From Exiguobacterium sp. s122 (GTDB taxonomy: Bacteria > Bacillota > Bacilli > Exiguobacteriales > Exiguobacteriaceae), in the NCBI RefSeq assembly GCF_018618475.1, contig NZ_JACSMD010000001.1, forward strand, positions 682,001 through 746,000: a stretch of 64,000 nucleotides of DNA, read 5' to 3'. A program made the translations under genes and the position numbers. The notes below the pieces were generated by a model. That model ran no database searches, was not told the DNA's origin, and saw nothing but the letters and a program-made list of their open reading frames with translations. Positions 1-64,000 of the stretch are shown one piece after another. Position 1 is the first letter of the stretch. Every line of letters begins with the position of its first letter.

Positions 1-2
1 CG

Positions 3-1061
3 GACCGGGCTGCTGTCGTGTTCCAGCTCGGCCGACTCGCACGGCGGACCGGCCATGCGGCCAGTGGGAACGGCATGGTCGAGTGGATCGCCGACGCGGG
101 GGCCGGCTTTGAGGCGCGCTTGTTCGAGCAAATCGAGGAAGGGAGCGGGACTGAAGCGGAGAAAGCACTGCAACGTCAGCTCGTCATCGCGCTCGACCAT
201 CGCGGCTTATTGCCTGAGAGGGATGCGTTGCTTTCCGAGCGGTTCGGCGTGGAAGTTGAGGCGATTGAAGGGGCGCGCCGGGCGCTGTTATTTTTAGAAC
301 CGACGGGTGTCGGAGCGAAGAATGAACGCGAATGCCAATACCGTCACGCCATCGAGCACGACGACCCGCTCGTCTTGGACGTGTTCGAGGCGCTCGAGGC
401 GGGAGTGGAGGACGTTCCAAGCTTCCTCGAGATCAGTGCGTCTGAGTTCGACCGAATCACGCGCTTAATCGCGACTTTGCCAAAAGTACCGCTATTATAT
501 GAAGAAACTGAACAAGTCTTTCCCGAGCTCGAGGTAAGGCGGGAAGACGGACAACTCGTCACGACGTGGTTGACGCCGACGCTCGATGTTGAAGCGACTG
601 ACCCAGAAGTGAAATGGTGGCATGACACGCTCGCGATGCGGACGAAGACGTTGCAGGCGATTTGGGACGTCATCGCCGAATGGCAGGCCGATTGGTTGAA
701 CGGCGAACTCGTGTTGCATCCGTTGACTCGAAAAGAAGTTGCCGCGCAAATCAATAAACACGAGTCGACAGTTGGCCGAGCGATTCAACAGAAGTTTGTT
801 CGGACGGAGAATGGCATGATGGCGTGGCGTGATTTTTTCGTCCGCGGGACAGAACGGGGGCAGTCTCCGTTCATGATTAAACGGGCGATCGCCGAGTTGA
901 TCCGTTCCGAGACGGCGCCGCTGAGCGATCAAGCGTTATGCGAGGCGCTTTCGAATAAAGGGTATCATGTGACGAGACGGACGGTCGCCAACTATCGGGA
1001 AGCGCTCGGCTTCGGCAACTCGCGTGAACGGGAACGACAACTATGGAAAGGGGAGAGATGA
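3..1061 (+). CDS. rpoN: RNA polymerase sigma-54 factor, 5'-truncated by window edge
   Basis: Sigma-54 directs RNA polymerase to -24/-12 promoters that need an AAA+ activator. The reading frame is open from the first bases of the window, so the N-terminal activator-interaction region lies outside. What is visible is the core-binding region followed by the C-terminal DNA-binding part. The diagnostic RpoN box near the C-terminus reads RRTVANYREALG (consensus ARRTVAKYRE), and an HTH-like segment (ESTVGRAIQ) lies about 90 residues before it. About 350 residues are present, compared with roughly 430-480 for full-length proteins. The stop codon directly abuts the next gene. rpoN ahead of cggR/gap is a gene order known in Bacilli. 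Confidence 0.93.
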   Translation, partial: DRAAVVFQLGRLARRTGHAASGNGMVEWIADAGAGFEARLFEQIEEGSGTEAEKALQRQLVIALDHRGLLPERDALLSERFGVEVEAIEGARRALLFLEPTGVGAKNERECQYRHAIEHDDPLVLDVFEALEAGVEDVPSFLEISASEFDRITRLIATLPKVPLLYEETEQVFPELEVRREDGQLVTTWLTPTLDVEATDPEVKWWHDTLAMRTKTLQAIWDVIAEWQADWLNGELVLHPLTRKEVAAQINKHESTVGRAIQQKFVRTENGMMAWRDFFVRGTERGQSPFMIKRAIAELIRSETAPLSDQALCEALSNKGYHVTRRTVANYREALGFGNSRERERQLWKGER

Positions 1062-1319
1062 ATGAAGCTGACACTTTACCGACGTGACAATTGTTCGCTC
1101 TGTGAGGAGGCGCTCATCATGCTCGAATGGTTACGGGAAGACTATCCGTTCGAGCTCGAGCAAATCGACATCACGACGGATGAGACGCTCGAGGCCAAAT
1201 ACTTGTATGAGATTCCGGTCGTGGTACACGAAGGGCATGTCATAAGTCAAGGACGATACGATGACAGCAAAGTTGAAGATTTTGTTAAGTATACGCTTAC
1301 ATCGAAAAAAAACGTTTAG
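1062..1319 (+). CDS. Glutaredoxin-like (thioredoxin-fold) small protein
   Basis: An 85-residue thioredoxin-fold protein. It starts LTLYRRDNCSLCEEA, giving a CxxC redox motif (C-S-L-C) after the first beta strand, followed by a cis-proline-type IPVV segment and a C-terminal helix. This matches the glutaredoxin-like DUF836 family of cytosolic proteins; its physiological substrate is not known. The ATG follows the rpoN stop without a gap, so the two genes are probably co-translated. The next promoter (cggR) begins just after its stop. Confidence 0.8.
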   Translation: MKLTLYRRDNCSLCEEALIMLEWLREDYPFELEQIDITTDETLEAKYLYEIPVVVHEGHVISQGRYDDSKVEDFVKYTLTSKKNV

Positions 1320-1324
1320 AGGGG

Positions 1325-1401
1325 TTGCAAGACGGAAAAGTGATTGATAAGATGAACTCGTAGCGGTGGGACGTAAAAATGAAAGTGGGACAAAAAATGT
1401 C
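1325..1401 (+). promoter_or_regulatory. cggR-gap promoter with CggR operator direct repeats
   Basis: A sigma-A promoter is visible: TTGCAA (1325-1330), 17-nt spacer, TAAGAT (1348-1353). Just downstream are two direct repeats, TGGGAC at 1367-1372 and at 1386-1391. The second is followed by six A and TGTC (1398-1401), which fits the known CggR half-site GGGAC-N6-TGTC. The first repeat has only a weak TGTC partner (ATGA). Position between promoter and cggR matches B. subtilis, where CggR represses until fructose-1,6-bisphosphate binds. Confidence 0.8.
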
Positions 1402-1429
1402 CATACTAATGTCGAGGGGGAATTGAGGT

Positions 1430-2458
1430 ATGATCCAGCAACTGATTCATGTTCAGAAGCAAATCGTCCCAGACCTGCTCGACACGCTCCGACATCGTTA
1501 CGACATCTTACATTATGTCCGGTTAATGCAGCCAATCGGCCGCAGGACATTAGCCACGAGCCTCGGGCTGACAGAACGCATCTTAAGGCGAGAAGTCGAC
1601 TTCTTGAAAGACCAAGGTCTGCTCGCAGTCGCTACTCAAGGGATTTCCCTTACGGAATCGGGCCGAAACGTTCTCCGGGACTTGCACGAAGTCATGGGCG
1701 AGATTCTCGGAATCTCCGAAGTCGCACGAGAACTCGAACAAAAATTGGGCGTTCGCCAAGTCGTTATCGTTCCGGGAGATTCGGACGAGACGTTCTGGGT
1801 CCAGCGAGATATCGGTCGGGCCGCCGTCACGCAGTTAAAAGCGCGACTGGCACCGGATGATAATATCATCGCGGTCACAGGCGGGACGACGATGGCATCT
1901 GTCGCGGCGATGATGTCGCCCGATAAGAAAGAACGGCCGATGCATTTCGTGCCGGCGCGCGGCGGGCTCGGTGAGACGCTTGAACTGCAAGCGAACACCG
2001 TCTGTTCAAGGATGGCGGACCGGGCCCACGCAGACTATCATTTGCTCCATATTCCGGACGAAGTGTCGCAGGAGACGTTCGAACGAATGGTGGAGGAACC
2101 TAGCATAAAAAATGTGCTGGAAATGATTAGAGCGGCGCGAATCGTGGTACATGGAATTGGTGAGGCTGAAACGATGGCAAAACGCCGTCGCGCCACACCG
2201 GAGCATTTGCAGATGATCGAACGGCATGAAGCCGTCGCCGAAGCGTTTGGCTATTATTTCAACGCGGAAGGTGAAATCGTGCATCGGGTCAAGACCGTCG
2301 GCATTCAATTAGAAGAGCTCGACAACATGGACACCGTCATCGCGGTCGCTGGAGGGAAATCGAAAGCGCAGGCGATCGCTGCATATGCGAAACATACGCC
2401 GAACATCATCCTCGTCACGGACGAAGGTGCGGCAACAGAATTATTAACGTGTTATTAA
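1430..2458 (+). CDS. cggR: Central glycolytic genes regulator CggR
   Basis: A 342-residue SorC/DeoR-type repressor. An N-terminal winged-helix segment (about residues 30-80) is followed by a SorC-type phosphosugar-binding domain with the glycine-rich run [14 protein letters not shown] and a second one near [16 protein letters not shown]. CggR of B. subtilis represses the gap operon and is released by fructose-1,6-bisphosphate; the family role and the adjacent operator support the same job here. The start is ATG at 1430 behind GAGGGGG/TTGAGG. It is first in the transcript with gapA, pgk, tpiA, gpmI and eno. Confidence 0.95.
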
Positions 2459-2516
2459 AGAGTTGACCCCCGTTGGCTCTTCAATAAATAGCTTCTACCC
2501 TAAGGAGGAAATTAAC

Positions 2517-3524
2517 ATGGCAGTAAAAGTTGGTATTAACGGATTTGGACGTATCGGTCGTTTAGCATTCCGCGAGATCATCAAAAACGAAGGAATCGAA
2601 GTTGTTGCAATCAACGACTTGACTGACACGAAGATGCTTGCTCACCTTCTCAAGTACGACACGACGCAAGGTCGTTTCGACGGAGACGTTGAAGTACATG
2701 ACGATCACTTCCTCGTAAACGGCGAGAAAGTTCTTACACTTGCAAACCGCAACCCAGAAGAACTCCCATGGGGCGAGCTCGGTGTTGACATCGTTCTCGA
2801 ATGTACTGGATTCTTCACAGACAAAGAGAAAGCGGAGCTTCACTTGAAAGCTGGCGCGAAAAAAGTTGTCATCTCGGCACCAGCTACAGGTGACATGAAG
2901 ACTGTTGTTTACAACACGAACCACGAAATCCTCGATGGTACAGAGACAGTGATCTCTGGTGCTTCATGTACGACAAACTGCTTGGCGCCAATGGCGAAAG
3001 TTCTCCAAGACCAGTTCGGAATCGTTGAAGGTCTCATGACGACGATCCACGCTTACACAGGCGACCAAAACACGCTTGACGCGCCACACCCGAAAGGTGA
3101 CTTCCGTCGTGCGCGTGCGGCAGCAGCAAACATCGTACCGAACACGACTGGTGCAGCGAAAGCGATCGGCCTCGTTATCCCAGAACTTCAAGGTAAACTT
3201 GACGGTGCGGCACAACGTGTACCAGTTGCAACAGGATCACTCACAGAACTCGTAACAGTTCTTGAGAAGACTGTATCAGTTGACGAAATCAACGCAGCAA
3301 TGAAAGCAGCAGCGAACGAGTCTTACGGTTACACGGAAGACGAAATCGTTTCTTCTGACATCGTCGGCATCACGTACGGTTCACTCTTCGACGCGACGCA
3401 AACGAAAGTCATGACAGTTGGCGACAAGCAACTCGTTAAGACAGTTGCATGGTACGACAACGAAATGTCTTACACTGCACAATTGGTTCGCACACTCAAG
3501 CACTTCGCTGAAATCGCGAAGTAA
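2517..3524 (+). CDS. gapA: Glyceraldehyde-3-phosphate dehydrogenase (glycolytic)
   Basis: NAD-dependent oxidation and phosphorylation of glyceraldehyde-3-phosphate in glycolysis. The 335-residue protein has the Rossmann start [13 protein letters not shown] and the active-site motif [12 protein letters not shown] with catalytic Cys at about residue 151. The ATG at 2517 is chosen because AAGGAGGA sits 8 nt upstream and the protein then starts MAVKVGING as expected; an upstream in-frame ATG at 2463 would add an unlikely tail. Codon use is strongly biased, as usual for a highly expressed gene. It follows cggR by 58 nt and precedes a hairpin before pgk. Confidence 0.98.
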
Positions 3525-3551
3525 GTTCGTGAACTAAATAGAATCAAATAG

Positions 3552-3585
3552 GAGCGGAAACAAGAGATTGTTCTCCGCTCTATTT
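3552..3585 (+). terminator. Hairpin between gapA and pgk (partial terminator or processing site)
   Basis: GAGCGGA (3552-3558) pairs with TCCGCTC (3574-3580); an inner AACAA/TTGTT extends the stem. Only a weak T tract (TATTT) follows. Inside an operon this may stabilise the gapA message or reduce read-through; this is an inference. Confidence 0.65.
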
Positions 3586-3622
3586 ATGAAATTGAAATGC
3601 ACGACACATGGAGGCGAAGGTT

Positions 3623-4807
3623 ATGAACAAAAAGTCTATTCGTGACATCGATGTAAAAGGGAAACGCGTCTTCTGCCGCGTTGACTTCAACGTTCCACTC
3701 AAAGATGGCGTCATCCAAGACGAGACGCGCATCCAAGCAGCGCTTCCGACGATCAAGCACTTGATCGACGGCGGTGCGAAAGTCATCTTGGCGAGCCACC
3801 TCGGCCGTCCGAAAGGTGAGAAGAATGCTGAGTTCTCACTCGCTCCGGTCGCGAAGCGTCTCGCTGAACTTCTCGGCAAAGACGTACCGCTCGTTGAAGA
3901 AGCGTACGGTCCGGTCGCGGAAGAAGCAGTCGCAAAACTCTCTGAAGGCGACGTCGTCGTCCTCGAGAACGTTCGTTTCTACCCAGGTGAAACGAAGAAC
4001 GACCCGGAACTCGCAAAAGGATTCGCGGCGCTTGCTGACGTCTTCGTCAACGACGCGTTCGGTGCGGCACACCGTGCCCACGCTTCGACGGAAGGCATCG
4101 CGCAAAACGTCGACACGGCAGTTGCCGGTCTTTTGATGGAAAAAGAACTTGAAGTGCTCGGCAAGGCGCTCTCGAACCCAGATCGCCCGTTCACGGCCAT
4201 CATCGGTGGTTCGAAAGTTGCTGACAAGATTGGGGTCATCGACCACCTTCTTGACATCGTTGACACACTCATCATCGGTGGCGGTCTCTCGTACACGTTC
4301 GCGAAAGCAAACGGACACGAAGTCGGGACGTCACTCCTTGAAGAAGACAAGCTCGACCTCGCACGTCAATTTATGAAAAAAGCAGAAGACAAAGGCGTGA
4401 AGTTCTTGATGCCAGTCGACTGCATCATCACGAAAGAATTCGGCGAAGAGACTTACGTCGGACCAGTCGATATCGACTCAATCCCTGCGGATCATATGAG
4501 CCTTGATATCGGACCGAAGACAGTCGAACTTTACGCGGAAGCGATTCGCGAATCGAAACTTGTCGTTTGGAACGGACCGATGGGCGTATTCGAACTCGAT
4601 AAATACGCAAACGGGACGAAAGGTGTCGCCCAAGCACTCGCAGACAGCGACGCATATTCAATCATCGGTGGTGGGGACTCAGCTGCTGCAGCTGCCAAGT
4701 TTGGCCTTGCAGATCAAATGAGCCACATTTCAACTGGTGGTGGCGCTTCACTCGAATTCATGGAAGGCAAGAAACTTCCAGGCGTCGAGGCGCTTAACGA
4801 CAAGTAA
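3623..4807 (+). CDS. pgk: Phosphoglycerate kinase
   Basis: Transfers phosphate from 1,3-bisphosphoglycerate to ADP in glycolysis. The 394-residue protein has the N-terminal motif [11 protein letters not shown], the substrate-binding AHRAHAST segment, and the C-terminal nucleotide loop [15 protein letters not shown] with [14 protein letters not shown]. The ATG at 3623 ([10 protein letters not shown]) is preferred over an in-frame ATG at 3608, because GGAGG lies at 3610-3614, too late for the first ATG and well spaced for the second. It lies between gapA and tpiA in the glycolytic operon. Confidence 0.97.
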
Positions 4808-4825
4808 AACAGAGGAGGGTTATCG

Positions 4826-5578
4826 ATGCGTAAACCGATTATTGCAGGTAACTGGAAAATGAACAAAACACTCTCGGAAGCTGTCGCTTTCGTGGAGGAA
4901 GTCAAAAACAACGTCCCGTCAACGGATAAAGTGGACGCGGCAATCGGCGCACCAGCTGTCTTCCTAGCTCCAATGGTAGAAGCAGCAAAAGGATCAGACT
5001 TGAAGCTTGGTGCTCAAAACATGTACGACAAAGACAGCGGGGCGTACACAGGTGAGACGAGCCCAGCGATGATCGCAGACCTCGGTGTGACGTACGTCAT
5101 CCTTGGCCATTCAGAGCGTCGCGAGTACTTCGGTGAGTCGGATGCATTCATCAACAGCAAAACGAAAAAAGCGTTTGAACACGGTCTTACGCCAATCGTT
5201 TGTGTCGGTGAAACACTCGACGAGCGCGAAGGCGGCAAGTTCGAAGACGTGATCAAGACACAAGTCGAAGGTAGCCTCGCGGACCTCTCAGCTGACCAAG
5301 TGAAACAACTCGTCATCGCCTATGAGCCAGTTTGGGCGATCGGCACAGGGAAATCAGCGGACGAAGCAGACGCGCAAAGCTCATGTAAATATGTTCGTGA
5401 CGTGGTAAAAGGTCTTTACGGCGAAGACGTAGCGGCTGCAGTACGCATCCAATACGGTGGTTCTGTAAAACCCGAGAACATCAAGGAGTATATGGCGCAA
5501 GAAGACATCGACGGCGCGCTCGTCGGCGGTGCTTCACTTGAAGCTGCTTCGTTCCTCAAGTTGTTGGAGGCGATTTAA
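4826..5578 (+). CDS. tpiA: Triosephosphate isomerase
   Basis: Interconverts dihydroxyacetone phosphate and glyceraldehyde-3-phosphate. The 250-residue TIM barrel starts [14 protein letters not shown] (catalytic Lys in NWKM), has the His region VILGHSERR and the catalytic Glu loop [12 protein letters not shown] with the mobile lid, and ends with the phosphate-binding GGS and GGASL segments. GAGGAGGG precedes the ATG. The stop codon TAA ends at 5578 and the gpmI ATG begins at 5579, so translation is probably coupled. Confidence 0.98.
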
Positions 5579-7117
5579 ATGGCAAGACCAGTCGCCCTCA
5601 TCATCTTAGATGGCTTTGGTATGCGAGACGAGACGTTCGGTAACGCGGTCGCTGCGGCGAACAAACCGAACTTCGACCGCTACTGGGAGCAGTATCCACA
5701 TACGCTCCTAAACGCGAAAGGCGAGTACGTCGGCCTTCCGGAAGGGCAGATGGGGAACTCAGAAGTCGGTCACTTGAATATCGGTGCCGGCCGAGTCGTC
5801 TATCAGTCACTTTCACGCGTCAACAACGCCATCAAAGACCGTTCACTCTTTGACCGCCAAGCAATGAACCATTTGGCCGGACATGTGAAGAAGTATGATT
5901 CGAATCTCCACATCATGGGCCTCGTCTCGGACGGTGGAATTCACTCACACATCAACCACATGTACGCCATCGTCGAGTTCGCGAAACTTCATGGCATTGA
6001 AAAAGTATTCATTCACGCTTTCACGGACGGCCGTGACTGTGATCCGAAATCAGGAGCCCGTTTCCTCGAAGAGACGGAAGCGAAGCTCGCTGAACTCGGT
6101 GTCGGTCAAGTCGCTAGCGTGTCTGGTCGCTACTATGCCATGGATCGCGATAACCGCTGGGAGCGCGTCGAGAAAGTATACGACGTCCTCGTCAACGGGA
6201 AAGGCGAAGTGGGCACGAGTGCGGTTGATGTCTTGAACAAGTCATATGCAGACGGCTTGACGGATGAATTCGTTCTTCCGACGGTCATCGAGAAAGACGG
6301 TCACCCGATTGCGACGATTCAAGACAACGACGCGATCATGTTCTTCAACTTCCGTCCGGACCGGGCGATTGAACTTGCGAAAGTGTTCAAAGAGAAGACC
6401 GGCTTCAAAGGCTTCGAACTTTCGAGCACACATCCACAGAACATCTTGCTCGTCTCGATGACGAAGTTCTCGGATGAAATCGATACGGACATCGTCTTTC
6501 CGCCAGAAGATTTGAAGAACACGCTCGGGGAAACACTCGCCGCGCAAGGGTACAAACAGCTCCGCGCCGCGGAAACTGAGAAATACCCACACGTCACGTT
6601 CTTCTTGAACGGACAACAAGAAACACCGTTTGAAGGCGAAGATCGTTTCCTCGTGCCGTCGCCGAAAGTCGCGACGTACGACTTGAAACCGGAAATGAGC
6701 GCATACGAGCTCACAGAAGGTCTCTTGGAGCGTATCGAGTCGGATACGTATGACGCATATATCATCAACTATGCGAACCCGGACATGGTCGGTCACTCGG
6801 GCATGCTCGAACCGACGAAGAAAGCAGTCGAAGTCGTCGACGAATGCCTCGGTAAAGTAGTGGACGCACTCATTGCCAAAGGCGGCGCGGCGATCATTAC
6901 GGCGGACCACGGGAACGCTGACCTCGTCACGAACCCGGACGGCTCGCCAATGACGGCGCACACGACAGAACCTGTCCCATGTATCGTCACACAACATGGA
7001 GTAGAGCTGAAGCCAGCGCTCGAAGGCGCATTGGCTGACCTTGCCCCAACCCTTCTTCACCTTCTTGGTGGTGAACAACCGGCAGAAATGACCGGCACGT
7101 CAATCGTTAAGAAGTAA
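5579..7117 (+). CDS. gpmI: 2,3-bisphosphoglycerate-independent phosphoglycerate mutase
   Basis: Interconverts 3- and 2-phosphoglycerate using two Mn ions. The 512-residue protein has the alkaline-phosphatase-superfamily start LIILDGFGMRD, the phosphoserine segment MGNSEVGHLNIGAGR, the metal site TADHGNAD and a C-terminal THLLG-type end. Length fits the family (about 510). The start directly abuts the tpiA stop; GTTGGAGG within the tpiA end serves as ribosome site. It is the fifth gene of the cggR operon. Confidence 0.97.
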   Translation: MARPVALIILDGFGMRDETFGNAVAAANKPNFDRYWEQYPHTLLNAKGEYVGLPEGQMGNSEVGHLNIGAGRVVYQSLSRVNNAIKDRSLFDRQAMNHLAGHVKKYDSNLHIMGLVSDGGIHSHINHMYAIVEFAKLHGIEKVFIHAFTDGRDCDPKSGARFLEETEAKLAELGVGQVASVSGRYYAMDRDNRWERVEKVYDVLVNGKGEVGTSAVDVLNKSYADGLTDEFVLPTVIEKDGHPIATIQDNDAIMFFNFRPDRAIELAKVFKEKTGFKGFELSSTHPQNILLVSMTKFSDEIDTDIVFPPEDLKNTLGETLAAQGYKQLRAAETEKYPHVTFFLNGQQETPFEGEDRFLVPSPKVATYDLKPEMSAYELTEGLLERIESDTYDAYIINYANPDMVGHSGMLEPTKKAVEVVDECLGKVVDALIAKGGAAIITADHGNADLVTNPDGSPMTAHTTEPVPCIVTQHGVELKPALEGALADLAPTLLHLLGGEQPAEMTGTSIVKK

Positions 7118-8443
<1,326 letters not shown>

Positions 8444-8454
8444 TTGATTATTTT

Positions 8455-8483
8455 CAGGTCCGCCTCGTGCGGGCCTGTTTTTT
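8455..8483 (+). terminator. Terminator of the glycolytic operon
   Basis: CAGGTCCGC (8455-8463) pairs with GCGGGCCTG (8469-8477), with a five-base loop and a following T run. Confidence 0.93.
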
Positions 8484-8514
8484 GGTTTCAACCCGTTTTA
8501 CAGCACTGAACTTC

Positions 8515-8624
8515 ATCAGACGGCGGGACGCTTTCTTGGGTGATGCGAATGCCTCCGCAGCGCATGCGCGCTTTACGGGGTCATCCTTGCATCACTTTCC
8601 CCAAGGAGTCGCCCACCGTCTGAT
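8515..8624. repeat. Dispersed palindromic repeat, copy 1
   Basis: A long imperfect inverted repeat: ATCAGACGG (8515-8523) pairs with CCGTCTGAT (8616-8624), and inside it CTTGGG...GATGC faces GCATC...CCAAGG. The internal order (GACGCTTTC, GCCTCCGCAGCG, ACGGGGTC, CCCAAGGAGTCGCCC) resembles a dispersed repeat I remember from Bacillaceae genomes (GACGCTTTCC..., GCGGGGTCTTC..., GGAGTCGCC). No open reading frame is plausible. Together with the next repeat it fills most of the gap between eno and the kinase gene. Confidence 0.65.
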
Positions 8625-8653
8625 TCAGTCGCGTTTTACTCAATCATCTTTTC

Positions 8654-8700
8654 GAGGAGGCTCCATAGATTGCCAGCAGAAAGCATCGAGGCCGCTTGGA
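8654..8700. repeat. Partial palindromic repeat, opposite orientation
   Basis: Contains GAGGAGGCTCC, a TTGCCAGCAG segment and GAAAGCATCGAGGCC. The same order, GAGGAGGCTTC...TTGCCTGCTGAAAGCATGG, occurs at 41668-41701 in the other repeat copy. It appears to be the 3' half of the same repeat family in the opposite orientation to copy 1. Confidence 0.5.
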
Positions 8701-8770
8701 CGGGTGTGGACGCTCTGTATTGATTTCATCTCAAAGCTTTAGAATCCGTCATCGGCACTTCACCATGCTG

Positions 8771-8776
8771 TATAAT
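8771..8776 (+). promoter_or_regulatory. -10 element of the APH-like gene
   Basis: A perfect TATAAT lies at 8771-8776; no good -35 is seen. It overlaps the most upstream in-frame ATG (8775), which therefore cannot be the translation start. Confidence 0.6.
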
Positions 8777-8807
8777 GAACGTGACCGATGAAGAATGGGG
8801 GGATTGG

Positions 8808-9605
8808 ATGGACCAATCAAATGAGCAAGAGGAGAGGTTGAGCGGGGGGAACGTGTCGACCGTCTACAAAAAAGGCAAACACGTCTATCGGACGCAGAAA
8901 GACGGTAGTGCACATGTACATTGGCTCTTAGCACATTTAGAGGCGAATGGAGTATCGGGTGCTCCACGATTCATAGGAATCGATGAACAAGGCCGAGAGA
9001 TTCTAACGTATCTCGAAGGCGAGACGGCTGATTATCCGTTGAAAGCGTACATGTGGTCGGATGAAGCGATTCAAGCCGCCGCTCGGCTGATGCGCCGGTT
9101 GCATGACGCGACAGCGGATGTCGAGTGGCCATCTGACTGGCACTCGCTCGATAATACGCCAGAACCGTGTGAAGTCATTTGCCATAACGACTTTGCCGTC
9201 TACAATACGATTTTTGATGACGGGAAAGTGGCAGGGGTCATCGACTTTGATTTGGCGGCGCCCGGTCCACGAGCGTGGGATATCGTCTATGCGCTTTATA
9301 CGTTCGTCCCACTCAGCCGGCGTCATCAAGCCGAATCGGGTGAAGTCGTTCACTATGAGGCGGACCGCGATGACGTGACATACAGACGTCGCGTGTCTCT
9401 CTTCTTAGAAGCGTACGGGTGGGGAAAATCATCAGCAGAGTTACTGGACATGTTGCTGTTACGAATCGATGCGCTCTGTCGATTGATGCAACGAAAAGCG
9501 GCAGAAGGGGATGCTGCTTTCCAACGCATGATTGATGAAGGGCATTACGATCATTATCAAGCCGAGTATCGTTTCATCCAAATGAACGGACATAAATGGT
9601 TTTAA
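8808..9605 (+). CDS. Aminoglycoside phosphotransferase (APH)-family kinase
   Basis: A 265-residue protein of the APH/choline-kinase fold. The catalytic loop is VICHNDFAVYNTIF (HNDxxxxN) and the metal motif is VIDFDLAAPG followed by AWD, as in APH enzymes; an N-terminal lobe with GGNVSTVY resembles the phosphate-binding loop. Substrate is unknown; many such genes act on small metabolites rather than drugs, so no resistance is inferred. ATG 8808 is chosen because six G lie five bases upstream and the earlier ATG is inside the -10 box. The gene stands alone after the repeat region. Confidence 0.85.
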   Translation: MDQSNEQEERLSGGNVSTVYKKGKHVYRTQKDGSAHVHWLLAHLEANGVSGAPRFIGIDEQGREILTYLEGETADYPLKAYMWSDEAIQAAARLMRRLHDATADVEWPSDWHSLDNTPEPCEVICHNDFAVYNTIFDDGKVAGVIDFDLAAPGPRAWDIVYALYTFVPLSRRHQAESGEVVHYEADRDDVTYRRRVSLFLEAYGWGKSSAELLDMLLLRIDALCRLMQRKAAEGDAAFQRMIDEGHYDHYQAEYRFIQMNGHKWF

Positions 9606-9638
9606 GAGGTCGCTCAGACGGAGCGTAGTTGTCTCTGA

Positions 9639-9761
9639 TTCCGGGAATCGAAAAGTGTAGGTGAAAGGGCGGCGTTCAGCGGGCTGTTCCTTCTTCTCAT
9701 TGTCCTCGGGATCAGTGGCTACTTCCTGTATAAAGCCATGGAAGACCGGAAATGGTCGTGA
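9639..9761 (+). other. Possible small membrane peptide without a normal start
   Basis: The frame opened by a stop at 9636 encodes a hydrophobic stretch (about AAFSGLFLLLIVLGISGYFL) followed by YKAMEDRKWS and a TGA inside the stem of a terminator. This looks like a single-pass membrane peptide, but the frame holds no ATG, GTG or TTG. It may be a decayed gene or use a rare start codon. The stretch between the kinase and galU holds nothing else. Confidence 0.3.
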
Positions 9762-9783
9762 CGCATGTCACGGCCATTTTTTA
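9751..9783 (+). terminator. Terminator upstream of galU
   Basis: AATGG-CGTGAC pairs with GTCACG-CCATT around a GCAT loop, with six or more T following. Confidence 0.85.
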
Positions 9784-9845
9784 TGTGCGTGAATTCAGGC
9801 AAATTGGGTATAATCAGATACAGTACAGAAAAAGGAGAGACGTCC

Positions 9846-10727
9846 ATGACACGTGTACGAAAAGCCATCATCCCGGCGGCTGGGCTCGGCACCCGCTTCT
9901 TGCCGGCAACGAAGGCGATGCCAAAAGAGATGCTCCCGATCGTCAATAAACCGACGATTCAGTTCATCGTGGAAGAAGCCGTCGCTTCTGGCATCGAGGA
10001 CATCATCATCGTGACCGGGAAGAACAAGCGTGCCATCGAGGACCATTTCGACCGGGCCATCGAGCTTGAACAAAACCTTGAAGCAAAAGGAAAGACCGAA
10101 CTCCTTGAATCGGTGCGCCGTTCGTCGAATCTCGCGAACATCCACTACATACGCCAGCAAGAACCAAAGGGACTCGGCCATGCGATTTGGTGTGCCCGGA
10201 AGTTCATCGGCGACGAACCGTTCGCCGTCCTCCTCGGGGACGACATCATCGAGTCGGACGTACCGGCGACGCAGCAGTTGATCGAGCAGTACGAACGCCA
10301 CGAACGTGCCATCATCGGGGTACAGCGCGTCCCGTATGAAATGACGAAACGATATGGTATAATTGACCCGCTTGCCGTCGAAGGGAAGCTCATCCCGGTC
10401 CGGACGTTCGTTGAGAAACCGCCGGTCGAGGAGGCCCCTTCGAACCTTGCCATCCTTGGCCGCTACATTTTGACGCCGGACGTCTTCGAGACGCTCGCGG
10501 CCCAAGAAGTCGGCGCCGGGGGCGAGATTCAGCTGACGGACGCCATCGCTCGATTGAACGAGGCGAAGACGGTGTACGCCTATGAATTTGAGGGCCGTCG
10601 TTATGACGTCGGGGAACCGATCGGCTTCATCGAGGCGACGATCGCCCACGCCTTGTGCGACCCGGAATTAAAACCTAACGTCCTTACGCTCTTGAAGCGT
10701 TTTGTGGACGAACTCGAACAACAGTAA
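9846..10727 (+). CDS. galU: UTP--glucose-1-phosphate uridylyltransferase
   Basis: Makes UDP-glucose from UTP and glucose-1-phosphate, the precursor for cell-wall polymer glucosylation, glycolipids and exopolysaccharide. The 293-residue protein has the nucleotide-binding motif [20 protein letters not shown] and downstream motifs EQPKGLGHA-like ([11 protein letters not shown]), VLLGDD and the VEKP segment. ATG 9846 follows AAAGGAGAGA; a TATAAT box lies at 9809-9814. The next two genes are glycosyltransferases 12 nt downstream and then overlapping, so the three likely form a surface-glycan operon. B. subtilis calls this gene gtaB. Confidence 0.95.
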
Positions 10728-10739
10728 GGTGTGTTACTT

Positions 10740-11957
10740 TTGAAAACAATGTTAATGGTCTGTCAAAACTATTATCCGGAAATCGGCAGTGCCGGCAACC
10801 GGATGCAAAATATTACGCATCTCATGAAAGAGCGCGGCTATGACGTCGAAGTCATCACAGCCGCGCCGTCGTATCCGAACTTCAACTTGTATCAAGACGA
10901 CCGATTCTGGAACGATCACGCGCTCAACAACCAACCGTTCATCAAGCGGCTCATCACGAAGAAGCGCAAGCACACGTCAAACATGCTGAACCGGCTCGCC
11001 CTGTTCCTCGAACAGATGGTTAAAGGCGTCGGCGCCGTACGGACGCTCGAAACGAAACCGGATGTCGTCTTCGCGACGACCCCGTCTTTTTTTATGGCGT
11101 TCGTCGGCGTCTATGCGAAACGGAAGTACGACGTCCCGTTTATCTTGGACGTCCGTGACCTCTGGCCGGAATCGGTGAAAGGGGTCGGCGTGTTCAAACA
11201 CGATTGGATGCTCGCGCCGGCGTTTTGGTTTGAGAAACGGTTGTATCAGTCGGCCGATGCCATCATCATCAACTCAGAAGGGTTTCGTAGCTACCTTCGC
11301 CAGCGGGGCGTCGACAACGACCGCATCCACTATATGCCGAACTCGATTCGACAGAGTGAGCGCAACCTCGAGCGGACCGTCCCAGAAGACGACCGGATGG
11401 AGATTTTATACGCCGGCAACATGGGACTCGCCCAGGACGTATCGCTCCTCCTCGAGCTCGCGGAGCGGTTCCGCGACGAGCCGCGCGTCCACTTCAAGTT
11501 GATTGGATACGGCTACCGGAAAAACGAGTTGAAAGACATGATTAAAGCACGTGGCTTTAAAAACTTCTTGTTCCTCGAGGCGATGCCACGGACGGAGGCG
11601 TTCCAGGCAATCAAGAATGCAGACGTCGCGTTCGTCAGCTTGATTGACCAGGACGTGTTCGACACGGTCATCCCTGGAAAGCTGATTGACTACATGGCCG
11701 TCGGCAAACCGATCGTCGCGGCGGTGTCAGGCCATGCGGCGAATGTCATCGAAGCGGCCGAGGTCGGCTACGTGTCGCGGAAGCGTGACATCCATGAAAT
11801 CGAGCGTTCGCTTCGGACGCTTCTTGAGCGTCCCGAGTTACGTGAACAGTACGGGGCGAACGGCGTCCGTTATGTGAAAGACAACTTGTGCTGGGAAAAC
11901 AATATCCACGTCCTTGAAGACGTGATCGAAAAAGTAACGATGGAGGCAACACGATGA
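10740..11957 (+). CDS. GT4-family glycosyltransferase
   Basis: A 405-residue GT-B-fold protein. The N-terminal acceptor domain includes the PEIGSAGNRM loop typical of WbuB-like enzymes; the C-terminal donor domain has ILYAGNMGLAQDV and the PGKLIDYMAVGKPIVAA segment in place of the usual EGFGLP-type loop. It probably transfers a sugar from a nucleotide donor during surface polysaccharide or glycolipid synthesis; the acceptor is unknown. A TTG at 10740 is preferred as start because AAGGTG lies about 8 nt upstream; ATG 10749 is the alternative. It overlaps the next gene by 4 nt. Confidence 0.8.
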   Translation: MKTMLMVCQNYYPEIGSAGNRMQNITHLMKERGYDVEVITAAPSYPNFNLYQDDRFWNDHALNNQPFIKRLITKKRKHTSNMLNRLALFLEQMVKGVGAVRTLETKPDVVFATTPSFFMAFVGVYAKRKYDVPFILDVRDLWPESVKGVGVFKHDWMLAPAFWFEKRLYQSADAIIINSEGFRSYLRQRGVDNDRIHYMPNSIRQSERNLERTVPEDDRMEILYAGNMGLAQDVSLLLELAERFRDEPRVHFKLIGYGYRKNELKDMIKARGFKNFLFLEAMPRTEAFQAIKNADVAFVSLIDQDVFDTVIPGKLIDYMAVGKPIVAAVSGHAANVIEAAEVGYVSRKRDIHEIERSLRTLLERPELREQYGANGVRYVKDNLCWENNIHVLEDVIEKVTMEATR

Positions 11958-13285
11958 AGGTATGTATGTTTGTTTGGAACCACTTTACGAATGACGCCCG
12001 CGTCCTTCGCGAATGCTCGGCGCTCGCCGAGGCGGGCTACGAGGTCGATTTGATCGCCCTCCAAGATCCGAAAAATAAAGATCTCCCGGCGGAAGAGATG
12101 CGTCCGGAAGGATTCCGCGTCATCCGTGTGAAGCGGCAGCCGTCGATTCTCGTCAACGGGATGAAGGCGCTCAAGTCGGCCCGGACGTGGATCTCACAGA
12201 AGACGACACGGAAAATTGGTGCCGGACTCGTCGGTGCCGGGCTGTTCGTCCTCGCGCCACTGACGATGCTCGGCCTCGGTGCCGCGGCAGGCGCAATCTT
12301 GCTTCCGCCGGTCCGTAAAAATATCGTCAATGCGAGTGCGATGCTCGAGATGGTGTTCGCGTCGACGAAGAAGTCGTACGACTTCTATCACGCCAATGAC
12401 TTGAACACGCTCCCGCAGGCGCTCATCGCCGGGAAACTCGTCAACAACGGGAAGATCGTCTACGATTCGCACGAAGTGCAGACGGACCGGACCGGGTACG
12501 GCTACATCCAAAGTAACCTCGAAGGCTGGCTCCTGCCATACGTCGACACGATGATGGTCGAGAACCATACGCGCGCGGCGCATAACGAGACGCTCTACGG
12601 TTTCTATCCGTACGTGCTCCATAACTATCCGTTCTATCGTCCGCTCGACTTCTCGCTCCGAAAAGACTCGCACGCGCTCCTCGGACTTCCAAAAGATGAG
12701 AAGATTCTCTTGTATCAGGGCGGCATCCAAGCCGGTCGCGGACTCGAGCAACTGATTCTTGCGGCGAAAGACTTTAAAGAAGGAACGCTCGTCATGATCG
12801 GCGACGGGAAACTGAAGCCGACAATCAAGCAGATGATTGAAGATGAAGGTGTCTCAGACCGCGTCAAGATGATTGACAAGGTACCGGTCGAGGCGTTACC
12901 GTACTATACGATGAACGCCTACCTCGGCTTCCAAGTATTGAACAACGTCTGTTTCAACCACTATTCGGCTTCTTCAAACAAGTTGTTCGAATATTTGATG
13001 GCCGAAGTGCCGGTCGTCTCGTGCGATTTCCCTGAAATCGAACGGGTCGTCGCCGGGAACGATGTCGGGGTCGTCGTCGACTCGCACGACCCACAATCGA
13101 TCGCTGAAGGTGTCAACCGCTTGCTCGAGGACGAAGCGCTCTACGCACGCGTCAAAGCAAACACGAAGACGGCGCGTGAACAATATAACTGGGATTTGGA
13201 AAAAGAGGCACTCTTGGCCGTGTACGAAAACGTCGCGGACCGCAAGTTGCCGATTATGAAAGACGGTGCGCCAAAGCCAGCATAA
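11954..13285 (+). CDS. GT4-family glycosyltransferase with membrane-associated hydrophobic insert
   Basis: A 443-residue glycosyltransferase with GT-B architecture: donor-domain strand ILLYQGGIQAGRGLEQLI, VMIGDGKLKP and the SNKLFEYLMAEVPVVSCDFPEI loop. A hydrophobic, glycine- and alanine-rich stretch at about residues 88-115 (GLFVLAPLTMLGLGAAAGA) suggests membrane association. The ATG overlaps the previous stop (ATGA), implying coupled translation. Substrates cannot be told from sequence. A rho-independent terminator follows immediately, ending the galU operon. Confidence 0.78.
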   Translation: MKVCMFVWNHFTNDARVLRECSALAEAGYEVDLIALQDPKNKDLPAEEMRPEGFRVIRVKRQPSILVNGMKALKSARTWISQKTTRKIGAGLVGAGLFVLAPLTMLGLGAAAGAILLPPVRKNIVNASAMLEMVFASTKKSYDFYHANDLNTLPQALIAGKLVNNGKIVYDSHEVQTDRTGYGYIQSNLEGWLLPYVDTMMVENHTRAAHNETLYGFYPYVLHNYPFYRPLDFSLRKDSHALLGLPKDEKILLYQGGIQAGRGLEQLILAAKDFKEGTLVMIGDGKLKPTIKQMIEDEGVSDRVKMIDKVPVEALPYYTMNAYLGFQVLNNVCFNHYSASSNKLFEYLMAEVPVVSCDFPEIERVVAGNDVGVVVDSHDPQSIAEGVNRLLEDEALYARVKANTKTAREQYNWDLEKEALLAVYENVADRKLPIMKDGAPKPA

Positions 13286-13288
13286 GGA

Positions 13289-13319
13289 AAAGACTGCGGT
13301 TTTGGCCGCGGTCTTTTTT
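13289..13319 (+). terminator. Terminator of the galU-glycosyltransferase operon
   Basis: AAGACTGCGG pairs with CCGCGGTCTT, followed by T run; the U tract lies inside the leader of the next gene. Confidence 0.9.
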
Positions 13320-13340
13320 ATGTGGAAAGGGGAAACGATT

Positions 13341-14228
13341 ATGAAACGTCAACAACAACATCTACTCCGCCAACAAGTGTGGAAAAAGCTGCAATCGATC
13401 TCTGTAAAAGATATCGCCTGGATCATCGCCGGATCGTTCATCCTCGCGTTCGGGGTGAACTACTTCACCGTCCCGAACGATTTCTCGGAAGGCGGGCTTC
13501 TCGGGGTGACGATCATCTTGTTCTACTTGTTCGAGTGGGACCTCGGCGTCACGTCGATTATCGGGAACGGGATTCTGTTTATTATCGGGTATAAGCTACT
13601 CGACCGCCGAACGATGGTCTATTCCGTCATCGCCGTCGTCGCGACATCATTCTTCCTCAGTTTGACGCATAGCTGGGGGAGTCCGTCGGAAGACAAGTTG
13701 CTCGCGGCCGTCTATGCCGGCATCATGATCGGGGTCGGCATCGGTATGGTGCTCCGCGTCGGTGGGACGACCGGGGGCGGGGTCATCATCGCCCGGCTCA
13801 TGGAACGGTATCTTCACTTGAGCGTCGCCGTATCGATGTTCATTATCGATGCGATCGTCGTCGCCGCCTCAGGCTTCTTCCTCGGCGAACAAGTCGTCCT
13901 CTATACGCTCATCGCCATCATCATCGGCTCATGGGTGATCGACCTCGTCGCCGAGGGACTTAACATCCGAAAAGCCGTCACCATCATCAGTGACAAGCAA
14001 GAAGAGCTCGCCGTCGTCTTGACGGAGACGCTCGGCCGCTCGGCGACGATTATCCACGGTCACGGCTACTATACGAAGCAAGATAAGAACATGCTGTACA
14101 TGATCGTCGACAAGCGCCAAGTCGGACCGCTCAAGAAAATCGTCGAAGTGACGGACCCACGTGCGTTCGTTGTCATCCACCAAGTGAAAGAGGTCATTGG
14201 AGAAGGGTTCAGCTACCCGTCCCGATAA
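13341..14228 (+). CDS. YitT-family membrane protein (DUF161/DUF2179)
   Basis: A 295-residue integral membrane protein with about five to six hydrophobic helices in the first 200 residues, including the family-typical GVNYFTVPNDFSEGGLLGVT and RVGGTTGGGVIIARL segments, then a cytosolic DUF2179 domain (VTIISDKQEELAVVLTE..., GRSATIIHGHGYYT). YitT proteins are widespread in Firmicutes; their transported substrate is not established. ATG 13341 follows AAAGGGG; a longer frame from 13266 would run through the upstream terminator and is rejected. Confidence 0.85.
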   Translation: MKRQQQHLLRQQVWKKLQSISVKDIAWIIAGSFILAFGVNYFTVPNDFSEGGLLGVTIILFYLFEWDLGVTSIIGNGILFIIGYKLLDRRTMVYSVIAVVATSFFLSLTHSWGSPSEDKLLAAVYAGIMIGVGIGMVLRVGGTTGGGVIIARLMERYLHLSVAVSMFIIDAIVVAASGFFLGEQVVLYTLIAIIIGSWVIDLVAEGLNIRKAVTIISDKQEELAVVLTETLGRSATIIHGHGYYTKQDKNMLYMIVDKRQVGPLKKIVEVTDPRAFVVIHQVKEVIGEGFSYPSR

Positions 14229-14301
14229 TTTGAACGCTGGTGTTTTGTTCACAACTTCGATATAATAAAAGGCGTGTAAAAAGAAGGAGGAACTGACTAC
14301 T

Positions 14302-14526
14302 ATGCAAACGATCGCTACAATCAGCCTACTCGTCGTGGCTGTCTTATTGATTGTCGTCGTACTGCTCATGTCAGGTCGGTCGCAAGGTCTTGGTGCGATT
14401 GCAGGTGGCGCGGAGCAGTTGTTCGGCCGCCAGAAAGCGCGCGGCTTTGACGCTGTTTTGAACCGAACTGCAGCTGTACTAGGCACGTTGTTTTTCATTT
14501 TAGGATTACTAGTCGCATCATTATGA
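14302..14526 (+). CDS. secG: Preprotein translocase subunit SecG
   Basis: A 74-residue Sec translocon subunit with two membrane helices (about residues 3-25 and 51-73) joined by the conserved loop SGRSQGLGAIAGGAEQLFG. It assists SecYE/SecA in protein export. AGGAGGA precedes the ATG and a TATAAT box lies at 14261-14266. The order secG-est-rnr-smpB-ssrA is conserved in Bacilli. A terminator follows the gene, so secG can also be expressed alone. Confidence 0.95.
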   Translation: MQTIATISLLVVAVLLIVVVLLMSGRSQGLGAIAGGAEQLFGRQKARGFDAVLNRTAAVLGTLFFILGLLVASL

Positions 14527-14530
14527 TGAA

Positions 14531-14580
14531 AGGCTGATCGTTCTCGATTTTTACGTGAGGCGATCAGCTTTTGTTTTTTT
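14531..14580 (+). terminator. Terminator after secG
   Basis: A stem of AGGCTGATCG (14531-14540) and CGATCAGCTT (14561-14570) with a 20-nt loop is followed by TTGTTTTTTT. Confidence 0.85.
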
Positions 14581-14616
14581 CAAAATTATTATGGGAATAA
14601 TGGAAGGTATGAGGAG

Positions 14617-15369
14617 ATGACGTTAGCAATGAAGATTACAGCACCGAAACCGTTCTTCTTCGAAGGCGGGCCACGTGCCGTGTTGATGTTACATGGCTTT
14701 ACAGGATCGAGCGCGGATGTACGCATGCTCGGTCGCTTCCTACAAAAAGAAGGGTATACGTGCATGGGCCCGCAATACCGCGGCCATGCCGTACCGCCGG
14801 AAGAGTTGCTCCAGTATGGACCGGCTGACTGGTGGGAAGATGTGTTGAACGCATACGAGACGTTGAAAGAGAAAGGCTACGAAGAGATTGCCGTCTGTGG
14901 GCTCTCGCTCGGCGGCGTCATGTCGCTTCGACTCGCCTCAGAGAAAGACGTCAAAGGTGTCATCCCGATGTGCGCGCCGACGGGTATTGACGCAGAAGAC
15001 CGTCTTTACACAGGAGTCAAAGCGTACGCCCGAGAATATAAATCACGAGAAGACAAAACACCTGAACAGATCGAACAGGAGATGGCAGACTTTAAGCCGA
15101 TGCCGACGCTCAAAGACCTTCGTGCCTTCGTTCGCGACACGACGACGAAACTCGAAGACATCTACGTCCCGGCGCTCGTCGTCCAAGGGGCGAAAGACCG
15201 GATGGTCGATCCTCATTCTGCACACGAAATTTATGAGGCGATCAACGCGTTCCAAAAAGAATTGCTCATGTACGAGCAGTCGGGACACGTGATCACCCTC
15301 GACAAAGAAAAAGAGAAACTGCACCAGGACGTGCTCGATTTTCTCGAAACGTTGAACTGGTCAGTCTAA
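14617..15369 (+). CDS. est: Carboxylesterase, alpha/beta hydrolase (Est30-like)
   Basis: A 250-residue alpha/beta hydrolase resembling the Geobacillus Est30 carboxylesterase. It shows the oxyanion motif MLHGFTGSS, nucleophile elbow GLSLGG with Ser at about residue 97, the late acidic motif in GAKDRMVD and the catalytic His in SGHVITLD. It hydrolyses short-chain esters in vitro in the family; the natural substrate is unknown. The start is uncertain: ATG 14617 has GGAAGG 9 nt upstream, while ATG 14629 has GAGGAG 12 nt upstream. It lies between secG and rnr, as in other Bacilli. Confidence 0.88.
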
Positions 15370-15384
15370 GAAGGAGGTGTCACG

Positions 15385-17778
15385 TTGAATTTACGTGACC
15401 AACTATTAGAAATTATCCAGTCGAGCGAAAAACCGCTCACTGTCGACCAATTGACCGAGCGATTAGCGCTCGAGTCGACGGATGCCTTTAAAGAGCTCAT
15501 CCGTACATTGAATGCCCTCGAAGAAGAAGGGGCTATCGGCCGCACGCGGACGAACCGTTATGGGACGCTCGCCGCACTCGGCCAAGTATCGGGAATCATC
15601 TCGATCCATCAGCGCGGCTTTGGCTTTTTATCGGTCGAAGGGGAGACCGATGACGTCTTCTTGCCAGCTGAACAATTGAAAGACGTCTACCACGGTGACA
15701 CGATTCTCGTCAAAAAACGCGAGGACAACCGTGGCAAGACCGAGGGCGTGCTCCTCAAAGTATTGAAGCGCGGCTTGTCCGAGTTCGTCGGGACGTATAC
15801 GCTCCCGAGCGGACGCCTCGACCAGTTCGCCTTCATCGAGCCGGACGATAAGCGCATCAACTTCTGGCCGGTCGTCAATCCAGACAAATCGCTCGGTGCC
15901 GTCGATGGCCATAAAGTCGTCGTCCGCATCACGAAATATCCGGACGGCCGTTTCGCCGGCGCGTGTGACGTCGTCCGCATCATCGGACACAAGAACGACC
16001 CCGGCGTCGACATCTTGTCGATCGTCTACAAGCACGGGATTCCGACCGAGTTCCCAGAAGACGTCATCAATCAAGCGAACGCGGTGCCAGACGAGGCAGA
16101 TGAGAAAGACTTCATCGGCCGTGTCGATCTTCGTAACGAGACGATTTTCACGATTGACGGGGAAGACGCGAAAGATTTGGACGATGCCGTCCACGTCAAG
16201 AAACTCGACAACGGCAACTATGAGCTCGGCGTCCATATCGCCGACGTCTCGCATTACGTGAGGGAAGGCTCACCGCTCGACATCGAGGCGTTCGAGCGTG
16301 GGACGAGTGTGTATCTCGTCGACCGCGTCATCCCGATGCTTCCGCACCGTTTATCAAACGGGATTTGTTCACTCAACCCGCACGTCAACCGTCTGACGCT
16401 CAGCTGCGTCATGGAGATTTCCCCGCAAAGCGGGAAAGTCGTCAACCATGAGCTGTTCCCGAGTGTGATTAAGACGACGGAACGGATGACGTACACGAAC
16501 GTGCGTGAGATTATCGAGCGCGATGGCGAAGAGACGCTCAAACGCTACGAGCCGTTCATCGGCGAATTCGACCTTATGGCCGAACTCGCGGAAGTGCTCC
16601 GGAAGCGCCGGAACGCGCGCGGTGCCATCAACTTCGACTTCGCCGAGGCGAAAGTCGTCGTCGACGAGGAAGGCAAACCGGCCGACATCGTCCTCCGTCC
16701 GCGCTCGGTCGCGGAGAAGTTGATTGAAGAGTTCATGCTCGCCGCCAACGAGACGGTCGCAGAGCACTTCCACAAGATGGACGTCCCGTTCATCTATCGT
16801 GTCCACGACAATCCGAAGTCGGACAAGCTCGACTTCTTCTTCGATTTCGTCGCCAACTTCGGCGTGCACATCGAACGGTTCAAAGGCCAGACGGTCGACC
16901 CGAAGACGCTTCAAAAGATTTTGAAGGCGATCGAAGGGGAACCGGAAGAAGCGGTCATCAGTACGATCATGCTCCGCTCGATGCAACAGGCGAAGTACGA
17001 TGACGTCTCCCTTGGCCACTTCGGTCTCGCGACAGATTTCTATACGCACTTCACGTCGCCGATTCGTCGCTACCCGGACTTGATCGTCCACCGTCTCATG
17101 CGCACATACGTCTTCAATCAAGACGTGTCAGAGAAGACGATTGCCAAGTATGAGGACCGTCTCGGCCCAATCGCCGAGCAAGCCTCGAAACGCGAACGTC
17201 GCTCGGTCGATGCCGAACGTGAGACGCAGGCGCTCAAGAAAGCCGAGTACATGGAATCTCGTCTCGGTGAAGAGTTCGACGGCGTCGTCAGCGGCGTGAC
17301 GAACTTCGGGATGTTCATCGAGCTCCCGAACACGATTGAAGGGCTCGTTCGTCTCCAGTCGATGGATGACTATTACCACTTTGACGAGTCGCAGCTCATG
17401 CTCCTCGGTGAGCGGACGAACCGTCAGTTCCGCATCGGTGACGCGGTCCGTGTCAAAGTCGACGCCGTCAACTTAGACGAGCGGACGATCGACTTCACGG
17501 TCGTCGGCATGCCGAAACGGGAACAGTCGCGCCGTCGTCAACCGACGACGATTAAGGCGAAAGAAGGCCGCCCGAAGAAAGATGAGAAACGTGGAGGCCG
17601 TGGTCGTGACGACAAACGTCCGAAACGCGGCAAGCCAGGGAAACCGGGCAAGCCAGGTGAGAAACCGAAACGGGAAGGCGAGAAATCGTCACAAGGCCGT
17701 TCGGCACTCAACTTGAAGAAGAAAGACAAGCAAAAACGAAAAGGCGACGCCAAACGAGGAGCGAAGAAGCGTCGTTGA
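15385..17778 (+). CDS. rnr: Ribonuclease R
   Basis: A 797-residue processive 3'-5' exoribonuclease of the RNB family that degrades structured RNA and acts with tmRNA/SmpB on stalled messages. Domains in order: N-terminal winged helix (about 1-60), two cold-shock domains (including GFGFLSVEGETDDVFL), RNB catalytic domain with TIDGEDAKDLDDAVHV (Mg-binding aspartates) and FTSPIRRYPDLIVHR, then an S1 domain (FDGVVSGVTNFGMFIEL). The C-terminal 85 residues form a very basic tail with GKPGKPGKPG repeats. The start is TTG at 15385 behind AAGGAGGTG. It is followed by smpB and ssrA. Confidence 0.96.
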   Translation: MNLRDQLLEIIQSSEKPLTVDQLTERLALESTDAFKELIRTLNALEEEGAIGRTRTNRYGTLAALGQVSGIISIHQRGFGFLSVEGETDDVFLPAEQLKDVYHGDTILVKKREDNRGKTEGVLLKVLKRGLSEFVGTYTLPSGRLDQFAFIEPDDKRINFWPVVNPDKSLGAVDGHKVVVRITKYPDGRFAGACDVVRIIGHKNDPGVDILSIVYKHGIPTEFPEDVINQANAVPDEADEKDFIGRVDLRNETIFTIDGEDAKDLDDAVHVKKLDNGNYELGVHIADVSHYVREGSPLDIEAFERGTSVYLVDRVIPMLPHRLSNGICSLNPHVNRLTLSCVMEISPQSGKVVNHELFPSVIKTTERMTYTNVREIIERDGEETLKRYEPFIGEFDLMAELAEVLRKRRNARGAINFDFAEAKVVVDEEGKPADIVLRPRSVAEKLIEEFMLAANETVAEHFHKMDVPFIYRVHDNPKSDKLDFFFDFVANFGVHIERFKGQTVDPKTLQKILKAIEGEPEEAVISTIMLRSMQQAKYDDVSLGHFGLATDFYTHFTSPIRRYPDLIVHRLMRTYVFNQDVSEKTIAKYEDRLGPIAEQASKRERRSVDAERETQALKKAEYMESRLGEEFDGVVSGVTNFGMFIELPNTIEGLVRLQSMDDYYHFDESQLMLLGERTNRQFRIGDAVRVKVDAVNLDERTIDFTVVGMPKREQSRRRQPTTIKAKEGRPKKDEKRGGRGRDDKRPKRGKPGKPGKPGEKPKREGEKSSQGRSALNLKKKDKQKRKGDAKRGAKKRR

Positions 17779-17779
17779 T

Positions 17780-17800
17780 AGGAGGGGGCGACCCCTCCTC
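17780..17800 (+). terminator. GC hairpin between rnr and smpB
   Basis: AGGAGGGG pairs with CCCCTCCT around a short loop, but no T run follows. It may be a transcript-stability or attenuation hairpin rather than a full terminator. Confidence 0.45.
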
Positions 17801-17827
17801 TATATTGAGGTAAAGGACTGAATGTGT

Positions 17828-18298
17828 ATGGCCAAGAAGAAAGATTCGAACGTGCTCGCTCAAAACCGCAAAGCGTCTTTCGATTATGCGATTGAAGATA
17901 CGATTGAAGCCGGTATGGTGTTGACGGGGACCGAAATCAAATCGGTGCGCCAGTCAAAAATCAACATCGCCGACGCGTATGTCCGCTTTGACGGTGGTGA
18001 GGCGACGCTTCACAACTGTCATATCAGCCCGTTCGAGCAGGGGAACCGGTTCAACCATGAGCCGCTCCGTGTCCGAAAGCTATTGTTGCATAGGAAACAA
18101 ATCAATCAGCTCATTGGGGCACAAGGACGTGATGGGTATACGATCATCCCGCTCAAGGTGTACATCAAGAGCGGATTCGCGAAATGTCTCCTCGGAATCG
18201 GGCGCGGGAAGAAGAAGTACGACAAACGCGACGACTTGAAGAAAAAAGACGCGAAGCGTGACGTCGACCGTGCACTCCGGGACCGGCAAAAATACTGA
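17828..18298 (+). CDS. smpB: SsrA-binding protein SmpB
   Basis: A 156-residue OB-fold RNA-binding protein that delivers tmRNA to stalled ribosomes. Motifs: [49 protein letters not shown]-like segment ([13 protein letters not shown]) and a basic C-terminal tail ([20 protein letters not shown]) that enters the mRNA channel. ATG 17828 gives the usual MAKKKDSN start, with AAAGGA 10 nt upstream; ATG 17822 is an alternative. The ssrA promoter overlaps its stop codon. Confidence 0.97.
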
Positions 18299-18323
18299 CA
18301 GCGAGACCTGATTGTGGTATAGT
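18295..18323 (+). promoter_or_regulatory. ssrA promoter
   Basis: CTGACA (18295-18300), 17-nt spacer, TATAGT (18318-18323), with TG at 18315-18316 making an extended -10. The -35 box overlaps the smpB stop codon. Confidence 0.8.
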
Positions 18324-18347
18324 TGTTGTAGTACCAATTACCACCTC

Positions 18348-18700
18348 GGGGACGTTATGGATTCGACGGGGGTAGGTCGGTCGTATGTGGCGTGTCGAGG
18401 GGTCGGCCTCGTTAAAACGCAAACGCCTATAACTGGCAAAACTAACACACAACTCGCAGCAGCCTAAGTGCCCTGCGGATCCTGACATCCATCGCTTGTG
18501 TGGATGACTTTCAGGGTCTCAAACTAAGCAAGCTACGCTTCAACCTCGCCGTCTGAGGGCGCGAAGAAGAGATGAACCAGACTGGATGCGACAACGCCTG
18601 TTTATCGGCAGTGTCACATTGAGATTCAATAGATAAACTACACACGTAGAAGCATGCGTTACGATGCCTTCGGACGCGGGTTCGACTCCCGCCGTCTCCA
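18348..18700 (+). ncRNA. ssrA: Transfer-messenger RNA (tmRNA)
   Basis: Rescues ribosomes stalled on messages lacking a stop codon. The 5' end GGGGACGTTATGGATTCGAC pairs through GGGGAC with GTCTCC next to the encoded CCA (18698-18700). The T-arm-like GGTTCGACTCCC is present. The tag reading frame at 18435-18467 starts with the resume codon GGC and encodes GKTNTQLAAA, ending with the LAAA-type degradation signal and TAA. It lies directly behind smpB, its protein partner. The 3' end is a typical integration site for mobile elements, and a decayed copy of it is found about 600 nt downstream. Confidence 0.97.
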
Positions 18701-18743
18701 TTTTTAAACAGTCTACATGGACTGTGATCAATGATTTTTAACG

Positions 18744-18782
18744 AAGACCTTCTAATTTCATTGAGATTAGAAGGTCTTTTGA
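18744..18782. terminator. Terminator downstream of ssrA
   Basis: AAGACCTTCTAAT pairs with ATTAGAAGGTCTT (13 bp) around a short loop, followed by TTTTGATTTT. A small extra hairpin (ACAGTC/GACTGT) sits at 18708-18725, just after the tmRNA CCA. Confidence 0.9.
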
Positions 18783-18828
18783 TTTTAGTGGAGCAAGTCT
18801 CACAATTAGATGAAAGCAGGTGAATCGA

Positions 18829-18972
18829 ATGGGAAAATACCAATTAGATACGAAAAGTAAAGTGGCCGCTGCCAAGTATCAAGATGGGAAAAAACCAGCT
18901 GTATCGAATAAAAAAGATAAAATCAATCAGCTTCGAGAAGCGTATTTAAAGAAGCAACAAGAGAAGAAATGA
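18829..18972 (+). CDS. Small hypothetical lysine-rich protein
   Basis: A 47-residue product starting MGKYQLDTKSKVAAAKYQDG and ending in a lysine/glutamine-rich helix (QLREAYLKKQQEKK). No signal peptide or membrane helix is seen. AAAGCAGGTG lies 5-8 nt upstream of the ATG. I do not recognise a family. It lies between the ssrA terminator and another terminator, in the zone that separates ssrA from the decayed ssrA copy, so it may be an accessory gene of an older insertion. Confidence 0.5.
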   Translation: MGKYQLDTKSKVAAAKYQDGKKPAVSNKKDKINQLREAYLKKQQEKK

Positions 18973-19041
18973 GCTGGTGAATGATGAGACAGCTTAGCTG
19001 ACTTTAGGAGTTATGCTATAAGATAAGTTGATATAAAAAAA

Positions 19042-19090
19042 GAGGGTCATCCTTGCGTAGTTTATGCATGGGTGGCCCTCTTCTTGATTT
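19042..19090. terminator. Strong hairpin terminator, probably bidirectional
   Basis: GAGGGTCATCC (19042-19052) pairs with GGGTGGCCCTC (19070-19080), with some G-T pairs. A T-rich tract follows on the plus strand and a run of A precedes it, so it can act in both directions. It would end the small plus-strand gene and the minus-strand remnant at 19121. Confidence 0.8.
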
Positions 19091-19120
19091 TGCTTTTATT
19101 GCTCAGATTCGATTTGGTCC

Positions 19121-19240
19121 TCACCATAAGTTAAACAAATCTGCCACAATCGCATTGCTTCCATCTTGAAATGTGAGTAATATAAGTGCGATTAGAAGCA
19201 CTCCGATGAAGAGATTGTCCATCCGCGTGAATCTGTTCAT
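19121..19240 (-). pseudogene. 5'-truncated paralogue of the small membrane protein at 22903
   Basis: The minus-strand frame encodes 39 residues, ending LIALILLTFQDGSNAIVADL and FNLW. The last part matches the intact small gene at 22903-23097 (LIALGLFMFQDGSDAIVADL, FNLWR), but the first membrane helix (MGFWYFLMLLIGGWFVI there) is missing. Similarity fades just before the decayed ssrA repeat begins. It is therefore probably a remnant left at the junction of an insertion, although the 39-residue frame itself is open. Function unknown. Confidence 0.7.
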
Positions 19241-19291
19241 GTTTTTTAATAGATTGCTGGAGATTACTACCTATCTACTTGGATGCGTAAC

Positions 19292-19396
19292 GTCAGTTTA
19301 TCGACAGTGTCACATTGAGATTCAATAGATCAACTACACAAGTAGAAGCATGTGTTCACGACACCTTTGGACGCGGGATCGACTCCTGTTGCTCCC
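19292..19396 (+). repeat. Decayed duplicate of the tmRNA 3' end (attachment-site remnant)
   Basis: About 100 nt nearly parallel to ssrA 18598-18700: the shared runs include AGTGTCACATTGAGATTCAA, GTAGAAGCATG and GGACGCGG. It has many substitutions, lacks the terminal CCA (CTCCC in place of CTCCA) and has no 5' partner half, so it cannot be a working tmRNA. Site-specific integrases that use ssrA recreate its 3' end on insertion; the duplicate is best read as an old att site or as DNA brought in with a foreign ssrA end. It marks the left border of the retron region. No integrase gene remains in the window. Confidence 0.75.
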
Positions 19397-19634
19397 TTTT
19401 TATGAAATTGTTGCGAATGTAATACGTTTAAAAGTTAAACGCCATTTGAGACATTGAATATACATTCCTTTAAAAGCAACCCTACTCCTCTAACAATTTT
19501 TTTACAAACTGATAAATTAAATTTTTAAATGAGAATTATTTGGTAAACAATGTATAATTAAATTTGAAAGTTGAAAATGAATAAATTTAAAAATGTAAAA
19601 GGGTTTTGATATTTAAATTAACGGGAGGTTTAAA
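19397..19634 (+). promoter_or_regulatory. AT-rich leader and promoter region of the retron operon
   Basis: No gene is seen. The base composition drops sharply to AT-rich here and stays so until about 22.8 kb. A TATAAT box at 19553-19558 is the best -10 candidate; only a weak -35 is visible. GGGAGGT (19622-19628) is the ribosome site for the effector ATG at 19635. Confidence 0.5.
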
Positions 19635-21563
19635 ATGGGGATTTTAAAAATAAAATATGAGAATGTTCGAAGTATAAAAAATAGCTTTTTAACTTTATCA
19701 GACCTAAATATTCTTTTGGGAAGAAATGGATCAGGAAAAACTAATCTACAGAGATATCTTAATTATTATTACGAGAACCTTACTGGGAATTCTATTAATA
19801 CAGACATCTTTGATAAAGAAAATCCTTATAATGATTATGCTAAAATATCAATACAATATGACTTAAAAAGTTTTACAGAAAGGGGAAATCTAGAACAAGA
19901 GATGTTCCAACAAATTTCAAAAGAGTTAGATAGCGAGAAGATAATCACGCTTACTCTCATACAGTATAAAAACAATAAAATTATTTGGAGTCATTCATAT
20001 GAAACTAGAAAAATTATCAAATATCTTTTCCCTATTTATTTTATAGACGTTCGAAGTATAGATTTATTAGATTGGGAAAATATTTGGGATTTAATAGGGG
20101 ATTTAGGTCAAAAGCGAAGTAAAACAGAAGATACTCTTTCTACAGAGTTAGATGTTTTGTTACAAAAAATTTATGGGGATAGATATATTGAAAGTTTATC
20201 TCAATTAAAGGGTGAATTAAAAAAATCTGGTTATGGATTAATCCCTTACAGCAACAGTGATAAATTTAAACAATTGTATAAATTTATCTTTGGTGGAGAG
20301 GTTTTCAACTATAATGAAAACAAATTAGATTTCTATTCAAATGGTTCAAATTCCTTTAATTACATTAGGATTTTTTATTTGGTTTTAAATATGTTACATA
20401 AAGATAAGTTAAAACACCCTTTAGTTATTCTAGATGAGCCTGAAATAGGTTTGCATCCTACTTTAATAGATGAGTTAGTTAATTTCATCAGTTTAAATGA
20501 TAATAAGATACAAACATTATTATCAACACATTCATCACGAGTAGTTAAGAATAGCATGGTATTATCAGAAGTTAATATTTTTCAATTAATAGAAGATAAA
20601 AATACAACAATTATAAAAAAAGTTAAGACATTTGAAGATAGTAGATTAAATAAAATAATAACCGACAAAGAAGCTAGTTATTATTTTTCTAATGGAATCT
20701 TATTTGTTGAAGGCACAACTGAATACGAATTGTTTACGAATAAATTTTTGAGAGATTTATATCCAATCTTGAAACGAGTAGAAATTTTTTCCTATGATTC
20801 AAACAACGTGTCTCTTGACATCTCTCACCCTCATCAACGAAAAATGAAAATTCCGTATTTGTTACTACTAGATTCAGATAAAATTCTTAAATATAATGTT
20901 AAAACAAGAAAATTTAAAGTTGTTGGCGACACCTACAACCCTCTTAAAAATCAAGAACTTGAACGTGAAGAGCTGTTTCATTATGGAGAGTGGAGGATAC
21001 TCAAAAATGTTAGAAAAAGAGTAATGGGAATCTCTAAGAAAGTAGAGTTTAAGTTTGTTGATAATACTTTTAATTTCAATGATCCACTTTTTGATAAGTT
21101 TAGGTATCTAGTAAAAAGTTACTGTAACTATTACAACGTCTATCCAGTTGATACAACAATTGAAGGGGTATTAATCAATAGAGAAAACTATAATTTATTT
21201 TATGAATGGTTAATTAGTGATCAATCTGCGTATACACGAAAAGACAGCTTGAAAGCTATTTATAACATGGTTGGTAGTCCAGAGTATAAGGTAGATTTAT
21301 TAAGATTTATAGTTGAAGGTAAATTAGATACATTAGTGCCTCTAAACAAAAAACATCTAGCAGATTTTCCAGATGGTGTTTTGAAAAAAGGATATACAGA
21401 AATTTTAGTTTTACCTAAATTGAAAAAGGGTTCAGGATGGGTGAGTGATTATATTAGATACGTTTATACTGGATTAGAAGGGAAAAATAAAGTATATGAA
21501 TTTTCTATTTTATTTCCAGAGTTAACTGATATAATTGAGAAGTTAGAAATAGTAATGGAGTAA
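19635..21563 (+). CDS. Retron effector: OLD-like ATPase with TOPRIM nuclease domain
   Basis: A 642-residue protein combining an ABC/SMC-like ATPase and a TOPRIM domain, as in OLD-family nucleases. ATPase motifs: Walker A LLGRNGSGKTN (Lys35), Walker B LVILDEPEIGLHP (Asp267-Glu268) and the switch His in LLSTHSSR (His299). TOPRIM motifs follow: GILFVEGTTEYELF (Glu359) and LLLLDSDK (Asp413, Asp415). In retron defence such proteins are the toxic effector held in check by the RT-msDNA complex; the ATPase-TOPRIM arrangement recalls the OLD-type effector of Retron-Eco8. Here the gene lies upstream of the ncRNA and its last codons and stop form part of the first inverted repeat. AT-rich codon use contrasts with surrounding genes, indicating transfer. 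A stand-alone OLD/Gabija-type nuclease is less likely given the RT neighbour. Confidence 0.85.
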   Translation: MGILKIKYENVRSIKNSFLTLSDLNILLGRNGSGKTNLQRYLNYYYENLTGNSINTDIFDKENPYNDYAKISIQYDLKSFTERGNLEQEMFQQISKELDSEKIITLTLIQYKNNKIIWSHSYETRKIIKYLFPIYFIDVRSIDLLDWENIWDLIGDLGQKRSKTEDTLSTELDVLLQKIYGDRYIESLSQLKGELKKSGYGLIPYSNSDKFKQLYKFIFGGEVFNYNENKLDFYSNGSNSFNYIRIFYLVLNMLHKDKLKHPLVILDEPEIGLHPTLIDELVNFISLNDNKIQTLLSTHSSRVVKNSMVLSEVNIFQLIEDKNTTIIKKVKTFEDSRLNKIITDKEASYYFSNGILFVEGTTEYELFTNKFLRDLYPILKRVEIFSYDSNNVSLDISHPHQRKMKIPYLLLLDSDKILKYNVKTRKFKVVGDTYNPLKNQELEREELFHYGEWRILKNVRKRVMGISKKVEFKFVDNTFNFNDPLFDKFRYLVKSYCNYYNVYPVDTTIEGVLINRENYNLFYEWLISDQSAYTRKDSLKAIYNMVGSPEYKVDLLRFIVEGKLDTLVPLNKKHLADFPDGVLKKGYTEILVLPKLKKGSGWVSDYIRYVYTGLEGKNKVYEFSILFPELTDIIEKLEIVME

Positions 21564-21742
21564 GTAGTAATTGCCTTTTTAAGGTGCCTTGTTGAAAAGT
21601 TCGTCTAGATTTGAAAAACCTAGATGATTAATTAACTTAAAATCCAAGGAATCAATGTTGCTATTTGCTGTGTGTTATTTTTTACGCAGCTTCACTTTGC
21701 GCGTAACATTAATACTTTCAGAAAGTACTTACTCCATTACTA
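21550..21742 (+). ncRNA. Retron msr-msd-like non-coding RNA
   Basis: Perfect 17-bp inverted repeats enclose 193 nt: 21550-21566 (TAGTAATGGAGTAAGTA) and 21726-21742 (its exact reverse complement), matching the a1/a2 repeats of retrons. Within it, an msr-like stem pairs 21601-21608 with 21620-21627 (one G-T) around an 11-nt loop, and a small CCTT/AAGG hairpin sits at 21575-21584. An msd-like long hairpin pairs 21654-21661 with 21703-21710 and, inside, 21667-21673 with 21684-21690. A possible branching G is 21573 in TTGC just after a1 (inference). The a2 arm ends 11 nt before the RT ribosome site. The RNA would be the template and primer for msDNA made by the adjacent RT. Confidence 0.82.
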
Positions 21743-21766
21743 CTATTTTAATTAGGAGGTCATAGT

Positions 21767-22795
21767 ATTAATATTTATGAAGAAAGTTTTTTTTATAAAA
21801 AAATATTAGAATATGGTTTAACTCCTCCAACAGATATTACAAGTAATAAAGCCGATGCTTACAACACATTTGAATTAATTATTAATGGTAAAAAAAGAGA
21901 AATAAATGCAATTAGTCCGAAAAGTGATTTATACAATATTCAAAAAAGCTTATTAGATAATTTCCTTACACATATCCCACTTCCTAATTGTGTTTGTGGA
22001 TTTATCAAAGGTAAGAGCTACTTAGATTTTTTAGAGGCACATTTAAAAAAAGAATACTATTTAAGGATAGATATTAAAAACTTCTTTCCTTCTCTTAAGG
22101 CTGAAAGAGTAAAAGAAACATTAAGCGAGTATATAAAAATCTCTAATTATACTAAAAAACAGGAAGTCCTGGATAACATAGTAGATATAGTCACTTTAAA
22201 TGGGAGTCTTCCTCAAGGGGCTGTTACTTCTCCTCAACTATCTAACATTCTTTTCAGAAGACTTGATATCAGGATACGTAACTATTGTAGAAAGTTTAAT
22301 GTAGATTTTACTAGATATGCTGATGATATGTTATTTTCTTCAAATGACGATAGACTACATAAAGATTTTTTCGTGAAAATGATTTCAAAAATTTTAAAAG
22401 ATAATCAACTTGTGATTAATAGAAAAAAATTAAGAAGAGGTCAAAAAAAAATCGTTCTTAATGGTTATGTAATATCAAATCATATTTCATTATCAAGAAA
22501 TAAATTGAAAAAAGTTAATTCGATTCTCTATTCTTTTGAAAACATTAAGGGAAAAAAATTAGAACCGAAAAACTTTCTTGAATTTTATAGTAGGCTTTCT
22601 TCTAATAGAAGTATTTTTCCTGACTCATCTCTTACTATAGAAAAGAAATATGATATTTTGTTTAATTATCTAGCTGGCTATAGATCGTATTTATTATCTT
22701 TTTCTAAAGAGAAACATAAAGATACTTGCGTAGACTATTCTGGAAAAATAAAAAAACTCGAGTATGTTCTGAGTAAGTTAAATAAATGGGCATAA
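21767..22795 (+). CDS. Retron-type reverse transcriptase with non-standard start
   Basis: About 342 residues, the normal size of a retron RT. Motifs numbered from 21767: finger region IQKSLLDNFL, CGFIKGKS, motif A LRIDIKNFFPSL (Asp102), motif B SLPQGAVTSPQLSN (149-160 region), catalytic YADD (184-187), and GQKKIVLNGYVIS (about 230) in place of the retron VTG motif. The usual NAxxH before motif A is replaced by FLEAH. The frame has a stop at 21749 and no ATG/GTG/TTG before 22328, which lies inside the catalytic core. AGGAGGT (21754-21760) is 6 nt before ATT 21767, so an AUU start (as in infC) is favoured; alternatively ATG 21777 is joined by a -1 shift at the T8 run 21787-21794. It reads the upstream ncRNA into msDNA. 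Confidence 0.88.
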   Translation: MNIYEESFFYKKILEYGLTPPTDITSNKADAYNTFELIINGKKREINAISPKSDLYNIQKSLLDNFLTHIPLPNCVCGFIKGKSYLDFLEAHLKKEYYLRIDIKNFFPSLKAERVKETLSEYIKISNYTKKQEVLDNIVDIVTLNGSLPQGAVTSPQLSNILFRRLDIRIRNYCRKFNVDFTRYADDMLFSSNDDRLHKDFFVKMISKILKDNQLVINRKKLRRGQKKIVLNGYVISNHISLSRNKLKKVNSILYSFENIKGKKLEPKNFLEFYSRLSSNRSIFPDSSLTIEKKYDILFNYLAGYRSYLLSFSKEKHKDTCVDYSGKIKKLEYVLSKLNKWA

Positions 22796-22820
22796 ATATA
22801 AGGGTAAGATATGAAGACTT

Positions 22821-22862
22821 AAACGAGTTGAACCTTCTTGATAAGGTTCGACTCGTTTTCAT
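22821..22862. terminator. Bidirectional terminator after the RT gene
   Basis: AAACGAGT-GAACCTT pairs with AAGGTTC-ACTCGTTT around a short loop; TTTTC follows and an A run precedes it. It separates the plus-strand RT from the minus-strand membrane-protein gene. Confidence 0.88.
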
Positions 22863-22902
22863 TTCAGAAGCACCCATTGTGAACTCAGTTCAGGATTTCA
22901 AA

Positions 22903-23097
22903 TCACCGCCACAAGTTAAACAAATCCGCCACAATCGCATCACTGCCGTCTTGGAACATAAACAATCCGAGCGCGATTAACAGACCTCCGATGACGAGTG
23001 TGCCGAACCGTATGAATCCGTTTGTGTTCTTTTTGAATAGGCTTCGAATCACGAACCACCCACCGATCAACAGCATCAAGAAATACCAAAACCCCAT
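22903..23097 (-). CDS. Small two-helix membrane protein
   Basis: A 64-residue protein with two hydrophobic helices (about FWYFLMLLIGGWFVI and LVIGGLLIALGLFMF) and a conserved-looking tail DGSDAIVADLFNLWR. ATG 23097 is preferred: GAGGAGGA ends one base before the alternative ATG at 23103, which is too close, but is well spaced for 23097. A 5'-truncated copy lies at 19121-19240 on the other side of the retron, so the two copies flank the insertion. Function unknown; no family recognised. Confidence 0.65.
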   Translation of the reverse strand: MGFWYFLMLLIGGWFVIRSLFKKNTNGFIRFGTLVIGGLLIALGLFMFQDGSDAIVADLFNLWR

Positions 23098-23234
23098 AGC
23101 CATTCCTCCTCTGCCTGTAGTTGAGTCTAGTTTACATAAATTTTCCAGTGCATACTGTAGAGCGCGCGACTGATTTAATCTCAGCCCAAGACGGGTACAG
23201 TACCTTTATGTGAAAACCAAGAGGAGTGACGACC

Positions 23235-24647
23235 ATGCGGAAAACGATTGTCATCGCGGGGGCGAGCGGTTATATCGGCTCGAACGTGATGGACCATTTA
23301 AAAGAAGAATACGACATCATCGCCTTGTCCCGCTCGACGAAGAACAAGGAAGACGAGGACCACGTCACGTGGCGGTCGTGTGATTTGTTCTCGTATGAAC
23401 AGACACGGGAGGCGTGTGAAGGGGCGGACTACGCCATGTTCCTCGTCCATTCGATGATTCCGGACGGTGGATTGACGCAGGCGACGTTCGAAGACATGGA
23501 CGCGCTCATCGCCGATAACTTTGCTCGAGCGACAAAAGCGAACGACATCAAACAAATCGTCTATTTGAGCGGAATCATTCCAGAAGAAACGAAGACGTTG
23601 TCCCGTCACTTGAAGAGCCGGCTCGAGGTCGAACGGATCCTCGGTGGACAAGGTGTGCCCGTGACGACGATTCGGGCAGGACTCATCATCGGACCAGAAG
23701 GATCGTCGTTTCCGATTCTCGCGAAACTCGTCAAACGGCTTCCAGTCCTCATTTTACCGGATTGGACGAAGACGAAGACGCATCCGATTGACTTACGGGA
23801 AGCGATTCAAGCGCTCATCTCAGTCGTTGGGGCCGAGGCGCTCTACGATCATCACATCGATATCGGTGGGCCGGAAGTAATGACGTATCGGACGATGATT
23901 AAACAGACGGCCGAAGTAATGGACAAGCGACGCGTCTTTATCGACGTGCCGTTCCCGTCCATCAAGATGTCGCGCTTTTGGGTCGTCGCCGTGACAGGTG
24001 AGCCGAAAGACACCGTCTATCCGCTCGTCGAGAGCATGGGACACCCGATGGTCGCGAAAGACACGACCGGCGTCAAGCAAGGGGAGATTCCGTTCAAGGA
24101 AGCGGTTGAGCATGCGCTCGAGGAAGATGAAAAACAGAAGTCGGGCGGCGGCAAAAAGAAAAAGCAGCCGCAGCAATATACCGTCCGCTCGATTCAACGG
24201 TTCGGCTTACCTGAGAACAAGTCGGCGCTTTGGATGGCCGACACGTACTTTGAATGGCTCGGCCGGCTCGCCTATCCGTTCATCCAGACGACGAAAGAAG
24301 ACGACGACTGGGAGATTGCGCTCCTCCGCCCGTCCCTCGTCGCGCTTCATCTGTCACTTGAAGACGAAGCGACGGACGACATGGCGTCGTACGCGATTGA
24401 CGGAGGACTGTTTACGAAGCTGACCGAGGACGACAAGACGGGCCGGCTTGAGTTCAGACGGCTTCCCGAGTCGGATGAAGGGCTCGTCGCGATTCACGAG
24501 TTTGTCCCGGCGCTCCCATGGTGGTTCTATACGAAGACGCAGGCGAAAGCGCACCTCGTCGTCATGTGGCTGTTGGGCCGTCACGTCCGTTTGCTTGGGG
24601 AAGATGCGGACGAGGGCGATCAAGTTGTCGAGGCGCCGACGAGTTGA
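23235..24647 (+). CDS. NAD(P)-binding SDR/NmrA-like protein with C-terminal DUF2867-like domain
   Basis: A 470-residue protein. The first 280 residues are an atypical short-chain dehydrogenase/NmrA-type Rossmann domain starting KTIVIAGASGYIGSNVMDHL, with YLSG and RAGLIIGPEGSS segments. A charged linker rich in Lys (about 295-315) leads to a C-terminal domain (DWEIALLRP... PALPWWFYTKTQAKAHLVVM) resembling DUF2867, which often accompanies this fold. Substrate unknown. ATG 23235 is chosen from AGAGGAG 8 nt upstream. It stands alone and is followed by a terminator. Confidence 0.75.
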   Translation: MRKTIVIAGASGYIGSNVMDHLKEEYDIIALSRSTKNKEDEDHVTWRSCDLFSYEQTREACEGADYAMFLVHSMIPDGGLTQATFEDMDALIADNFARATKANDIKQIVYLSGIIPEETKTLSRHLKSRLEVERILGGQGVPVTTIRAGLIIGPEGSSFPILAKLVKRLPVLILPDWTKTKTHPIDLREAIQALISVVGAEALYDHHIDIGGPEVMTYRTMIKQTAEVMDKRRVFIDVPFPSIKMSRFWVVAVTGEPKDTVYPLVESMGHPMVAKDTTGVKQGEIPFKEAVEHALEEDEKQKSGGGKKKKQPQQYTVRSIQRFGLPENKSALWMADTYFEWLGRLAYPFIQTTKEDDDWEIALLRPSLVALHLSLEDEATDDMASYAIDGGLFTKLTEDDKTGRLEFRRLPESDEGLVAIHEFVPALPWWFYTKTQAKAHLVVMWLLGRHVRLLGEDADEGDQVVEAPTS

Positions 24648-24662
24648 TTTTATAGTTACACG

Positions 24663-24694
24663 TGAAGACAGCAGACCCTGTCTTCTTTTTTTGT
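24663..24694 (+). terminator. Terminator after the SDR-like gene
   Basis: GAAGACAG pairs with CTGTCTTC, followed by seven T. Confidence 0.88.
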
Positions 24695-24759
24695 AGCCTT
24701 CTGTCACGATCTCGGTCCGATTTTCAAAGTTGGTTAGGTGGATAGACTCAAAAAAATAA

Positions 24760-24808
24760 ATACCTTGTATAACGAGGTATCGGCGTGGGAAAATTAGGTA
24801 ATCCTAAT
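24760..24808 (+). promoter_or_regulatory. Dyad operators upstream of the padR operon
   Basis: Two inverted repeats precede the PadR gene: ATACCT-N9-AGGTAT (24760-24780), whose centre TGTATAAC contains a -10-like sequence, and ATTAGG-TAAT-CCTAAT (24793-24808). PadR repressors commonly control their own operon; these dyads are the natural candidates, but the binding is inferred. Confidence 0.5.
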
Positions 24809-24830
24809 TAGGTGATGAGTGGAGGATCTT

Positions 24831-25187
24831 ATGGAAATCGATAAAGAATTACTTAAAGGGCATATCGATACGATGATCTTGTCGTTACTCGAAGATTGCG
24901 ATATGTACGGTTATGAGATTGCGAAAGTCGTCCATACTCGGACAGACGAAGCGTTCGAATTGAAAGAAGGAACACTTTACTTGTCGCTGAAACGACTCGA
25001 GAAGAAAGGAAGTGTTGAATCGTATTGGGGCGACGAGCAAGGGGCCGGCGGGCGCCGGAAGTATTACCGTGTGACGGCAGAAGGGCTGGCCGCGCTTGAA
25101 CGGAAAAAGGTGGAATGGCGGTTAGTAAAGCAGTTGATGGATTTATTTTTACACGAAGAAGGTGATTCATTTGAAACACTTGGATGA
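24831..25187 (+). CDS. PadR-family transcriptional repressor
   Basis: A 118-residue winged-helix regulator. Typical PadR features: GHIDTMILSLLEDCDMYGYEI (first helices), the wing segment FELKEGTLYLSLKRLEKKG, and GGRRKYYRVTAEG, followed by a C-terminal dimerisation helix. ATG 24831 lies behind GGAGGA; an upstream GTG at 24819 is rejected because it precedes that site. It leads an operon of an HAAS-domain protein, two permeases and an ABC ATPase, a layout seen for export systems induced by membrane-active compounds. It overlaps the next gene. Confidence 0.88.
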   Translation: MEIDKELLKGHIDTMILSLLEDCDMYGYEIAKVVHTRTDEAFELKEGTLYLSLKRLEKKGSVESYWGDEQGAGGRRKYYRVTAEGLAALERKKVEWRLVKQLMDLFLHEEGDSFETLG

Positions 25188-25845
25188 TTATGTCGAGACG
25201 CTTTATCAAAACGCAAATCCACGTCTTCAGGAAACCATCGACTTGAAAGAAGAGACGCGGACACATTTGGAACAATCAATCCGTGACTTGATGCTGGCGG
25301 GCCGCTCCGAGACAGAAGCGACGCGAATCGCCCTCGAACGGTTCGGCGGAATGGAACAGGCCGATTCCATCATCAAGACGATGCAGATTCAACAGAATCG
25401 GTTCGCTAAACGGTTACTTCAAATCGGGGTCGGGGCACTGTTGTCATCCATGCTCGTGTTTATTATTTCCTTGTTCATCGGAGGGAGCTACGATTTGACG
25501 TTCGCAGATGCTGTCTATTTGAATGTCGCGGAGTCGACGCAAGCGGATGCGGGGACGGCAGAAGCAATTTTACAGGAAAGTGGGTTGATTCATAGTGTCA
25601 CGATGAGCCCTACCCATCAAACTGGAGAAGCTGTATCGGTCTCGAAACGTTGGTCAGGTGCTGTCGGTCTCATCTCAAATAAACTCTCTTACCTTGAAAA
25701 CGATGTGTTCACGGTGATCAACGTCATCGATCCTCGGAGAATTGGACTCCTCCTTCTCTTGACGGGCTTAATCGTTTTATTACGTCTTGTCGACTGTCTG
25801 GGGTGTCATCACCTTACATACACGCCAACGATTGAATCTACTTAG
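25171..25845 (+). CDS. HAAS-domain membrane protein (PadR-associated)
   Basis: A 224-residue protein. The N-terminal 75 residues form a helical HAAS/permease-prefix domain (LDDYVETLYQ..., GRSETEATRIALERFGGMEQ), then a membrane helix (about IGVGALLSSMLVFIISLFIG), an extracellular segment of about 90 residues, and a second helix ([17 protein letters not shown]). HAAS proteins often pair with PadR regulators and are thought to sense or transmit membrane signals; the ligand is unknown. The start is probably TTG 25171 (AAGG about 8 nt upstream), inside the end of padR. Confidence 0.7.
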   Translation: MKHLDDYVETLYQNANPRLQETIDLKEETRTHLEQSIRDLMLAGRSETEATRIALERFGGMEQADSIIKTMQIQQNRFAKRLLQIGVGALLSSMLVFIISLFIGGSYDLTFADAVYLNVAESTQADAGTAEAILQESGLIHSVTMSPTHQTGEAVSVSKRWSGAVGLISNKLSYLENDVFTVINVIDPRRIGLLLLLTGLIVLLRLVDCLGCHHLTYTPTIEST

Positions 25846-25921
25846 TTTGATACTTTTGCTCATGCTGAATGTGATCGGTTTTTGGATTGCGAATCGTGCT
25901 ACATCGAAGGAGGAATAACGT

Positions 25922-26701
25922 ATGAAGCAACTCATGCAACGAGAACTGACTAACATCTGGACCGTCCGTTCTTTGCTCGTCTATGCCACGATCATCTTCA
26001 TCGTGCCGCTCGTCCAGTTCATGACGATTCGAGAGCAGTATCAGTTCTTCGAGCCAATCGAAGTGTTTGAAGAGAGCGTCTCGACGATTCCGGCCATGTT
26101 GTTCCCGGTTCTCGCCGTCTTAGTTTTCTTACCGAATATTCTTGCGGAACACCGTCATCATTTCATGACGTATACCCGGACGCGCGTCGAATTATCGACA
26201 TATCTGCTCGTGAAAGGCATCGTCAACGCGGTGTTAAGCGGTATCGTGCTCTTCCTCATGATTTTCGTAACTTTTTTGTTCGTTTACTATATCGAACCGA
26301 TGCTTCATCTCGTCACGTATACCGATGTGATCGAAGGAGAAATTGTGCCGCAGACGACGTTATCATTTTTAGCTGACATCCATCCGTTCCTATACGGATT
26401 CTTCCATGCCGTCTGGATTGGAATGAACGGGGCGCTATATGCGACGATGGCCTATCTGCTCATGTTAATGCTTGAAAATGTGTTTGTCGCCATCTCACTC
26501 CCATTTCTGTCGTATCACATCTTGAACTTTGTCGCAGGTATTTTTCAGTCACCTCAGTTTTCACCGCTCAGCACGTTGTTTCCGTTCAACATCTCAGCGC
26601 AACCGGTATGGACGATGTTCGTTCCGTTCTTTATTTTTCTCTCGCTTGTAACGGGGCTTTATGTCTTCGGGTTACGTCGACGGCGCGAGTGGAGTTTTTG
26701 A
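25922..26701 (+). CDS. ABC-2-type permease subunit, 6 TM
   Basis: A 259-residue integral membrane protein with about six hydrophobic helices and a cytosolic C-terminus (LRRRREWSF). The pattern matches ABC-2 export permeases, although sequence motifs are few. It sits between the HAAS protein and a larger membrane protein, and the operon ends with an ATPase, so it is probably a channel half of the exporter. GGAGGA precedes ATG 25922. The 76 nt before it hold no clear gene, only a possible hydrophobic frame (LILLLMLNVIGFWIANR) running on from the HAAS gene in another frame, which may indicate a shifted 3' end there. Confidence 0.7.
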   Translation: MKQLMQRELTNIWTVRSLLVYATIIFIVPLVQFMTIREQYQFFEPIEVFEESVSTIPAMLFPVLAVLVFLPNILAEHRHHFMTYTRTRVELSTYLLVKGIVNAVLSGIVLFLMIFVTFLFVYYIEPMLHLVTYTDVIEGEIVPQTTLSFLADIHPFLYGFFHAVWIGMNGALYATMAYLLMLMLENVFVAISLPFLSYHILNFVAGIFQSPQFSPLSTLFPFNISAQPVWTMFVPFFIFLSLVTGLYVFGLRRRREWSF

Positions 26702-26713
26702 GGGGGGTGGCTC

Positions 26714-28189
26714 ATGGTGATTGAACGCTTGAGACACGAGTTCACGAGAACGATTTGGCTCCTCGTGCTCGTCGTCGTCTTCTTGTACGGTATCTTCTTA
26801 AAGCGCGAGCTGACTATGCAACAACACATCAACATATGGGATGGATTTTATGCGCTCACGAACGACATGTATTTGCTGACGTATTTCGTGTTTCCTGTCA
26901 TGTTGTTCTTGTCGGTCGGCATCCTGATACGTGAGAGCCGGCAGGAAGTGTTAATTCGTGTCGTGACACCTTGGGGCTGGGCGTACCGGACGTTAACACA
27001 TTTTCTCGTCGAGACGGCTCCGCTGTTCAGCATCTTGTTCGGACTCAGTTTGTTCATGACGATTGGACTGCCTTACGAATACGGGTGGAACGGTGATATG
27101 CGCTGGCATGATGAGGTGAATACGATGAGCGCGTTACAGGAACGGTTCTCGATTCCATTATATCCACTTCCCGTTCAGTTTCTGTTGTGGCTCTTGTTGC
27201 TCGTCACGGTCCATCTCTCGCTCGCCGGACTCTTCTTTCTCCATCAAAAGAAAGGTTGGCTGTTTGCGCAGGCAATGGTGACGTTTTTCTTCGGCGTGTT
27301 CGGATTTAAGGCGCTTCCGGAGGATTTGAAGTTCCTGTCGCCGACGACGTATTTATCGGTGGCGATGACGTCCCTCTCTTATTCGAGTTTATTCGTCGCC
27401 ATCCTCGTCCTCATCGGCGTTGTTGCCATGCAGTATTTTCTATTCGATCAGTTCACCGCTCTGCAACGGTTCGATTGGGACAGGTGGAAAGAGAACGGGG
27501 CGTACCTCTTTTATGGTGGGCTGTTCTTTTTACATATTTCATATACCGCAAGAGTGTTATCCAATGAGATGACAACCGTCAATGAGCTCATCACAGCTAC
27601 GTTTATCGGGATAGGTCCGGAATCCTTCTCCTATCAAAGGTTCATGGCATACTTGATTCTCTTTTTCGGGGCAACGTACCTCAGTCAGCTCCGGATCCAA
27701 CGAGAACTCCAAGAAATCAGTCACTATAAACTGATCCGCTACAAGAGTCCGCATCGTTGGTTCCAGGCGATCGTGTTCCGGGAAGTCATGTTCTTCGCAG
27801 TTCTCATCACGTGCTTGATTGGGACGACGCTATTGATCGGTCAGCTGTTGCGTCTAGAGTTTGGCTTTGAAAGTGCGTTCGGTTATTCGCTCCCGGTCGT
27901 GGTCGCGTTTCTAGTGGTCAGCACGATGTCGCAACTACTCGTCTATACGTTACTCTGTTTCATCGCGACTTGGTTGCTTCAGGAAGCCTATGCGGTGCTC
28001 ATCGTGCTCGGGACGTTGTCCGTTTTATTATTCCCGGGATTGAATGTCGGCTGGTTGCCCATCGGGATGAACGCGCTCGTTGTACTTGAGTCGCACGCGA
28101 TGACCGACGTGTTATCCATGTTAGGGGGGACGGTCGTGTTCTTACTGGCGTGTATGCACGTCTTATTAAGAAGAAGTCTATATATATAA
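26714..28189 (+). CDS. Large integral membrane protein of the ABC exporter operon
   Basis: A 491-residue protein with about twelve hydrophobic segments arranged in two halves separated by a polar stretch near residue 245 (FTALQRFDWDRWKENG). It looks like a fused or duplicated permease. Family not recognised with certainty; ABC-2-like by context. It starts 12 nt after the preceding permease, with GAGGGGGG upstream, and ends 11 nt before the ATPase start, so it is part of the same transcript. Confidence 0.65.
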   Translation: MVIERLRHEFTRTIWLLVLVVVFLYGIFLKRELTMQQHINIWDGFYALTNDMYLLTYFVFPVMLFLSVGILIRESRQEVLIRVVTPWGWAYRTLTHFLVETAPLFSILFGLSLFMTIGLPYEYGWNGDMRWHDEVNTMSALQERFSIPLYPLPVQFLLWLLLLVTVHLSLAGLFFLHQKKGWLFAQAMVTFFFGVFGFKALPEDLKFLSPTTYLSVAMTSLSYSSLFVAILVLIGVVAMQYFLFDQFTALQRFDWDRWKENGAYLFYGGLFFLHISYTARVLSNEMTTVNELITATFIGIGPESFSYQRFMAYLILFFGATYLSQLRIQRELQEISHYKLIRYKSPHRWFQAIVFREVMFFAVLITCLIGTTLLIGQLLRLEFGFESAFGYSLPVVVAFLVVSTMSQLLVYTLLCFIATWLLQEAYAVLIVLGTLSVLLFPGLNVGWLPIGMNALVVLESHAMTDVLSMLGGTVVFLLACMHVLLRRSLYI

Positions 28190-28200
28190 GGGGGATGACG

Positions 28201-28842
28201 ATGTCTACCGTGATTGAATTAAAAAATGTGACGAAATCCTATAAAGGCAACGTATTATTTGACGCCGTCGACTTAACAATTTCGCGAGGGAAAATCGTCG
28301 GGATTGTCGGACCGAACGGATCGGGGAAGTCAATCTTATTCAAGATGATGTGCGGATTCGTCTTCCCGGACACTGGGGAAGTATACGTCCGTGAGCAACA
28401 GATAGGAAAGGGGAGTCGGTTTCCAGAAGACTTTGGGATTATCATCGACCGTCCCGGTTATATTGCCGGCAAGACCGGATTTGAGAACTTGCGCGAGCTG
28501 GCGCACATTCAAAATAAAATCAGTGATGCGACGATTCGCGAGACGATGTCACGGTTAGGGCTCAACCCGGACAACCAACAGAAAGTAAAAAACTATTCAC
28601 TGGGGATGAAGCAGAAGCTCGCGATTGCGCAAGCCATTATGGAGAACCAACAGATTTTAATTTTAGATGAGGCGTTCAACGCGTTAGATCATGACAGTGT
28701 TCAATCGCTACGAGAGTTGTTGCTTACGTTCCGAGACGAAGGAAAAACGATTCTCATCACGAGCCACAATCAAGAAGACATCGATTACCTATGCGAGGAT
28801 GTGTATCGCATCAATCGGGGCAAGCTAGAGAAGATTGTTTGA
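28201..28842 (+). CDS. ABC transporter ATP-binding protein
   Basis: A 213-residue nucleotide-binding domain: Walker A GIVGPNGSGKSIL, signature YSLGMKQKLAIAQA, Walker B ILILDEAFNALDH and switch ITSHN. It powers the two membrane subunits encoded just upstream. ATG 28201 is favoured by AAGGGGG about 7 nt before it; ATG 28195 is an alternative. The substrate is unknown; PadR-controlled exporters of this kind often act in resistance to peptides or in lipid transport. A terminator follows. Confidence 0.88.
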   Translation: MSTVIELKNVTKSYKGNVLFDAVDLTISRGKIVGIVGPNGSGKSILFKMMCGFVFPDTGEVYVREQQIGKGSRFPEDFGIIIDRPGYIAGKTGFENLRELAHIQNKISDATIRETMSRLGLNPDNQQKVKNYSLGMKQKLAIAQAIMENQQILILDEAFNALDHDSVQSLRELLLTFRDEGKTILITSHNQEDIDYLCEDVYRINRGKLEKIV

Positions 28843-28849
28843 ATGGAGA

Positions 28850-28882
28850 AGCGGGATTGTCGAAATAGGTAATCCCGCTTTT
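28850..28882. terminator. Convergent bidirectional terminator
   Basis: AAGCGGGATT pairs with AATCCCGCTT, with T residues on both strands' exits. It separates the plus-strand ABC operon from the minus-strand yolD/polymerase pair. Confidence 0.88.
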
Positions 28883-28889
28883 ATGACGC

Positions 28890-29219
28890 TTAACGGACCG
28901 CCAAAATATGGTGAAATGGAATCCGCTGCACCGCCCCATCAAACAGCTCGACTTCACGCTCCGCGTAAAAGATGGCATGGACGTACCCACGCACCGAGCG
29001 TGTCACCCCGTCCTCGAACAAGGTCACTTCGACGGCATCCCCTTCTCGAATCGCACGTTCAAGCTCGGTCTGCCAGAGATAGAGGAGCTGCTCATCCAAA
29101 TCGGGCAGCTCGATCTTTTGGATTTGGGCATAGTAGCGTTTTAACAGCGCCACATGTTCGGGCATGAGAAACGGGATCCATTTCAGCTCGCCCCGGTCTT
29201 TGTAACGGGTCTTGCTCAT
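28890..29219 (-). CDS. YolD-like protein
   Basis: A 109-residue YolD-family protein (starts [20 protein letters not shown]; includes the EVTLFEDG and [10 protein letters not shown] segments). YolD proteins are widely encoded next to Y-family polymerases in Firmicutes and phages, and have been compared to UmuD-like partners, but their function is not proven. The ATG overlaps the polymerase stop by 4 nt, so translation is coupled. Longer upstream extension of this frame overlaps the polymerase gene and is rejected. Confidence 0.85.
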
Positions 29220-30511
29220 CGTGAATCGCCTCCTTGTTTGTGTCCGCCAATCAACCGCTGACGAGTGCGGAGCGGACTGTCTTTTAATAGGCTCGACGCC
29301 GGTCGAATCGTCCCGCGCCCGAACCGGACGTTCAGTTGATCGACGAGGTCGAGGAAGTCGTATCGCCTTGCTTTTGCCCACTCGTCCTCGAAGAACGAGA
29401 GCTGGACATGGTCGCTCCGTGGCTCGAGCTTGCCGAGGGCGACCGAGACGTAGCGGACCGCCTCGGTCTCGTCCCAACTGTCGAGGAAGAGCGTCAACAA
29501 GACCGGCAAGAAGTCCTGCTCGTCCGCCGTGAAGCGGTCGAGCTTTTTTTGTTTACTGAAGCCGCGCCGTTCACTCGTCCGCGTATAGCGCACGCCGAGA
29601 TGGACACTCCCACCGACGAGTCCGGCTTGCCGGGTGCGCATCCCGACCTCGACAGCAATCGCCTGTAAGACGAGCCGAATCGAGGCGTACGTCGTGTAAT
29701 CTTTCATGAGCGTGATGCCGTGCCCAATCGTACGCGGTCGTTGTCGCTGCGCCCCGAACAACGAGCTCGGGGGCAGAATCGTCGGGGACTCGTCGATGCC
29801 CCAGGCGTGATGCCACAGCTCGGCGCCGATGACGCCGAACTTCTCGTGCAACACGTTGAGCGGATAGTGAGCGAGGTCCCCGATTGTGAAGATACCGAGC
29901 CGTTGCAAGTGGACGGCCATCTTCGCCCCGACGCCCCACATCTTTTCAATCGGGGCCGGATGAATCATCTTTTCGACATCGTGGAGGAAACAGTGGGCGA
30001 CACCGGTCTTTTTCCCGTGTAGATCGAGGACGAGCTTGGCGAGGACGTTGTTCGGTCCGACGCCGATTGTGACGGGGATGCCCGTATAGCGGAAGACGGT
30101 GGAACGAATCAAGTGTGCCACGTGCTCGTCGTTTCCGAACAGCCGCTCCGTCCCGGTCAAATCGACGAGCGTCTCGTCAATCGAGTAGACGCGGATTGCC
30201 TCCGGGGGCACGAACTGGTGCAGGATGTGGACGATTTGGACGGAGACGTTCAAATAATGGCTCATCCGCGCCTCGGCATAGAGGACGTGTTTCCGGTCTT
30301 GCCATGGCAAGCGGTCGATGTGAAATCGTCTCGACCCGGTCTTGATGCCGAGCCGTTTCATCGGTGGCGTCGCAGCGAGGACGAGGGCGCCGCTATCCTC
30401 GAGGTTCGACAGCACGACGAGTTTCGTTTTATATGGATTCAGGTTGCGAGCGGCACACTCGCAGCTCGCATAGAAGGAGACGCTGTCGATACAAAAAATC
30501 CGACGTCGCAT
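29216..30511 (-). CDS. Y-family DNA polymerase (UvrX/YqjW-like)
   Basis: A 431-residue error-prone polymerase for lesion bypass. Motifs: [19 protein letters not shown] (first catalytic Asp), the [13 protein letters not shown] segment (IDE motif with catalytic acids), [16 protein letters not shown] and an HhH-type thumb ([17 protein letters not shown]), then a little-finger domain. The start ATG 30511 has AAGGAG 8 nt upstream; an earlier in-frame ATG is rejected because it precedes the ribosome site and overlaps the LexA box. It heads a two-gene operon with yolD and is probably induced by DNA damage. Confidence 0.9.
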
Positions 30512-30528
30512 CGTCACCACTCCTTTTA

Positions 30529-30542
30529 CGAACAAATGTTCT
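30529..30542 (-). promoter_or_regulatory. LexA (DinR) box
   Basis: CGAACAAATGTTCT matches the Gram-positive SOS box CGAACRNRYGTTYG at every defined position but the last. It lies about 20 nt upstream of the polymerase ATG, as expected for SOS control. Confidence 0.85.
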
Positions 30543-30760
30543 GTTTTTTTCATCGTAACACGGTCTCAGTTCATCTCAAATACTAATTTGAAAATAAATT
30601 TGTAAACACTTTTTGAAAATTACCCAAATTTTATATGAAATTGATAAAGTAAAAACCATCTTTTAGGAAGATTTCGTAAAAAAGTCTCCGAAACGGTTTG
30701 ATTTTCGCTATAATAGACGGGTATGCAAGTGATGAATGTGAGATAGATGGAGGCTATAAC

Positions 30761-33127
30761 GTGATCCAATTTGTAAAACAGTTGACGAATGATCAAAGCC
30801 GGCGCTTAAAAGGATATGAACGACGCGTCGCACGCATCAACGACTTAGAAACGACAATCCAAGCCCTCTCGGATGACGAGATGAAGACTTATACGAATAC
30901 ATTGAAGCAACGAATCGAAGATGGGGCGAAAGTCGACGACATCGCCGAAGAAGGGTTCGCCCTCGTCCGTGAGGCAGCCGTGCGCGTGCTCGGTATGCGT
31001 CATTACGACGTCCAGCTCATCGGCGGCTTCGCTCTCCTTGAAGGAAACATCTCGGAGATGCCGACTGGGGAAGGGAAGACGCTCGTCGCCGCACTCCCAA
31101 GTTACGTCAAGGCGCTTGAAGGGAAAGGCGTCCACGTCATCACCGTGAACGAATATCTCGCGACGCGTGACGCAAACCAAATCGGACAAATCCATGATTT
31201 CCTCGGACTCACGGTCGGCTTGAACGTCCCGGAAATGGAGCCGGACGCGAAGCGTGAGGCGTATCAGGCCGACATCACGTACGGTGTCGGGACCGAGTTC
31301 GGGTTTGACTATTTGCGTGACCACTTGGTCGGGGCACCGGAAGAACGCGTCCAGCGTCCGTTCCATTTCGCTATCATCGATGAAGTCGACAGCATCTTGA
31401 TCGACGAGGCGAAGACGCCGCTCATCATCGCGCAAAAAGACCGCTCGCACATCCGCTTGAAGGCGCTCGCCCAGCGCGTCGTCACAGCATTCGAGGAAGC
31501 CGACTACGAGGTCGACCTCGAGTCGAAATCGACGGCGTTCACGGAGTCGGGTATCTTGAAGATTGAAGACATGTTCGCTATCGACAACTTGTTCAGTGCC
31601 GAGCATCAAGTGTTGTACCATTACCTCGTCCAGGCGCTCCGGGCGAACGTCTTGTTCGAGCTCGACGTCGACTATATCGTCAAAGAAGACAAGATCGAGC
31701 TAATCGACTTGTTCACGGGACGCATCATGGAAGGCCGCAGTCTATCAGAAGGGCTCCATCAGGCGCTCGAGGCGAAAGAAGGCGTCACGATCACCGAGGA
31801 GAACAAGACGACGGCAGAAATCACGATTCAGCACTATTTCCGGATGTACCCGCTCATCGGCGGGATGACGGGGACGGCGCAGACGTCACGCCAAGAGTTC
31901 TTGAAGACGTACAACATGGACGTCGTCCAAGTGCCGACGAACCGACCGCGCCTCCGCAAAGACCATCCGGACCGCATCTTCATGACGATCGAGCAGAAGT
32001 ATGCGGCCGTGACGGAGAAAGTCGTCGAGCTCCATGCGACGGGACGCCCGGTGTTGATCGGGACGACGTCAATCGCCCAATCGGAAGCGATCAGCAAGCA
32101 TCTGTCGAAGAAACGCATCAAACACGAGGTATTGAACGCGAAGACGGTCACACAAGAAGCGGACATCATCGCCGAAGCCGGGCAGTACGGCAAAGTGACG
32201 ATCGCGACGAACATGGCCGGACGCGGGACGGACATCATGCTCGACGCGAAATCGAAAGAGGCGGGCGGTCTGTTCGTCGTCGGGACGGAGCGGCATGAGT
32301 CGCAACGGGTCGATAACCAGCTCCGCGGTCGTTCGGGCCGACAAGGCGACCCAGGTGCAACCCAGTTCTTCGTCTCGCTCGAAGATGAGATTGTGAAGCG
32401 CTATGCGGCGCAAAAAGTAGAGCGGATTGAGAAGAAATTGAAGCCGGACGCCTCAGGCGAAGTGTTCGCGAAAGAAGCGACGGACGTGATCGAATACGCC
32501 CAAACGACGATTGAAGGCGTCGGCGTATCGATTCGCGACTACTTGTTCAAGCTCGACGACGTCTTGAACGAACAGCGCAACATCGTCTATACGATTCGCG
32601 ACCAAGCTGTCAACGCCGATGCGGACGCAATCAAGAAGAACGTCCTCGGGATGATGCGCCTCGCCATCGAGAACAGCATCGACATGCACGTGACGGACGA
32701 GCTCGTCCCGGAAGAATGGCCGATTGACGAGTTGAAGGCGGACCTCCATTACTTGACGATGCGCGAACCGGTCTGGTCGGACGCGGTCGCCGATACGTTC
32801 GAATTAAAAGCTGAGCTCAAAGGTTTCGCGGATGACATCATCGCGACGGCAGAGACGCGCCTCGAAGGAGACGAAGTCGTCCACTTCGTCAAAGAGTCGC
32901 TCCTCCGTGCCCTCGATATGAAATGGACGGATCACTTGACGATGATGAGCGGCTTGAAAGAAGGGATTGGTCTTCGTAGCTACGCGCAGGAAGACCCGGG
33001 CCGTCAATTCGGTAAAGAAGGTCTCGAGATTTTCGAACAGACGTATGTGAACATCGCGCGCGACGTGACGATGGAAGTATGCCAGCTCGACCGCTACTTC
33101 GCGGCGCCGGTAGAGGAGGAAGCGTGA
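30761..33127 (+). CDS. secA2: Accessory Sec translocase ATPase SecA2 (Bacillus type)
   Basis: A 788-residue SecA homologue. DEAD motor signatures: MPTGEGKTLVAALPSYV (Walker A), VHVITVNEYLATRDA, FGFDYLRDHL, IIDEVDSILIDEAKTPLIIA and, in the second motor domain, TNMAGRGTDIML and QLRGRSGRQGDPG. It lacks the C-terminal zinc-binding tail of housekeeping SecA, ending FAAPVEEEA. The partner gene directly downstream is the S-layer assembly protein that accompanies SecA2 in B. anthracis, supporting an accessory export role. The start is GTG 30761 (GGAGGC upstream), giving MIQFVKQL. A TATAAT box lies at 30709-30714. Confidence 0.88.
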   Translation: MIQFVKQLTNDQSRRLKGYERRVARINDLETTIQALSDDEMKTYTNTLKQRIEDGAKVDDIAEEGFALVREAAVRVLGMRHYDVQLIGGFALLEGNISEMPTGEGKTLVAALPSYVKALEGKGVHVITVNEYLATRDANQIGQIHDFLGLTVGLNVPEMEPDAKREAYQADITYGVGTEFGFDYLRDHLVGAPEERVQRPFHFAIIDEVDSILIDEAKTPLIIAQKDRSHIRLKALAQRVVTAFEEADYEVDLESKSTAFTESGILKIEDMFAIDNLFSAEHQVLYHYLVQALRANVLFELDVDYIVKEDKIELIDLFTGRIMEGRSLSEGLHQALEAKEGVTITEENKTTAEITIQHYFRMYPLIGGMTGTAQTSRQEFLKTYNMDVVQVPTNRPRLRKDHPDRIFMTIEQKYAAVTEKVVELHATGRPVLIGTTSIAQSEAISKHLSKKRIKHEVLNAKTVTQEADIIAEAGQYGKVTIATNMAGRGTDIMLDAKSKEAGGLFVVGTERHESQRVDNQLRGRSGRQGDPGATQFFVSLEDEIVKRYAAQKVERIEKKLKPDASGEVFAKEATDVIEYAQTTIEGVGVSIRDYLFKLDDVLNEQRNIVYTIRDQAVNADADAIKKNVLGMMRLAIENSIDMHVTDELVPEEWPIDELKADLHYLTMREPVWSDAVADTFELKAELKGFADDIIATAETRLEGDEVVHFVKESLLRALDMKWTDHLTMMSGLKEGIGLRSYAQEDPGRQFGKEGLEIFEQTYVNIARDVTMEVCQLDRYFAAPVEEEA

Positions 33128-33930
33128 TGTTAGGATTTCGTAAACGTAAACAGATTGAGACGAACAAAGCCGAAGGGGAGCGCCAGCTGACGCTCGTGTT
33201 CGATGACGAGATGGGGATTCCGAAAGAGGACGAGTACGTGTTCCGCTATCATGCGAAGCGTCTGCCGAACCTGCTTGAGAACCAACTGTCAATCGAGCTG
33301 TTGAACGCCGAGCTGTTGTCGGAAGGGTTGTCGATCGTCGCCTTGTTCCGCAACACGCTCCCGGGCTCGTTCGAGATTGACGAGTTGCCGGTATTGCTCC
33401 TCGATGCGAACAATGTGCCACTTGGCCGGAAGGTGCTCAGCCGCGTCGACTTGCCGAACTTCGAGCCGTGGACGAGTAAGCCCGTCTACCTCGACTTCTT
33501 CGCCGACGAGTTGTTCGGCGACTTTGAACTGAACGATTCGATGCGTCTCGTCTTCCAGATGAACCCGATTGACCCGCTCCAGACGGTGTCGGATGTAGAA
33601 CGGGCTTCGTTCTCGTCAGTTGCATGGGAGCTGCTCGCCCGGACGAACGTGTCGACACCGCCGGTCGGGGAGAACGAGTTCAACATGATGCTCGTCCATA
33701 TCGAGACAGACGCGACGGACGTGACAGCGACGCTGTTGCTCCGTAACGGCTATGCCCAAGATCTAAACGTCGAACAGTTGCCGCTCGAACTGATGAGCGG
33801 GGACGAAGCGGTCGCTTTGACGGTCGTCCGCCTCACAGAAGCGGTACGTGGGAAACACGCTTACCCGGTGCAGGCGACGTTTGAAGGAATTGAAGCAACC
33901 GGGCCGTTCACGGTCAGAATCAAGCAATGA
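33127..33930 (+). CDS. slaP: Accessory Sec system S-layer assembly protein (SLAP repeats)
   Basis: A 267-residue protein with two tandem SLAP-type repeats: the first about residues 25-130 (LTLVFDDEMGIPKEDEYVFRY..., LPGSFEIDELPVLLLD) and the second about 165-265 (FNMMLVHIETDATDVTATLL..., LNVEQLPLELMSG). No signal peptide is seen, so it is probably cytosolic or membrane-peripheral. In B. anthracis the SecA2-linked SlaP is needed for efficient S-layer protein secretion; the same role is inferred here. The ATG overlaps the secA2 stop by one base, with GAGGAGGAA upstream. A terminator follows. Confidence 0.8.
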   Translation: MLGFRKRKQIETNKAEGERQLTLVFDDEMGIPKEDEYVFRYHAKRLPNLLENQLSIELLNAELLSEGLSIVALFRNTLPGSFEIDELPVLLLDANNVPLGRKVLSRVDLPNFEPWTSKPVYLDFFADELFGDFELNDSMRLVFQMNPIDPLQTVSDVERASFSSVAWELLARTNVSTPPVGENEFNMMLVHIETDATDVTATLLLRNGYAQDLNVEQLPLELMSGDEAVALTVVRLTEAVRGKHAYPVQATFEGIEATGPFTVRIKQ

Positions 33931-33931
33931 C

Positions 33932-33971
33932 AAAAGCTCAACTTCTCCGCTTGGAGTGGTTGAGCTTTTTC
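33932..33971. terminator. Terminator of the secA2 operon, probably bidirectional
   Basis: AAAAGCTCAAC pairs with GTTGAGCTTTT, with an inner CTCC/GGAG stem and T run. The leading A run could serve the convergent minus-strand gene. Confidence 0.9.
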
Positions 33972-33977
33972 TTGTAT

Positions 33978-34214
33978 CTATTCAGACGGGCTATAGATAC
34001 GGTCCGTATCCGTGTCTAAGACGAAATCGATGCTCACCTCGTCTGAACCCAGAATCCGATCAAAGTGATGGAGCCGACAAAACATGTCCGGAAAGTCTTG
34101 TATATCCGTCACCTCTTCTTTCGTTTGTCGATACATTTCCCTTATTCTCTGTTTGGAGCACTTCTTTCCGCTCAAATACACGCTCCCCCGATAGCTATCG
34201 ATTTCAATAATCAA
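33978..34214 (-). CDS. Hypothetical protein, 78 aa
   Basis: A small cytosolic protein rich in charged residues (for example GKKCSKQRIREMYRQTKEEV, DEVSIDFVLDTDTDRIY). No membrane segment or known motif is seen. TTG 34214 is chosen as start because CGAGGAGTGG lies 5-6 nt upstream; longer frames from 34247 (ATG) or 34268 (TTG) would place this ribosome site inside the gene. It converges on the secA2 operon and diverges from the nucleotidase gene. Function unknown. Confidence 0.55.
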   Translation of the reverse strand: MIIEIDSYRGSVYLSGKKCSKQRIREMYRQTKEEVTDIQDFPDMFCRLHHFDRILGSDEVSIDFVLDTDTDRIYSPSE

Positions 34215-34304
34215 CGATCCCACTCCTCGCGAATGATGTACTTTCATCCTAGTCAAAATATCCGTCAATTTTTACAAAAAATAATGGTGACGTTTACAAA
34301 CGGG

Positions 34305-34313
34305 TGGTATAGT
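34305..34313 (+). promoter_or_regulatory. Extended -10 promoter of the nucleotidase gene
   Basis: TGGTATAGT gives an extended -10 (TG at 34305-34306, TATAGT at 34308-34313). A weak -35 candidate, GGTGAC, lies 16 nt upstream. Confidence 0.55.
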
Positions 34314-34354
34314 GAAAGAGGTTAGGCCATTTTTTGTAAAAAGGGGAAATGAAC

Positions 34355-36640
34355 ATGAAAACAGCCTTAAAATGGACGATTGCAACGGCACTCGTATTGC
34401 CGGCGACGTTACCGCTGCACGCACCGAACGTCCTTGCGTCAGAGGACGTCGTGAAGCTCCGCTTCCTAGAGACGACGGACCTACATACGAACATCACGAA
34501 CTACGACTATTTCCAAGACAAAGTCGATAACACGATCGGCTTGACGAAAGTCGCGACGCTCATTAAACAGCATCGTGCGGAAGCCGGGGCAGACAACACG
34601 TTCCTCTTCGACAACGGGGATACGATTCAAGGGACACCGTTCGGGGATTACGTCCGGGAAGTACATCAAGGGAACCCGGGCACGTTCGAACACCCGATGT
34701 ATAAAGCGATGGCGGCACTCGACTTTGACGCGGTCACACTCGGGAACCATGAGTTCAACTTTGGCCTCGAATTTTTATACGACGCGATGGAAGGATCGAA
34801 AGGGAAGCTTCGTTTCGTCAACTCGAACGTCAAAGATTTAGAGGGGAATCCAATCGTGTCGAAGTTCAACGTTGACGGACAAGAGGTCCAAATCATCGAG
34901 CGGACGGTCACGGATACGGACGGGGAGACCCATACGATTAAAGTCGGGGTGTTCGGCGTCGTGCCACCGAAAATCATGTCGTGGGACTCGGGGAACCTTC
35001 AAGGCCGCGTGACAGCAGAGAACATCATCCCGTCGGCGCGTGAAGCCGTCAGTAAATTGAAAGCACAAGGCGCGGACGTCGTCGTCGCTCTCGCGCATTC
35101 AGGAATCGGGGAAAGCGCCGCCCTCGCTGACGAGCAGCGTGACGACGAAGAGAACGTCGGCTACGCCCTCACGAAAATCGATGGGCTCGACATGGTCATG
35201 ACCGGTCACCAGCATGGACGCTTCCCGGATGCGAACGGCATGTTCGCTTCGTTCCCGAACGTCGATATGGCAAAAGGGACAATCAACGGCAAGCCGGTCG
35301 TCATGGCGAACAACCAAGGGAAAGATTTAGGCGTCATCGACTTCGAACTCGAGCAAGTGGACGGAGAATGGCGTGTCCTCGATGCGACGGCTAAACTCGA
35401 CACGATTACGGCGAACACGCCGGTCGATGCCGAAATTCAAGCAATCATCGAAGACGATCACCGGGCGACGATCGAGTACATCAACCGTCCGGTCGGTGAG
35501 ATTCAAGACGACATTCAAAGCTATTTCGCACTCGTCCGTGACGATTCATCGGTCCAATTCGTGACGAACGCGCAAACCTGGTTCGTCGAGAAAGAACTCG
35601 AGACGAATCCGGACCTCGCCCCGTATAAAGGGTTGCCACTTCTCTCAGCCGGTGCACCGTTCAAGGCGGGCGGGCGTGAGTTGACAGATGCAGGCTATTA
35701 CACGAACATTCCGAAAGGTCAAATTGCGCTCAAGAACGTGGCGGACTTGTATGTCTATCCGAACACGCTCGAAGTCGTCAAAGTGACCGGGCAAGACGTC
35801 ATGGACTGGCTCGAGATGTCAGCCGGGGCGTATAAAGAAGTGAAGGCGGACGGGGAACCGCTCTTGAACCTCGCGTTCCGTAGCTACAACTTCGACATCT
35901 TGGACGGGTTGACGTATGAGATTGACGTGACGGGCCCAGCGAAATTCGATGTCGGCGGGAAACTCGTCAATGCTTCGGCGAACCGCGTGAAGAACGTCGA
36001 ATATAACGGCAAGCCGATTACGATGGACCAAGAGTTCTTGGTTGCGACGAACAACTATCGTGCTGGTTCATCTTCGTTCCCAGGTCTCAACGGTGGCAAC
36101 AGCATCGTTTACCGCTCAGCATACGAGACGCGAAACGTCATCTCGGATTACATCATCGCAAGCCGTGGCGCCGTTGATTACAAAGCCGATGACAACTGGA
36201 AAGTCGTCGCCGATGCGAAGCGTCTCGCAACGTTCGAGACGGCAGACGCTGGTAAGCCATACGTGGACTTGTATGAAGGGATCGAAGCGACCGACGCGAC
36301 ACGCGTTGATGCGGCCGGACGTCTCTTCCGTTCGTACACGATCGCACTCGATCCGGTAACAGAAGCCGAGCAAGTTGAACTCGTCCTCTCGGTCGACACG
36401 ATCAAGCCAGGTGCGAAAGCCGTGACGGGTGTCACGACAGCGAACGCAAACGTCACGTTGAAAGACGGGCAAAACGTGCTCGCGACAACGAAAGCGAAAG
36501 CAGATGGCTCGTACGTCTTAGCCGTGAAGCCGCTCAAGCTTCGTCAAACGGTGACGGTCGTCGCAGAGCTCAATGGTCAAACAAAAGAAGAAACGAAAGT
36601 CGTCGGCGCCGGCCATGTCGGTGTACCGGCCCTTCGTTAA
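34355..36640 (+). CDS. Secreted 5'-nucleotidase / 2',3'-cyclic phosphodiesterase family protein
   Basis: A 761-residue exported metallophosphoesterase. An N-terminal signal peptide (MKTALKWTIATALVLPATLP, cleavage near NVLA-S) precedes the calcineurin-like domain with metal motifs RFLETTDLHTN, LFDNGDTIQGTPFGDY, LGNHEFNFG, ALAHSGIGE and MTGHQHGRF. A 5'-nucleotidase C-terminal domain follows (about 350-600) and then a bacterial Ig-like module at the end (VTTANANVTLKDGQN...). The family releases phosphate and nucleosides from external nucleotides (YfkN/CpdB type). ATG 34355 is favoured by AAGGGG 8 nt before it. No sortase motif or S-layer-homology domain is seen. It is followed by a terminator. 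Confidence 0.88.
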   Translation: MKTALKWTIATALVLPATLPLHAPNVLASEDVVKLRFLETTDLHTNITNYDYFQDKVDNTIGLTKVATLIKQHRAEAGADNTFLFDNGDTIQGTPFGDYVREVHQGNPGTFEHPMYKAMAALDFDAVTLGNHEFNFGLEFLYDAMEGSKGKLRFVNSNVKDLEGNPIVSKFNVDGQEVQIIERTVTDTDGETHTIKVGVFGVVPPKIMSWDSGNLQGRVTAENIIPSAREAVSKLKAQGADVVVALAHSGIGESAALADEQRDDEENVGYALTKIDGLDMVMTGHQHGRFPDANGMFASFPNVDMAKGTINGKPVVMANNQGKDLGVIDFELEQVDGEWRVLDATAKLDTITANTPVDAEIQAIIEDDHRATIEYINRPVGEIQDDIQSYFALVRDDSSVQFVTNAQTWFVEKELETNPDLAPYKGLPLLSAGAPFKAGGRELTDAGYYTNIPKGQIALKNVADLYVYPNTLEVVKVTGQDVMDWLEMSAGAYKEVKADGEPLLNLAFRSYNFDILDGLTYEIDVTGPAKFDVGGKLVNASANRVKNVEYNGKPITMDQEFLVATNNYRAGSSSFPGLNGGNSIVYRSAYETRNVISDYIIASRGAVDYKADDNWKVVADAKRLATFETADAGKPYVDLYEGIEATDATRVDAAGRLFRSYTIALDPVTEAEQVELVLSVDTIKPGAKAVTGVTTANANVTLKDGQNVLATTKAKADGSYVLAVKPLKLRQTVTVVAELNGQTKEETKVVGAGHVGVPALR

Positions 36641-36649
36641 GCATGAACC

Positions 36650-36676
36650 GAACCCTCCTTTTTGGAGGGTTTTTAA
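36650..36676 (+). terminator. Terminator after the nucleotidase gene
   Basis: AACCCTCC pairs with GGAGGGTT around a T-rich loop, followed by a T run. Confidence 0.92.
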
Positions 36677-36704
36677 ATTGTGTCAAAAAAGTGAATGAAA
36701 CCCC

Positions 36705-36753
36705 TTACAAAAAGATGGAAAGTACTATATAATCAACAATGTAATCGGTTACA
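36705..36753 (+). promoter_or_regulatory. cstA promoter with cre site
   Basis: TTACAA (36705-36710), 17-nt spacer, TATAAT (36728-36733). TGTAATCGGTTACA at 36740-36753 matches the CcpA cre consensus TGWAANCGNTNWCA at every position and covers the transcription start, so CcpA should repress when preferred sugars are present. Confidence 0.88.
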
Positions 36754-36817
36754 TAGGACATGTGAACCATTGGGCCAGCGGGGATTGGCTACATACGCAA
36801 CAAAGGGGACAGTACAC

Positions 36818-38260
36818 ATGGTTACATTTTTTATCGCCATCGCGATTTTACTCGTCGGGTATCGCATTTACGGCCGTTACGTCGAGAAGACGTTCGGCAT
36901 CAAGGAAGAACGGACGACGCCCGCCTATGCGTCACAGGACGGCATCGACTACGTGCCGATGGGCAAGAAGCGGAACTCGATGATCCAGCTCTTGAACATC
37001 GCCGGTGTCGGTCCAATCTTCGGACCGATCATGGGGGCGCTCTATGGCCCGGTCGCGTTCCTTTGGATCGTCTTCGGATCAATCTTCGCCGGGGCCGTGC
37101 ACGACTATTTGACAGGGATGATCTCGCTTCGTAACAACGGGGCGCACTTGCCGCAGCTCGCCGAGAAGTTCCTCGGCCGCTCGCTCCGTCATATCGTCAA
37201 CGGGTTCGCCTTACTCTTACTTCTCTTGGTCGGGACGGTGTTTGTCACGTCACCGAGTAACATGATCAACAATTTGTTCGGTGGGGACGCGTCGACGCTC
37301 ATTTTCGTCATTTTTGCCATCTTTGCATACTACATTTTGGCGACGCTCCTCCCGGTCGATAAAATCATCGGCCGCATCTATCCGTTCTTCGGTGCGCTCC
37401 TTTTGATTAGCGCGGTCGGGATCGGGGTCAGTTTGTTCGTCCAAGGATACAAGATTCCAGAAATGACGCTCACGAACATGCATCCGGACGGTCTTCCGAT
37501 TTGGCCGCTCCTCTTCTTCACCATCTCATGTGGGGCGCTCTCTGGCTTCCATGCGACCCAGTCGCCAATCATTTCACGGACGACGATGAAAGAAAGCAAC
37601 GGGCGCTCGATCTTCTACGGCATGATGATCGTCGAAGCGGTCATCGCAATGGTATGGGCCGGTGCGGCCATGGCCATCTTCGAGCCGGGGGAGCTTCTCG
37701 GAATGATTCAAGCGGGCACACCAGCGCTCGTCGTGCAAGAAGTGGCGACGCTCATGCTCGGTAGCATCGGCGGCACGCTCGCGATTCTCGGTGTCATCGT
37801 CTTACCAATCACATCAGGCGACACGGCGTTCCGTAGCGCTCGAATGATTATCGCCGACTATTTGAAAGTCGCGCAGAAGAAGTTCTCGTCACGCCTTTGG
37901 ATCGCGCTTCCGCTCTTCGCCATCTCGTACGTCTTGACGAACATGGACTTCCAAATGCTCTGGCAGTACTTCAACTGGGCAAACCAGACGACGGCCGTCA
38001 TCGCGCTCTTCGTCGGGTCGATGTATTTGTACATTAAAGGGCGCAACCACTACATCGCGCTCATCCCGGGGACGTTCATGTTGTATGCGGTTTGGTTCTA
38101 TATCCTAACGGCGCCAATCGGCTTCAAGATGGATGGGGTCATCCCGTACGTCATTTCGACAATCGGGACAATCACACTGCTCGTCTTGTTCCATCTACGC
38201 GCCAAAGCGATGCGGGCACAGAACATGGAATGTGACGTTCCGGTGAAAGAAGTCGCATAA
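36818..38260 (+). CDS. cstA: Carbon starvation protein CstA family transporter
   Basis: A 480-residue polytopic membrane protein of the CstA family, linked to uptake of pyruvate or peptides during carbon starvation. Conserved features: the N-terminal YRIYGRYVEKTFG, the PIFGPIMGALYGPVAFLWIV segment, GAVHDYLTGMISLRN, the CGALSGFHATQSPIISRT motif and about 12-13 membrane helices. ATG 36818 is chosen because AAAGGGGA is 8 nt upstream; the frame open from 36695 covers the promoter and cre site and cannot be coding. The cre site over the start point fits repression by good carbon sources. A terminator follows. Confidence 0.93.
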   Translation: MVTFFIAIAILLVGYRIYGRYVEKTFGIKEERTTPAYASQDGIDYVPMGKKRNSMIQLLNIAGVGPIFGPIMGALYGPVAFLWIVFGSIFAGAVHDYLTGMISLRNNGAHLPQLAEKFLGRSLRHIVNGFALLLLLLVGTVFVTSPSNMINNLFGGDASTLIFVIFAIFAYYILATLLPVDKIIGRIYPFFGALLLISAVGIGVSLFVQGYKIPEMTLTNMHPDGLPIWPLLFFTISCGALSGFHATQSPIISRTTMKESNGRSIFYGMMIVEAVIAMVWAGAAMAIFEPGELLGMIQAGTPALVVQEVATLMLGSIGGTLAILGVIVLPITSGDTAFRSARMIIADYLKVAQKKFSSRLWIALPLFAISYVLTNMDFQMLWQYFNWANQTTAVIALFVGSMYLYIKGRNHYIALIPGTFMLYAVWFYILTAPIGFKMDGVIPYVISTIGTITLLVLFHLRAKAMRAQNMECDVPVKEVA

Positions 38261-38267
38261 TGAATCG

Positions 38268-38295
38268 ACATGGGTCCTCGTGACCCATGTTTTTG
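38268..38295 (+). terminator. Terminator after cstA
   Basis: ACATGGGTC pairs with GACCCATGT around CTCGT, followed by TTTTG. Confidence 0.92.
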
Positions 38296-38352
38296 TTTGC
38301 AACGATATCGGGAAATGACCATACTAGAGGAATACGGAAAGGTGGGAGCTGA

Positions 38353-39024
38353 ATGGAACAAGAAAAAGTAAAAGAGATGCTCCATGCCGATACGCTCGGG
38401 GAAGAGATTGCAAGTGCCATCACCCACGGGCTTGGGGTCATCTTCAGTATCGTCGCGCTCGTCTTACTCGTCATGAGTGCGACGGAGAGCGGGAGCACAT
38501 GGAACGTCACCGCCGTCAGTGTCTTCGGCGCATCCATGATTTTACTCTACCTGTTCTCGACCCTCATGCATGCGATTCCGCATCCACGGGCGAAGCGGGT
38601 GCTCCAAGTGTTCGACCATGCGGGAATTTACTTGCTGATCGCCGGGAGCTACACGCCGTTCGCGCTCGTGTCGCTTCGAGGGACGCTCGGCTGGACGTTA
38701 TTCGGGATCGTTTGGGGCGTGGCCATTCTCGGGATCGTCTGGAAACTGTTCTCGACGGGGAAATACATGTGGGTGTCGAACGTGACGTATCTCGCGCTCG
38801 GCTGGATTTGCATCATCGCCATCCGTCCGCTATATGAGTCGCTCGGCCATACGGGATTCATGTTGCTCCTCGCCGGCGGGATTGCCTATTCGGTCGGAAT
38901 TGTCTTTTACGTCTGGCAGAAGTTACCGTTTAACCATGCGATTTGGCACTTGTTCGTCCTCGCCGGGAGCGTGTTCATTTTCCTCAGTATATTGCTCTAT
39001 GTCGCACCGACGACACATCTATGA
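38353..39024 (+). CDS. Hemolysin III / PAQR-family membrane protein
   Basis: A 223-residue protein with seven hydrophobic helices. PAQR signatures: EEIASAITHGLGVIFS near the N-terminus (His), FDHAGIYLLIAGSYTPFAL (DH...GS motif), and NHAIWHLFVLAGS in the last helix (HxxxH-like). Such proteins (YplQ in B. subtilis) influence membrane lipid state or fluidity and have a zinc site; the hemolysin name is historical. Ribosome site GGTGGGAG. It lies between terminators as a single-gene unit. Confidence 0.88.
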   Translation: MEQEKVKEMLHADTLGEEIASAITHGLGVIFSIVALVLLVMSATESGSTWNVTAVSVFGASMILLYLFSTLMHAIPHPRAKRVLQVFDHAGIYLLIAGSYTPFALVSLRGTLGWTLFGIVWGVAILGIVWKLFSTGKYMWVSNVTYLALGWICIIAIRPLYESLGHTGFMLLLAGGIAYSVGIVFYVWQKLPFNHAIWHLFVLAGSVFIFLSILLYVAPTTHL

Positions 39025-39028
39025 AGGA

Positions 39029-39054
39029 GACGTCCAAAAGGGCGTCTTTTTTTG
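39029..39054 (+). terminator. Terminator after the hemolysin III gene
   Basis: AGACGTCC pairs with GGGCGTCT around AAAA, followed by seven T. Confidence 0.88.
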
Positions 39055-39075
39055 AAAAGTTAGGCAATAAACTGC

Positions 39076-39089
39076 TGCAAACGGTTACA
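39076..39089 (+). promoter_or_regulatory. cre-like site upstream of proline dehydrogenase
   Basis: TGCAAACGGTTACA differs from the cre consensus TGWAANCGNTNWCA only at the third base. It lies upstream of a possible promoter (CAGACG 39096-39101, 17 nt, CATAAT 39119-39124), so CcpA control of proline use is likely, sign uncertain. Confidence 0.7.
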
Positions 39090-39179
39090 AAAATACAGAC
39101 GAATGGACGTTTGTATGTCATAATAATTTCAGACATCGTCATAGAGATAGATGGGTGTAAACGTAAGGGGGAAAAGCAG

Positions 39180-40097
39180 ATGGAAAAAGTGTTGCGCGAT
39201 GGATTTATTTACATGTCACAAAACAAAACACTCAATAGTTTGGCTAAAAAATACGGACTTCGGTTCGGGGCTTCGCGCTTTGTGGCGGGGGAAGATTTCA
39301 AGACGTCGGTGCCGACGATTCGGGAATTGAACGCGAAAGGTTTATCGGTCACAGTCGACCATTTAGGGGAGTTCATCACGACAGTCGAAGAAGCGACAGA
39401 AAACCGGGATGAGATCATTCGGGCGATCGAGATTATGGCAGAAGAGAAACTCGATGCCTACATGTCGCTTAAATTGACGTCACTCGGGTTTGATATTTCA
39501 GACGAGTTGATTGAAGACAACATGCGTCAAATCTTGACGGCGGCGAAAGCCGTCGGTGTGTTCGTCGCCATCGATATGGAAGATGAGCCGCGTTGCGAGA
39601 AGACGCTCGACTTGTTCAAGCGCCTGAAGGCAGACTTTGACGGACTCGGGACGGTCATCCAGTCGTACTTGTACCGCTCGGAAGATGACATCAACCATCT
39701 CGCACCGCTCAACCCGAACCTTCGTATCGTCAAAGGGGCATACAAAGAGCCAGCGACGGTCGCCTTCCCAGAAAAAGAAGACGTCGACCACAACTACGTG
39801 AAGCTCGTCAAACTTCATCTTGCGAACGGAAACTACGCCTCCATCGCAACTCATGACGACCACATGATCGATGCCATCATCGAGCATGTGAAAGCGAACG
39901 ATATCCCGCTCGACCAGTTCGAGTTCCAAATGCTGTACGGAATCCGCGTCGAGCGTCAACTCGAGCTCGTCCGCCAAGGATACAAAGTCCGGGTCTACGT
40001 GCCATACGGCCGTGACTGGTATGGCTACTTCATGCGCCGCTTGGCTGAACGTCCGGCGAACGTGGCGTTCGTGTTAAAAGGAATGGTGAAGAAATAA
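39180..40097 (+). CDS. Proline dehydrogenase
   Basis: A 305-residue FAD-dependent proline dehydrogenase (PutA/PutB catalytic barrel), oxidising proline to pyrroline-5-carboxylate at the membrane surface. Family motifs: TVDHLGEFITT, MSLKLTSLGFDI, IDMEDEPRCEKTLDLF, VIQSYLYRSEDD, RIVKGAYKEP, ATHDDHMI and the C-terminal YGIRVERQLEL and VYVPYGRDWYGYFMRRLAERPAN, split here only by my quotation. ATG 39180 follows AAGGGGGA; in-frame extension upstream overlaps the promoter. No P5C dehydrogenase is adjacent. In B. subtilis a related gene (yusM/fadM) lies next to the fad genes, as this one nearly does. Confidence 0.92.
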   Translation: MEKVLRDGFIYMSQNKTLNSLAKKYGLRFGASRFVAGEDFKTSVPTIRELNAKGLSVTVDHLGEFITTVEEATENRDEIIRAIEIMAEEKLDAYMSLKLTSLGFDISDELIEDNMRQILTAAKAVGVFVAIDMEDEPRCEKTLDLFKRLKADFDGLGTVIQSYLYRSEDDINHLAPLNPNLRIVKGAYKEPATVAFPEKEDVDHNYVKLVKLHLANGNYASIATHDDHMIDAIIEHVKANDIPLDQFEFQMLYGIRVERQLELVRQGYKVRVYVPYGRDWYGYFMRRLAERPANVAFVLKGMVKK

Positions 40098-40166
40098 AGA
40101 AAGCCAATGTATTCTACCTGATACCGTGAAACAAATGGACATCAGCGTGAAGGCTTTAGACACAAA

Positions 40167-40211
40167 AAATGGTTTGGTTCTTTTAAAATAGAACCAAACC
40201 ATTTTTTTTAT
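40167..40211 (+). terminator. Terminator after proline dehydrogenase
   Basis: AATGGTTTGGTTC pairs with GAACCAAACCATT (13 bp) around a T/A loop, followed by eight T. Confidence 0.95.
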
Positions 40212-40365
40212 TAATAGTTGCTTGAAGTATCTTAAGACAAGAACGATTGTGTTATTGTAATTTATTCATTTATTTTAGTTCCGAATTTTCTTCAAATGAT
40301 TTGATTAGAAGTTCTAGCGAACAAGAAAAATGATTTAAAATAAAACACGACTAGGAGGATAAATA

Positions 40366-41067
40366 ATGGACTTTGAAAATATGATAAACCAAATCTATGA
40401 TGTGACTCCAAAAGGATTTCAAGAACCTATCAAAATGACGGTAGGCATTGGTGCGGATTTTTTGCCTGTTTTCGGAAAGATATATCATGCGTATCAACAT
40501 CAAAAAATAAACAGAGCGCTAAGAGAATTGGATCATCAGATTCAAAATATTAAAGTAAAGCTTGATGCCAGTGATGAATCGATGATCTTCAAAGAAGAGA
40601 TATTCCCTATCATTATCAAAAAAATGTTAGATGAACCTCAAGAAGAAAAAATTAAAATAATAATTGATGGGTTTGAGCATATTGTCGACAGGAATATTTC
40701 TGAGCAAGAAATAATCTTTCACTATTATGATGTTCTTGAGGAACTTCGCATGGCAGATATTATTTTTATGTGTACAAACTATTTTGTAAAAAAAGATATA
40801 AGTTCAAAAGAAAAAGGAGCTCATTTAGCATCCGAATCAGAGGAAGAATTAGCACGAAAACATATTGAAAGATATATGGCGAATAAACTTGTGCGTTTAG
40901 GGTTGTTGATTGAAAAAGCGGATAAGGAACAGATGACGTATAATGTTTTAAAAGAATTGACTAGAAATAGGGCTGGATATGAATATGCAGCCAAATTTAC
41001 CATCAATCAATATGAGTTAACACCATTTGGATTTAGTTTTATTGATTTTTTTAAACTAGATATATAA
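40366..41067 (+). CDS. Hypothetical protein, AT-rich cassette gene 1
   Basis: A 233-residue protein of AT-rich codon use unlike its neighbours, suggesting transfer. It starts MDFENMINQIYDVTPKGFQE, has a modest hydrophobic stretch (MTVGIGADFLPVFGKIY) near residue 25-42, then a mostly helical body with charged segments (RALRELDHQIQNIKVKLDAS; EELARKHIERYMANKLVRL) and a winged-helix-like end (LGLLIEKADKEQMTYNVLKE, TPFGFSFIDFF). No catalytic motif recognised. AGGAGG lies 8 nt before the ATG. It is followed 27 nt later by a second AT-rich gene; together they form a separate two-gene unit, possibly a defence or stress cassette. Confidence 0.6.
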   Translation: MDFENMINQIYDVTPKGFQEPIKMTVGIGADFLPVFGKIYHAYQHQKINRALRELDHQIQNIKVKLDASDESMIFKEEIFPIIIKKMLDEPQEEKIKIIIDGFEHIVDRNISEQEIIFHYYDVLEELRMADIIFMCTNYFVKKDISSKEKGAHLASESEEELARKHIERYMANKLVRLGLLIEKADKEQMTYNVLKELTRNRAGYEYAAKFTINQYELTPFGFSFIDFFKLDI

Positions 41068-41094
41068 TAAGACAGTGGGAGGATGAGATATTTA

Positions 41095-41562
41095 ATGACA
41101 AATATCGAGGTTATATTGGAAATAAGTAAAGTCCTTTCTCCAATTATAACGGTTGGATTAGCGGCGTTTTTAGCTGCAAGATATTACTTTAAAAACAAAC
41201 AAGTTGATTATTCCATGAAGCTTTCTGAAAAAGCTATCGAAGAAGTTTATAACCCTATCATAGTTAAGATAGAAAAAGATGCTATCAATGATGGATTTAG
41301 TTATGAAGGATTATCCGCAAATGATTTAGTAGATATTGACGAAATTTTTTCTAAGAATCGACATTTAGTTGAAGAAAGTTTGTTAAATATTCTTTGGAAG
41401 TACCAAGAAGATGTTCATTTTGAACTTTCTACTTTGTATAGTAACGAGGAGTCTCAGATAACTTTTAAAGACAAATTTTTGGACTCTAATCATGAGTTTT
41501 TGAATGAGTTAAAAAAAGTTAGAAATTTTCATTTGAAGCGAATTGGTTTTTACTTTAAATAA
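41095..41562 (+). CDS. Hypothetical membrane-anchored protein, AT-rich cassette gene 2
   Basis: About 155 residues: an N-terminal membrane helix (VLSPIITVGLAAFLAARYYF, about residues 13-32) followed by a cytosolic helical domain rich in Lys/Glu. No known motif. Two starts are possible: ATG 41083, which directly abuts GGGAGG and seems too close, or ATG 41095 (12 nt away). It shares the AT-rich composition of the preceding gene and is likely co-transcribed. The pair resembles small two-gene membrane-plus-soluble modules, but the function is unknown. Confidence 0.55.
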   Translation: MTNIEVILEISKVLSPIITVGLAAFLAARYYFKNKQVDYSMKLSEKAIEEVYNPIIVKIEKDAINDGFSYEGLSANDLVDIDEIFSKNRHLVEESLLNILWKYQEDVHFELSTLYSNEESQITFKDKFLDSNHEFLNELKKVRNFHLKRIGFYFK

Positions 41563-41596
41563 ATTAAAACCAAGTGGTAACTACTTTGTTAAAAAT

Positions 41597-41717
41597 GCGT
41601 CCGTCGGCGCCCTGACTCATGCAGGAAAGCAATCCGAAGAAGACCCCGCAGTGTCGGGAGCGGCGCGAGGAGGCTTCGGAGTTGCCTGCTGAAAGCATGG
41701 GCGCCGAAATGACGCAC
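41597..41717. repeat. Dispersed palindromic repeat, copy 2
   Basis: A 121-nt imperfect palindrome: TGCGTC (41597-41602) pairs with GACGCA (41712-41717) and TCGGCGCCC (41605-41613) with GGGCGCCGA (41700-41708). The middle holds AAGACCCCGCAGTG and GCGCGAGGAGGCTTCGG, then TTGCCTGCTGAAAGCATGG. This is the reverse-oriented counterpart of the repeat behind eno, and resembles the common Bacillaceae repeat core (GACCCCGCAG...GAGGAGGCT...GGAAAGC) I recall. It sits exactly where the AT-rich cassette ends. Confidence 0.65.
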
Positions 41718-41728
41718 CGCAAAAAAAG

Positions 41729-41758
41729 AAGACTCAGCTACAAACTGAGTCTTCTGCA
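41729..41758. terminator. Bidirectional terminator
   Basis: AGAAGACTCAG pairs with CTGAGTCTTCT around CTACAAA. On the minus strand, the run of seven A upstream becomes a T tract, so it mainly ends the minus-strand SDR gene. Confidence 0.88.
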
Positions 41759-41760
41759 AA

Positions 41761-42663
41761 TCATCCGTTCACAACAGTCCCGCCATTGACGTGGATGACT
41801 TGTCCACTGACGTACGTCGAGTCGTCACTTGCGAGATACACATACGCCGGAGCGAGTTCCGCCGGTTGACCTGGACGTTTCATCTCGGCCGAGTCACCGA
41901 ACGAGGCGACTTTGTCCGCCGGGAACGTCGCCGGGATGAGCGGTGTCCAAATCGGGCCTGGCGCGACCCCGTTGACACGGATTTTCTTCTCGGCGAGGTT
42001 ACTCGCGAGTGCGCGTGTGAACGATGTGATCGCCCCTTTTGTCGACGAGTAGTCGATCAATTGGTCGTTCCCTTGATACGCTGTGATCGACGTCGTGTTG
42101 ATGATACTCGCGCCTTCGTTCAAGTATGGGAGGGCGGCTTTCGTCAAATAGAACATGCTGAAGATGTTCGTTCGGAACGTCTTCTCGAGCTGGTCATCCG
42201 AAATATCGAGGAGCGACTCCTGCGGATGTTGCTCAGCTGCGTTATTGACGAGGATGTCCAAATGACCGAACGTCTCGAGCGCCTGTTTGACGACGTCTTG
42301 GCAAAACGCCGAGTCGCCGACGTCCCCTTGAAGCAAGAGACACGCTTGACCGAGTTCTTCGATCCGTTCTTTCGTCGCCTCGGCGTCCTCGAGCTCGTTT
42401 TGGTCTTTATAGACGATGACCGAGTTCGCACCTTCGTGGGCAAAGAAGATGGCGACGGATTTTCCAATCCCGGAGTCACCGCCCGTGATGATGGCGACTT
42501 TGTCTTTCAGCTTGTCGCTTCCTTTGTATCCTTCACGCTCATAGATGGGGAACGGCTCCATCTTCGAGTCGATTCCCGGCTGATGGGATTGCTCCTGGCC
42601 GTCCTTCTTGAACGATTCAAAATCTTTTCGACTTCCGACTGTGTTTAAGCGATTCTCACTCAT
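41761..42663 (-). CDS. Short-chain dehydrogenase (general-stress YdaD/YhdF-type)
   Basis: A 300-residue SDR oxidoreductase with an N-terminal extension (about 45 residues, rich in Gln/Lys/Pro) typical of the stress-protein group in Bacilli. Motifs: KVAIITGGDSGIGKSVAIFF (NAD(P)-binding TGxxxGIG), LVNNAAEQ (NNAA), catalytic Ser in NTTSITAYQG and YSSTKGAI (YxxxK). Ends SGQVIHVNGG as usual. Substrate unknown. It is read alone on the minus strand, diverging from the fad operon; an extended -10 (TGgTATAGA) is seen on the minus strand near 42699-42706. Confidence 0.9.
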   Translation of the reverse strand: MSENRLNTVGSRKDFESFKKDGQEQSHQPGIDSKMEPFPIYEREGYKGSDKLKDKVAIITGGDSGIGKSVAIFFAHEGANSVIVYKDQNELEDAEATKERIEELGQACLLLQGDVGDSAFCQDVVKQALETFGHLDILVNNAAEQHPQESLLDISDDQLEKTFRTNIFSMFYLTKAALPYLNEGASIINTTSITAYQGNDQLIDYSSTKGAITSFTRALASNLAEKKIRVNGVAPGPIWTPLIPATFPADKVASFGDSAEMKRPGQPAELAPAYVYLASDDSTYVSGQVIHVNGGTVVNG

Positions 42664-42765
42664 GTATACATTCCCCTTTCTAAATTTGGCTCTTTGTGTC
42701 TATACCACTCATCTAAAAAACTAATCGTCATTTCGGGAAATGGAATGAATTTGAAAAATGCAGGC

Positions 42766-42794
42766 TTGCGAATGAATGTTCATTCATTTATGAT
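42766..42794 (+). promoter_or_regulatory. fadN promoter overlapped by FadR-type operator 1
   Basis: TTGCGA (42766-42771), 17-nt spacer, TATGAT (42789-42794). CGAATGAATGTTCATTCA at 42769-42786 matches the B. subtilis FadR (TetR-type) site TGAATGAMTANTCATTCA at 16 of 18 positions and covers the spacer, so binding would block RNA polymerase until long-chain acyl-CoA accumulates. Confidence 0.85.
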
Positions 42795-42840
42795 AGAAGA
42801 GTAAACACGATGGTGATTGCGGTTTTTTTTACGCTTGAAA

Positions 42841-42858
42841 TGAATCACTATTCATTCT
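42841..42858 (+). promoter_or_regulatory. FadR-type operator 2
   Basis: TGAATCACTATTCATTCT matches the FadR consensus at 16 of 18 positions. It lies in the fadN leader, 72 nt downstream of operator 1, just before the ribosome site. Confidence 0.75.
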
Positions 42859-42876
42859 CATTGAGGGGGGAACAAT

Positions 42877-45288
42877 ATGACGAGTCACATCGAACAATCA
42901 GCCGACCTCCGTTTGACGAGCAACATCCGTTTCGCGGTCGTCATCGGTTCAGGAGTAATGGGGGCGGGGATTGCGGCTCACTTGGCGAACGCGGGGATTC
43001 GTTCGCTCATGCTCGACATCGTACCACGAGAATTGACGGCGAAAGAGGAAGCGAAAGGACTGACGCTTGAATCACCAGAAGTACGGAACCGTATCGCCTC
43101 TGACAACCGTCAGAAGCTATTGAAACAAAATCCGGCGCCACTCGCGACACCGGAGCACGTAAGCTTCATCGATGTCGGGAACTTAGAGGATGATCTCGAA
43201 CGCTTGAAGGAAGCTGACTGGGTCATCGAAGTCGTCGTCGAGCGGCTCGATGTGAAGCAGCAACTATTCGAAAAGATCGCACCTTACATCCGTGAAGACG
43301 CGATCCTCAGCTCGAACACGTCCGGTATTTCAATCGAGGCGATGGCGAGCGTGTTGCCGGAAGGTTTGAAGACACGTTTTCTTGGGACGCACTTCTTCAA
43401 CCCGCCACGCTACTTGAAACTGCTTGAATTGATTCCGACGGAAAAGACAGGGCGTCCGGTCATCGACTTCATGGCCCGTTTCGCTGAAGACCGTCTCGGG
43501 AAAGGCGTCGTCGAAGCGAAAGACACGCCAAACTTCATCGGGAACCGTATCGGTACGTACGGTCTCCTCGTCACGTTCGAAGAGATGCTCAAGCAGAACG
43601 CTTCAATCGGTGAGATGGATTCAATCACCGGACCGCTCATCGGCCGACCGAAATCAGCAACGTTCCGCACGCTCGACGTCGTCGGAATTGACACGTTCGT
43701 CCACGTCGCCGGAAACGTTTATGAGACGCTCGAGTCGGGCGAAGAGAAGGACACGTTTGACGTCCCGACGGAAATGAAGACGCTCGTCGAGAAGGGCTGG
43801 GTCGGACAGAAAGCCGGCCAAGGCTTCTATAAGAAAGACGGCAAAGTCATCCAAGAACTCAATCTCCAAACGTTTGAGTACGAACAATTGAAAGCGATTA
43901 CAGGTCCAGAACTCGACCAAATCAAGTCGCTCCCGGGCTCGAAAGCGAAGTTGAAAGGCGCAATCTTGAACAAAGGACGCATCGGGCAACTTCTTTGGCC
44001 GGTGACGGCGAAGACACTCGTCTACTCGGCTCGCCTCACGGGGGAGATCAGCGATACGATCGTCGCGATTGACGATGCCATGAAATGGGGCTTCGGCTGG
44101 AAGTTCGGTCCGTTCGAGACGTGGGACGCGCTCGGCGTCGAGAAATCGGTCGCGCGCATGAAAGAGGAAGGTTATGACGTCCCGGCTTGGATCGATGAGA
44201 TGCTCGCTGCCGGACACACTTCCTTCTATAAAGGGGACCAGTATTACGACAAAGCGTCTCAGACGTACGTTGAGAAGACCGTCAACCCGAAAGAAGTGAA
44301 GCTCGCACCGCTCGCCAAGTCGAACGGGGTCGTCCTCGAGAACGGTGGGGCACGCCTTATCGATATCGGCGACGATGTCGTCGCGCTCGAGTTCACGTCA
44401 CCGAACAATGCGATCGGGGTCGACATCATGCAGATGATCGAACAGTCAATCGACCTCGTCGAGACCGACTTTAAAGGACTTGTCCTCGCTAATGACGGCA
44501 AGAATTTCTGTGTCGGGGCTAACCTCGCGATGATGCTCATGGAAGCGGAAGATGAGAACTGGTACGAGCTCGACTGGATCATCAATAAGTTCCAACAAGT
44601 CGTCCAAAAGATTCGCTACGCTGCTCGCCCGGTCGTCGTCGCGCCTTACGGCATGACGCTCGGAGGCGGGACGGAAATCAGCTTACCGGCCGCTCGCATG
44701 CAGACGGCGCTTGAGACATATATGGGCCTCGTCGAAGTCGGAGTCGGCCTCATCCCAGGCGGAGGCGGCAACGTTAATACGTATCGCCGCTTATTAGAGC
44801 AAACACCGAAGGCGCTGCAAAACATCGAGAAAGCGGCCCAACAAACGTTTGAGAACGTCGCGATGGCGAAAGTGTCGAAGTCGGCGTATGACGCGAAGAC
44901 ACTCGGGTATCATCGTCCGGTCGACGGCATCTCGATGAACCGTGACCACTTGACGTATGACGCAAAACAGACGGTGCTCGGCCTTTATGACGGCTACACG
45001 GCACCGGTGCGAGAGAAGTTACCGGTCGTCGGACAGACGGGGAAAGCGACGCTTGAACTGGCGGCGTTTGAGATGTTCTATGGCGGCTACATTTCTGAGC
45101 ACGACTTGAAGATCGCGAAAAAACTCGCCCACGTCATTAGCGGCGGTGATTTGGCATACGGTACGATGGTCGACGAGCAGTACTTCCTCGACATCGAGCG
45201 CGAGGCGTTCTTAAGCCTCATCGGGGAGCCGAAGTCGCAACAACGGATGCAACATATGCTCGTTAAAGGCAAACCACTTCGGAACTGA
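42877..45288 (+). CDS. fadN: 3-hydroxyacyl-CoA dehydrogenase / enoyl-CoA hydratase
   Basis: An 803-residue bifunctional beta-oxidation enzyme. The N-terminal NAD-binding domain begins [20 protein letters not shown]; the dehydrogenase motif SSNTSGISI and [17 protein letters not shown] (catalytic His) follow, then a second 3HCDH region. The crotonase/enoyl-CoA hydratase half is C-terminal ([40 protein letters not shown]). This dehydrogenase-first order is that of B. subtilis FadN (YusL). The start ATG 42877 lies behind GAGGGGGG. First gene of fadNAE under FadR-type operators. Confidence 0.95.
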
Positions 45289-45307
45289 CAAAAGGGGGAT
45301 TTCACAG

Positions 45308-46480
45308 ATGAGGGAAGCAGTCATCGTGGCCGGCGCACGGACGCCGGTCGGAAAAGCAAAACGGGGGTCGTTCCGAAACGTCCGCTCGGATGAACTTGCA
45401 GGTTACGCGATTAAAGCGACGCTCGAGCGGTCCGGCTACAAAGGACCGATTGACGACGTCATCATGGGCTGCGCGATGCCGGAAGCCGAACAAGGGATGA
45501 ACATCGCTCGTTACGCAGCCGTCCGCGGCGGTTTGTCTCACGAAGTACCGGCCATCACAATCAACCGCTACTGTTCGTCGGGCTTACAAGCAATCGCCGA
45601 CGCGGCAGCGAAAATCATGATCGGCCAGGCGACGGCTGTCATCGCCGGGGGCATGGAGTCGATGAGTCTCGTGCCGATGGGCGGACATGTTATTCGACCG
45701 AACCCGAATATTATGGAGACGGCACCGGAGTACTACATGAGCATGGGGCACACGGCCGAACGAGTCGCGGCGGAATACAATATCTCGCGTGAAGACCAAG
45801 ATTTGTTCGCCATCGACAGCCATCAAAAAGCAGCTGCCGCGATTGCGGGGGGTAAGTTCGAGGAAGAAATCGTCCCAGTGACGGTCATCGAACACGTCCT
45901 CGGTGAAGACGGGAAAGTCGCGGAACGTGAAGTCGTCGTCAAACATGATGAAGGCGTCCGTGCCGACTCGACTGTCGAAGCGCTCAGCAAGTTGCGCCCA
46001 GCTTTCAAAATCAAAGGCTCGGTGACGGCGGGGAACGCGTCCCAAGTATCAGACGGCGCAGCGGCCGTACTCGTCATGGAACGTGAAGAAGCGGAGCGGC
46101 AAGGATTGAAACCGATGGCGAAGTTCCTTTCGTTCGCGGTCGGCGGGGTTCGGCCGGAAGTGATGGGAATCGGTCCGGTCGTCGCCATCCCGAAAGCGCT
46201 CGAGATGGCGGGTGTGAAACTCGAAGAAGTCGGATTGTTCGAGTTGAACGAGGCGTTCGCGAGTCAATCGCTTGGCGTCATCCGCGAACTCGGTATCGAC
46301 CCGTCGAAAGTGAACGTGAATGGGGGGGCAATTGCTCTCGGCCACCCACTCGGCTGTACGGGCGCGAAACTTTCGGTCTCGATCTTGCACGAGATGAAGC
46401 GACGTAACGAAAAGTATGGGGTTGTGACGATGTGCATCGGCGGCGGTATGGGTGCTGCTGGCGTCTTCGAATTACTATAA
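45308..46480 (+). CDS. fadA: Acetyl-CoA acyltransferase (thiolase)
   Basis: A 390-residue thiolase releasing acetyl-CoA from 3-ketoacyl-CoA. Motifs: nucleophilic Cys in [15 protein letters not shown] (about residue 90), GGMESMS, the NEAFASQ motif, [16 protein letters not shown] (His) and the C-terminal [13 protein letters not shown] (second Cys). ATG 45308 follows AAAGGGGGAT. It is 19 nt after fadN and 13 nt before fadE, in the order of B. subtilis yusLKJ. Confidence 0.96.
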
Positions 46481-46493
46481 GGGGGAATGGACA

Positions 46494-48278
46494 ATGGAAC
46501 GGACAGAACACGAATTGATTAAAGGCGGTAGCTTCGTCATCGACGCACTCGACGCGGAGCGTCTCTTCACACCGGAAGACTTCTCGGACGAGCACAAGAT
46601 GATTGGCGACACGACGGCGAGCTTCGTCGACGACCGTGTCATGCCGGTGCTTGGACGCATCGAGAAACATGAGTTCGATCTCTCGGTCGAGCTGTTGAAA
46701 GAAGCAGGTGAGCTCGGACTCCTCGGTGCGGACGTGCCAGAAGAGTACGGCGGCTATCAGCTCGATAAAATCTCGTCATCGATCATCACGGAACGGTTCG
46801 CAAAAGCGCGTTCGTTCGCCCTCAGCTATGGCGCACACGTCGGCATCGGAACTCTCCCGATCGTCTTCTTCGGGACAGAGGAGCAAAAGCATAAATACTT
46901 GCCGAAGCTCGCGACCGGGGAATGGATTGCCGCCTATGCGCTCACAGAGCCAGGCTCAGGGTCGGACGCGCTCGGTGCGAAAGCGACGGCCGTCTTGAAC
47001 GAGGCTGGCACGCACTACGTGTTGAACGGCGAGAAGCAATGGATCACGAACGCCGGTTTTGCGAACGTATTCGTCGTCTACGCGAAAATCGACGGCGACA
47101 AGTTTAGTGCCTTCATCGTCGAGCGTGACTTCAACGGTGTCTCGACAGGGGCCGAAGAACAGAAGATGGGCATCAAAGGCTCATCGACACGGACGCTCAT
47201 CCTAGAAGACGTTGAAGTTCCGGTCGATAACCTTCTCGGGGAAATCGGCAAAGGGCACGTCATCGCCTTCAACATCTTGAACGTCGGACGTTACAAACTC
47301 GCCGTCGGTGCAGTCGGTTCGTCAAAACGCGCGTTCGATCTTTCAGTCCAGTACGCGAACGAGCGCAAACAGTTCAAGACGCCAATCAGCCAGTTCCCGC
47401 TCATCCAAGAAAAACTCGCGACGATGGCGGCGAACATTTATGCGATGGAGAGCTCGGTCTACCGGACGGGCGGTTTGTTCCAGGACAGCCTCGACGCCCT
47501 CGGCGACGACAACATGCGAGACGGTTCGAAAGTCGCACAAGCGATCGCCGAATACGCAATCGAGTGTTCACTCAATAAAGTGTTCGCCTCGGAGACGTTC
47601 GACTACGTCGTCGACGAAGCGGTCCAAATCCACGGCGGTTACGGCTTCATGACAGAATATGAAGTCGAGAACTTGTACCGTGACTCGCGCATCAACCGCA
47701 TCTTCGAAGGGACGAACGAGATTAACCGCTTGATCGTGCCGGCAACCCTTCTCAAAAAAGCGATGAAAGGTGATTTGCCGCTCCTCGCAGAAGCACAAAA
47801 GCTCCAAAAAGAGCTCATGAGCTACATGCCGCAAGAACTCGACGGCACGCCGCTCGCGCGTGAGAAGATGCTTCTATCGAACATGAAGAAAATCAACTTG
47901 ATGATCGCAGGGACAGCCGTCCAAAAGTATCAACAAAACCTCCAAAACGAGCAAGAGATTCTCGCGAAGGTTGCCGATATCATCAGCGCCATCTACGCGC
48001 TCGAGGCAGCAATCGCCCGGACGGACAAAGCGATTGCCCGTACCGGCGCCGAGAAGAACCAGCAGAAAGTCCGCTATACGGAAATCTTCGCCGAGCAAGT
48101 GTTCAAACAAGTCGAACTCATGGCGAAAGAAGTGTTGTACGCGGCAGCGTCTGGCGACGAGCAGCGCATGCTTCTGTCCGCGATGAAGAAGTTCAGCCGT
48201 TATCAGCCAATCAACGTCATCGGCACGAAGCGGGAAGTCGCGGCGAACTTGATCAAAGCGAACAAGTTTATCGTCTAA
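46494..48278 (+). CDS. fadE: Acyl-CoA dehydrogenase
   Basis: A 594-residue flavoprotein catalysing the first step of beta-oxidation. It shows the FAD-binding [20 protein letters not shown] and the [17 protein letters not shown] segment, the FERKQF-like [12 protein letters not shown], the [20 protein letters not shown] motif (split by quotation) and [11 protein letters not shown]. Its C-terminal extension (about 170 residues beyond the usual 380-residue core) is typical of the FadE/YusJ group. ATG 46494 follows AAGGGGGA. Last gene of the fad operon, followed by a terminator. Confidence 0.95.
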
Positions 48279-48284
48279 CAGTAG

Positions 48285-48322
48285 AGAAGGGTCGGCCGGA
48301 CGCGGTCGACCCTTTCTTTTTC
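48285..48322 (+). terminator. Terminator of the fad operon
   Basis: GAAGGGTCG pairs with CGACCCTTTC around a GC-rich loop, followed by TTTTTCTT. Confidence 0.88.
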
Positions 48323-48361
48323 TTCATGACTCCCGGTACAATGAGTTCAGGAGGGATGTTC

Positions 48362-49090
48362 ATGAGACGCGAAGACTTACTTGAACGGATGGACGCGATT
48401 GGCCGCTCGGTTGCAGCATGTGACGGGACGCTCCTCTTGCTCGCACTCGGCTCAATCGGCCTTGAGACGGACCGGCTCGACGACTATTCCGACCTCGACT
48501 TCTTTCTCATCGTCGAGGACGGACAGAAAGCCCGCTTCATCGATGAATTGGATTGGCTCGAAGTCGCACCGCTCGCTTACCAATTCCAGAATACGAAAGA
48601 CGGGCATAAGGTCATGTATGCAGACGGCATCTACGGCGAATTCGCCGTCTTCGAGCTTCATGAGATGGCGTCCATCGCTTACACGCCAGGACGGATCATT
48701 TGGCAACGAGACGAGGCGCTTGAGACGTTCGCGACACCGAAAATCAGCATACAGCCAACGGCTGCCGCTTACTGTTATGAAGAGGCGCTGACGAATCTGT
48801 ATGTCGGCCTGCTCCGTGAGCGGCGAGGGGAACGGCTCGCAGGATTTGAGCTCATTCAAGTCGCGGCCGTCACGAACGTGTTGAAGGCAAACGGGGAGGC
48901 GAGTGACCCGTTCAATCCGACTCGGCGCGTAGAAGTGCAACGGCCGGAGATGATTGTATTCCTCGAGCAAGCGGTCCTCGGATATGGGCGGTCCGTCGAA
49001 GCGGCGGAAGCGATTTTGGTATACATTGCAGAACGCCATCCGGTCAACGCGACGTTGAAGCAAGAAATCGAGCGCTTGCTTCGGGCGTGA
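48362..49090 (+). CDS. Nucleotidyltransferase-fold protein of unknown function
   Basis: A 242-residue protein whose N-terminal part carries a nucleotidyltransferase-like signature: LGSIGLETDRLDDYSDLDFFLIV, giving GS, then D-x-D (SDLDF), as in the Pol-beta/AadA-like superfamily. The rest is helical (YCYEEALTNLYVGLLRERRG) with an AadA-like C-terminal bundle. A minimal or drug-modifying role cannot be told from sequence. ATG 48362 follows AGGAGGGA; upstream frame extension covers the fad terminator and is rejected. It stands as a single gene. Confidence 0.7.
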   Translation: MRREDLLERMDAIGRSVAACDGTLLLLALGSIGLETDRLDDYSDLDFFLIVEDGQKARFIDELDWLEVAPLAYQFQNTKDGHKVMYADGIYGEFAVFELHEMASIAYTPGRIIWQRDEALETFATPKISIQPTAAAYCYEEALTNLYVGLLRERRGERLAGFELIQVAAVTNVLKANGEASDPFNPTRRVEVQRPEMIVFLEQAVLGYGRSVEAAEAILVYIAERHPVNATLKQEIERLLRA

Positions 49091-49136
49091 AGTGTTTGAG
49101 ACGAGTATGCTACATTAACAGAAGAGGTGATGAATC

Positions 49137-49490
49137 ATGGTGACACTATACGGCTATCCACCGTGCAGTACATGTAAAAAAGCAGAGAAGTGGTTGAAAG
49201 AGAACGACGTGGCTTATACATACGTCCATATCGTCGAGGCGACGCCGTCGAAAGACGAGTTGGCCGAGCTGTGGAAACAGTCCGGACTCCCGCTTAAAAA
49301 GTTTTTCAATACGAGCGGACAAGTGTATCGCAACGAAGGCATTAAAGATCAGCTACCGAACTTATCAGAAGACGAACAACTCGAGCTCCTCGCAAGCAAT
49401 GGTATGCTTTTGAAGCGTCCGATTGTAACGGATGGGGAAAAATCGACGGTCGGATTTTCGGAAAAGTCGTTTACAGACGTTTGGGGCTAA
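49137..49490 (+). CDS. ArsC/Spx-family protein (YusI-like)
   Basis: A 117-residue thioredoxin-fold protein of the arsenate reductase/Spx family. It begins VTLYGYPPCSTCKKAEKWL, giving the CxxC redox motif, and has LKRPIVTDG near the end, the family KRP motif. In B. subtilis the equivalent yusI lies next to yusH (gcvH), as here. Arsenate reduction is not implied; the substrate is unknown. GAGGTGATG lies upstream of the ATG. Confidence 0.88.
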   Translation: MVTLYGYPPCSTCKKAEKWLKENDVAYTYVHIVEATPSKDELAELWKQSGLPLKKFFNTSGQVYRNEGIKDQLPNLSEDEQLELLASNGMLLKRPIVTDGEKSTVGFSEKSFTDVWG

Positions 49491-49538
49491 GTGCTATAAT
49501 ACACGTGTGAGTCTAATTTATTTGAGGGGGAAGTTAGG

Positions 49539-49922
49539 ATGAGCAAAGTACCTGCCAATTTACGTTATTCAAAAGAACACGAATGGGTTGAAGTGAACGG
49601 AAGTGTGGCCCGCATCGGGATCACGGACTTCGCACAGAGCGAACTCGGGGACATCGTCTTTGTCGAACTTCCTGAAGTCGGGGGCACGATTCTAATCGAT
49701 GAGCCGTTCGGTTCGGTCGAATCGGTCAAGACGGTATCGGAACTCTACGCACCGGTCTCTGGTAAAATCACAGCGGTGAACGAGTCGCTCGCGGATTCGC
49801 CAGAACTCGTGAACGAAGCACCGTTTGAAGGCGCTTGGATGATTGAAGTCGAATTGAACGACACGTCTGACGTGGAAAAACTCATGTCGAGCGAAGAATA
49901 CGAAGCGATGATTCAAGGGTAA
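49539..49922 (+). CDS. gcvH: Glycine cleavage system H protein
   Basis: A 127-residue lipoyl carrier. The lipoylation hairpin is [19 protein letters not shown] with the modified Lys in SVKTVS. In Bacilli GcvH shuttles the methylamine group in glycine cleavage and also relays lipoyl groups to other complexes. The gene is separate from other gcv genes, as in B. subtilis (yusH). A promoter TTACAG (49471-49476), 18 nt, TATAAT (49495-49500) lies at the end of the preceding gene; AGGGGGAAG precedes the ATG. A strong terminator follows. Confidence 0.96.
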
Positions 49923-49928
49923 TAGAAA

Positions 49929-49962
49929 GGCCGGTTTCTCTTTTGAGAAGCCGGCCCTTTTT
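49929..49962. terminator. Convergent terminator after gcvH
   Basis: GGCCGGTTTCTC pairs with GAGAAGCCGGCC around TTTT, followed by six T. It separates gcvH from the minus-strand PTS gene. Confidence 0.93.
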
Positions 49963-51015
49963 TCATTCGAAGTCGAGACGATAATGTTCCGGACGGATGA
50001 GCGGCGTCCGGTTGAACAGCTTGAAGAAGAAAATACCGAGCGCAATCGGAATGAGACCGAACAAGACGATGACGAGCAAGACGTTGAAGAGCGCAAAACC
50101 GCCTGGCATCAGATGAAGCGCGTTGACTGGTCCGATCAGTCCCGAAACACCGAACCCGGCACTAATCGGGGTCCCTTCGATGCGGAGGATACCAGCGAGC
50201 GCACCGAGAATGGCCGCATTTGCGAGCACCGGTAGCATCATCACGGGGCGACGGATGAAGTTCGCCATCTGAATCTTTGGTGAACCGAGGAAGTGGGCGA
50301 TCGACGTGCCGGTCGCATTCATCTGCCAGCCGGCAATCGCGAGACCGAAACCGGCTGCGACGACACCGAGATTGGCCGCCCCGGCCGCAACGCCGGATAA
50401 ACTGATTGCCGTAGCGATCCCGACCGTCGAGATGGGAGAGACGATGATGAGCGAGAACGCCATCGCGATCAAGATGCCCATAACGACCGGTTGCAGTTCC
50501 GTCATCGTCATGATGATCGTCCCAATGTACGTCGTGATTTGGGAGATGTATGTAAGAAGAAACGAGCCAATACCACCGGCGACGACGATGACCGTCATCG
50601 GCAACACGAGCACGGTGTATGTCTTCAAGCGCGGTGACAGCTGCATGACGAGATACGTCGCAAGAGCCGCCGTCACACCGGCCGTGATGACATCGCCGAT
50701 GCCCGCCATGAGGAATGCACCTTCCTCGATGCGGATGGCGCCGCTTCCGACGTGTGTCGCGATTCCGATCGTCCCGGCCTCGAGCGCCGTACGCCCGAAC
50801 TGCATGGCGACCGCGACACCGATAATGACCGGGAGGAGACGCATCGCAATCGTCGTGGCGTCTAAGATGAATTGGAGCGACGGAAAATACGGTAAGATGG
50901 CTTTCGTCAATTCACCGAGCAATGCGCTCGGAATAAGGGCAATCAAAATGGCAAGGCTGAGTCCGTTCAATACGTTCATTAAGAACTGTTTTCCGGTAAG
51001 TCGTTCTTCCGTCAT
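49963..51015 (-). CDS. PTS EIIC-like sugar transporter (PTS_EIIC_2 family)
   Basis: A 350-residue polytopic membrane protein with about ten helices. It resembles the stand-alone EIIC_2 family: MNVLNGLSLAILIALIPSAL at the start, GIATHVGSGAIRIEEGAF, ISTVGIATAISLSG and GPVNALHLMPGG. These proteins lack fused EIIA/EIIB domains and their substrate is unknown; a true PTS role is not certain. It is read alone on the minus strand, toward gcvH. Its ribosome site is GAAGAAG upstream of ATG 51015. Confidence 0.8.
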   Translation of the reverse strand: MTEERLTGKQFLMNVLNGLSLAILIALIPSALLGELTKAILPYFPSLQFILDATTIAMRLLPVIIGVAVAMQFGRTALEAGTIGIATHVGSGAIRIEEGAFLMAGIGDVITAGVTAALATYLVMQLSPRLKTYTVLVLPMTVIVVAGGIGSFLLTYISQITTYIGTIIMTMTELQPVVMGILIAMAFSLIIVSPISTVGIATAISLSGVAAGAANLGVVAAGFGLAIAGWQMNATGTSIAHFLGSPKIQMANFIRRPVMMLPVLANAAILGALAGILRIEGTPISAGFGVSGLIGPVNALHLMPGGFALFNVLLVIVLFGLIPIALGIFFFKLFNRTPLIRPEHYRLDFE

Positions 51016-51199
51016 GTCTTCTTCACCTATCCTTCTCTTTTACTGTTATGTACAAAAGCGTTAAAGTTATTGACCATACTATGCTTCTTTTAAGCACACG
51101 TCAACCAGAAAAATGGGAGTATTCAGAATTTTTTCGAAACGAGCACAACTTTTGAATGTGGAGCGGATGCTTCTTATAATCGGTAGAGAGGTGAGAAAC

Positions 51200-51457
51200 A
51201 TGGTGACAGACGGATTGTTATATATATACGCCCCGATGTGTGGTACATGCGCCGTGGCGGAACGAATGCTTACGGTCGTGGAGGCGATTGACCCGAAACT
51301 TGAGATTGAAAAGCGGGATGCGAACTTTATTCCAAAAGAGCTGGAGACGTATCAAGTGATGAGTGTCCCGGCGCTCTTAAAGCTTGAAAATGGTCGAGTG
51401 ATCGACCGGATGTATGCCTTTCATAACGTGCAACACGTCCTTTCCTTCGTCCAATGA
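51200..51457 (+). CDS. Thioredoxin-family protein (YusE-like)
   Basis: An 85-residue thioredoxin-fold protein: LLYIYAPMCGTCAVAERML holds the CGTC redox motif, MSVPALLKL the cis-proline. ATG 51200 follows AGAGGTGAG; TTGAAT (51152-51157), 17 nt, TATAAT (51175-51180) is a clear promoter just upstream, which excludes the longer frame from 51113. The B. subtilis equivalent yusE also lies between gcvH and metN. Redox partner unknown. Confidence 0.85.
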   Translation: MVTDGLLYIYAPMCGTCAVAERMLTVVEAIDPKLEIEKRDANFIPKELETYQVMSVPALLKLENGRVIDRMYAFHNVQHVLSFVQ

Positions 51458-51498
51458 CGGAGGAAAATGAGAATAATCTGAAAATTTTAAATAATCAG

Positions 51499-51845
51499 TT
51501 GACACAGAAAGTTCACGAATGTTATATTCATTACAACATCTTACTTGAACACAAAAATAGGACGCGATTCACTCGCAATCAAGACGTTCAGACCTCGCCG
51601 AACCATTCGCTTACGCGATTTAATGTGGGCCTTCCCTTCGATTGTCCCCCAAAAAAATCAAGCGAAGGAACATAGACCGCGTAGCCGTTCGGTACATGTC
51701 AGGATTGGGTGATTGACGGATGATATCCCCCATATTAAGGATGAATGCTCTGATCGGGCAAAAGAGGTTCATCTATGGGTTGTCCTTCCTGTGACTCAAG
51801 GTGCTACGTTCTGTGTCGTCTTCGGACGGCACCTTTTTTTATTTT
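51499..51845 (+). ncRNA. Candidate structured RNA between yusE-like gene and S-box
   Basis: A promoter-like TTGACA (51499-51504), 18 nt, TATATT (51523-51528) is followed by about 260 nt without a credible gene and a strong terminator (AAGGTGC 51798-51804 with GCACCTT, inner CGTC-TTCG-GACG, then T run). The ends can pair: CTTGA and CAC at 51544-51552 with GTG and TCAAG at 51791-51800. Inner hairpins include CCTTCG-TTG with CAA-CGAAGG (about 51633-51670) and GATGAA with TTCATC (about 51741-51772). It does not show tmRNA, SRP, RNase P or T-box hallmarks. It could also be a long 3' untranslated region. Family unknown. Confidence 0.4.
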
Positions 51846-51861
51846 TTTTAAGAAAAATAGT

Positions 51862-51890
51862 TTGACATAAAAATAATGTGTCGCTATGAT
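51862..51890 (+). promoter_or_regulatory. Promoter of the metNPQ operon
   Basis: TTGACA (51862-51867), 17-nt spacer, TATGAT (51885-51890). Transcription would start just ahead of the S-box aptamer. Confidence 0.88.
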
Positions 51891-51912
51891 AAAGCTAATC
51901 GAAAATACAACA

Positions 51913-52076
51913 CTCTTATCAAGAGAGGCTGAGGGACTGGCCCTATGACGCCCAGCAACCGCGGAGCAATCCGAAATGGTGCTAATTCCAGCAAGGTGTA
52001 TACCTTGGAAGATGAGAGCAATCGTTGTCCGTACCGATAAAGTACGCACGTTTGCTCAAACGTGCGTACTTTTTTT
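51913..52076 (+). promoter_or_regulatory. SAM-I (S-box) riboswitch with terminator
   Basis: The aptamer runs 51913-52018. P1 pairs CTCTTATC (51913-51920) with GATGAGAG (52011-52018). Conserved S-box cores are present: AGAGAGGCTGAGGGACTGGCCC, here cited in parts, GACGCCCAGCAACC, GGTGCTAATTCCAGCAAGG and TTGGAAGATGAGAG. Behind it, AAGTACGCACGTTTG pairs with CAAACGTGCGTACTT (52039-52070), followed by T run: the transcription terminator. When S-adenosylmethionine is bound, the terminator forms and metNPQ is off. Confidence 0.96.
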
Positions 52077-52096
52077 GTTGTCAGGAGGGAAAGGGA

Positions 52097-53125
52097 TTGA
52101 TTCAACTACGCAATGTGGCCAAATGGTTCGACACGAAAAACGGTCGAGTCCAGGCGGTCGATGATGTGTCGCTTACAATCGAAAGCGGCGAAATTTTTGG
52201 AATTATCGGATATTCAGGGGCAGGGAAGTCGACACTCATTCGACTCCTTAACCGGCTCGAGTCACCTTCGAGCGGCACGATCGAGGTGGCCGGGAGTGAA
52301 TTGACGAAGCTGAGTCCAAAAGAGTTACGAGGGGTTCGCAAAAACGTCTCGATGGTGTTCCAACACTTCAATCTACTCTGGTCGCGCACGGTCGCTGAAA
52401 ACATCAGCTTCCCGCTCGAACTCATCGGTGTACCAGCAAGCGAGCGGAAACGCCGCGTCACCGAACTCGTCGAACTCGTCGGGCTCGCCGGACGTGAAGA
52501 CAGTTACCCATCACAGCTATCGGGTGGTCAAAAGCAGCGAGTCGGGATTGCCCGTGCGCTCGCTACAAATCCAGAAGTGCTCCTCTGCGATGAAGCGACG
52601 AGCGCGCTCGACCCGAAGACGACCGACTCGATTCTTGAGTTACTCGTCGACATCAACAAAAAGCTCGGTTTGACAATCGTGCTCATCACGCACGAGATGC
52701 ATGTCATCCAAAAGATTTGCCATCGCGTCGCAGTCATGGAAGCAGGGAAAGTCGTCGAGATCGGGCAAGTTGCCGACGTGTTTCAACATCCGGAACAACC
52801 GATCACAAAAGAGTTCGTCAAACAAATCGGGGCGGTCGACGACATGTCGCTCACGTTCGAGCATTTGAAGGCGCGCTATCCGAGCGGTCAAATCGTCAAG
52901 CTCAAGTTCTTGAACGAGACGGCCGAACAGCCGATTCTCTCAGACGTCTTGAAGACGCATGATATCGGCTTCAACATCATCGGCGGGAACGTGACGCAGT
53001 CGCAAGTCGGCGCGCTCGGAACGCTATTTATTCAACTGATCGGAGAGCCGGCTGAAGTCGAGCGGGCCATCGCCTCAATCCGATCACAGGCAGTGGAAGT
53101 GGAGGTGGAGAACGATGTTTCCTAA
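52097..53125 (+). CDS. metN: Methionine ABC transporter ATP-binding protein
   Basis: A 342-residue ATPase for methionine uptake. Walker A GIIGYSGAGKSTLIRLLNRL, signature SQLSGGQKQRVGIARAL, Walker B VLLCDEATSALDP, then the C-terminal NIL/ACT-like regulatory domain (about 265-342) that senses intracellular methionine. The start is TTG 52097: AGGAGGGA is 7 nt upstream and the protein begins MIQLRNVAKWF. Longer frames would start inside the S-box terminator. It overlaps metP by 11 nt. Controlled by the upstream S-box. Confidence 0.96.
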   Translation: MIQLRNVAKWFDTKNGRVQAVDDVSLTIESGEIFGIIGYSGAGKSTLIRLLNRLESPSSGTIEVAGSELTKLSPKELRGVRKNVSMVFQHFNLLWSRTVAENISFPLELIGVPASERKRRVTELVELVGLAGREDSYPSQLSGGQKQRVGIARALATNPEVLLCDEATSALDPKTTDSILELLVDINKKLGLTIVLITHEMHVIQKICHRVAVMEAGKVVEIGQVADVFQHPEQPITKEFVKQIGAVDDMSLTFEHLKARYPSGQIVKLKFLNETAEQPILSDVLKTHDIGFNIIGGNVTQSQVGALGTLFIQLIGEPAEVERAIASIRSQAVEVEVENDVS

Positions 53126-53777
53126 CGTAGACTGGGAGATTATGCTCGAAGAGACGTGGCAGACGATTTATATGACGCTCGTCGCCGGTGGCGCGACGTT
53201 TGCCTTTGGTCTCGCACTCGGGATGATCCTTTATGTGACGAACGAACCGCTCATGATGAAGAATCGTTCCATTTATACGGTCGTCAGTGCGTTCGTCAAC
53301 GTGTTCCGTTCGATTCCGTTCATTATTTTAATCATTTTGCTCATTCCGTTCACGAAAATCGTCGTCGGCACGATCCTTGGTTCGACGGCGGCGCTCCCGG
53401 CACTCATTATCGGGGCGGCCCCATTCTATGCTCGTATGGTCGAACTCGCGCTTCGTGAGATTGATCGTGGTGTCATCGAAGCGGCCGAATCGATGGGTGC
53501 GACGAAATGGCAAATCATCTATAAAGTGTTGTTCCCAGAGGCACTCCCGGCCATCGTGTCCGGGATTACGGTGACCCTCGTCGCAATCGTCGGCTATACG
53601 GCGATGGCGGGCGTCGTTGGAGGCGGAGGCCTCGGTAACTTGGCGTTCCTTGACGGGTTCCAGCGTTCGCGGAACGACGTGACGTTCGTCGCGACCGTCC
53701 TCATCTTAGTCATCGTCTTCGTCATTCAGTTCATCGGAGACCGACTCGTCACAAGAATTGATAAGCGTTCAGCTTAA
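53115..53777 (+). CDS. metP: Methionine ABC transporter permease
   Basis: A 220-residue MetI/MetP permease with five to six helices and the EAA loop DRGVIEAAESMGATKWQIIY that contacts the ATPase. A characteristic NVFRSIPFIILIILLIPFT segment is present. The ATG lies inside the end of metN, with GGTGGAG upstream, so translation is coupled. Also named metI in other species. Confidence 0.95.
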   Translation: MFPNVDWEIMLEETWQTIYMTLVAGGATFAFGLALGMILYVTNEPLMMKNRSIYTVVSAFVNVFRSIPFIILIILLIPFTKIVVGTILGSTAALPALIIGAAPFYARMVELALREIDRGVIEAAESMGATKWQIIYKVLFPEALPAIVSGITVTLVAIVGYTAMAGVVGGGGLGNLAFLDGFQRSRNDVTFVATVLILVIVFVIQFIGDRLVTRIDKRSA

Positions 53778-53807
53778 TCACATAAAAAACATTTGGAGGG
53801 TTTACAC

Positions 53808-54644
53808 ATGAAATCATGGAAAACAGTACTCGGTTTAACGGCAGCATCAGCACTCACAATTCTCGCGGCTTGCGGCGGCGGGGATTCAGAATCAGGCGCA
53901 GGTGGCGATGACAAGACGCTCGTCATCGGCGCATCGAACGTGCCACACGCAGAGATTTTGGAGCATGTGAAAGATGAATACGAAGCAAAAGGCTACAAGC
54001 TTGAAATCACGAAGTTCCAAGACTACGTCCTACCGAACCGTACACTTGCGGACGGAGAGCTTGACGCGAACTACTTCCAACACGAGCCATACCTCGAGTC
54101 ACAAATGGCTGAAAACAAAGATTATAAATTCGCATCAGCCGGTGGCGTCCACATCGAGCCGATCGGTGTCTACTCACAAGACTACGCCTCACTCGATGAG
54201 CTTCCAGATGGCGCGGAAATCATCATGAGCTCATCGGTCGCAGACCATGGCCGTATCCTTACGATGCTTCAATCAGAAGGCTTGCTCACACTTGCAGAAG
54301 GGAAGACAGTTGACGCGACAGTCGCTGATATCGTCGACAACCCGAAAAATTTGACGTTCAAGACGAACGTCGAAGCAGCTCTTCTCCCGCAAGCGTACAA
54401 TAACGGAGAAGGCGACGCGGTCCTCATCAACACGAACTACGCAATCGATGCTGGACTCAACCCGCTCGAAGACGCCATCGCACTCGAAGGCGAAGACTCA
54501 CCGTACGTCAACTTGATCGTCACACGTGAAGGCGACGAAGATGACGAGCGCGTCAAAGCACTTCTTGAAGTGTTGACGTCAGAAGAGACACAACAGTGGA
54601 TCTTAGAAGAATACAAAGGTGCCGTCGTACCGGTTAACCAATAA
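53808..54644 (+). CDS. metQ: Methionine-binding lipoprotein
   Basis: A 278-residue extracellular substrate-binding protein of the NlpA/MetQ family. Signal peptide MKSWKTVLGLTAASALTILA with lipobox LAAC (Cys22). The binding domain starts LVIGASNVPHAEIL and has NRTLADGELDANYFQHEPYL as in MetQ. ATG 53808 follows GGAGGG 8 nt upstream. It completes the S-box-controlled methionine importer. A terminator follows. Confidence 0.95.
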   Translation: MKSWKTVLGLTAASALTILAACGGGDSESGAGGDDKTLVIGASNVPHAEILEHVKDEYEAKGYKLEITKFQDYVLPNRTLADGELDANYFQHEPYLESQMAENKDYKFASAGGVHIEPIGVYSQDYASLDELPDGAEIIMSSSVADHGRILTMLQSEGLLTLAEGKTVDATVADIVDNPKNLTFKTNVEAALLPQAYNNGEGDAVLINTNYAIDAGLNPLEDAIALEGEDSPYVNLIVTREGDEDDERVKALLEVLTSEETQQWILEEYKGAVVPVNQ

Positions 54645-54648
54645 TCAC

Positions 54649-54682
54649 GCGAGGCTCGGGAACCCCCGGGCCTTTTTTTGTT
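54649..54682 (+). terminator. Terminator of the metNPQ operon
   Basis: AGGCTCGGG pairs with CCCGGGCCT around a short loop, followed by seven T. Confidence 0.9.
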
Positions 54683-54744
54683 TGCGTGGTGTTCTTTCAT
54701 AAAGAGAAGTACACTATTTATATGTAAGAAAAGGGGGGATTCGG

Positions 54745-55959
54745 ATGAAGATCAGACAGATTCATCCGCTGACGCTAGGCGTCTTGTTTGGTACGTTCTT
54801 TGCCCGGTTATCGACGTTTTTCGTCATGCCATTTTTTGCGATTTATCTCGCGACGCTCGGTTTCTCGGCGAGCGTCATCGGAACGGTGTTTGCCGTCTCG
54901 GCCATCTCTGGGCTGTTCATGAGCTTCTTTGGAGGGACGCTCTCGGATCGTCACGGACGGAAGCAACTCATGTTGATTGGGATCGGCTTGAACGCGCTCA
55001 CGTTCACCGGTTTCGCACTCGCGACGGAACTCATTTGGTTTTACATATTCTCCGTGCTCATGGGTGTCTCACGATCCTTTTTAGAGCCGGCGTCACGCGC
55101 GCTCATCAGTGATACGACGAAGCCCGAGCAACGCGTCATCGTCTACAACGTTCGCTATTTTTTAATCAATATTGCCGCGGCGATTGGTCCGCTTCTCGCG
55201 GTCGTCTTGTCGCTCACCGGTGCGAAGAGTGCATTTTTCGTCGTGACCGCTGTGTATGTCCTCTATGGCCTCATCATCACGTTGCTGTTCCAAAAGTATC
55301 CGTTTGAAGAAAGTGACGCTTCGAAAGTTCGTCCACGATTGACAGAGACGTTCCGCGTGTTACGGACGGACAAGACGTTCCGTTACGTCATCATCGGGAT
55401 GATTTTTGCGATCATCGGTTACAGTCAATTCAATTCGACGCTACCACAATTCATTGCGTTTCATGACGGGTTCAGCGACGGCTCCCGGCTGTTCGCGTAC
55501 TTGTTGACGGTGAATGCGATCACGGTGCTCATCGTGCAGTATCCGATTATGCGGTTCGGCATTCGCGTCTCACCCATCAAATCGCTTTTCTTTGGGGTAG
55601 CGACGCTTTCGATCGGTCTCCTCCTCATCGGCTTCGCTTCAGAAGTATGGGTGCTCTTCGTCGCCATGGTCATCTTCACGATCGGAGAAGTACTCATGTT
55701 CACGATGACGGACGTGTTGACCGATGAGCTCGCGCCGGAACATTTACGGGGGACGTACTTTGGGGCGATGGGCTTAACGGCGCTCGGCCAGTCAATCGGA
55801 CCGATTATCGGCGGGTTGTTGCTTGACGGTTTCAATAATGCAGCCTTGCCTGTATTTGGGAGTCTAGCCGTCGTGACGGCGTGCGGGGCGTTCTTCTTTA
55901 TGGGTGCGTTCACGGAACGGAAAGCGACGCTCGCGTTAATCGAGGAAAAAGCTGGATAA
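54745..55959 (+). CDS. MFS transporter (drug/solute exporter type)
   Basis: A 404-residue major facilitator with 12 predicted helices. The motif between helices 2 and 3 is GTLSDRHGRKQLMLIG (GxxxDRxGRK), and the motif-C-like segment in helix 5 is NIAAAIGPLLAVVL. The TM8-9 region and the LRGTYFGAMGLTALGQSIGP segment fit the YitG/multidrug-type group; the substrate is unknown. Ribosome site AAGGGGGGA. It is a single-gene unit between the met and suf operons. Confidence 0.85.
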   Translation: MKIRQIHPLTLGVLFGTFFARLSTFFVMPFFAIYLATLGFSASVIGTVFAVSAISGLFMSFFGGTLSDRHGRKQLMLIGIGLNALTFTGFALATELIWFYIFSVLMGVSRSFLEPASRALISDTTKPEQRVIVYNVRYFLINIAAAIGPLLAVVLSLTGAKSAFFVVTAVYVLYGLIITLLFQKYPFEESDASKVRPRLTETFRVLRTDKTFRYVIIGMIFAIIGYSQFNSTLPQFIAFHDGFSDGSRLFAYLLTVNAITVLIVQYPIMRFGIRVSPIKSLFFGVATLSIGLLLIGFASEVWVLFVAMVIFTIGEVLMFTMTDVLTDELAPEHLRGTYFGAMGLTALGQSIGPIIGGLLLDGFNNAALPVFGSLAVVTACGAFFFMGAFTERKATLALIEEKAG

Positions 55960-55968
55960 TGTCTTGAT

Positions 55969-56077
55969 TTCTCAATATTCCCATTCTCAATATTTATGTT
56001 TTTATTGAGAATGAAGAATAAGGTGAGTCGCTTGAAATAAAAAATTGCCTAGATTAAGATTAGAATATATCTAATCT
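55969..56077 (+). promoter_or_regulatory. suf operon upstream region with palindromes
   Basis: TTCTCAATATT occurs twice in direct order (55970-55980, 55984-55994), and ATTCTCAATA (55983-55992) faces TATTGAGAAT (56003-56012) as a perfect 10-bp inverted repeat; this may be the MFS terminator or an operator. Further on, TTGCCT (56045-56050), 17 nt, TATCTA (56068-56073) is the best promoter for sufC, and GATTAGA-N5-TCTAATC (56058-56076) is a palindrome covering its -10 box. A repressor site is a natural guess; the regulator is unknown. Confidence 0.5.
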
Positions 56078-56115
56078 ACGCCATAAATGGCGAGAAAAAC
56101 GGAAGGGGTATCCGA

Positions 56116-56895
56116 ATGTCTAACGTACCACACATGAAAATTGATGACCTCCGCGTCTCAATCGAAGGAAAAGAGATTGTTAAAGGTCTTAATCTTGAAA
56201 TTAAAGGTGGCGAAATTCACGCCATCATGGGTCCAAACGGAACGGGTAAATCAACACTCGCGTCTGCACTTATGGGCCATCCACTTTATGAGGTGACAGG
56301 CGGAAGCGTCGACTTGAACGGCGAAGACGTGCTTGAGATGGAAGTCGACGAGCGTGCGCAAGCGGGTATGTTCCTCGCGATGCAGTATCCAGCTGAAATC
56401 AGCGGTGTCACAAACGCAGACTTCTTGCGTTCAGCGATCAACTCGCGTCGTGAAGAAGGCCAAGAAATCTCGCTCATGAAGTTCATCCGTGAACTCGATG
56501 CGAAGATGGACGTTCTCGAAATCCCTTCAGAAATGGCACACCGTTATTTAAACGAAGGATTCTCAGGCGGAGAGAAAAAGCGTAACGAGATTCTTCAAAT
56601 GATGATGATCAAACCGAACATCGCGATTCTTGACGAGATTGACTCAGGTCTTGATATCGATGCTCTCAAAGTTGTCGCGACGGGCGTCAACGAGATGCGC
56701 TCAGAAGAGTTTGGTTGCTTAATCATCACGCACTATCAGCGTCTCCTCAACTATATCGAGCCAGACTTCGTTCACATCATGATGGATGGGAAAATCGTCA
56801 TGTCTGGTGGCAAAGAGCTCGCACAGCGACTCGAGGCAGAAGGTTACGACTGGGTGAAACAAGATCTCGGAATGACAGTAGACACAGAAGCGTAA
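56116..56895 (+). CDS. sufC: Fe-S cluster assembly ATPase SufC
   Basis: A 259-residue ABC-type ATPase of the SufBCD scaffold complex. Walker A AIMGPNGTGKSTLASAL, signature NEGFSGGEKKRNEILQMM, Walker B IAILDEIDSGLDIDALK and switch ITHYQR. It drives cluster assembly on SufB-SufD rather than transport. AAGGGG lies upstream of ATG 56116. First gene of sufCDSUB, the order of the Bacillus suf operon. Confidence 0.98.
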   Translation: MSNVPHMKIDDLRVSIEGKEIVKGLNLEIKGGEIHAIMGPNGTGKSTLASALMGHPLYEVTGGSVDLNGEDVLEMEVDERAQAGMFLAMQYPAEISGVTNADFLRSAINSRREEGQEISLMKFIRELDAKMDVLEIPSEMAHRYLNEGFSGGEKKRNEILQMMMIKPNIAILDEIDSGLDIDALKVVATGVNEMRSEEFGCLIITHYQRLLNYIEPDFVHIMMDGKIVMSGGKELAQRLEAEGYDWVKQDLGMTVDTEA

Positions 56896-56907
56896 GGAGG
56901 CTGTACG

Positions 56908-59822
<2,915 letters not shown>

Positions 59823-59841
59823 GTAGAAGGAGGAGACCGAT

Positions 59842-61239
59842 ATGGCAAAAAACATGCCTGACATTGGCGATTATAAATATGGCTTCCATGACCGAGACAT
59901 CTCGATTTTCCGTTCAGGCCGTGGCTTGACGAACGAAATCGTAGAAACGATCTCGAACATGAAAGAAGAACCGGCTTGGATGCTCGAGTTCCGTTTGAAA
60001 TCACTCGAGCAGTTCCGCAAGATGCCGATGCCGACATGGGGCGGCGACTTGTCTGCACTCGATTTCGATGAGATCACGTACTACGTCAAACCGTCTGAGA
60101 AAACGGAACGTTCATGGGACGAGGTACCAGAAGAAATCAAGACGACGTTTGATAAGCTCGGGATCCCAGAAGCAGAGCAAAAATATTTGGCAGGTGTCTC
60201 GGCTCAGTACGAGTCAGAGGTCGTCTACCACAGCATGCAAGAAGACTTTGAAGCGAAAGGTGTCATCTTTAAAGATACGGACACGGCGCTCAAAGAAGAT
60301 GAAGGCATTTTCCGTGAGTATTTCGGTAAGTTGATTCCGCCGACGGACAACAAGTTCGCCGCGCTCAACTCGGCCGTCTGGTCAGGTGGCTCGTTCATCT
60401 ACGTACCAAAAGGCGTGAAACTCGAGCAACCGCTCCAAGCGTATTTCCGCATCAACTCGGAAAACATGGGGCAGTTCGAGCGCACGCTCATCATCGTCGA
60501 CGAAGGCGCGTCGGTTCATTACGTCGAAGGATGTACGGCACCGGTCTACACGACGAACTCGCTCCACTCGGCGGTCGTTGAGATCTTCGTCAACAAAGAC
60601 GCTTACTGCCGCTACACGACAATCCAAAACTGGGCGAACAACGTCTACAACTTGGTGACGAAGCGTGCCATCTGTGAAGCGGGCGCGTCGATGGAATGGA
60701 TCGATGGCAACATCGGTTCGAAATTGACGATGAAATACCCGGCCGTCATCTTAAAAGGTGAAGGGTCACGCGGGATGACGCTCTCAATCGCCCTCGGCGG
60801 TAAAGGCCAACACCAAGACGCCGGCGCGAAGATGATTCACCTCGCACCGAACACGTCGTCGTCTATCGTCTCGAAGTCAATCTCGAAACAAGGCGGAAAA
60901 GTATCGTATCGCGGTATCGTCCACTTCGGACGCAAGGCGAAAGGTGCCCGCTCGAACATCGAGTGTGACACGCTCATCATGGACAACCAGTCGACGTCAG
61001 ACACGATCCCGTACAACGAGATCTTGAACGACCAGGTGTCACTCGAGCACGAAGCGAAAGTCTCAAAAGTGTCAGAAGAGCAACTCTTCTACCTCATGAG
61101 CCGTGGGATCTCGGAAGAAGAAGCGACGGAAATGATCGTCATGGGCTTCATCGAGCCGTTCACGAAAGAACTACCAATGGAATATGCCGTCGAAATGAAC
61201 CGTCTCATCAAGTTTGAGATGGAAGGATCGATTGGATAA
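59842..61239 (+). CDS. sufB: Fe-S cluster assembly protein SufB
   Basis: A 465-residue scaffold on which SufBCD builds the Fe-S cluster. Typical segments: [27 protein letters not shown]-like [40 protein letters not shown] (cited in part) and [20 protein letters not shown]. It ends [11 protein letters not shown] as in other Firmicutes. AGAAGGAGGAG precedes ATG 59842. Last gene of the operon, followed by a terminator. Confidence 0.98.
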
Positions 61240-61251
61240 TCCATTCATGCA

Positions 61252-61284
61252 ACCAGCGAAGCTAACCTTCGCTGGTTTTTTTGT
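61252..61284 (+). terminator. Terminator of the suf operon
   Basis: AACCAGCGAAG pairs with CTTCGCTGGTT around a short loop, followed by seven T. Confidence 0.95.
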
Positions 61285-61309
61285 ATAATCAAATAAGGAG
61301 GGCTGTCAT

Positions 61310-61735
61310 ATGAAGCGATTTTAGTTAGAGTCCAAAACGTTAGTGGCATTCATGTATGACATTCGTGTGCGGTGTCCGCAATGTGACCAACGTGCAGATA
61401 TTGTGATGAAGGAGACGTTACGTCTCAGTTGTCTCGCTTGCGGATATGGGCGCGTGTATACGGAAGGAGTCTATCGAACGGGTGGCGGCGCCTTCGATCC
61501 TTTCTTTCGGTTACCGCTTTATTTGCAGACAAATTGCTGTGGTCACATTCTTTGGGCGTACAACCGAGACCATTTGGCGTATATGAGAGCGTACGTGGAA
61601 TCGGACATTCGGACGAGCGGCGGGGAGAACAGCAGTGTCGAGAGTCGTTTGCCCAAGTGGATGAAGCAAAAACATAACCGAGAAGACGTGTTGCGAGCCA
61701 TCAAGCGTTTAGAGGTTGTATGTGAGAAGGGATGA
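61310..61735 (+). CDS. Zinc-ribbon-like hypothetical protein with early in-frame stop
   Basis: A cysteine-rich protein of about 128 residues from ATG 61352: YDIRVRCPQCDQRADIVMKE and LSCLACGYGRVY form a CxxC...CxxC zinc ribbon, followed by QTNCCGHILWAYN and a helical tail. The strong ribosome site AAGGAGGG (61295-61302) serves ATG 61310, which is in the same frame but meets TAG after four codons (MKRF-stop). Downstream GTG 61343 and ATG 61352 have no good ribosome site. Either the gene is reinitiated after a four-codon leader, or a nonsense change has damaged its first codons. Function unknown. Confidence 0.6.
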
Positions 61736-61741
61736 ACCGGG

Positions 61742-62176
61742 ATGGACCGACAAAAACGACTACATGAAATTGAAAAGCGGCAATTGACATCAGTGATGAA
61801 TAAGACAAAGTGGGAGGAACTGAGACGAGCGGTAGCATCTACATTTTTATCCGATGTTCCTTGTCAAATCAAGTACGTATTGGAAGACACACCAAGTCCT
61901 GAATTTTTATCGAAGACGGCTGATCTTTCAGCTGATTGGGATGAGGGCTTCCCCTATCCTACCGCTTCAATCGAATGGATGCGGATTCTACCTATCGTCA
62001 AAGAAGCTCGTGGGTATATCATTGAACCAGAGATTCATGATGTAACAGATGAATTTCATCATATCTTGAGACAACTAAAGATACCTTTTGTAATGGAAGG
62101 TGAGATCATTTGTATATTTGGCTACGTTCGAGATACGGGCATCTTTGAACCGGAGGAAGATGAGACGAGTGTATGA
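61742..62176 (+). CDS. Hypothetical protein, possibly DUF6678-like
   Basis: A 144-residue soluble acidic protein: EKRQLTSVMNKTKWEELRRA, VPCQIKYVLEDTPS, and ASIEWMRILPIVKEARGYII are the most striking parts. The N..KWxEL start and the later hydrophobic strand SIEWMRI recall DUF6678, which is often found near immunity or defence loci, but I hold that only tentatively. The start 7 nt after the previous gene indicates co-transcription. Its composition is slightly more AT-rich than the suf operon. Confidence 0.55.
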   Translation: MDRQKRLHEIEKRQLTSVMNKTKWEELRRAVASTFLSDVPCQIKYVLEDTPSPEFLSKTADLSADWDEGFPYPTASIEWMRILPIVKEARGYIIEPEIHDVTDEFHHILRQLKIPFVMEGEIICIFGYVRDTGIFEPEEDETSV

Positions 62177-62252
62177 AGACTTAGGTGGTGGAAGAGTCGA
62201 AATCACAGAGCAGTTAACAAAGTCGGAAGTACTAGAACTTATAAGAAAATGA
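62160..62252 (+). other. Small overlapping reading frame, 30 codons
   Basis: From ATG 62160 a frame encodes MRRVYEDLGGGRVEITEQLT and ends LELIRK at TGA 62250-62252. It overlaps the end of the preceding gene and has GGAGGAAG 8 nt upstream. It may be a tiny gene or the start fragment of a lost longer one. Confidence 0.3.
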
Positions 62253-62279
62253 CGAGCACGTTCGAATTCAAAAATATGG

Positions 62280-62285
62280 TATATT
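62280..62285 (+). promoter_or_regulatory. Extended -10 promoter before hen1
   Basis: TATATT with TG at 62277-62278 gives an extended -10; no clear -35. It would transcribe hen1 and pnkp. Confidence 0.45.
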
Positions 62286-62330
62286 TAAATAAAATTGAGC
62301 GAATAAGTTCGAAGAAAGTCAGGTGACACT

Positions 62331-63677
62331 GTGCAACTTTCCATTCAAGCCAAAGGCAAACACGTAGACGTATTATCCTATTTACTCGCAAAAAATCCAA
62401 ATAACTTATATGAACGCAATGAAAACGGTCATCTTGTCCGTATGTTCTTTAATCGCTTTGAGGCTGAGCATGTGGACGTCACATTTTTTGTGACGCCTGA
62501 CCCCATTGAGCTTTCCCGTAATAATGCTGGGCAATATGACATCACTTCGTACATAAATGACCGAGAGTTCGCCGTGAGTAGTATTTTTTGTTCGTTACTA
62601 CGAACTGCCCTTGGTACGGCACTAAACGGGAAACCGAAACCGGAATATACAGAATGGGTAGATCATCCATTTTCAATGGATCTTTCTGTCGGTCCGATTG
62701 CAAGTGCGTTAAGTGATGAGGCGATTCGTGAGTTGTTCGAACCGCTAGGCTATCAAGTCGATTTCATCTATAGCGAATCAGGCTACGAGTTAGACAAAAC
62801 AAAAAGACGGTCCGCCCGGATGCTACGACTTTCAGGGTTGACGACGCTTCAAGCCGCGTTGCGACAACTTTATGTGTTGATTCCTGTCATGGACAACTAT
62901 AAGCATTATTATATCGACGAAAAAGAAGTTGAAAAACTGAAGCGCTACGGGGAAGGGTGGTTGGATGATCATCCACAACGTTCGTTCATTTTAAAACAAG
63001 CCTTGCGCTTTAAAGAAGTGTATCGCCTTGTTGAGGAAGAAACGACGACACAAGCACCAAAAGTCGATCGTCAGCGGTTGAACGATATGCGCTATGAGAC
63101 AATCATTGAAAAAGTCCGTTCCTTGACCGAGCGGCGCATCGTGGTTGATATGGGCGCTGGGGAAGGGAAACTTGCGAGCCGACTCGGATTCGTTCCAGGA
63201 ATCGATACCATTTATGCCGTTGAACCGTCTGAGCGGGAACGTCTCAAAGCTTTAAAACGTTATGAGAAAAATGCCGAAGATCCGAGCTTCAATCCGCCAC
63301 TCTCGATGTTTGGTTCGCTCTTTTATGTCGATGATCAGTTACGTGGCGCAGATGTGATGATTCTTTGTGAGGTCATCGAACATATCGATGAAAATCGAAT
63401 TCCTAAGATGATGACGACACTATTGAATCTTTATCGACCGAAGACTCTTTTCGTGACGACACCAAATCGTGAGTATAACGAGGTGTATGGGCTCGACTCG
63501 TCGTATCGTCATCCGGATCATCGCTTCGAATGGACAAGATCTGAGTTTATATCTTTTTGTGAGACGCAGGCCGAACGGTTCGGCTACACATGTACATTCA
63601 GTGGGATTGGGGACAGCCATCCGACATTCGGAGAGCCAACGCAACTCGCCGAATTTACGAGAAAGCAGGTGTTGTAA
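62331..63677 (+). CDS. hen1: Bacterial Hen1: RNA 3'-terminal ribose 2'-O-methyltransferase
   Basis: A 448-residue protein. The N-terminal half (about 1-240, starting QLSIQAKGKHVDVLSYLLAK) is the bacterial-Hen1-specific domain that contacts Pnkp; the C-terminal half is a SAM methyltransferase (VVDMGAGEGKLASRLG) with the Hen1 metal site CEVIEHID (Glu-x-x-Glu-His) and a later His. It methylates the 2'-OH at the 3' end of cleaved RNA before Pnkp seals the break, which makes the repaired site resistant to repeated cleavage. The start is GTG 62331, AGGTGA upstream. Its TAA overlaps the pnkp ATG. Confidence 0.9.
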   Translation: MQLSIQAKGKHVDVLSYLLAKNPNNLYERNENGHLVRMFFNRFEAEHVDVTFFVTPDPIELSRNNAGQYDITSYINDREFAVSSIFCSLLRTALGTALNGKPKPEYTEWVDHPFSMDLSVGPIASALSDEAIRELFEPLGYQVDFIYSESGYELDKTKRRSARMLRLSGLTTLQAALRQLYVLIPVMDNYKHYYIDEKEVEKLKRYGEGWLDDHPQRSFILKQALRFKEVYRLVEEETTTQAPKVDRQRLNDMRYETIIEKVRSLTERRIVVDMGAGEGKLASRLGFVPGIDTIYAVEPSERERLKALKRYEKNAEDPSFNPPLSMFGSLFYVDDQLRGADVMILCEVIEHIDENRIPKMMTTLLNLYRPKTLFVTTPNREYNEVYGLDSSYRHPDHRFEWTRSEFISFCETQAERFGYTCTFSGIGDSHPTFGEPTQLAEFTRKQVL

Positions 63678-64000
63678 TGCACATTCAACTCCCTTATGCA
63701 GGAATTGTCTTATTGATTGGCCCATCCAATAGTGGAAAGTCGACATGGCTCAATCAATTAATTGAAAATGAAATCATTCGTCCGAGCGAAGTCGTTAGTT
63801 CTGATGATTATCGCAAGCTCGTAGGAGATGTCGAACATATCGATTGGAAAGGTCATCCCCCGGACGAAGCCGATTCGCTCTTTGAGACGTACCAAGATAT
63901 CTCGACAGAGGCGTTCGCTCTTATGACCTCGCTCATCGAAGCGAGAGCGCGGCTAAATAAATTAACAATTATCGATGCGACACATCTGTATGCGTCAGAT
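63677..64000 (+). CDS. pnkp: Polynucleotide kinase-phosphatase Pnkp, 3'-truncated by window edge
   Basis: Only the first 108 codons lie in the window. The kinase P-loop LLIGPSNSGKSTWLNQLIE is near the start, followed by VVSSDDYRKLVGD and TIIDATHLYAS, the kinase-domain pattern of bacterial Pnkp. Full-length proteins continue with a metallophosphatase and an adenylyltransferase domain. Together with Hen1 it repairs RNAs such as tRNAs cut by ribotoxins. The ATG overlaps the hen1 stop, so the two are translated together. Confidence 0.88.
   Translation, partial: MHIQLPYAGIVLLIGPSNSGKSTWLNQLIENEIIRPSEVVSSDDYRKLVGDVEHIDWKGHPPDEADSLFETYQDISTEAFALMTSLIEARARLNKLTIIDATHLYASD

Follow-up and report, generated by a model that had tools for sequence, protein, structure and literature searches.

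The closest described systems are Eco8 and the other type I-B2 retrons. In Eco8, the reverse transcriptase (RT) makes msDNA, and phage SSB activates the complex that RT-msDNA forms with an OLD nuclease (PMC12887533; PMC13158370). The Eco8 OLD nuclease alone is neither active nor toxic, and DNA is cut only by the RT-msDNA-OLD complex (PMC12887533). The order of OLD gene, non-coding RNA (ncRNA) and RT gene is that of class 3A OLD/type I-B2 retrons (PMC10568477). Genes that start with near-cognate codons have been described separately. In S. aureus, a member of the Bacillota, cvfC1, ccpN and infC have AUU or AUA starts with an extended Shine-Dalgarno (SD) sequence, and the output from these codons, where measured, was about 10% (up to 30%) of that from AUG (PMC13009471). 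The pcnB gene of E. coli has an AUU start according to work cited in the same paper (PMC13009471).

We analyzed a stretch of 64,000 nucleotides, referred to as the window, and found a locus with this gene order on its + strand. The first gene (19635..21563) encodes a 642-aa OLD-family effector with an ABC ATPase and a TOPRIM domain (PADLOC ATPase-Toprim_I-B, E 2.1e-170; Pfam AAA_21). It is preceded by a GGAGG ribosome-binding site (19624..19628) located 6 nt before its ATG at 19635, with a duplex energy of -11.5 kcal/mol against the anti-SD. A predicted retron ncRNA (msr-msd) follows at 21550..21742. It is bounded by a 17-nt perfect inverted repeat, of which the a1 arm (21550..21566) overlaps the 3' end of the OLD gene and the a2 arm lies at 21726..21742. 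The predicted fold has a z-score of -4.7, and 0 of 200 shuffled sequences were as stable; the ncRNA had no match to a retron family in Rfam. The third component is a retron RT at 21767..22795, 342 aa long if read from an AUU codon (PADLOC RT_I-B, E 3.9e-100; RVT_1). The RT_I-B profile scored far above the other retron RT profiles of PADLOC, and the best PDB match was the Eco8 RT. With an RT of the I-B clade, an upstream OLD-type ATPase-TOPRIM gene and a structured ncRNA bounded by a1 and a2 between the two genes, the locus is, judged from its sequence, a type I-B2 (Eco8-like) retron.

The locus resembles Eco8 and type I-B2 retrons in gene order, in the OLD-like ATPase-TOPRIM, in the RT_I-B profile and in the position of a1 within the 3' end of the OLD gene, and the homology to the Eco8 RT spans nearly the whole length of the protein. 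However, the identity to the known members is low, at about 28-36% for the RT and about 28-30% for OLD. The start of the RT gene also differs. Here the a2 arm ends 24 nt before the AUU, compared with 0-3 nt before the start in Eco8 and type I-B2, and a dedicated strong SD precedes an AUU where those systems have an AUG.

The OLD and RT genes have a GC content of approximately 27%, compared with approximately 55% in the flanking genes. They lie in a 4.2-kb island flanked by the tmRNA gene on one side and a conserved gene on the other, in a region whose content varies across the genus. The 3' part of the tmRNA gene (window 18583-18706) is repeated about 700 nt downstream, at 19280-19402, with 85.6% identity, and similar tmRNA repeats were found at the same place in several genomes of the genus. 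The tmRNA 3' end thus appears to have served repeatedly as an integration site, and the retron lies just beyond the second copy. The retron copy is unique among the 19 genomes of the genus. No close relative or second allele was found in these or in 38 genomes of the order, 399 of the class, 299 of the phylum and 369 of Gammaproteobacteria, nor in plasmids and phages, nor by an exact 22-mer search of viral contigs.

The positions given in the preliminary description for the RT frame and its start (the stop at 21749, ATG 22328, AGGAGGT, ATT 21767, ATG 21777 and the T8 run) were all confirmed. The last stop ahead of the RT frame is the TAA at 21749-21751, after which the codons read TTA GGA GGT CAT AGT ATT AAT ATT TAT GAA GAA AGT TTT TTT TAT. 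The frame contains no ATG, GTG or TTG from 21752 to 22327, and the earliest of these codons is ATG 22328. This ATG directly adjoins the 3' side of the YADD catalytic motif (22316..22327), so an RT translated from it would be catalytically dead and no canonical start could yield a catalytically competent enzyme. For comparison we took 464 kb of this genome (the window plus 20 sampled stretches of 20 kb) and collected the open frames that do not overlap and have 200 codons or more, 309 in total. In none of the others is the first canonical start as far from the preceding stop as in the RT frame, where the distance is 192 codons. The second longest, 154 codons, was in the frame at window 47863-49087; judged by eye, its N-terminal part does not look coding in this reading, and the real gene there probably starts near the first ATGs. 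By contrast, the Eco8 RT in the PDB aligns to residues 6-324 of the present RT (E 2.4e-40), which shows that the frame 5' of 22328 is truly coding. The in-frame homology reaches residue 6 and is ungapped with the Eco8 sequence DKVFYEKIL. The RT frame has no internal stop and its RT motifs are intact. An A9 run at window 22443-22451, a second homopolymer in the RT frame at which slippage would be possible, reads in frame in the assembly.

We then examined the signals for initiation. The SD sequence AGGAGGT (21754..21760), with a duplex energy of -11.4 kcal/mol against the anti-SD, is the only SD near the start of the RT frame. It is followed after a gap of 6 nt by the proposed AUU start codon (21767..21769), and no ATG, GTG or TTG lies within its reach. 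Counted from GGAGG, the spacing to the ATT is 7 nt, which is more common in the genome than any other GGAGG-to-start spacing (45 of 124 genes). GGAGG occurs only three times on the + strand of the 4.2-kb island, at the OLD start, inside OLD and before the RT. For the first 20 codons of a sequence of the island's composition, the chance of a GGAGG 6-8 nt before an in-frame ATT, ATC, ATA or CTG was approximately 0.002, and for ATT alone approximately 0.001. The RT gene therefore lacks an in-frame canonical start and has a strong, well-spaced SD before an AUU, as in AUU-start genes of the infC and pcnB kind.

The infC gene of the same genus provided a control. In E. coli, infC is autoregulated by IF3. 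We found that infC reads GGAGGTGCTAACC-ATT in 19 out of 19 genomes of the genus (L043 and L035-L053), including the one that carries the retron, with a GGAGGT-type SD located 7-8 nt before the ATT. This conservation indicates that the genus very probably uses AUU behind SD sequences of the same kind. The comparison with infC had already been drawn in the preliminary description, together with the proposal of AUU initiation. The proposal is well supported by the strength and spacing of the SD, by infC in the same genome and by the position of the ATG in the related loci described below. Taken together with the chance estimate, these observations make it likely that the RT of this complete type I-B2 (Eco8-like) retron is translated from AUU 21767, guided by the strong SD AGGAGGU.

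An alternative entry into the RT frame is provided by the out-of-frame ATG at 21777, which reads MKKVFFIKKY before a stop (21777..21809). A -1 shift on the T8 run (21787..21794), through ribosomal or transcriptional slippage, would lead from this ATG into the RT frame and give a product starting MKKVFFYKKIL. The heptamer T-TTT-TTT is slippery in the frame of ATG 21777, and the product resembles DKVFYEKIL of Eco8. Against the profile of the relatives it scored the same as the AUU product (234.0 and 233.9 bits), so homology cannot separate the two N-termini, but the initiation signals argue against slippage. The 17 nt upstream of ATG 21777 lack an SD core, and the best duplex with the anti-SD is only -3.2 kcal/mol. 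The AGGAGG is 17 nt away, beyond the spacing range scored in the genome, and would be left without a role. Slippage would also place four residues before the FF pair, compared with 7-12 in the relatives that carry the N-terminal motif. Thus, the locus has the slippery run of a programmed -1 frameshift without an SD for the ATG that would feed it, and the route requires two unlikely steps, an initiation without SD and a -1 shift on T8. We consider slippage, which had been put forward as the other option, very unlikely. The phase variation suggested along with it found no support, as no second allele appeared in any of the genome, plasmid, phage and viral collections searched.

Initiation at AUU 21767 was further evaluated with more distant retrons. 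We identified 11 further I-B2 loci with an RT N-terminal motif (L022, L023, L029, L030, L031/L032 and L094-L098), some of which are near-duplicates: L031/L032 and L096/L097 match alike, and L030 and L098 have the same residues at the start. L031 and L032 were covered by a single reading, that of L031. The RT starts with an ATG at the matching position in all 11, near-duplicates included. In these relatives the RT has an F-F or F-Y pair 7-12 residues from its start, with I-L or a similar pair after it, and the AUU product M-NIYEES-FFYKKIL fits this pattern. In the loci for which a full a1/a2 repeat was recognized, 0-3 nt separate the end of a2 from the ATG. In L095 the upstream DNA is lacking, yet the same a2-like sequence occurs 3 nt before the ATG. 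In a Vibrio phage copy (L021), the motif was absent at the annotated start. The copy on Vibrio alginolyticus plasmid pL29 (L023) is Eco8-like, with both OLD and RT annotated in broken pieces, and is probably decayed. The preliminary description had held that relatives with a normal ATG at this position would speak against AUU initiation. Such relatives exist, but they are all distant (about 28-36% identity), and an ATG at the matching site in distant relatives supports the position of the start rather than refuting the AUU. As read from these sequences, the position of the start is conserved while its codon is not, and the AUU is particular to this copy.

The same comparison could be read as a recent loss of the start codon, in which ATG changed to ATT and the retron is beginning to decay, with too little RT to keep the system on. 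The ATG in all distant relatives found, the single base that separates ATT from ATG and the uniqueness of the copy in the genus are in line with such a loss. However, the rest of the locus is intact, including the 642-aa OLD, the perfect 17-bp a1/a2 repeat and an RT with its motifs and no internal stop. In addition, the SD is stronger than those of the relatives, which is what a role in supporting a weak start would predict, but the host ordinarily has strong SDs as well. We therefore regard recent start-codon loss as unlikely.

An error in the assembly, such that position 21767 really holds an ATG or the T run at 21787 really has nine T, would also remove the need for an AUU start. The assembly is a draft of 23 contigs, homopolymers are error-prone in some chemistries, and the locus is known from one sequence. 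With a T9 allele, however, ATG 21777 would still lack an SD and AGGAGGT would have no start to serve. The assembly keeps the RT in frame through the A9 run that begins at 22443, and a G-to-T mistake exactly at the start codon is improbable. An assembly error thus appears highly improbable, and initiation at AUU 21767 remains the preferred reading.

The ribosome-binding sites of the RT differ between this locus and its relatives. Those of the relatives are weak (-1.4 to -8.0 kcal/mol) and lie in or beside a2, whereas the present site is stronger and lies outside a2; this comparison is confounded by the Gram-negative origin of some relatives (those from E. coli, Klebsiella and Vibrio at the least), since weak sites are frequent in such hosts. 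In L022, L029 and L031 the site that serves the RT either overlaps a2 or directly adjoins it. RNA folding at a2 could couple msDNA production to RT translation in several I-B2 retrons. At the present locus the SD is, by prediction, rather inaccessible (approximately the 9th percentile of genomic controls), and a predicted hairpin pairs it with ACUCCUCC at 21820-21827 (-16.5 kcal/mol, z -2.3 against dinucleotide shuffles). We considered this hairpin as a control element that hides the SD and the AUU, and rejected it. Among synonymously recoded sequences, 31% were as stable and 39% had SD occlusion as low, which indicates that the hairpin follows from composition and coding and is not a specific feature.

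Assuming that the AUU works with about one tenth of the efficiency of AUG, as in S. aureus (PMC13009471), the mRNA, which would also carry the OLD gene and the ncRNA, would yield little RT. Combined with a weak start, a strong SD outside a2 may lead to a similarly low RT level by another route than the weak SD and AUG of the relatives. From these sequences, a strong site may have been traded for a weak start, with RT low in both designs. The RT dosage could thus stay low even though the ribosome-binding site has left the ncRNA arm. The earlier suggestion that low RT matters where the RT balances a toxin, which would make the RT an antitoxin, is unsupported and does not fit the Eco8 biochemistry: as the Eco8 OLD alone is not toxic (PMC12887533), low RT would limit sentinel complexes and not release a toxin. 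By analogy, we infer that low RT would limit the number of sentinel complexes at the present locus. The AUU might go further and act as a functional control, replacing the weak a2-side site of the relatives, that makes the amount of RT, and with it of the msDNA sensor complex, depend on the condition of the initiation machinery, such as the level of IF3. We regard this as doubtful; if it were true, changes in initiation induced by phage or stress would alter immune readiness.

The start codon also matters for detection. Catalogues of retrons and defence systems depend on gene callers that seek ATG, GTG and TTG. For a copy such as this one, these callers would report a 155-aa fragment that begins at 22328 and lacks the catalytic motif, or nothing at all. 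Since gene callers miss AUU, counts of such systems would be too low, or the systems would be taken for broken.

A search by title and abstract, with incomplete coverage of the literature, found no earlier case of a retron gene with an unusual start codon. Should the AUU prove to be in use, a mobile defence gene would join the short list of bacterial genes initiated at AUU. The S. aureus cases and E. coli pcnB were mapped by ribosome profiling or genetics, whereas the AUU of the RT was deduced from its sequence. Compared with infC, whose AUU is conserved in 19 genomes of the genus, that of the RT sits in a single copy of a mobile defence gene, and both have a GGAGGT-type SD followed by ATT. 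The RT likewise resembles cvfC1, ccpN and infC of S. aureus in combining a near-cognate start with a strong SD, an arrangement that gives low output in that species.
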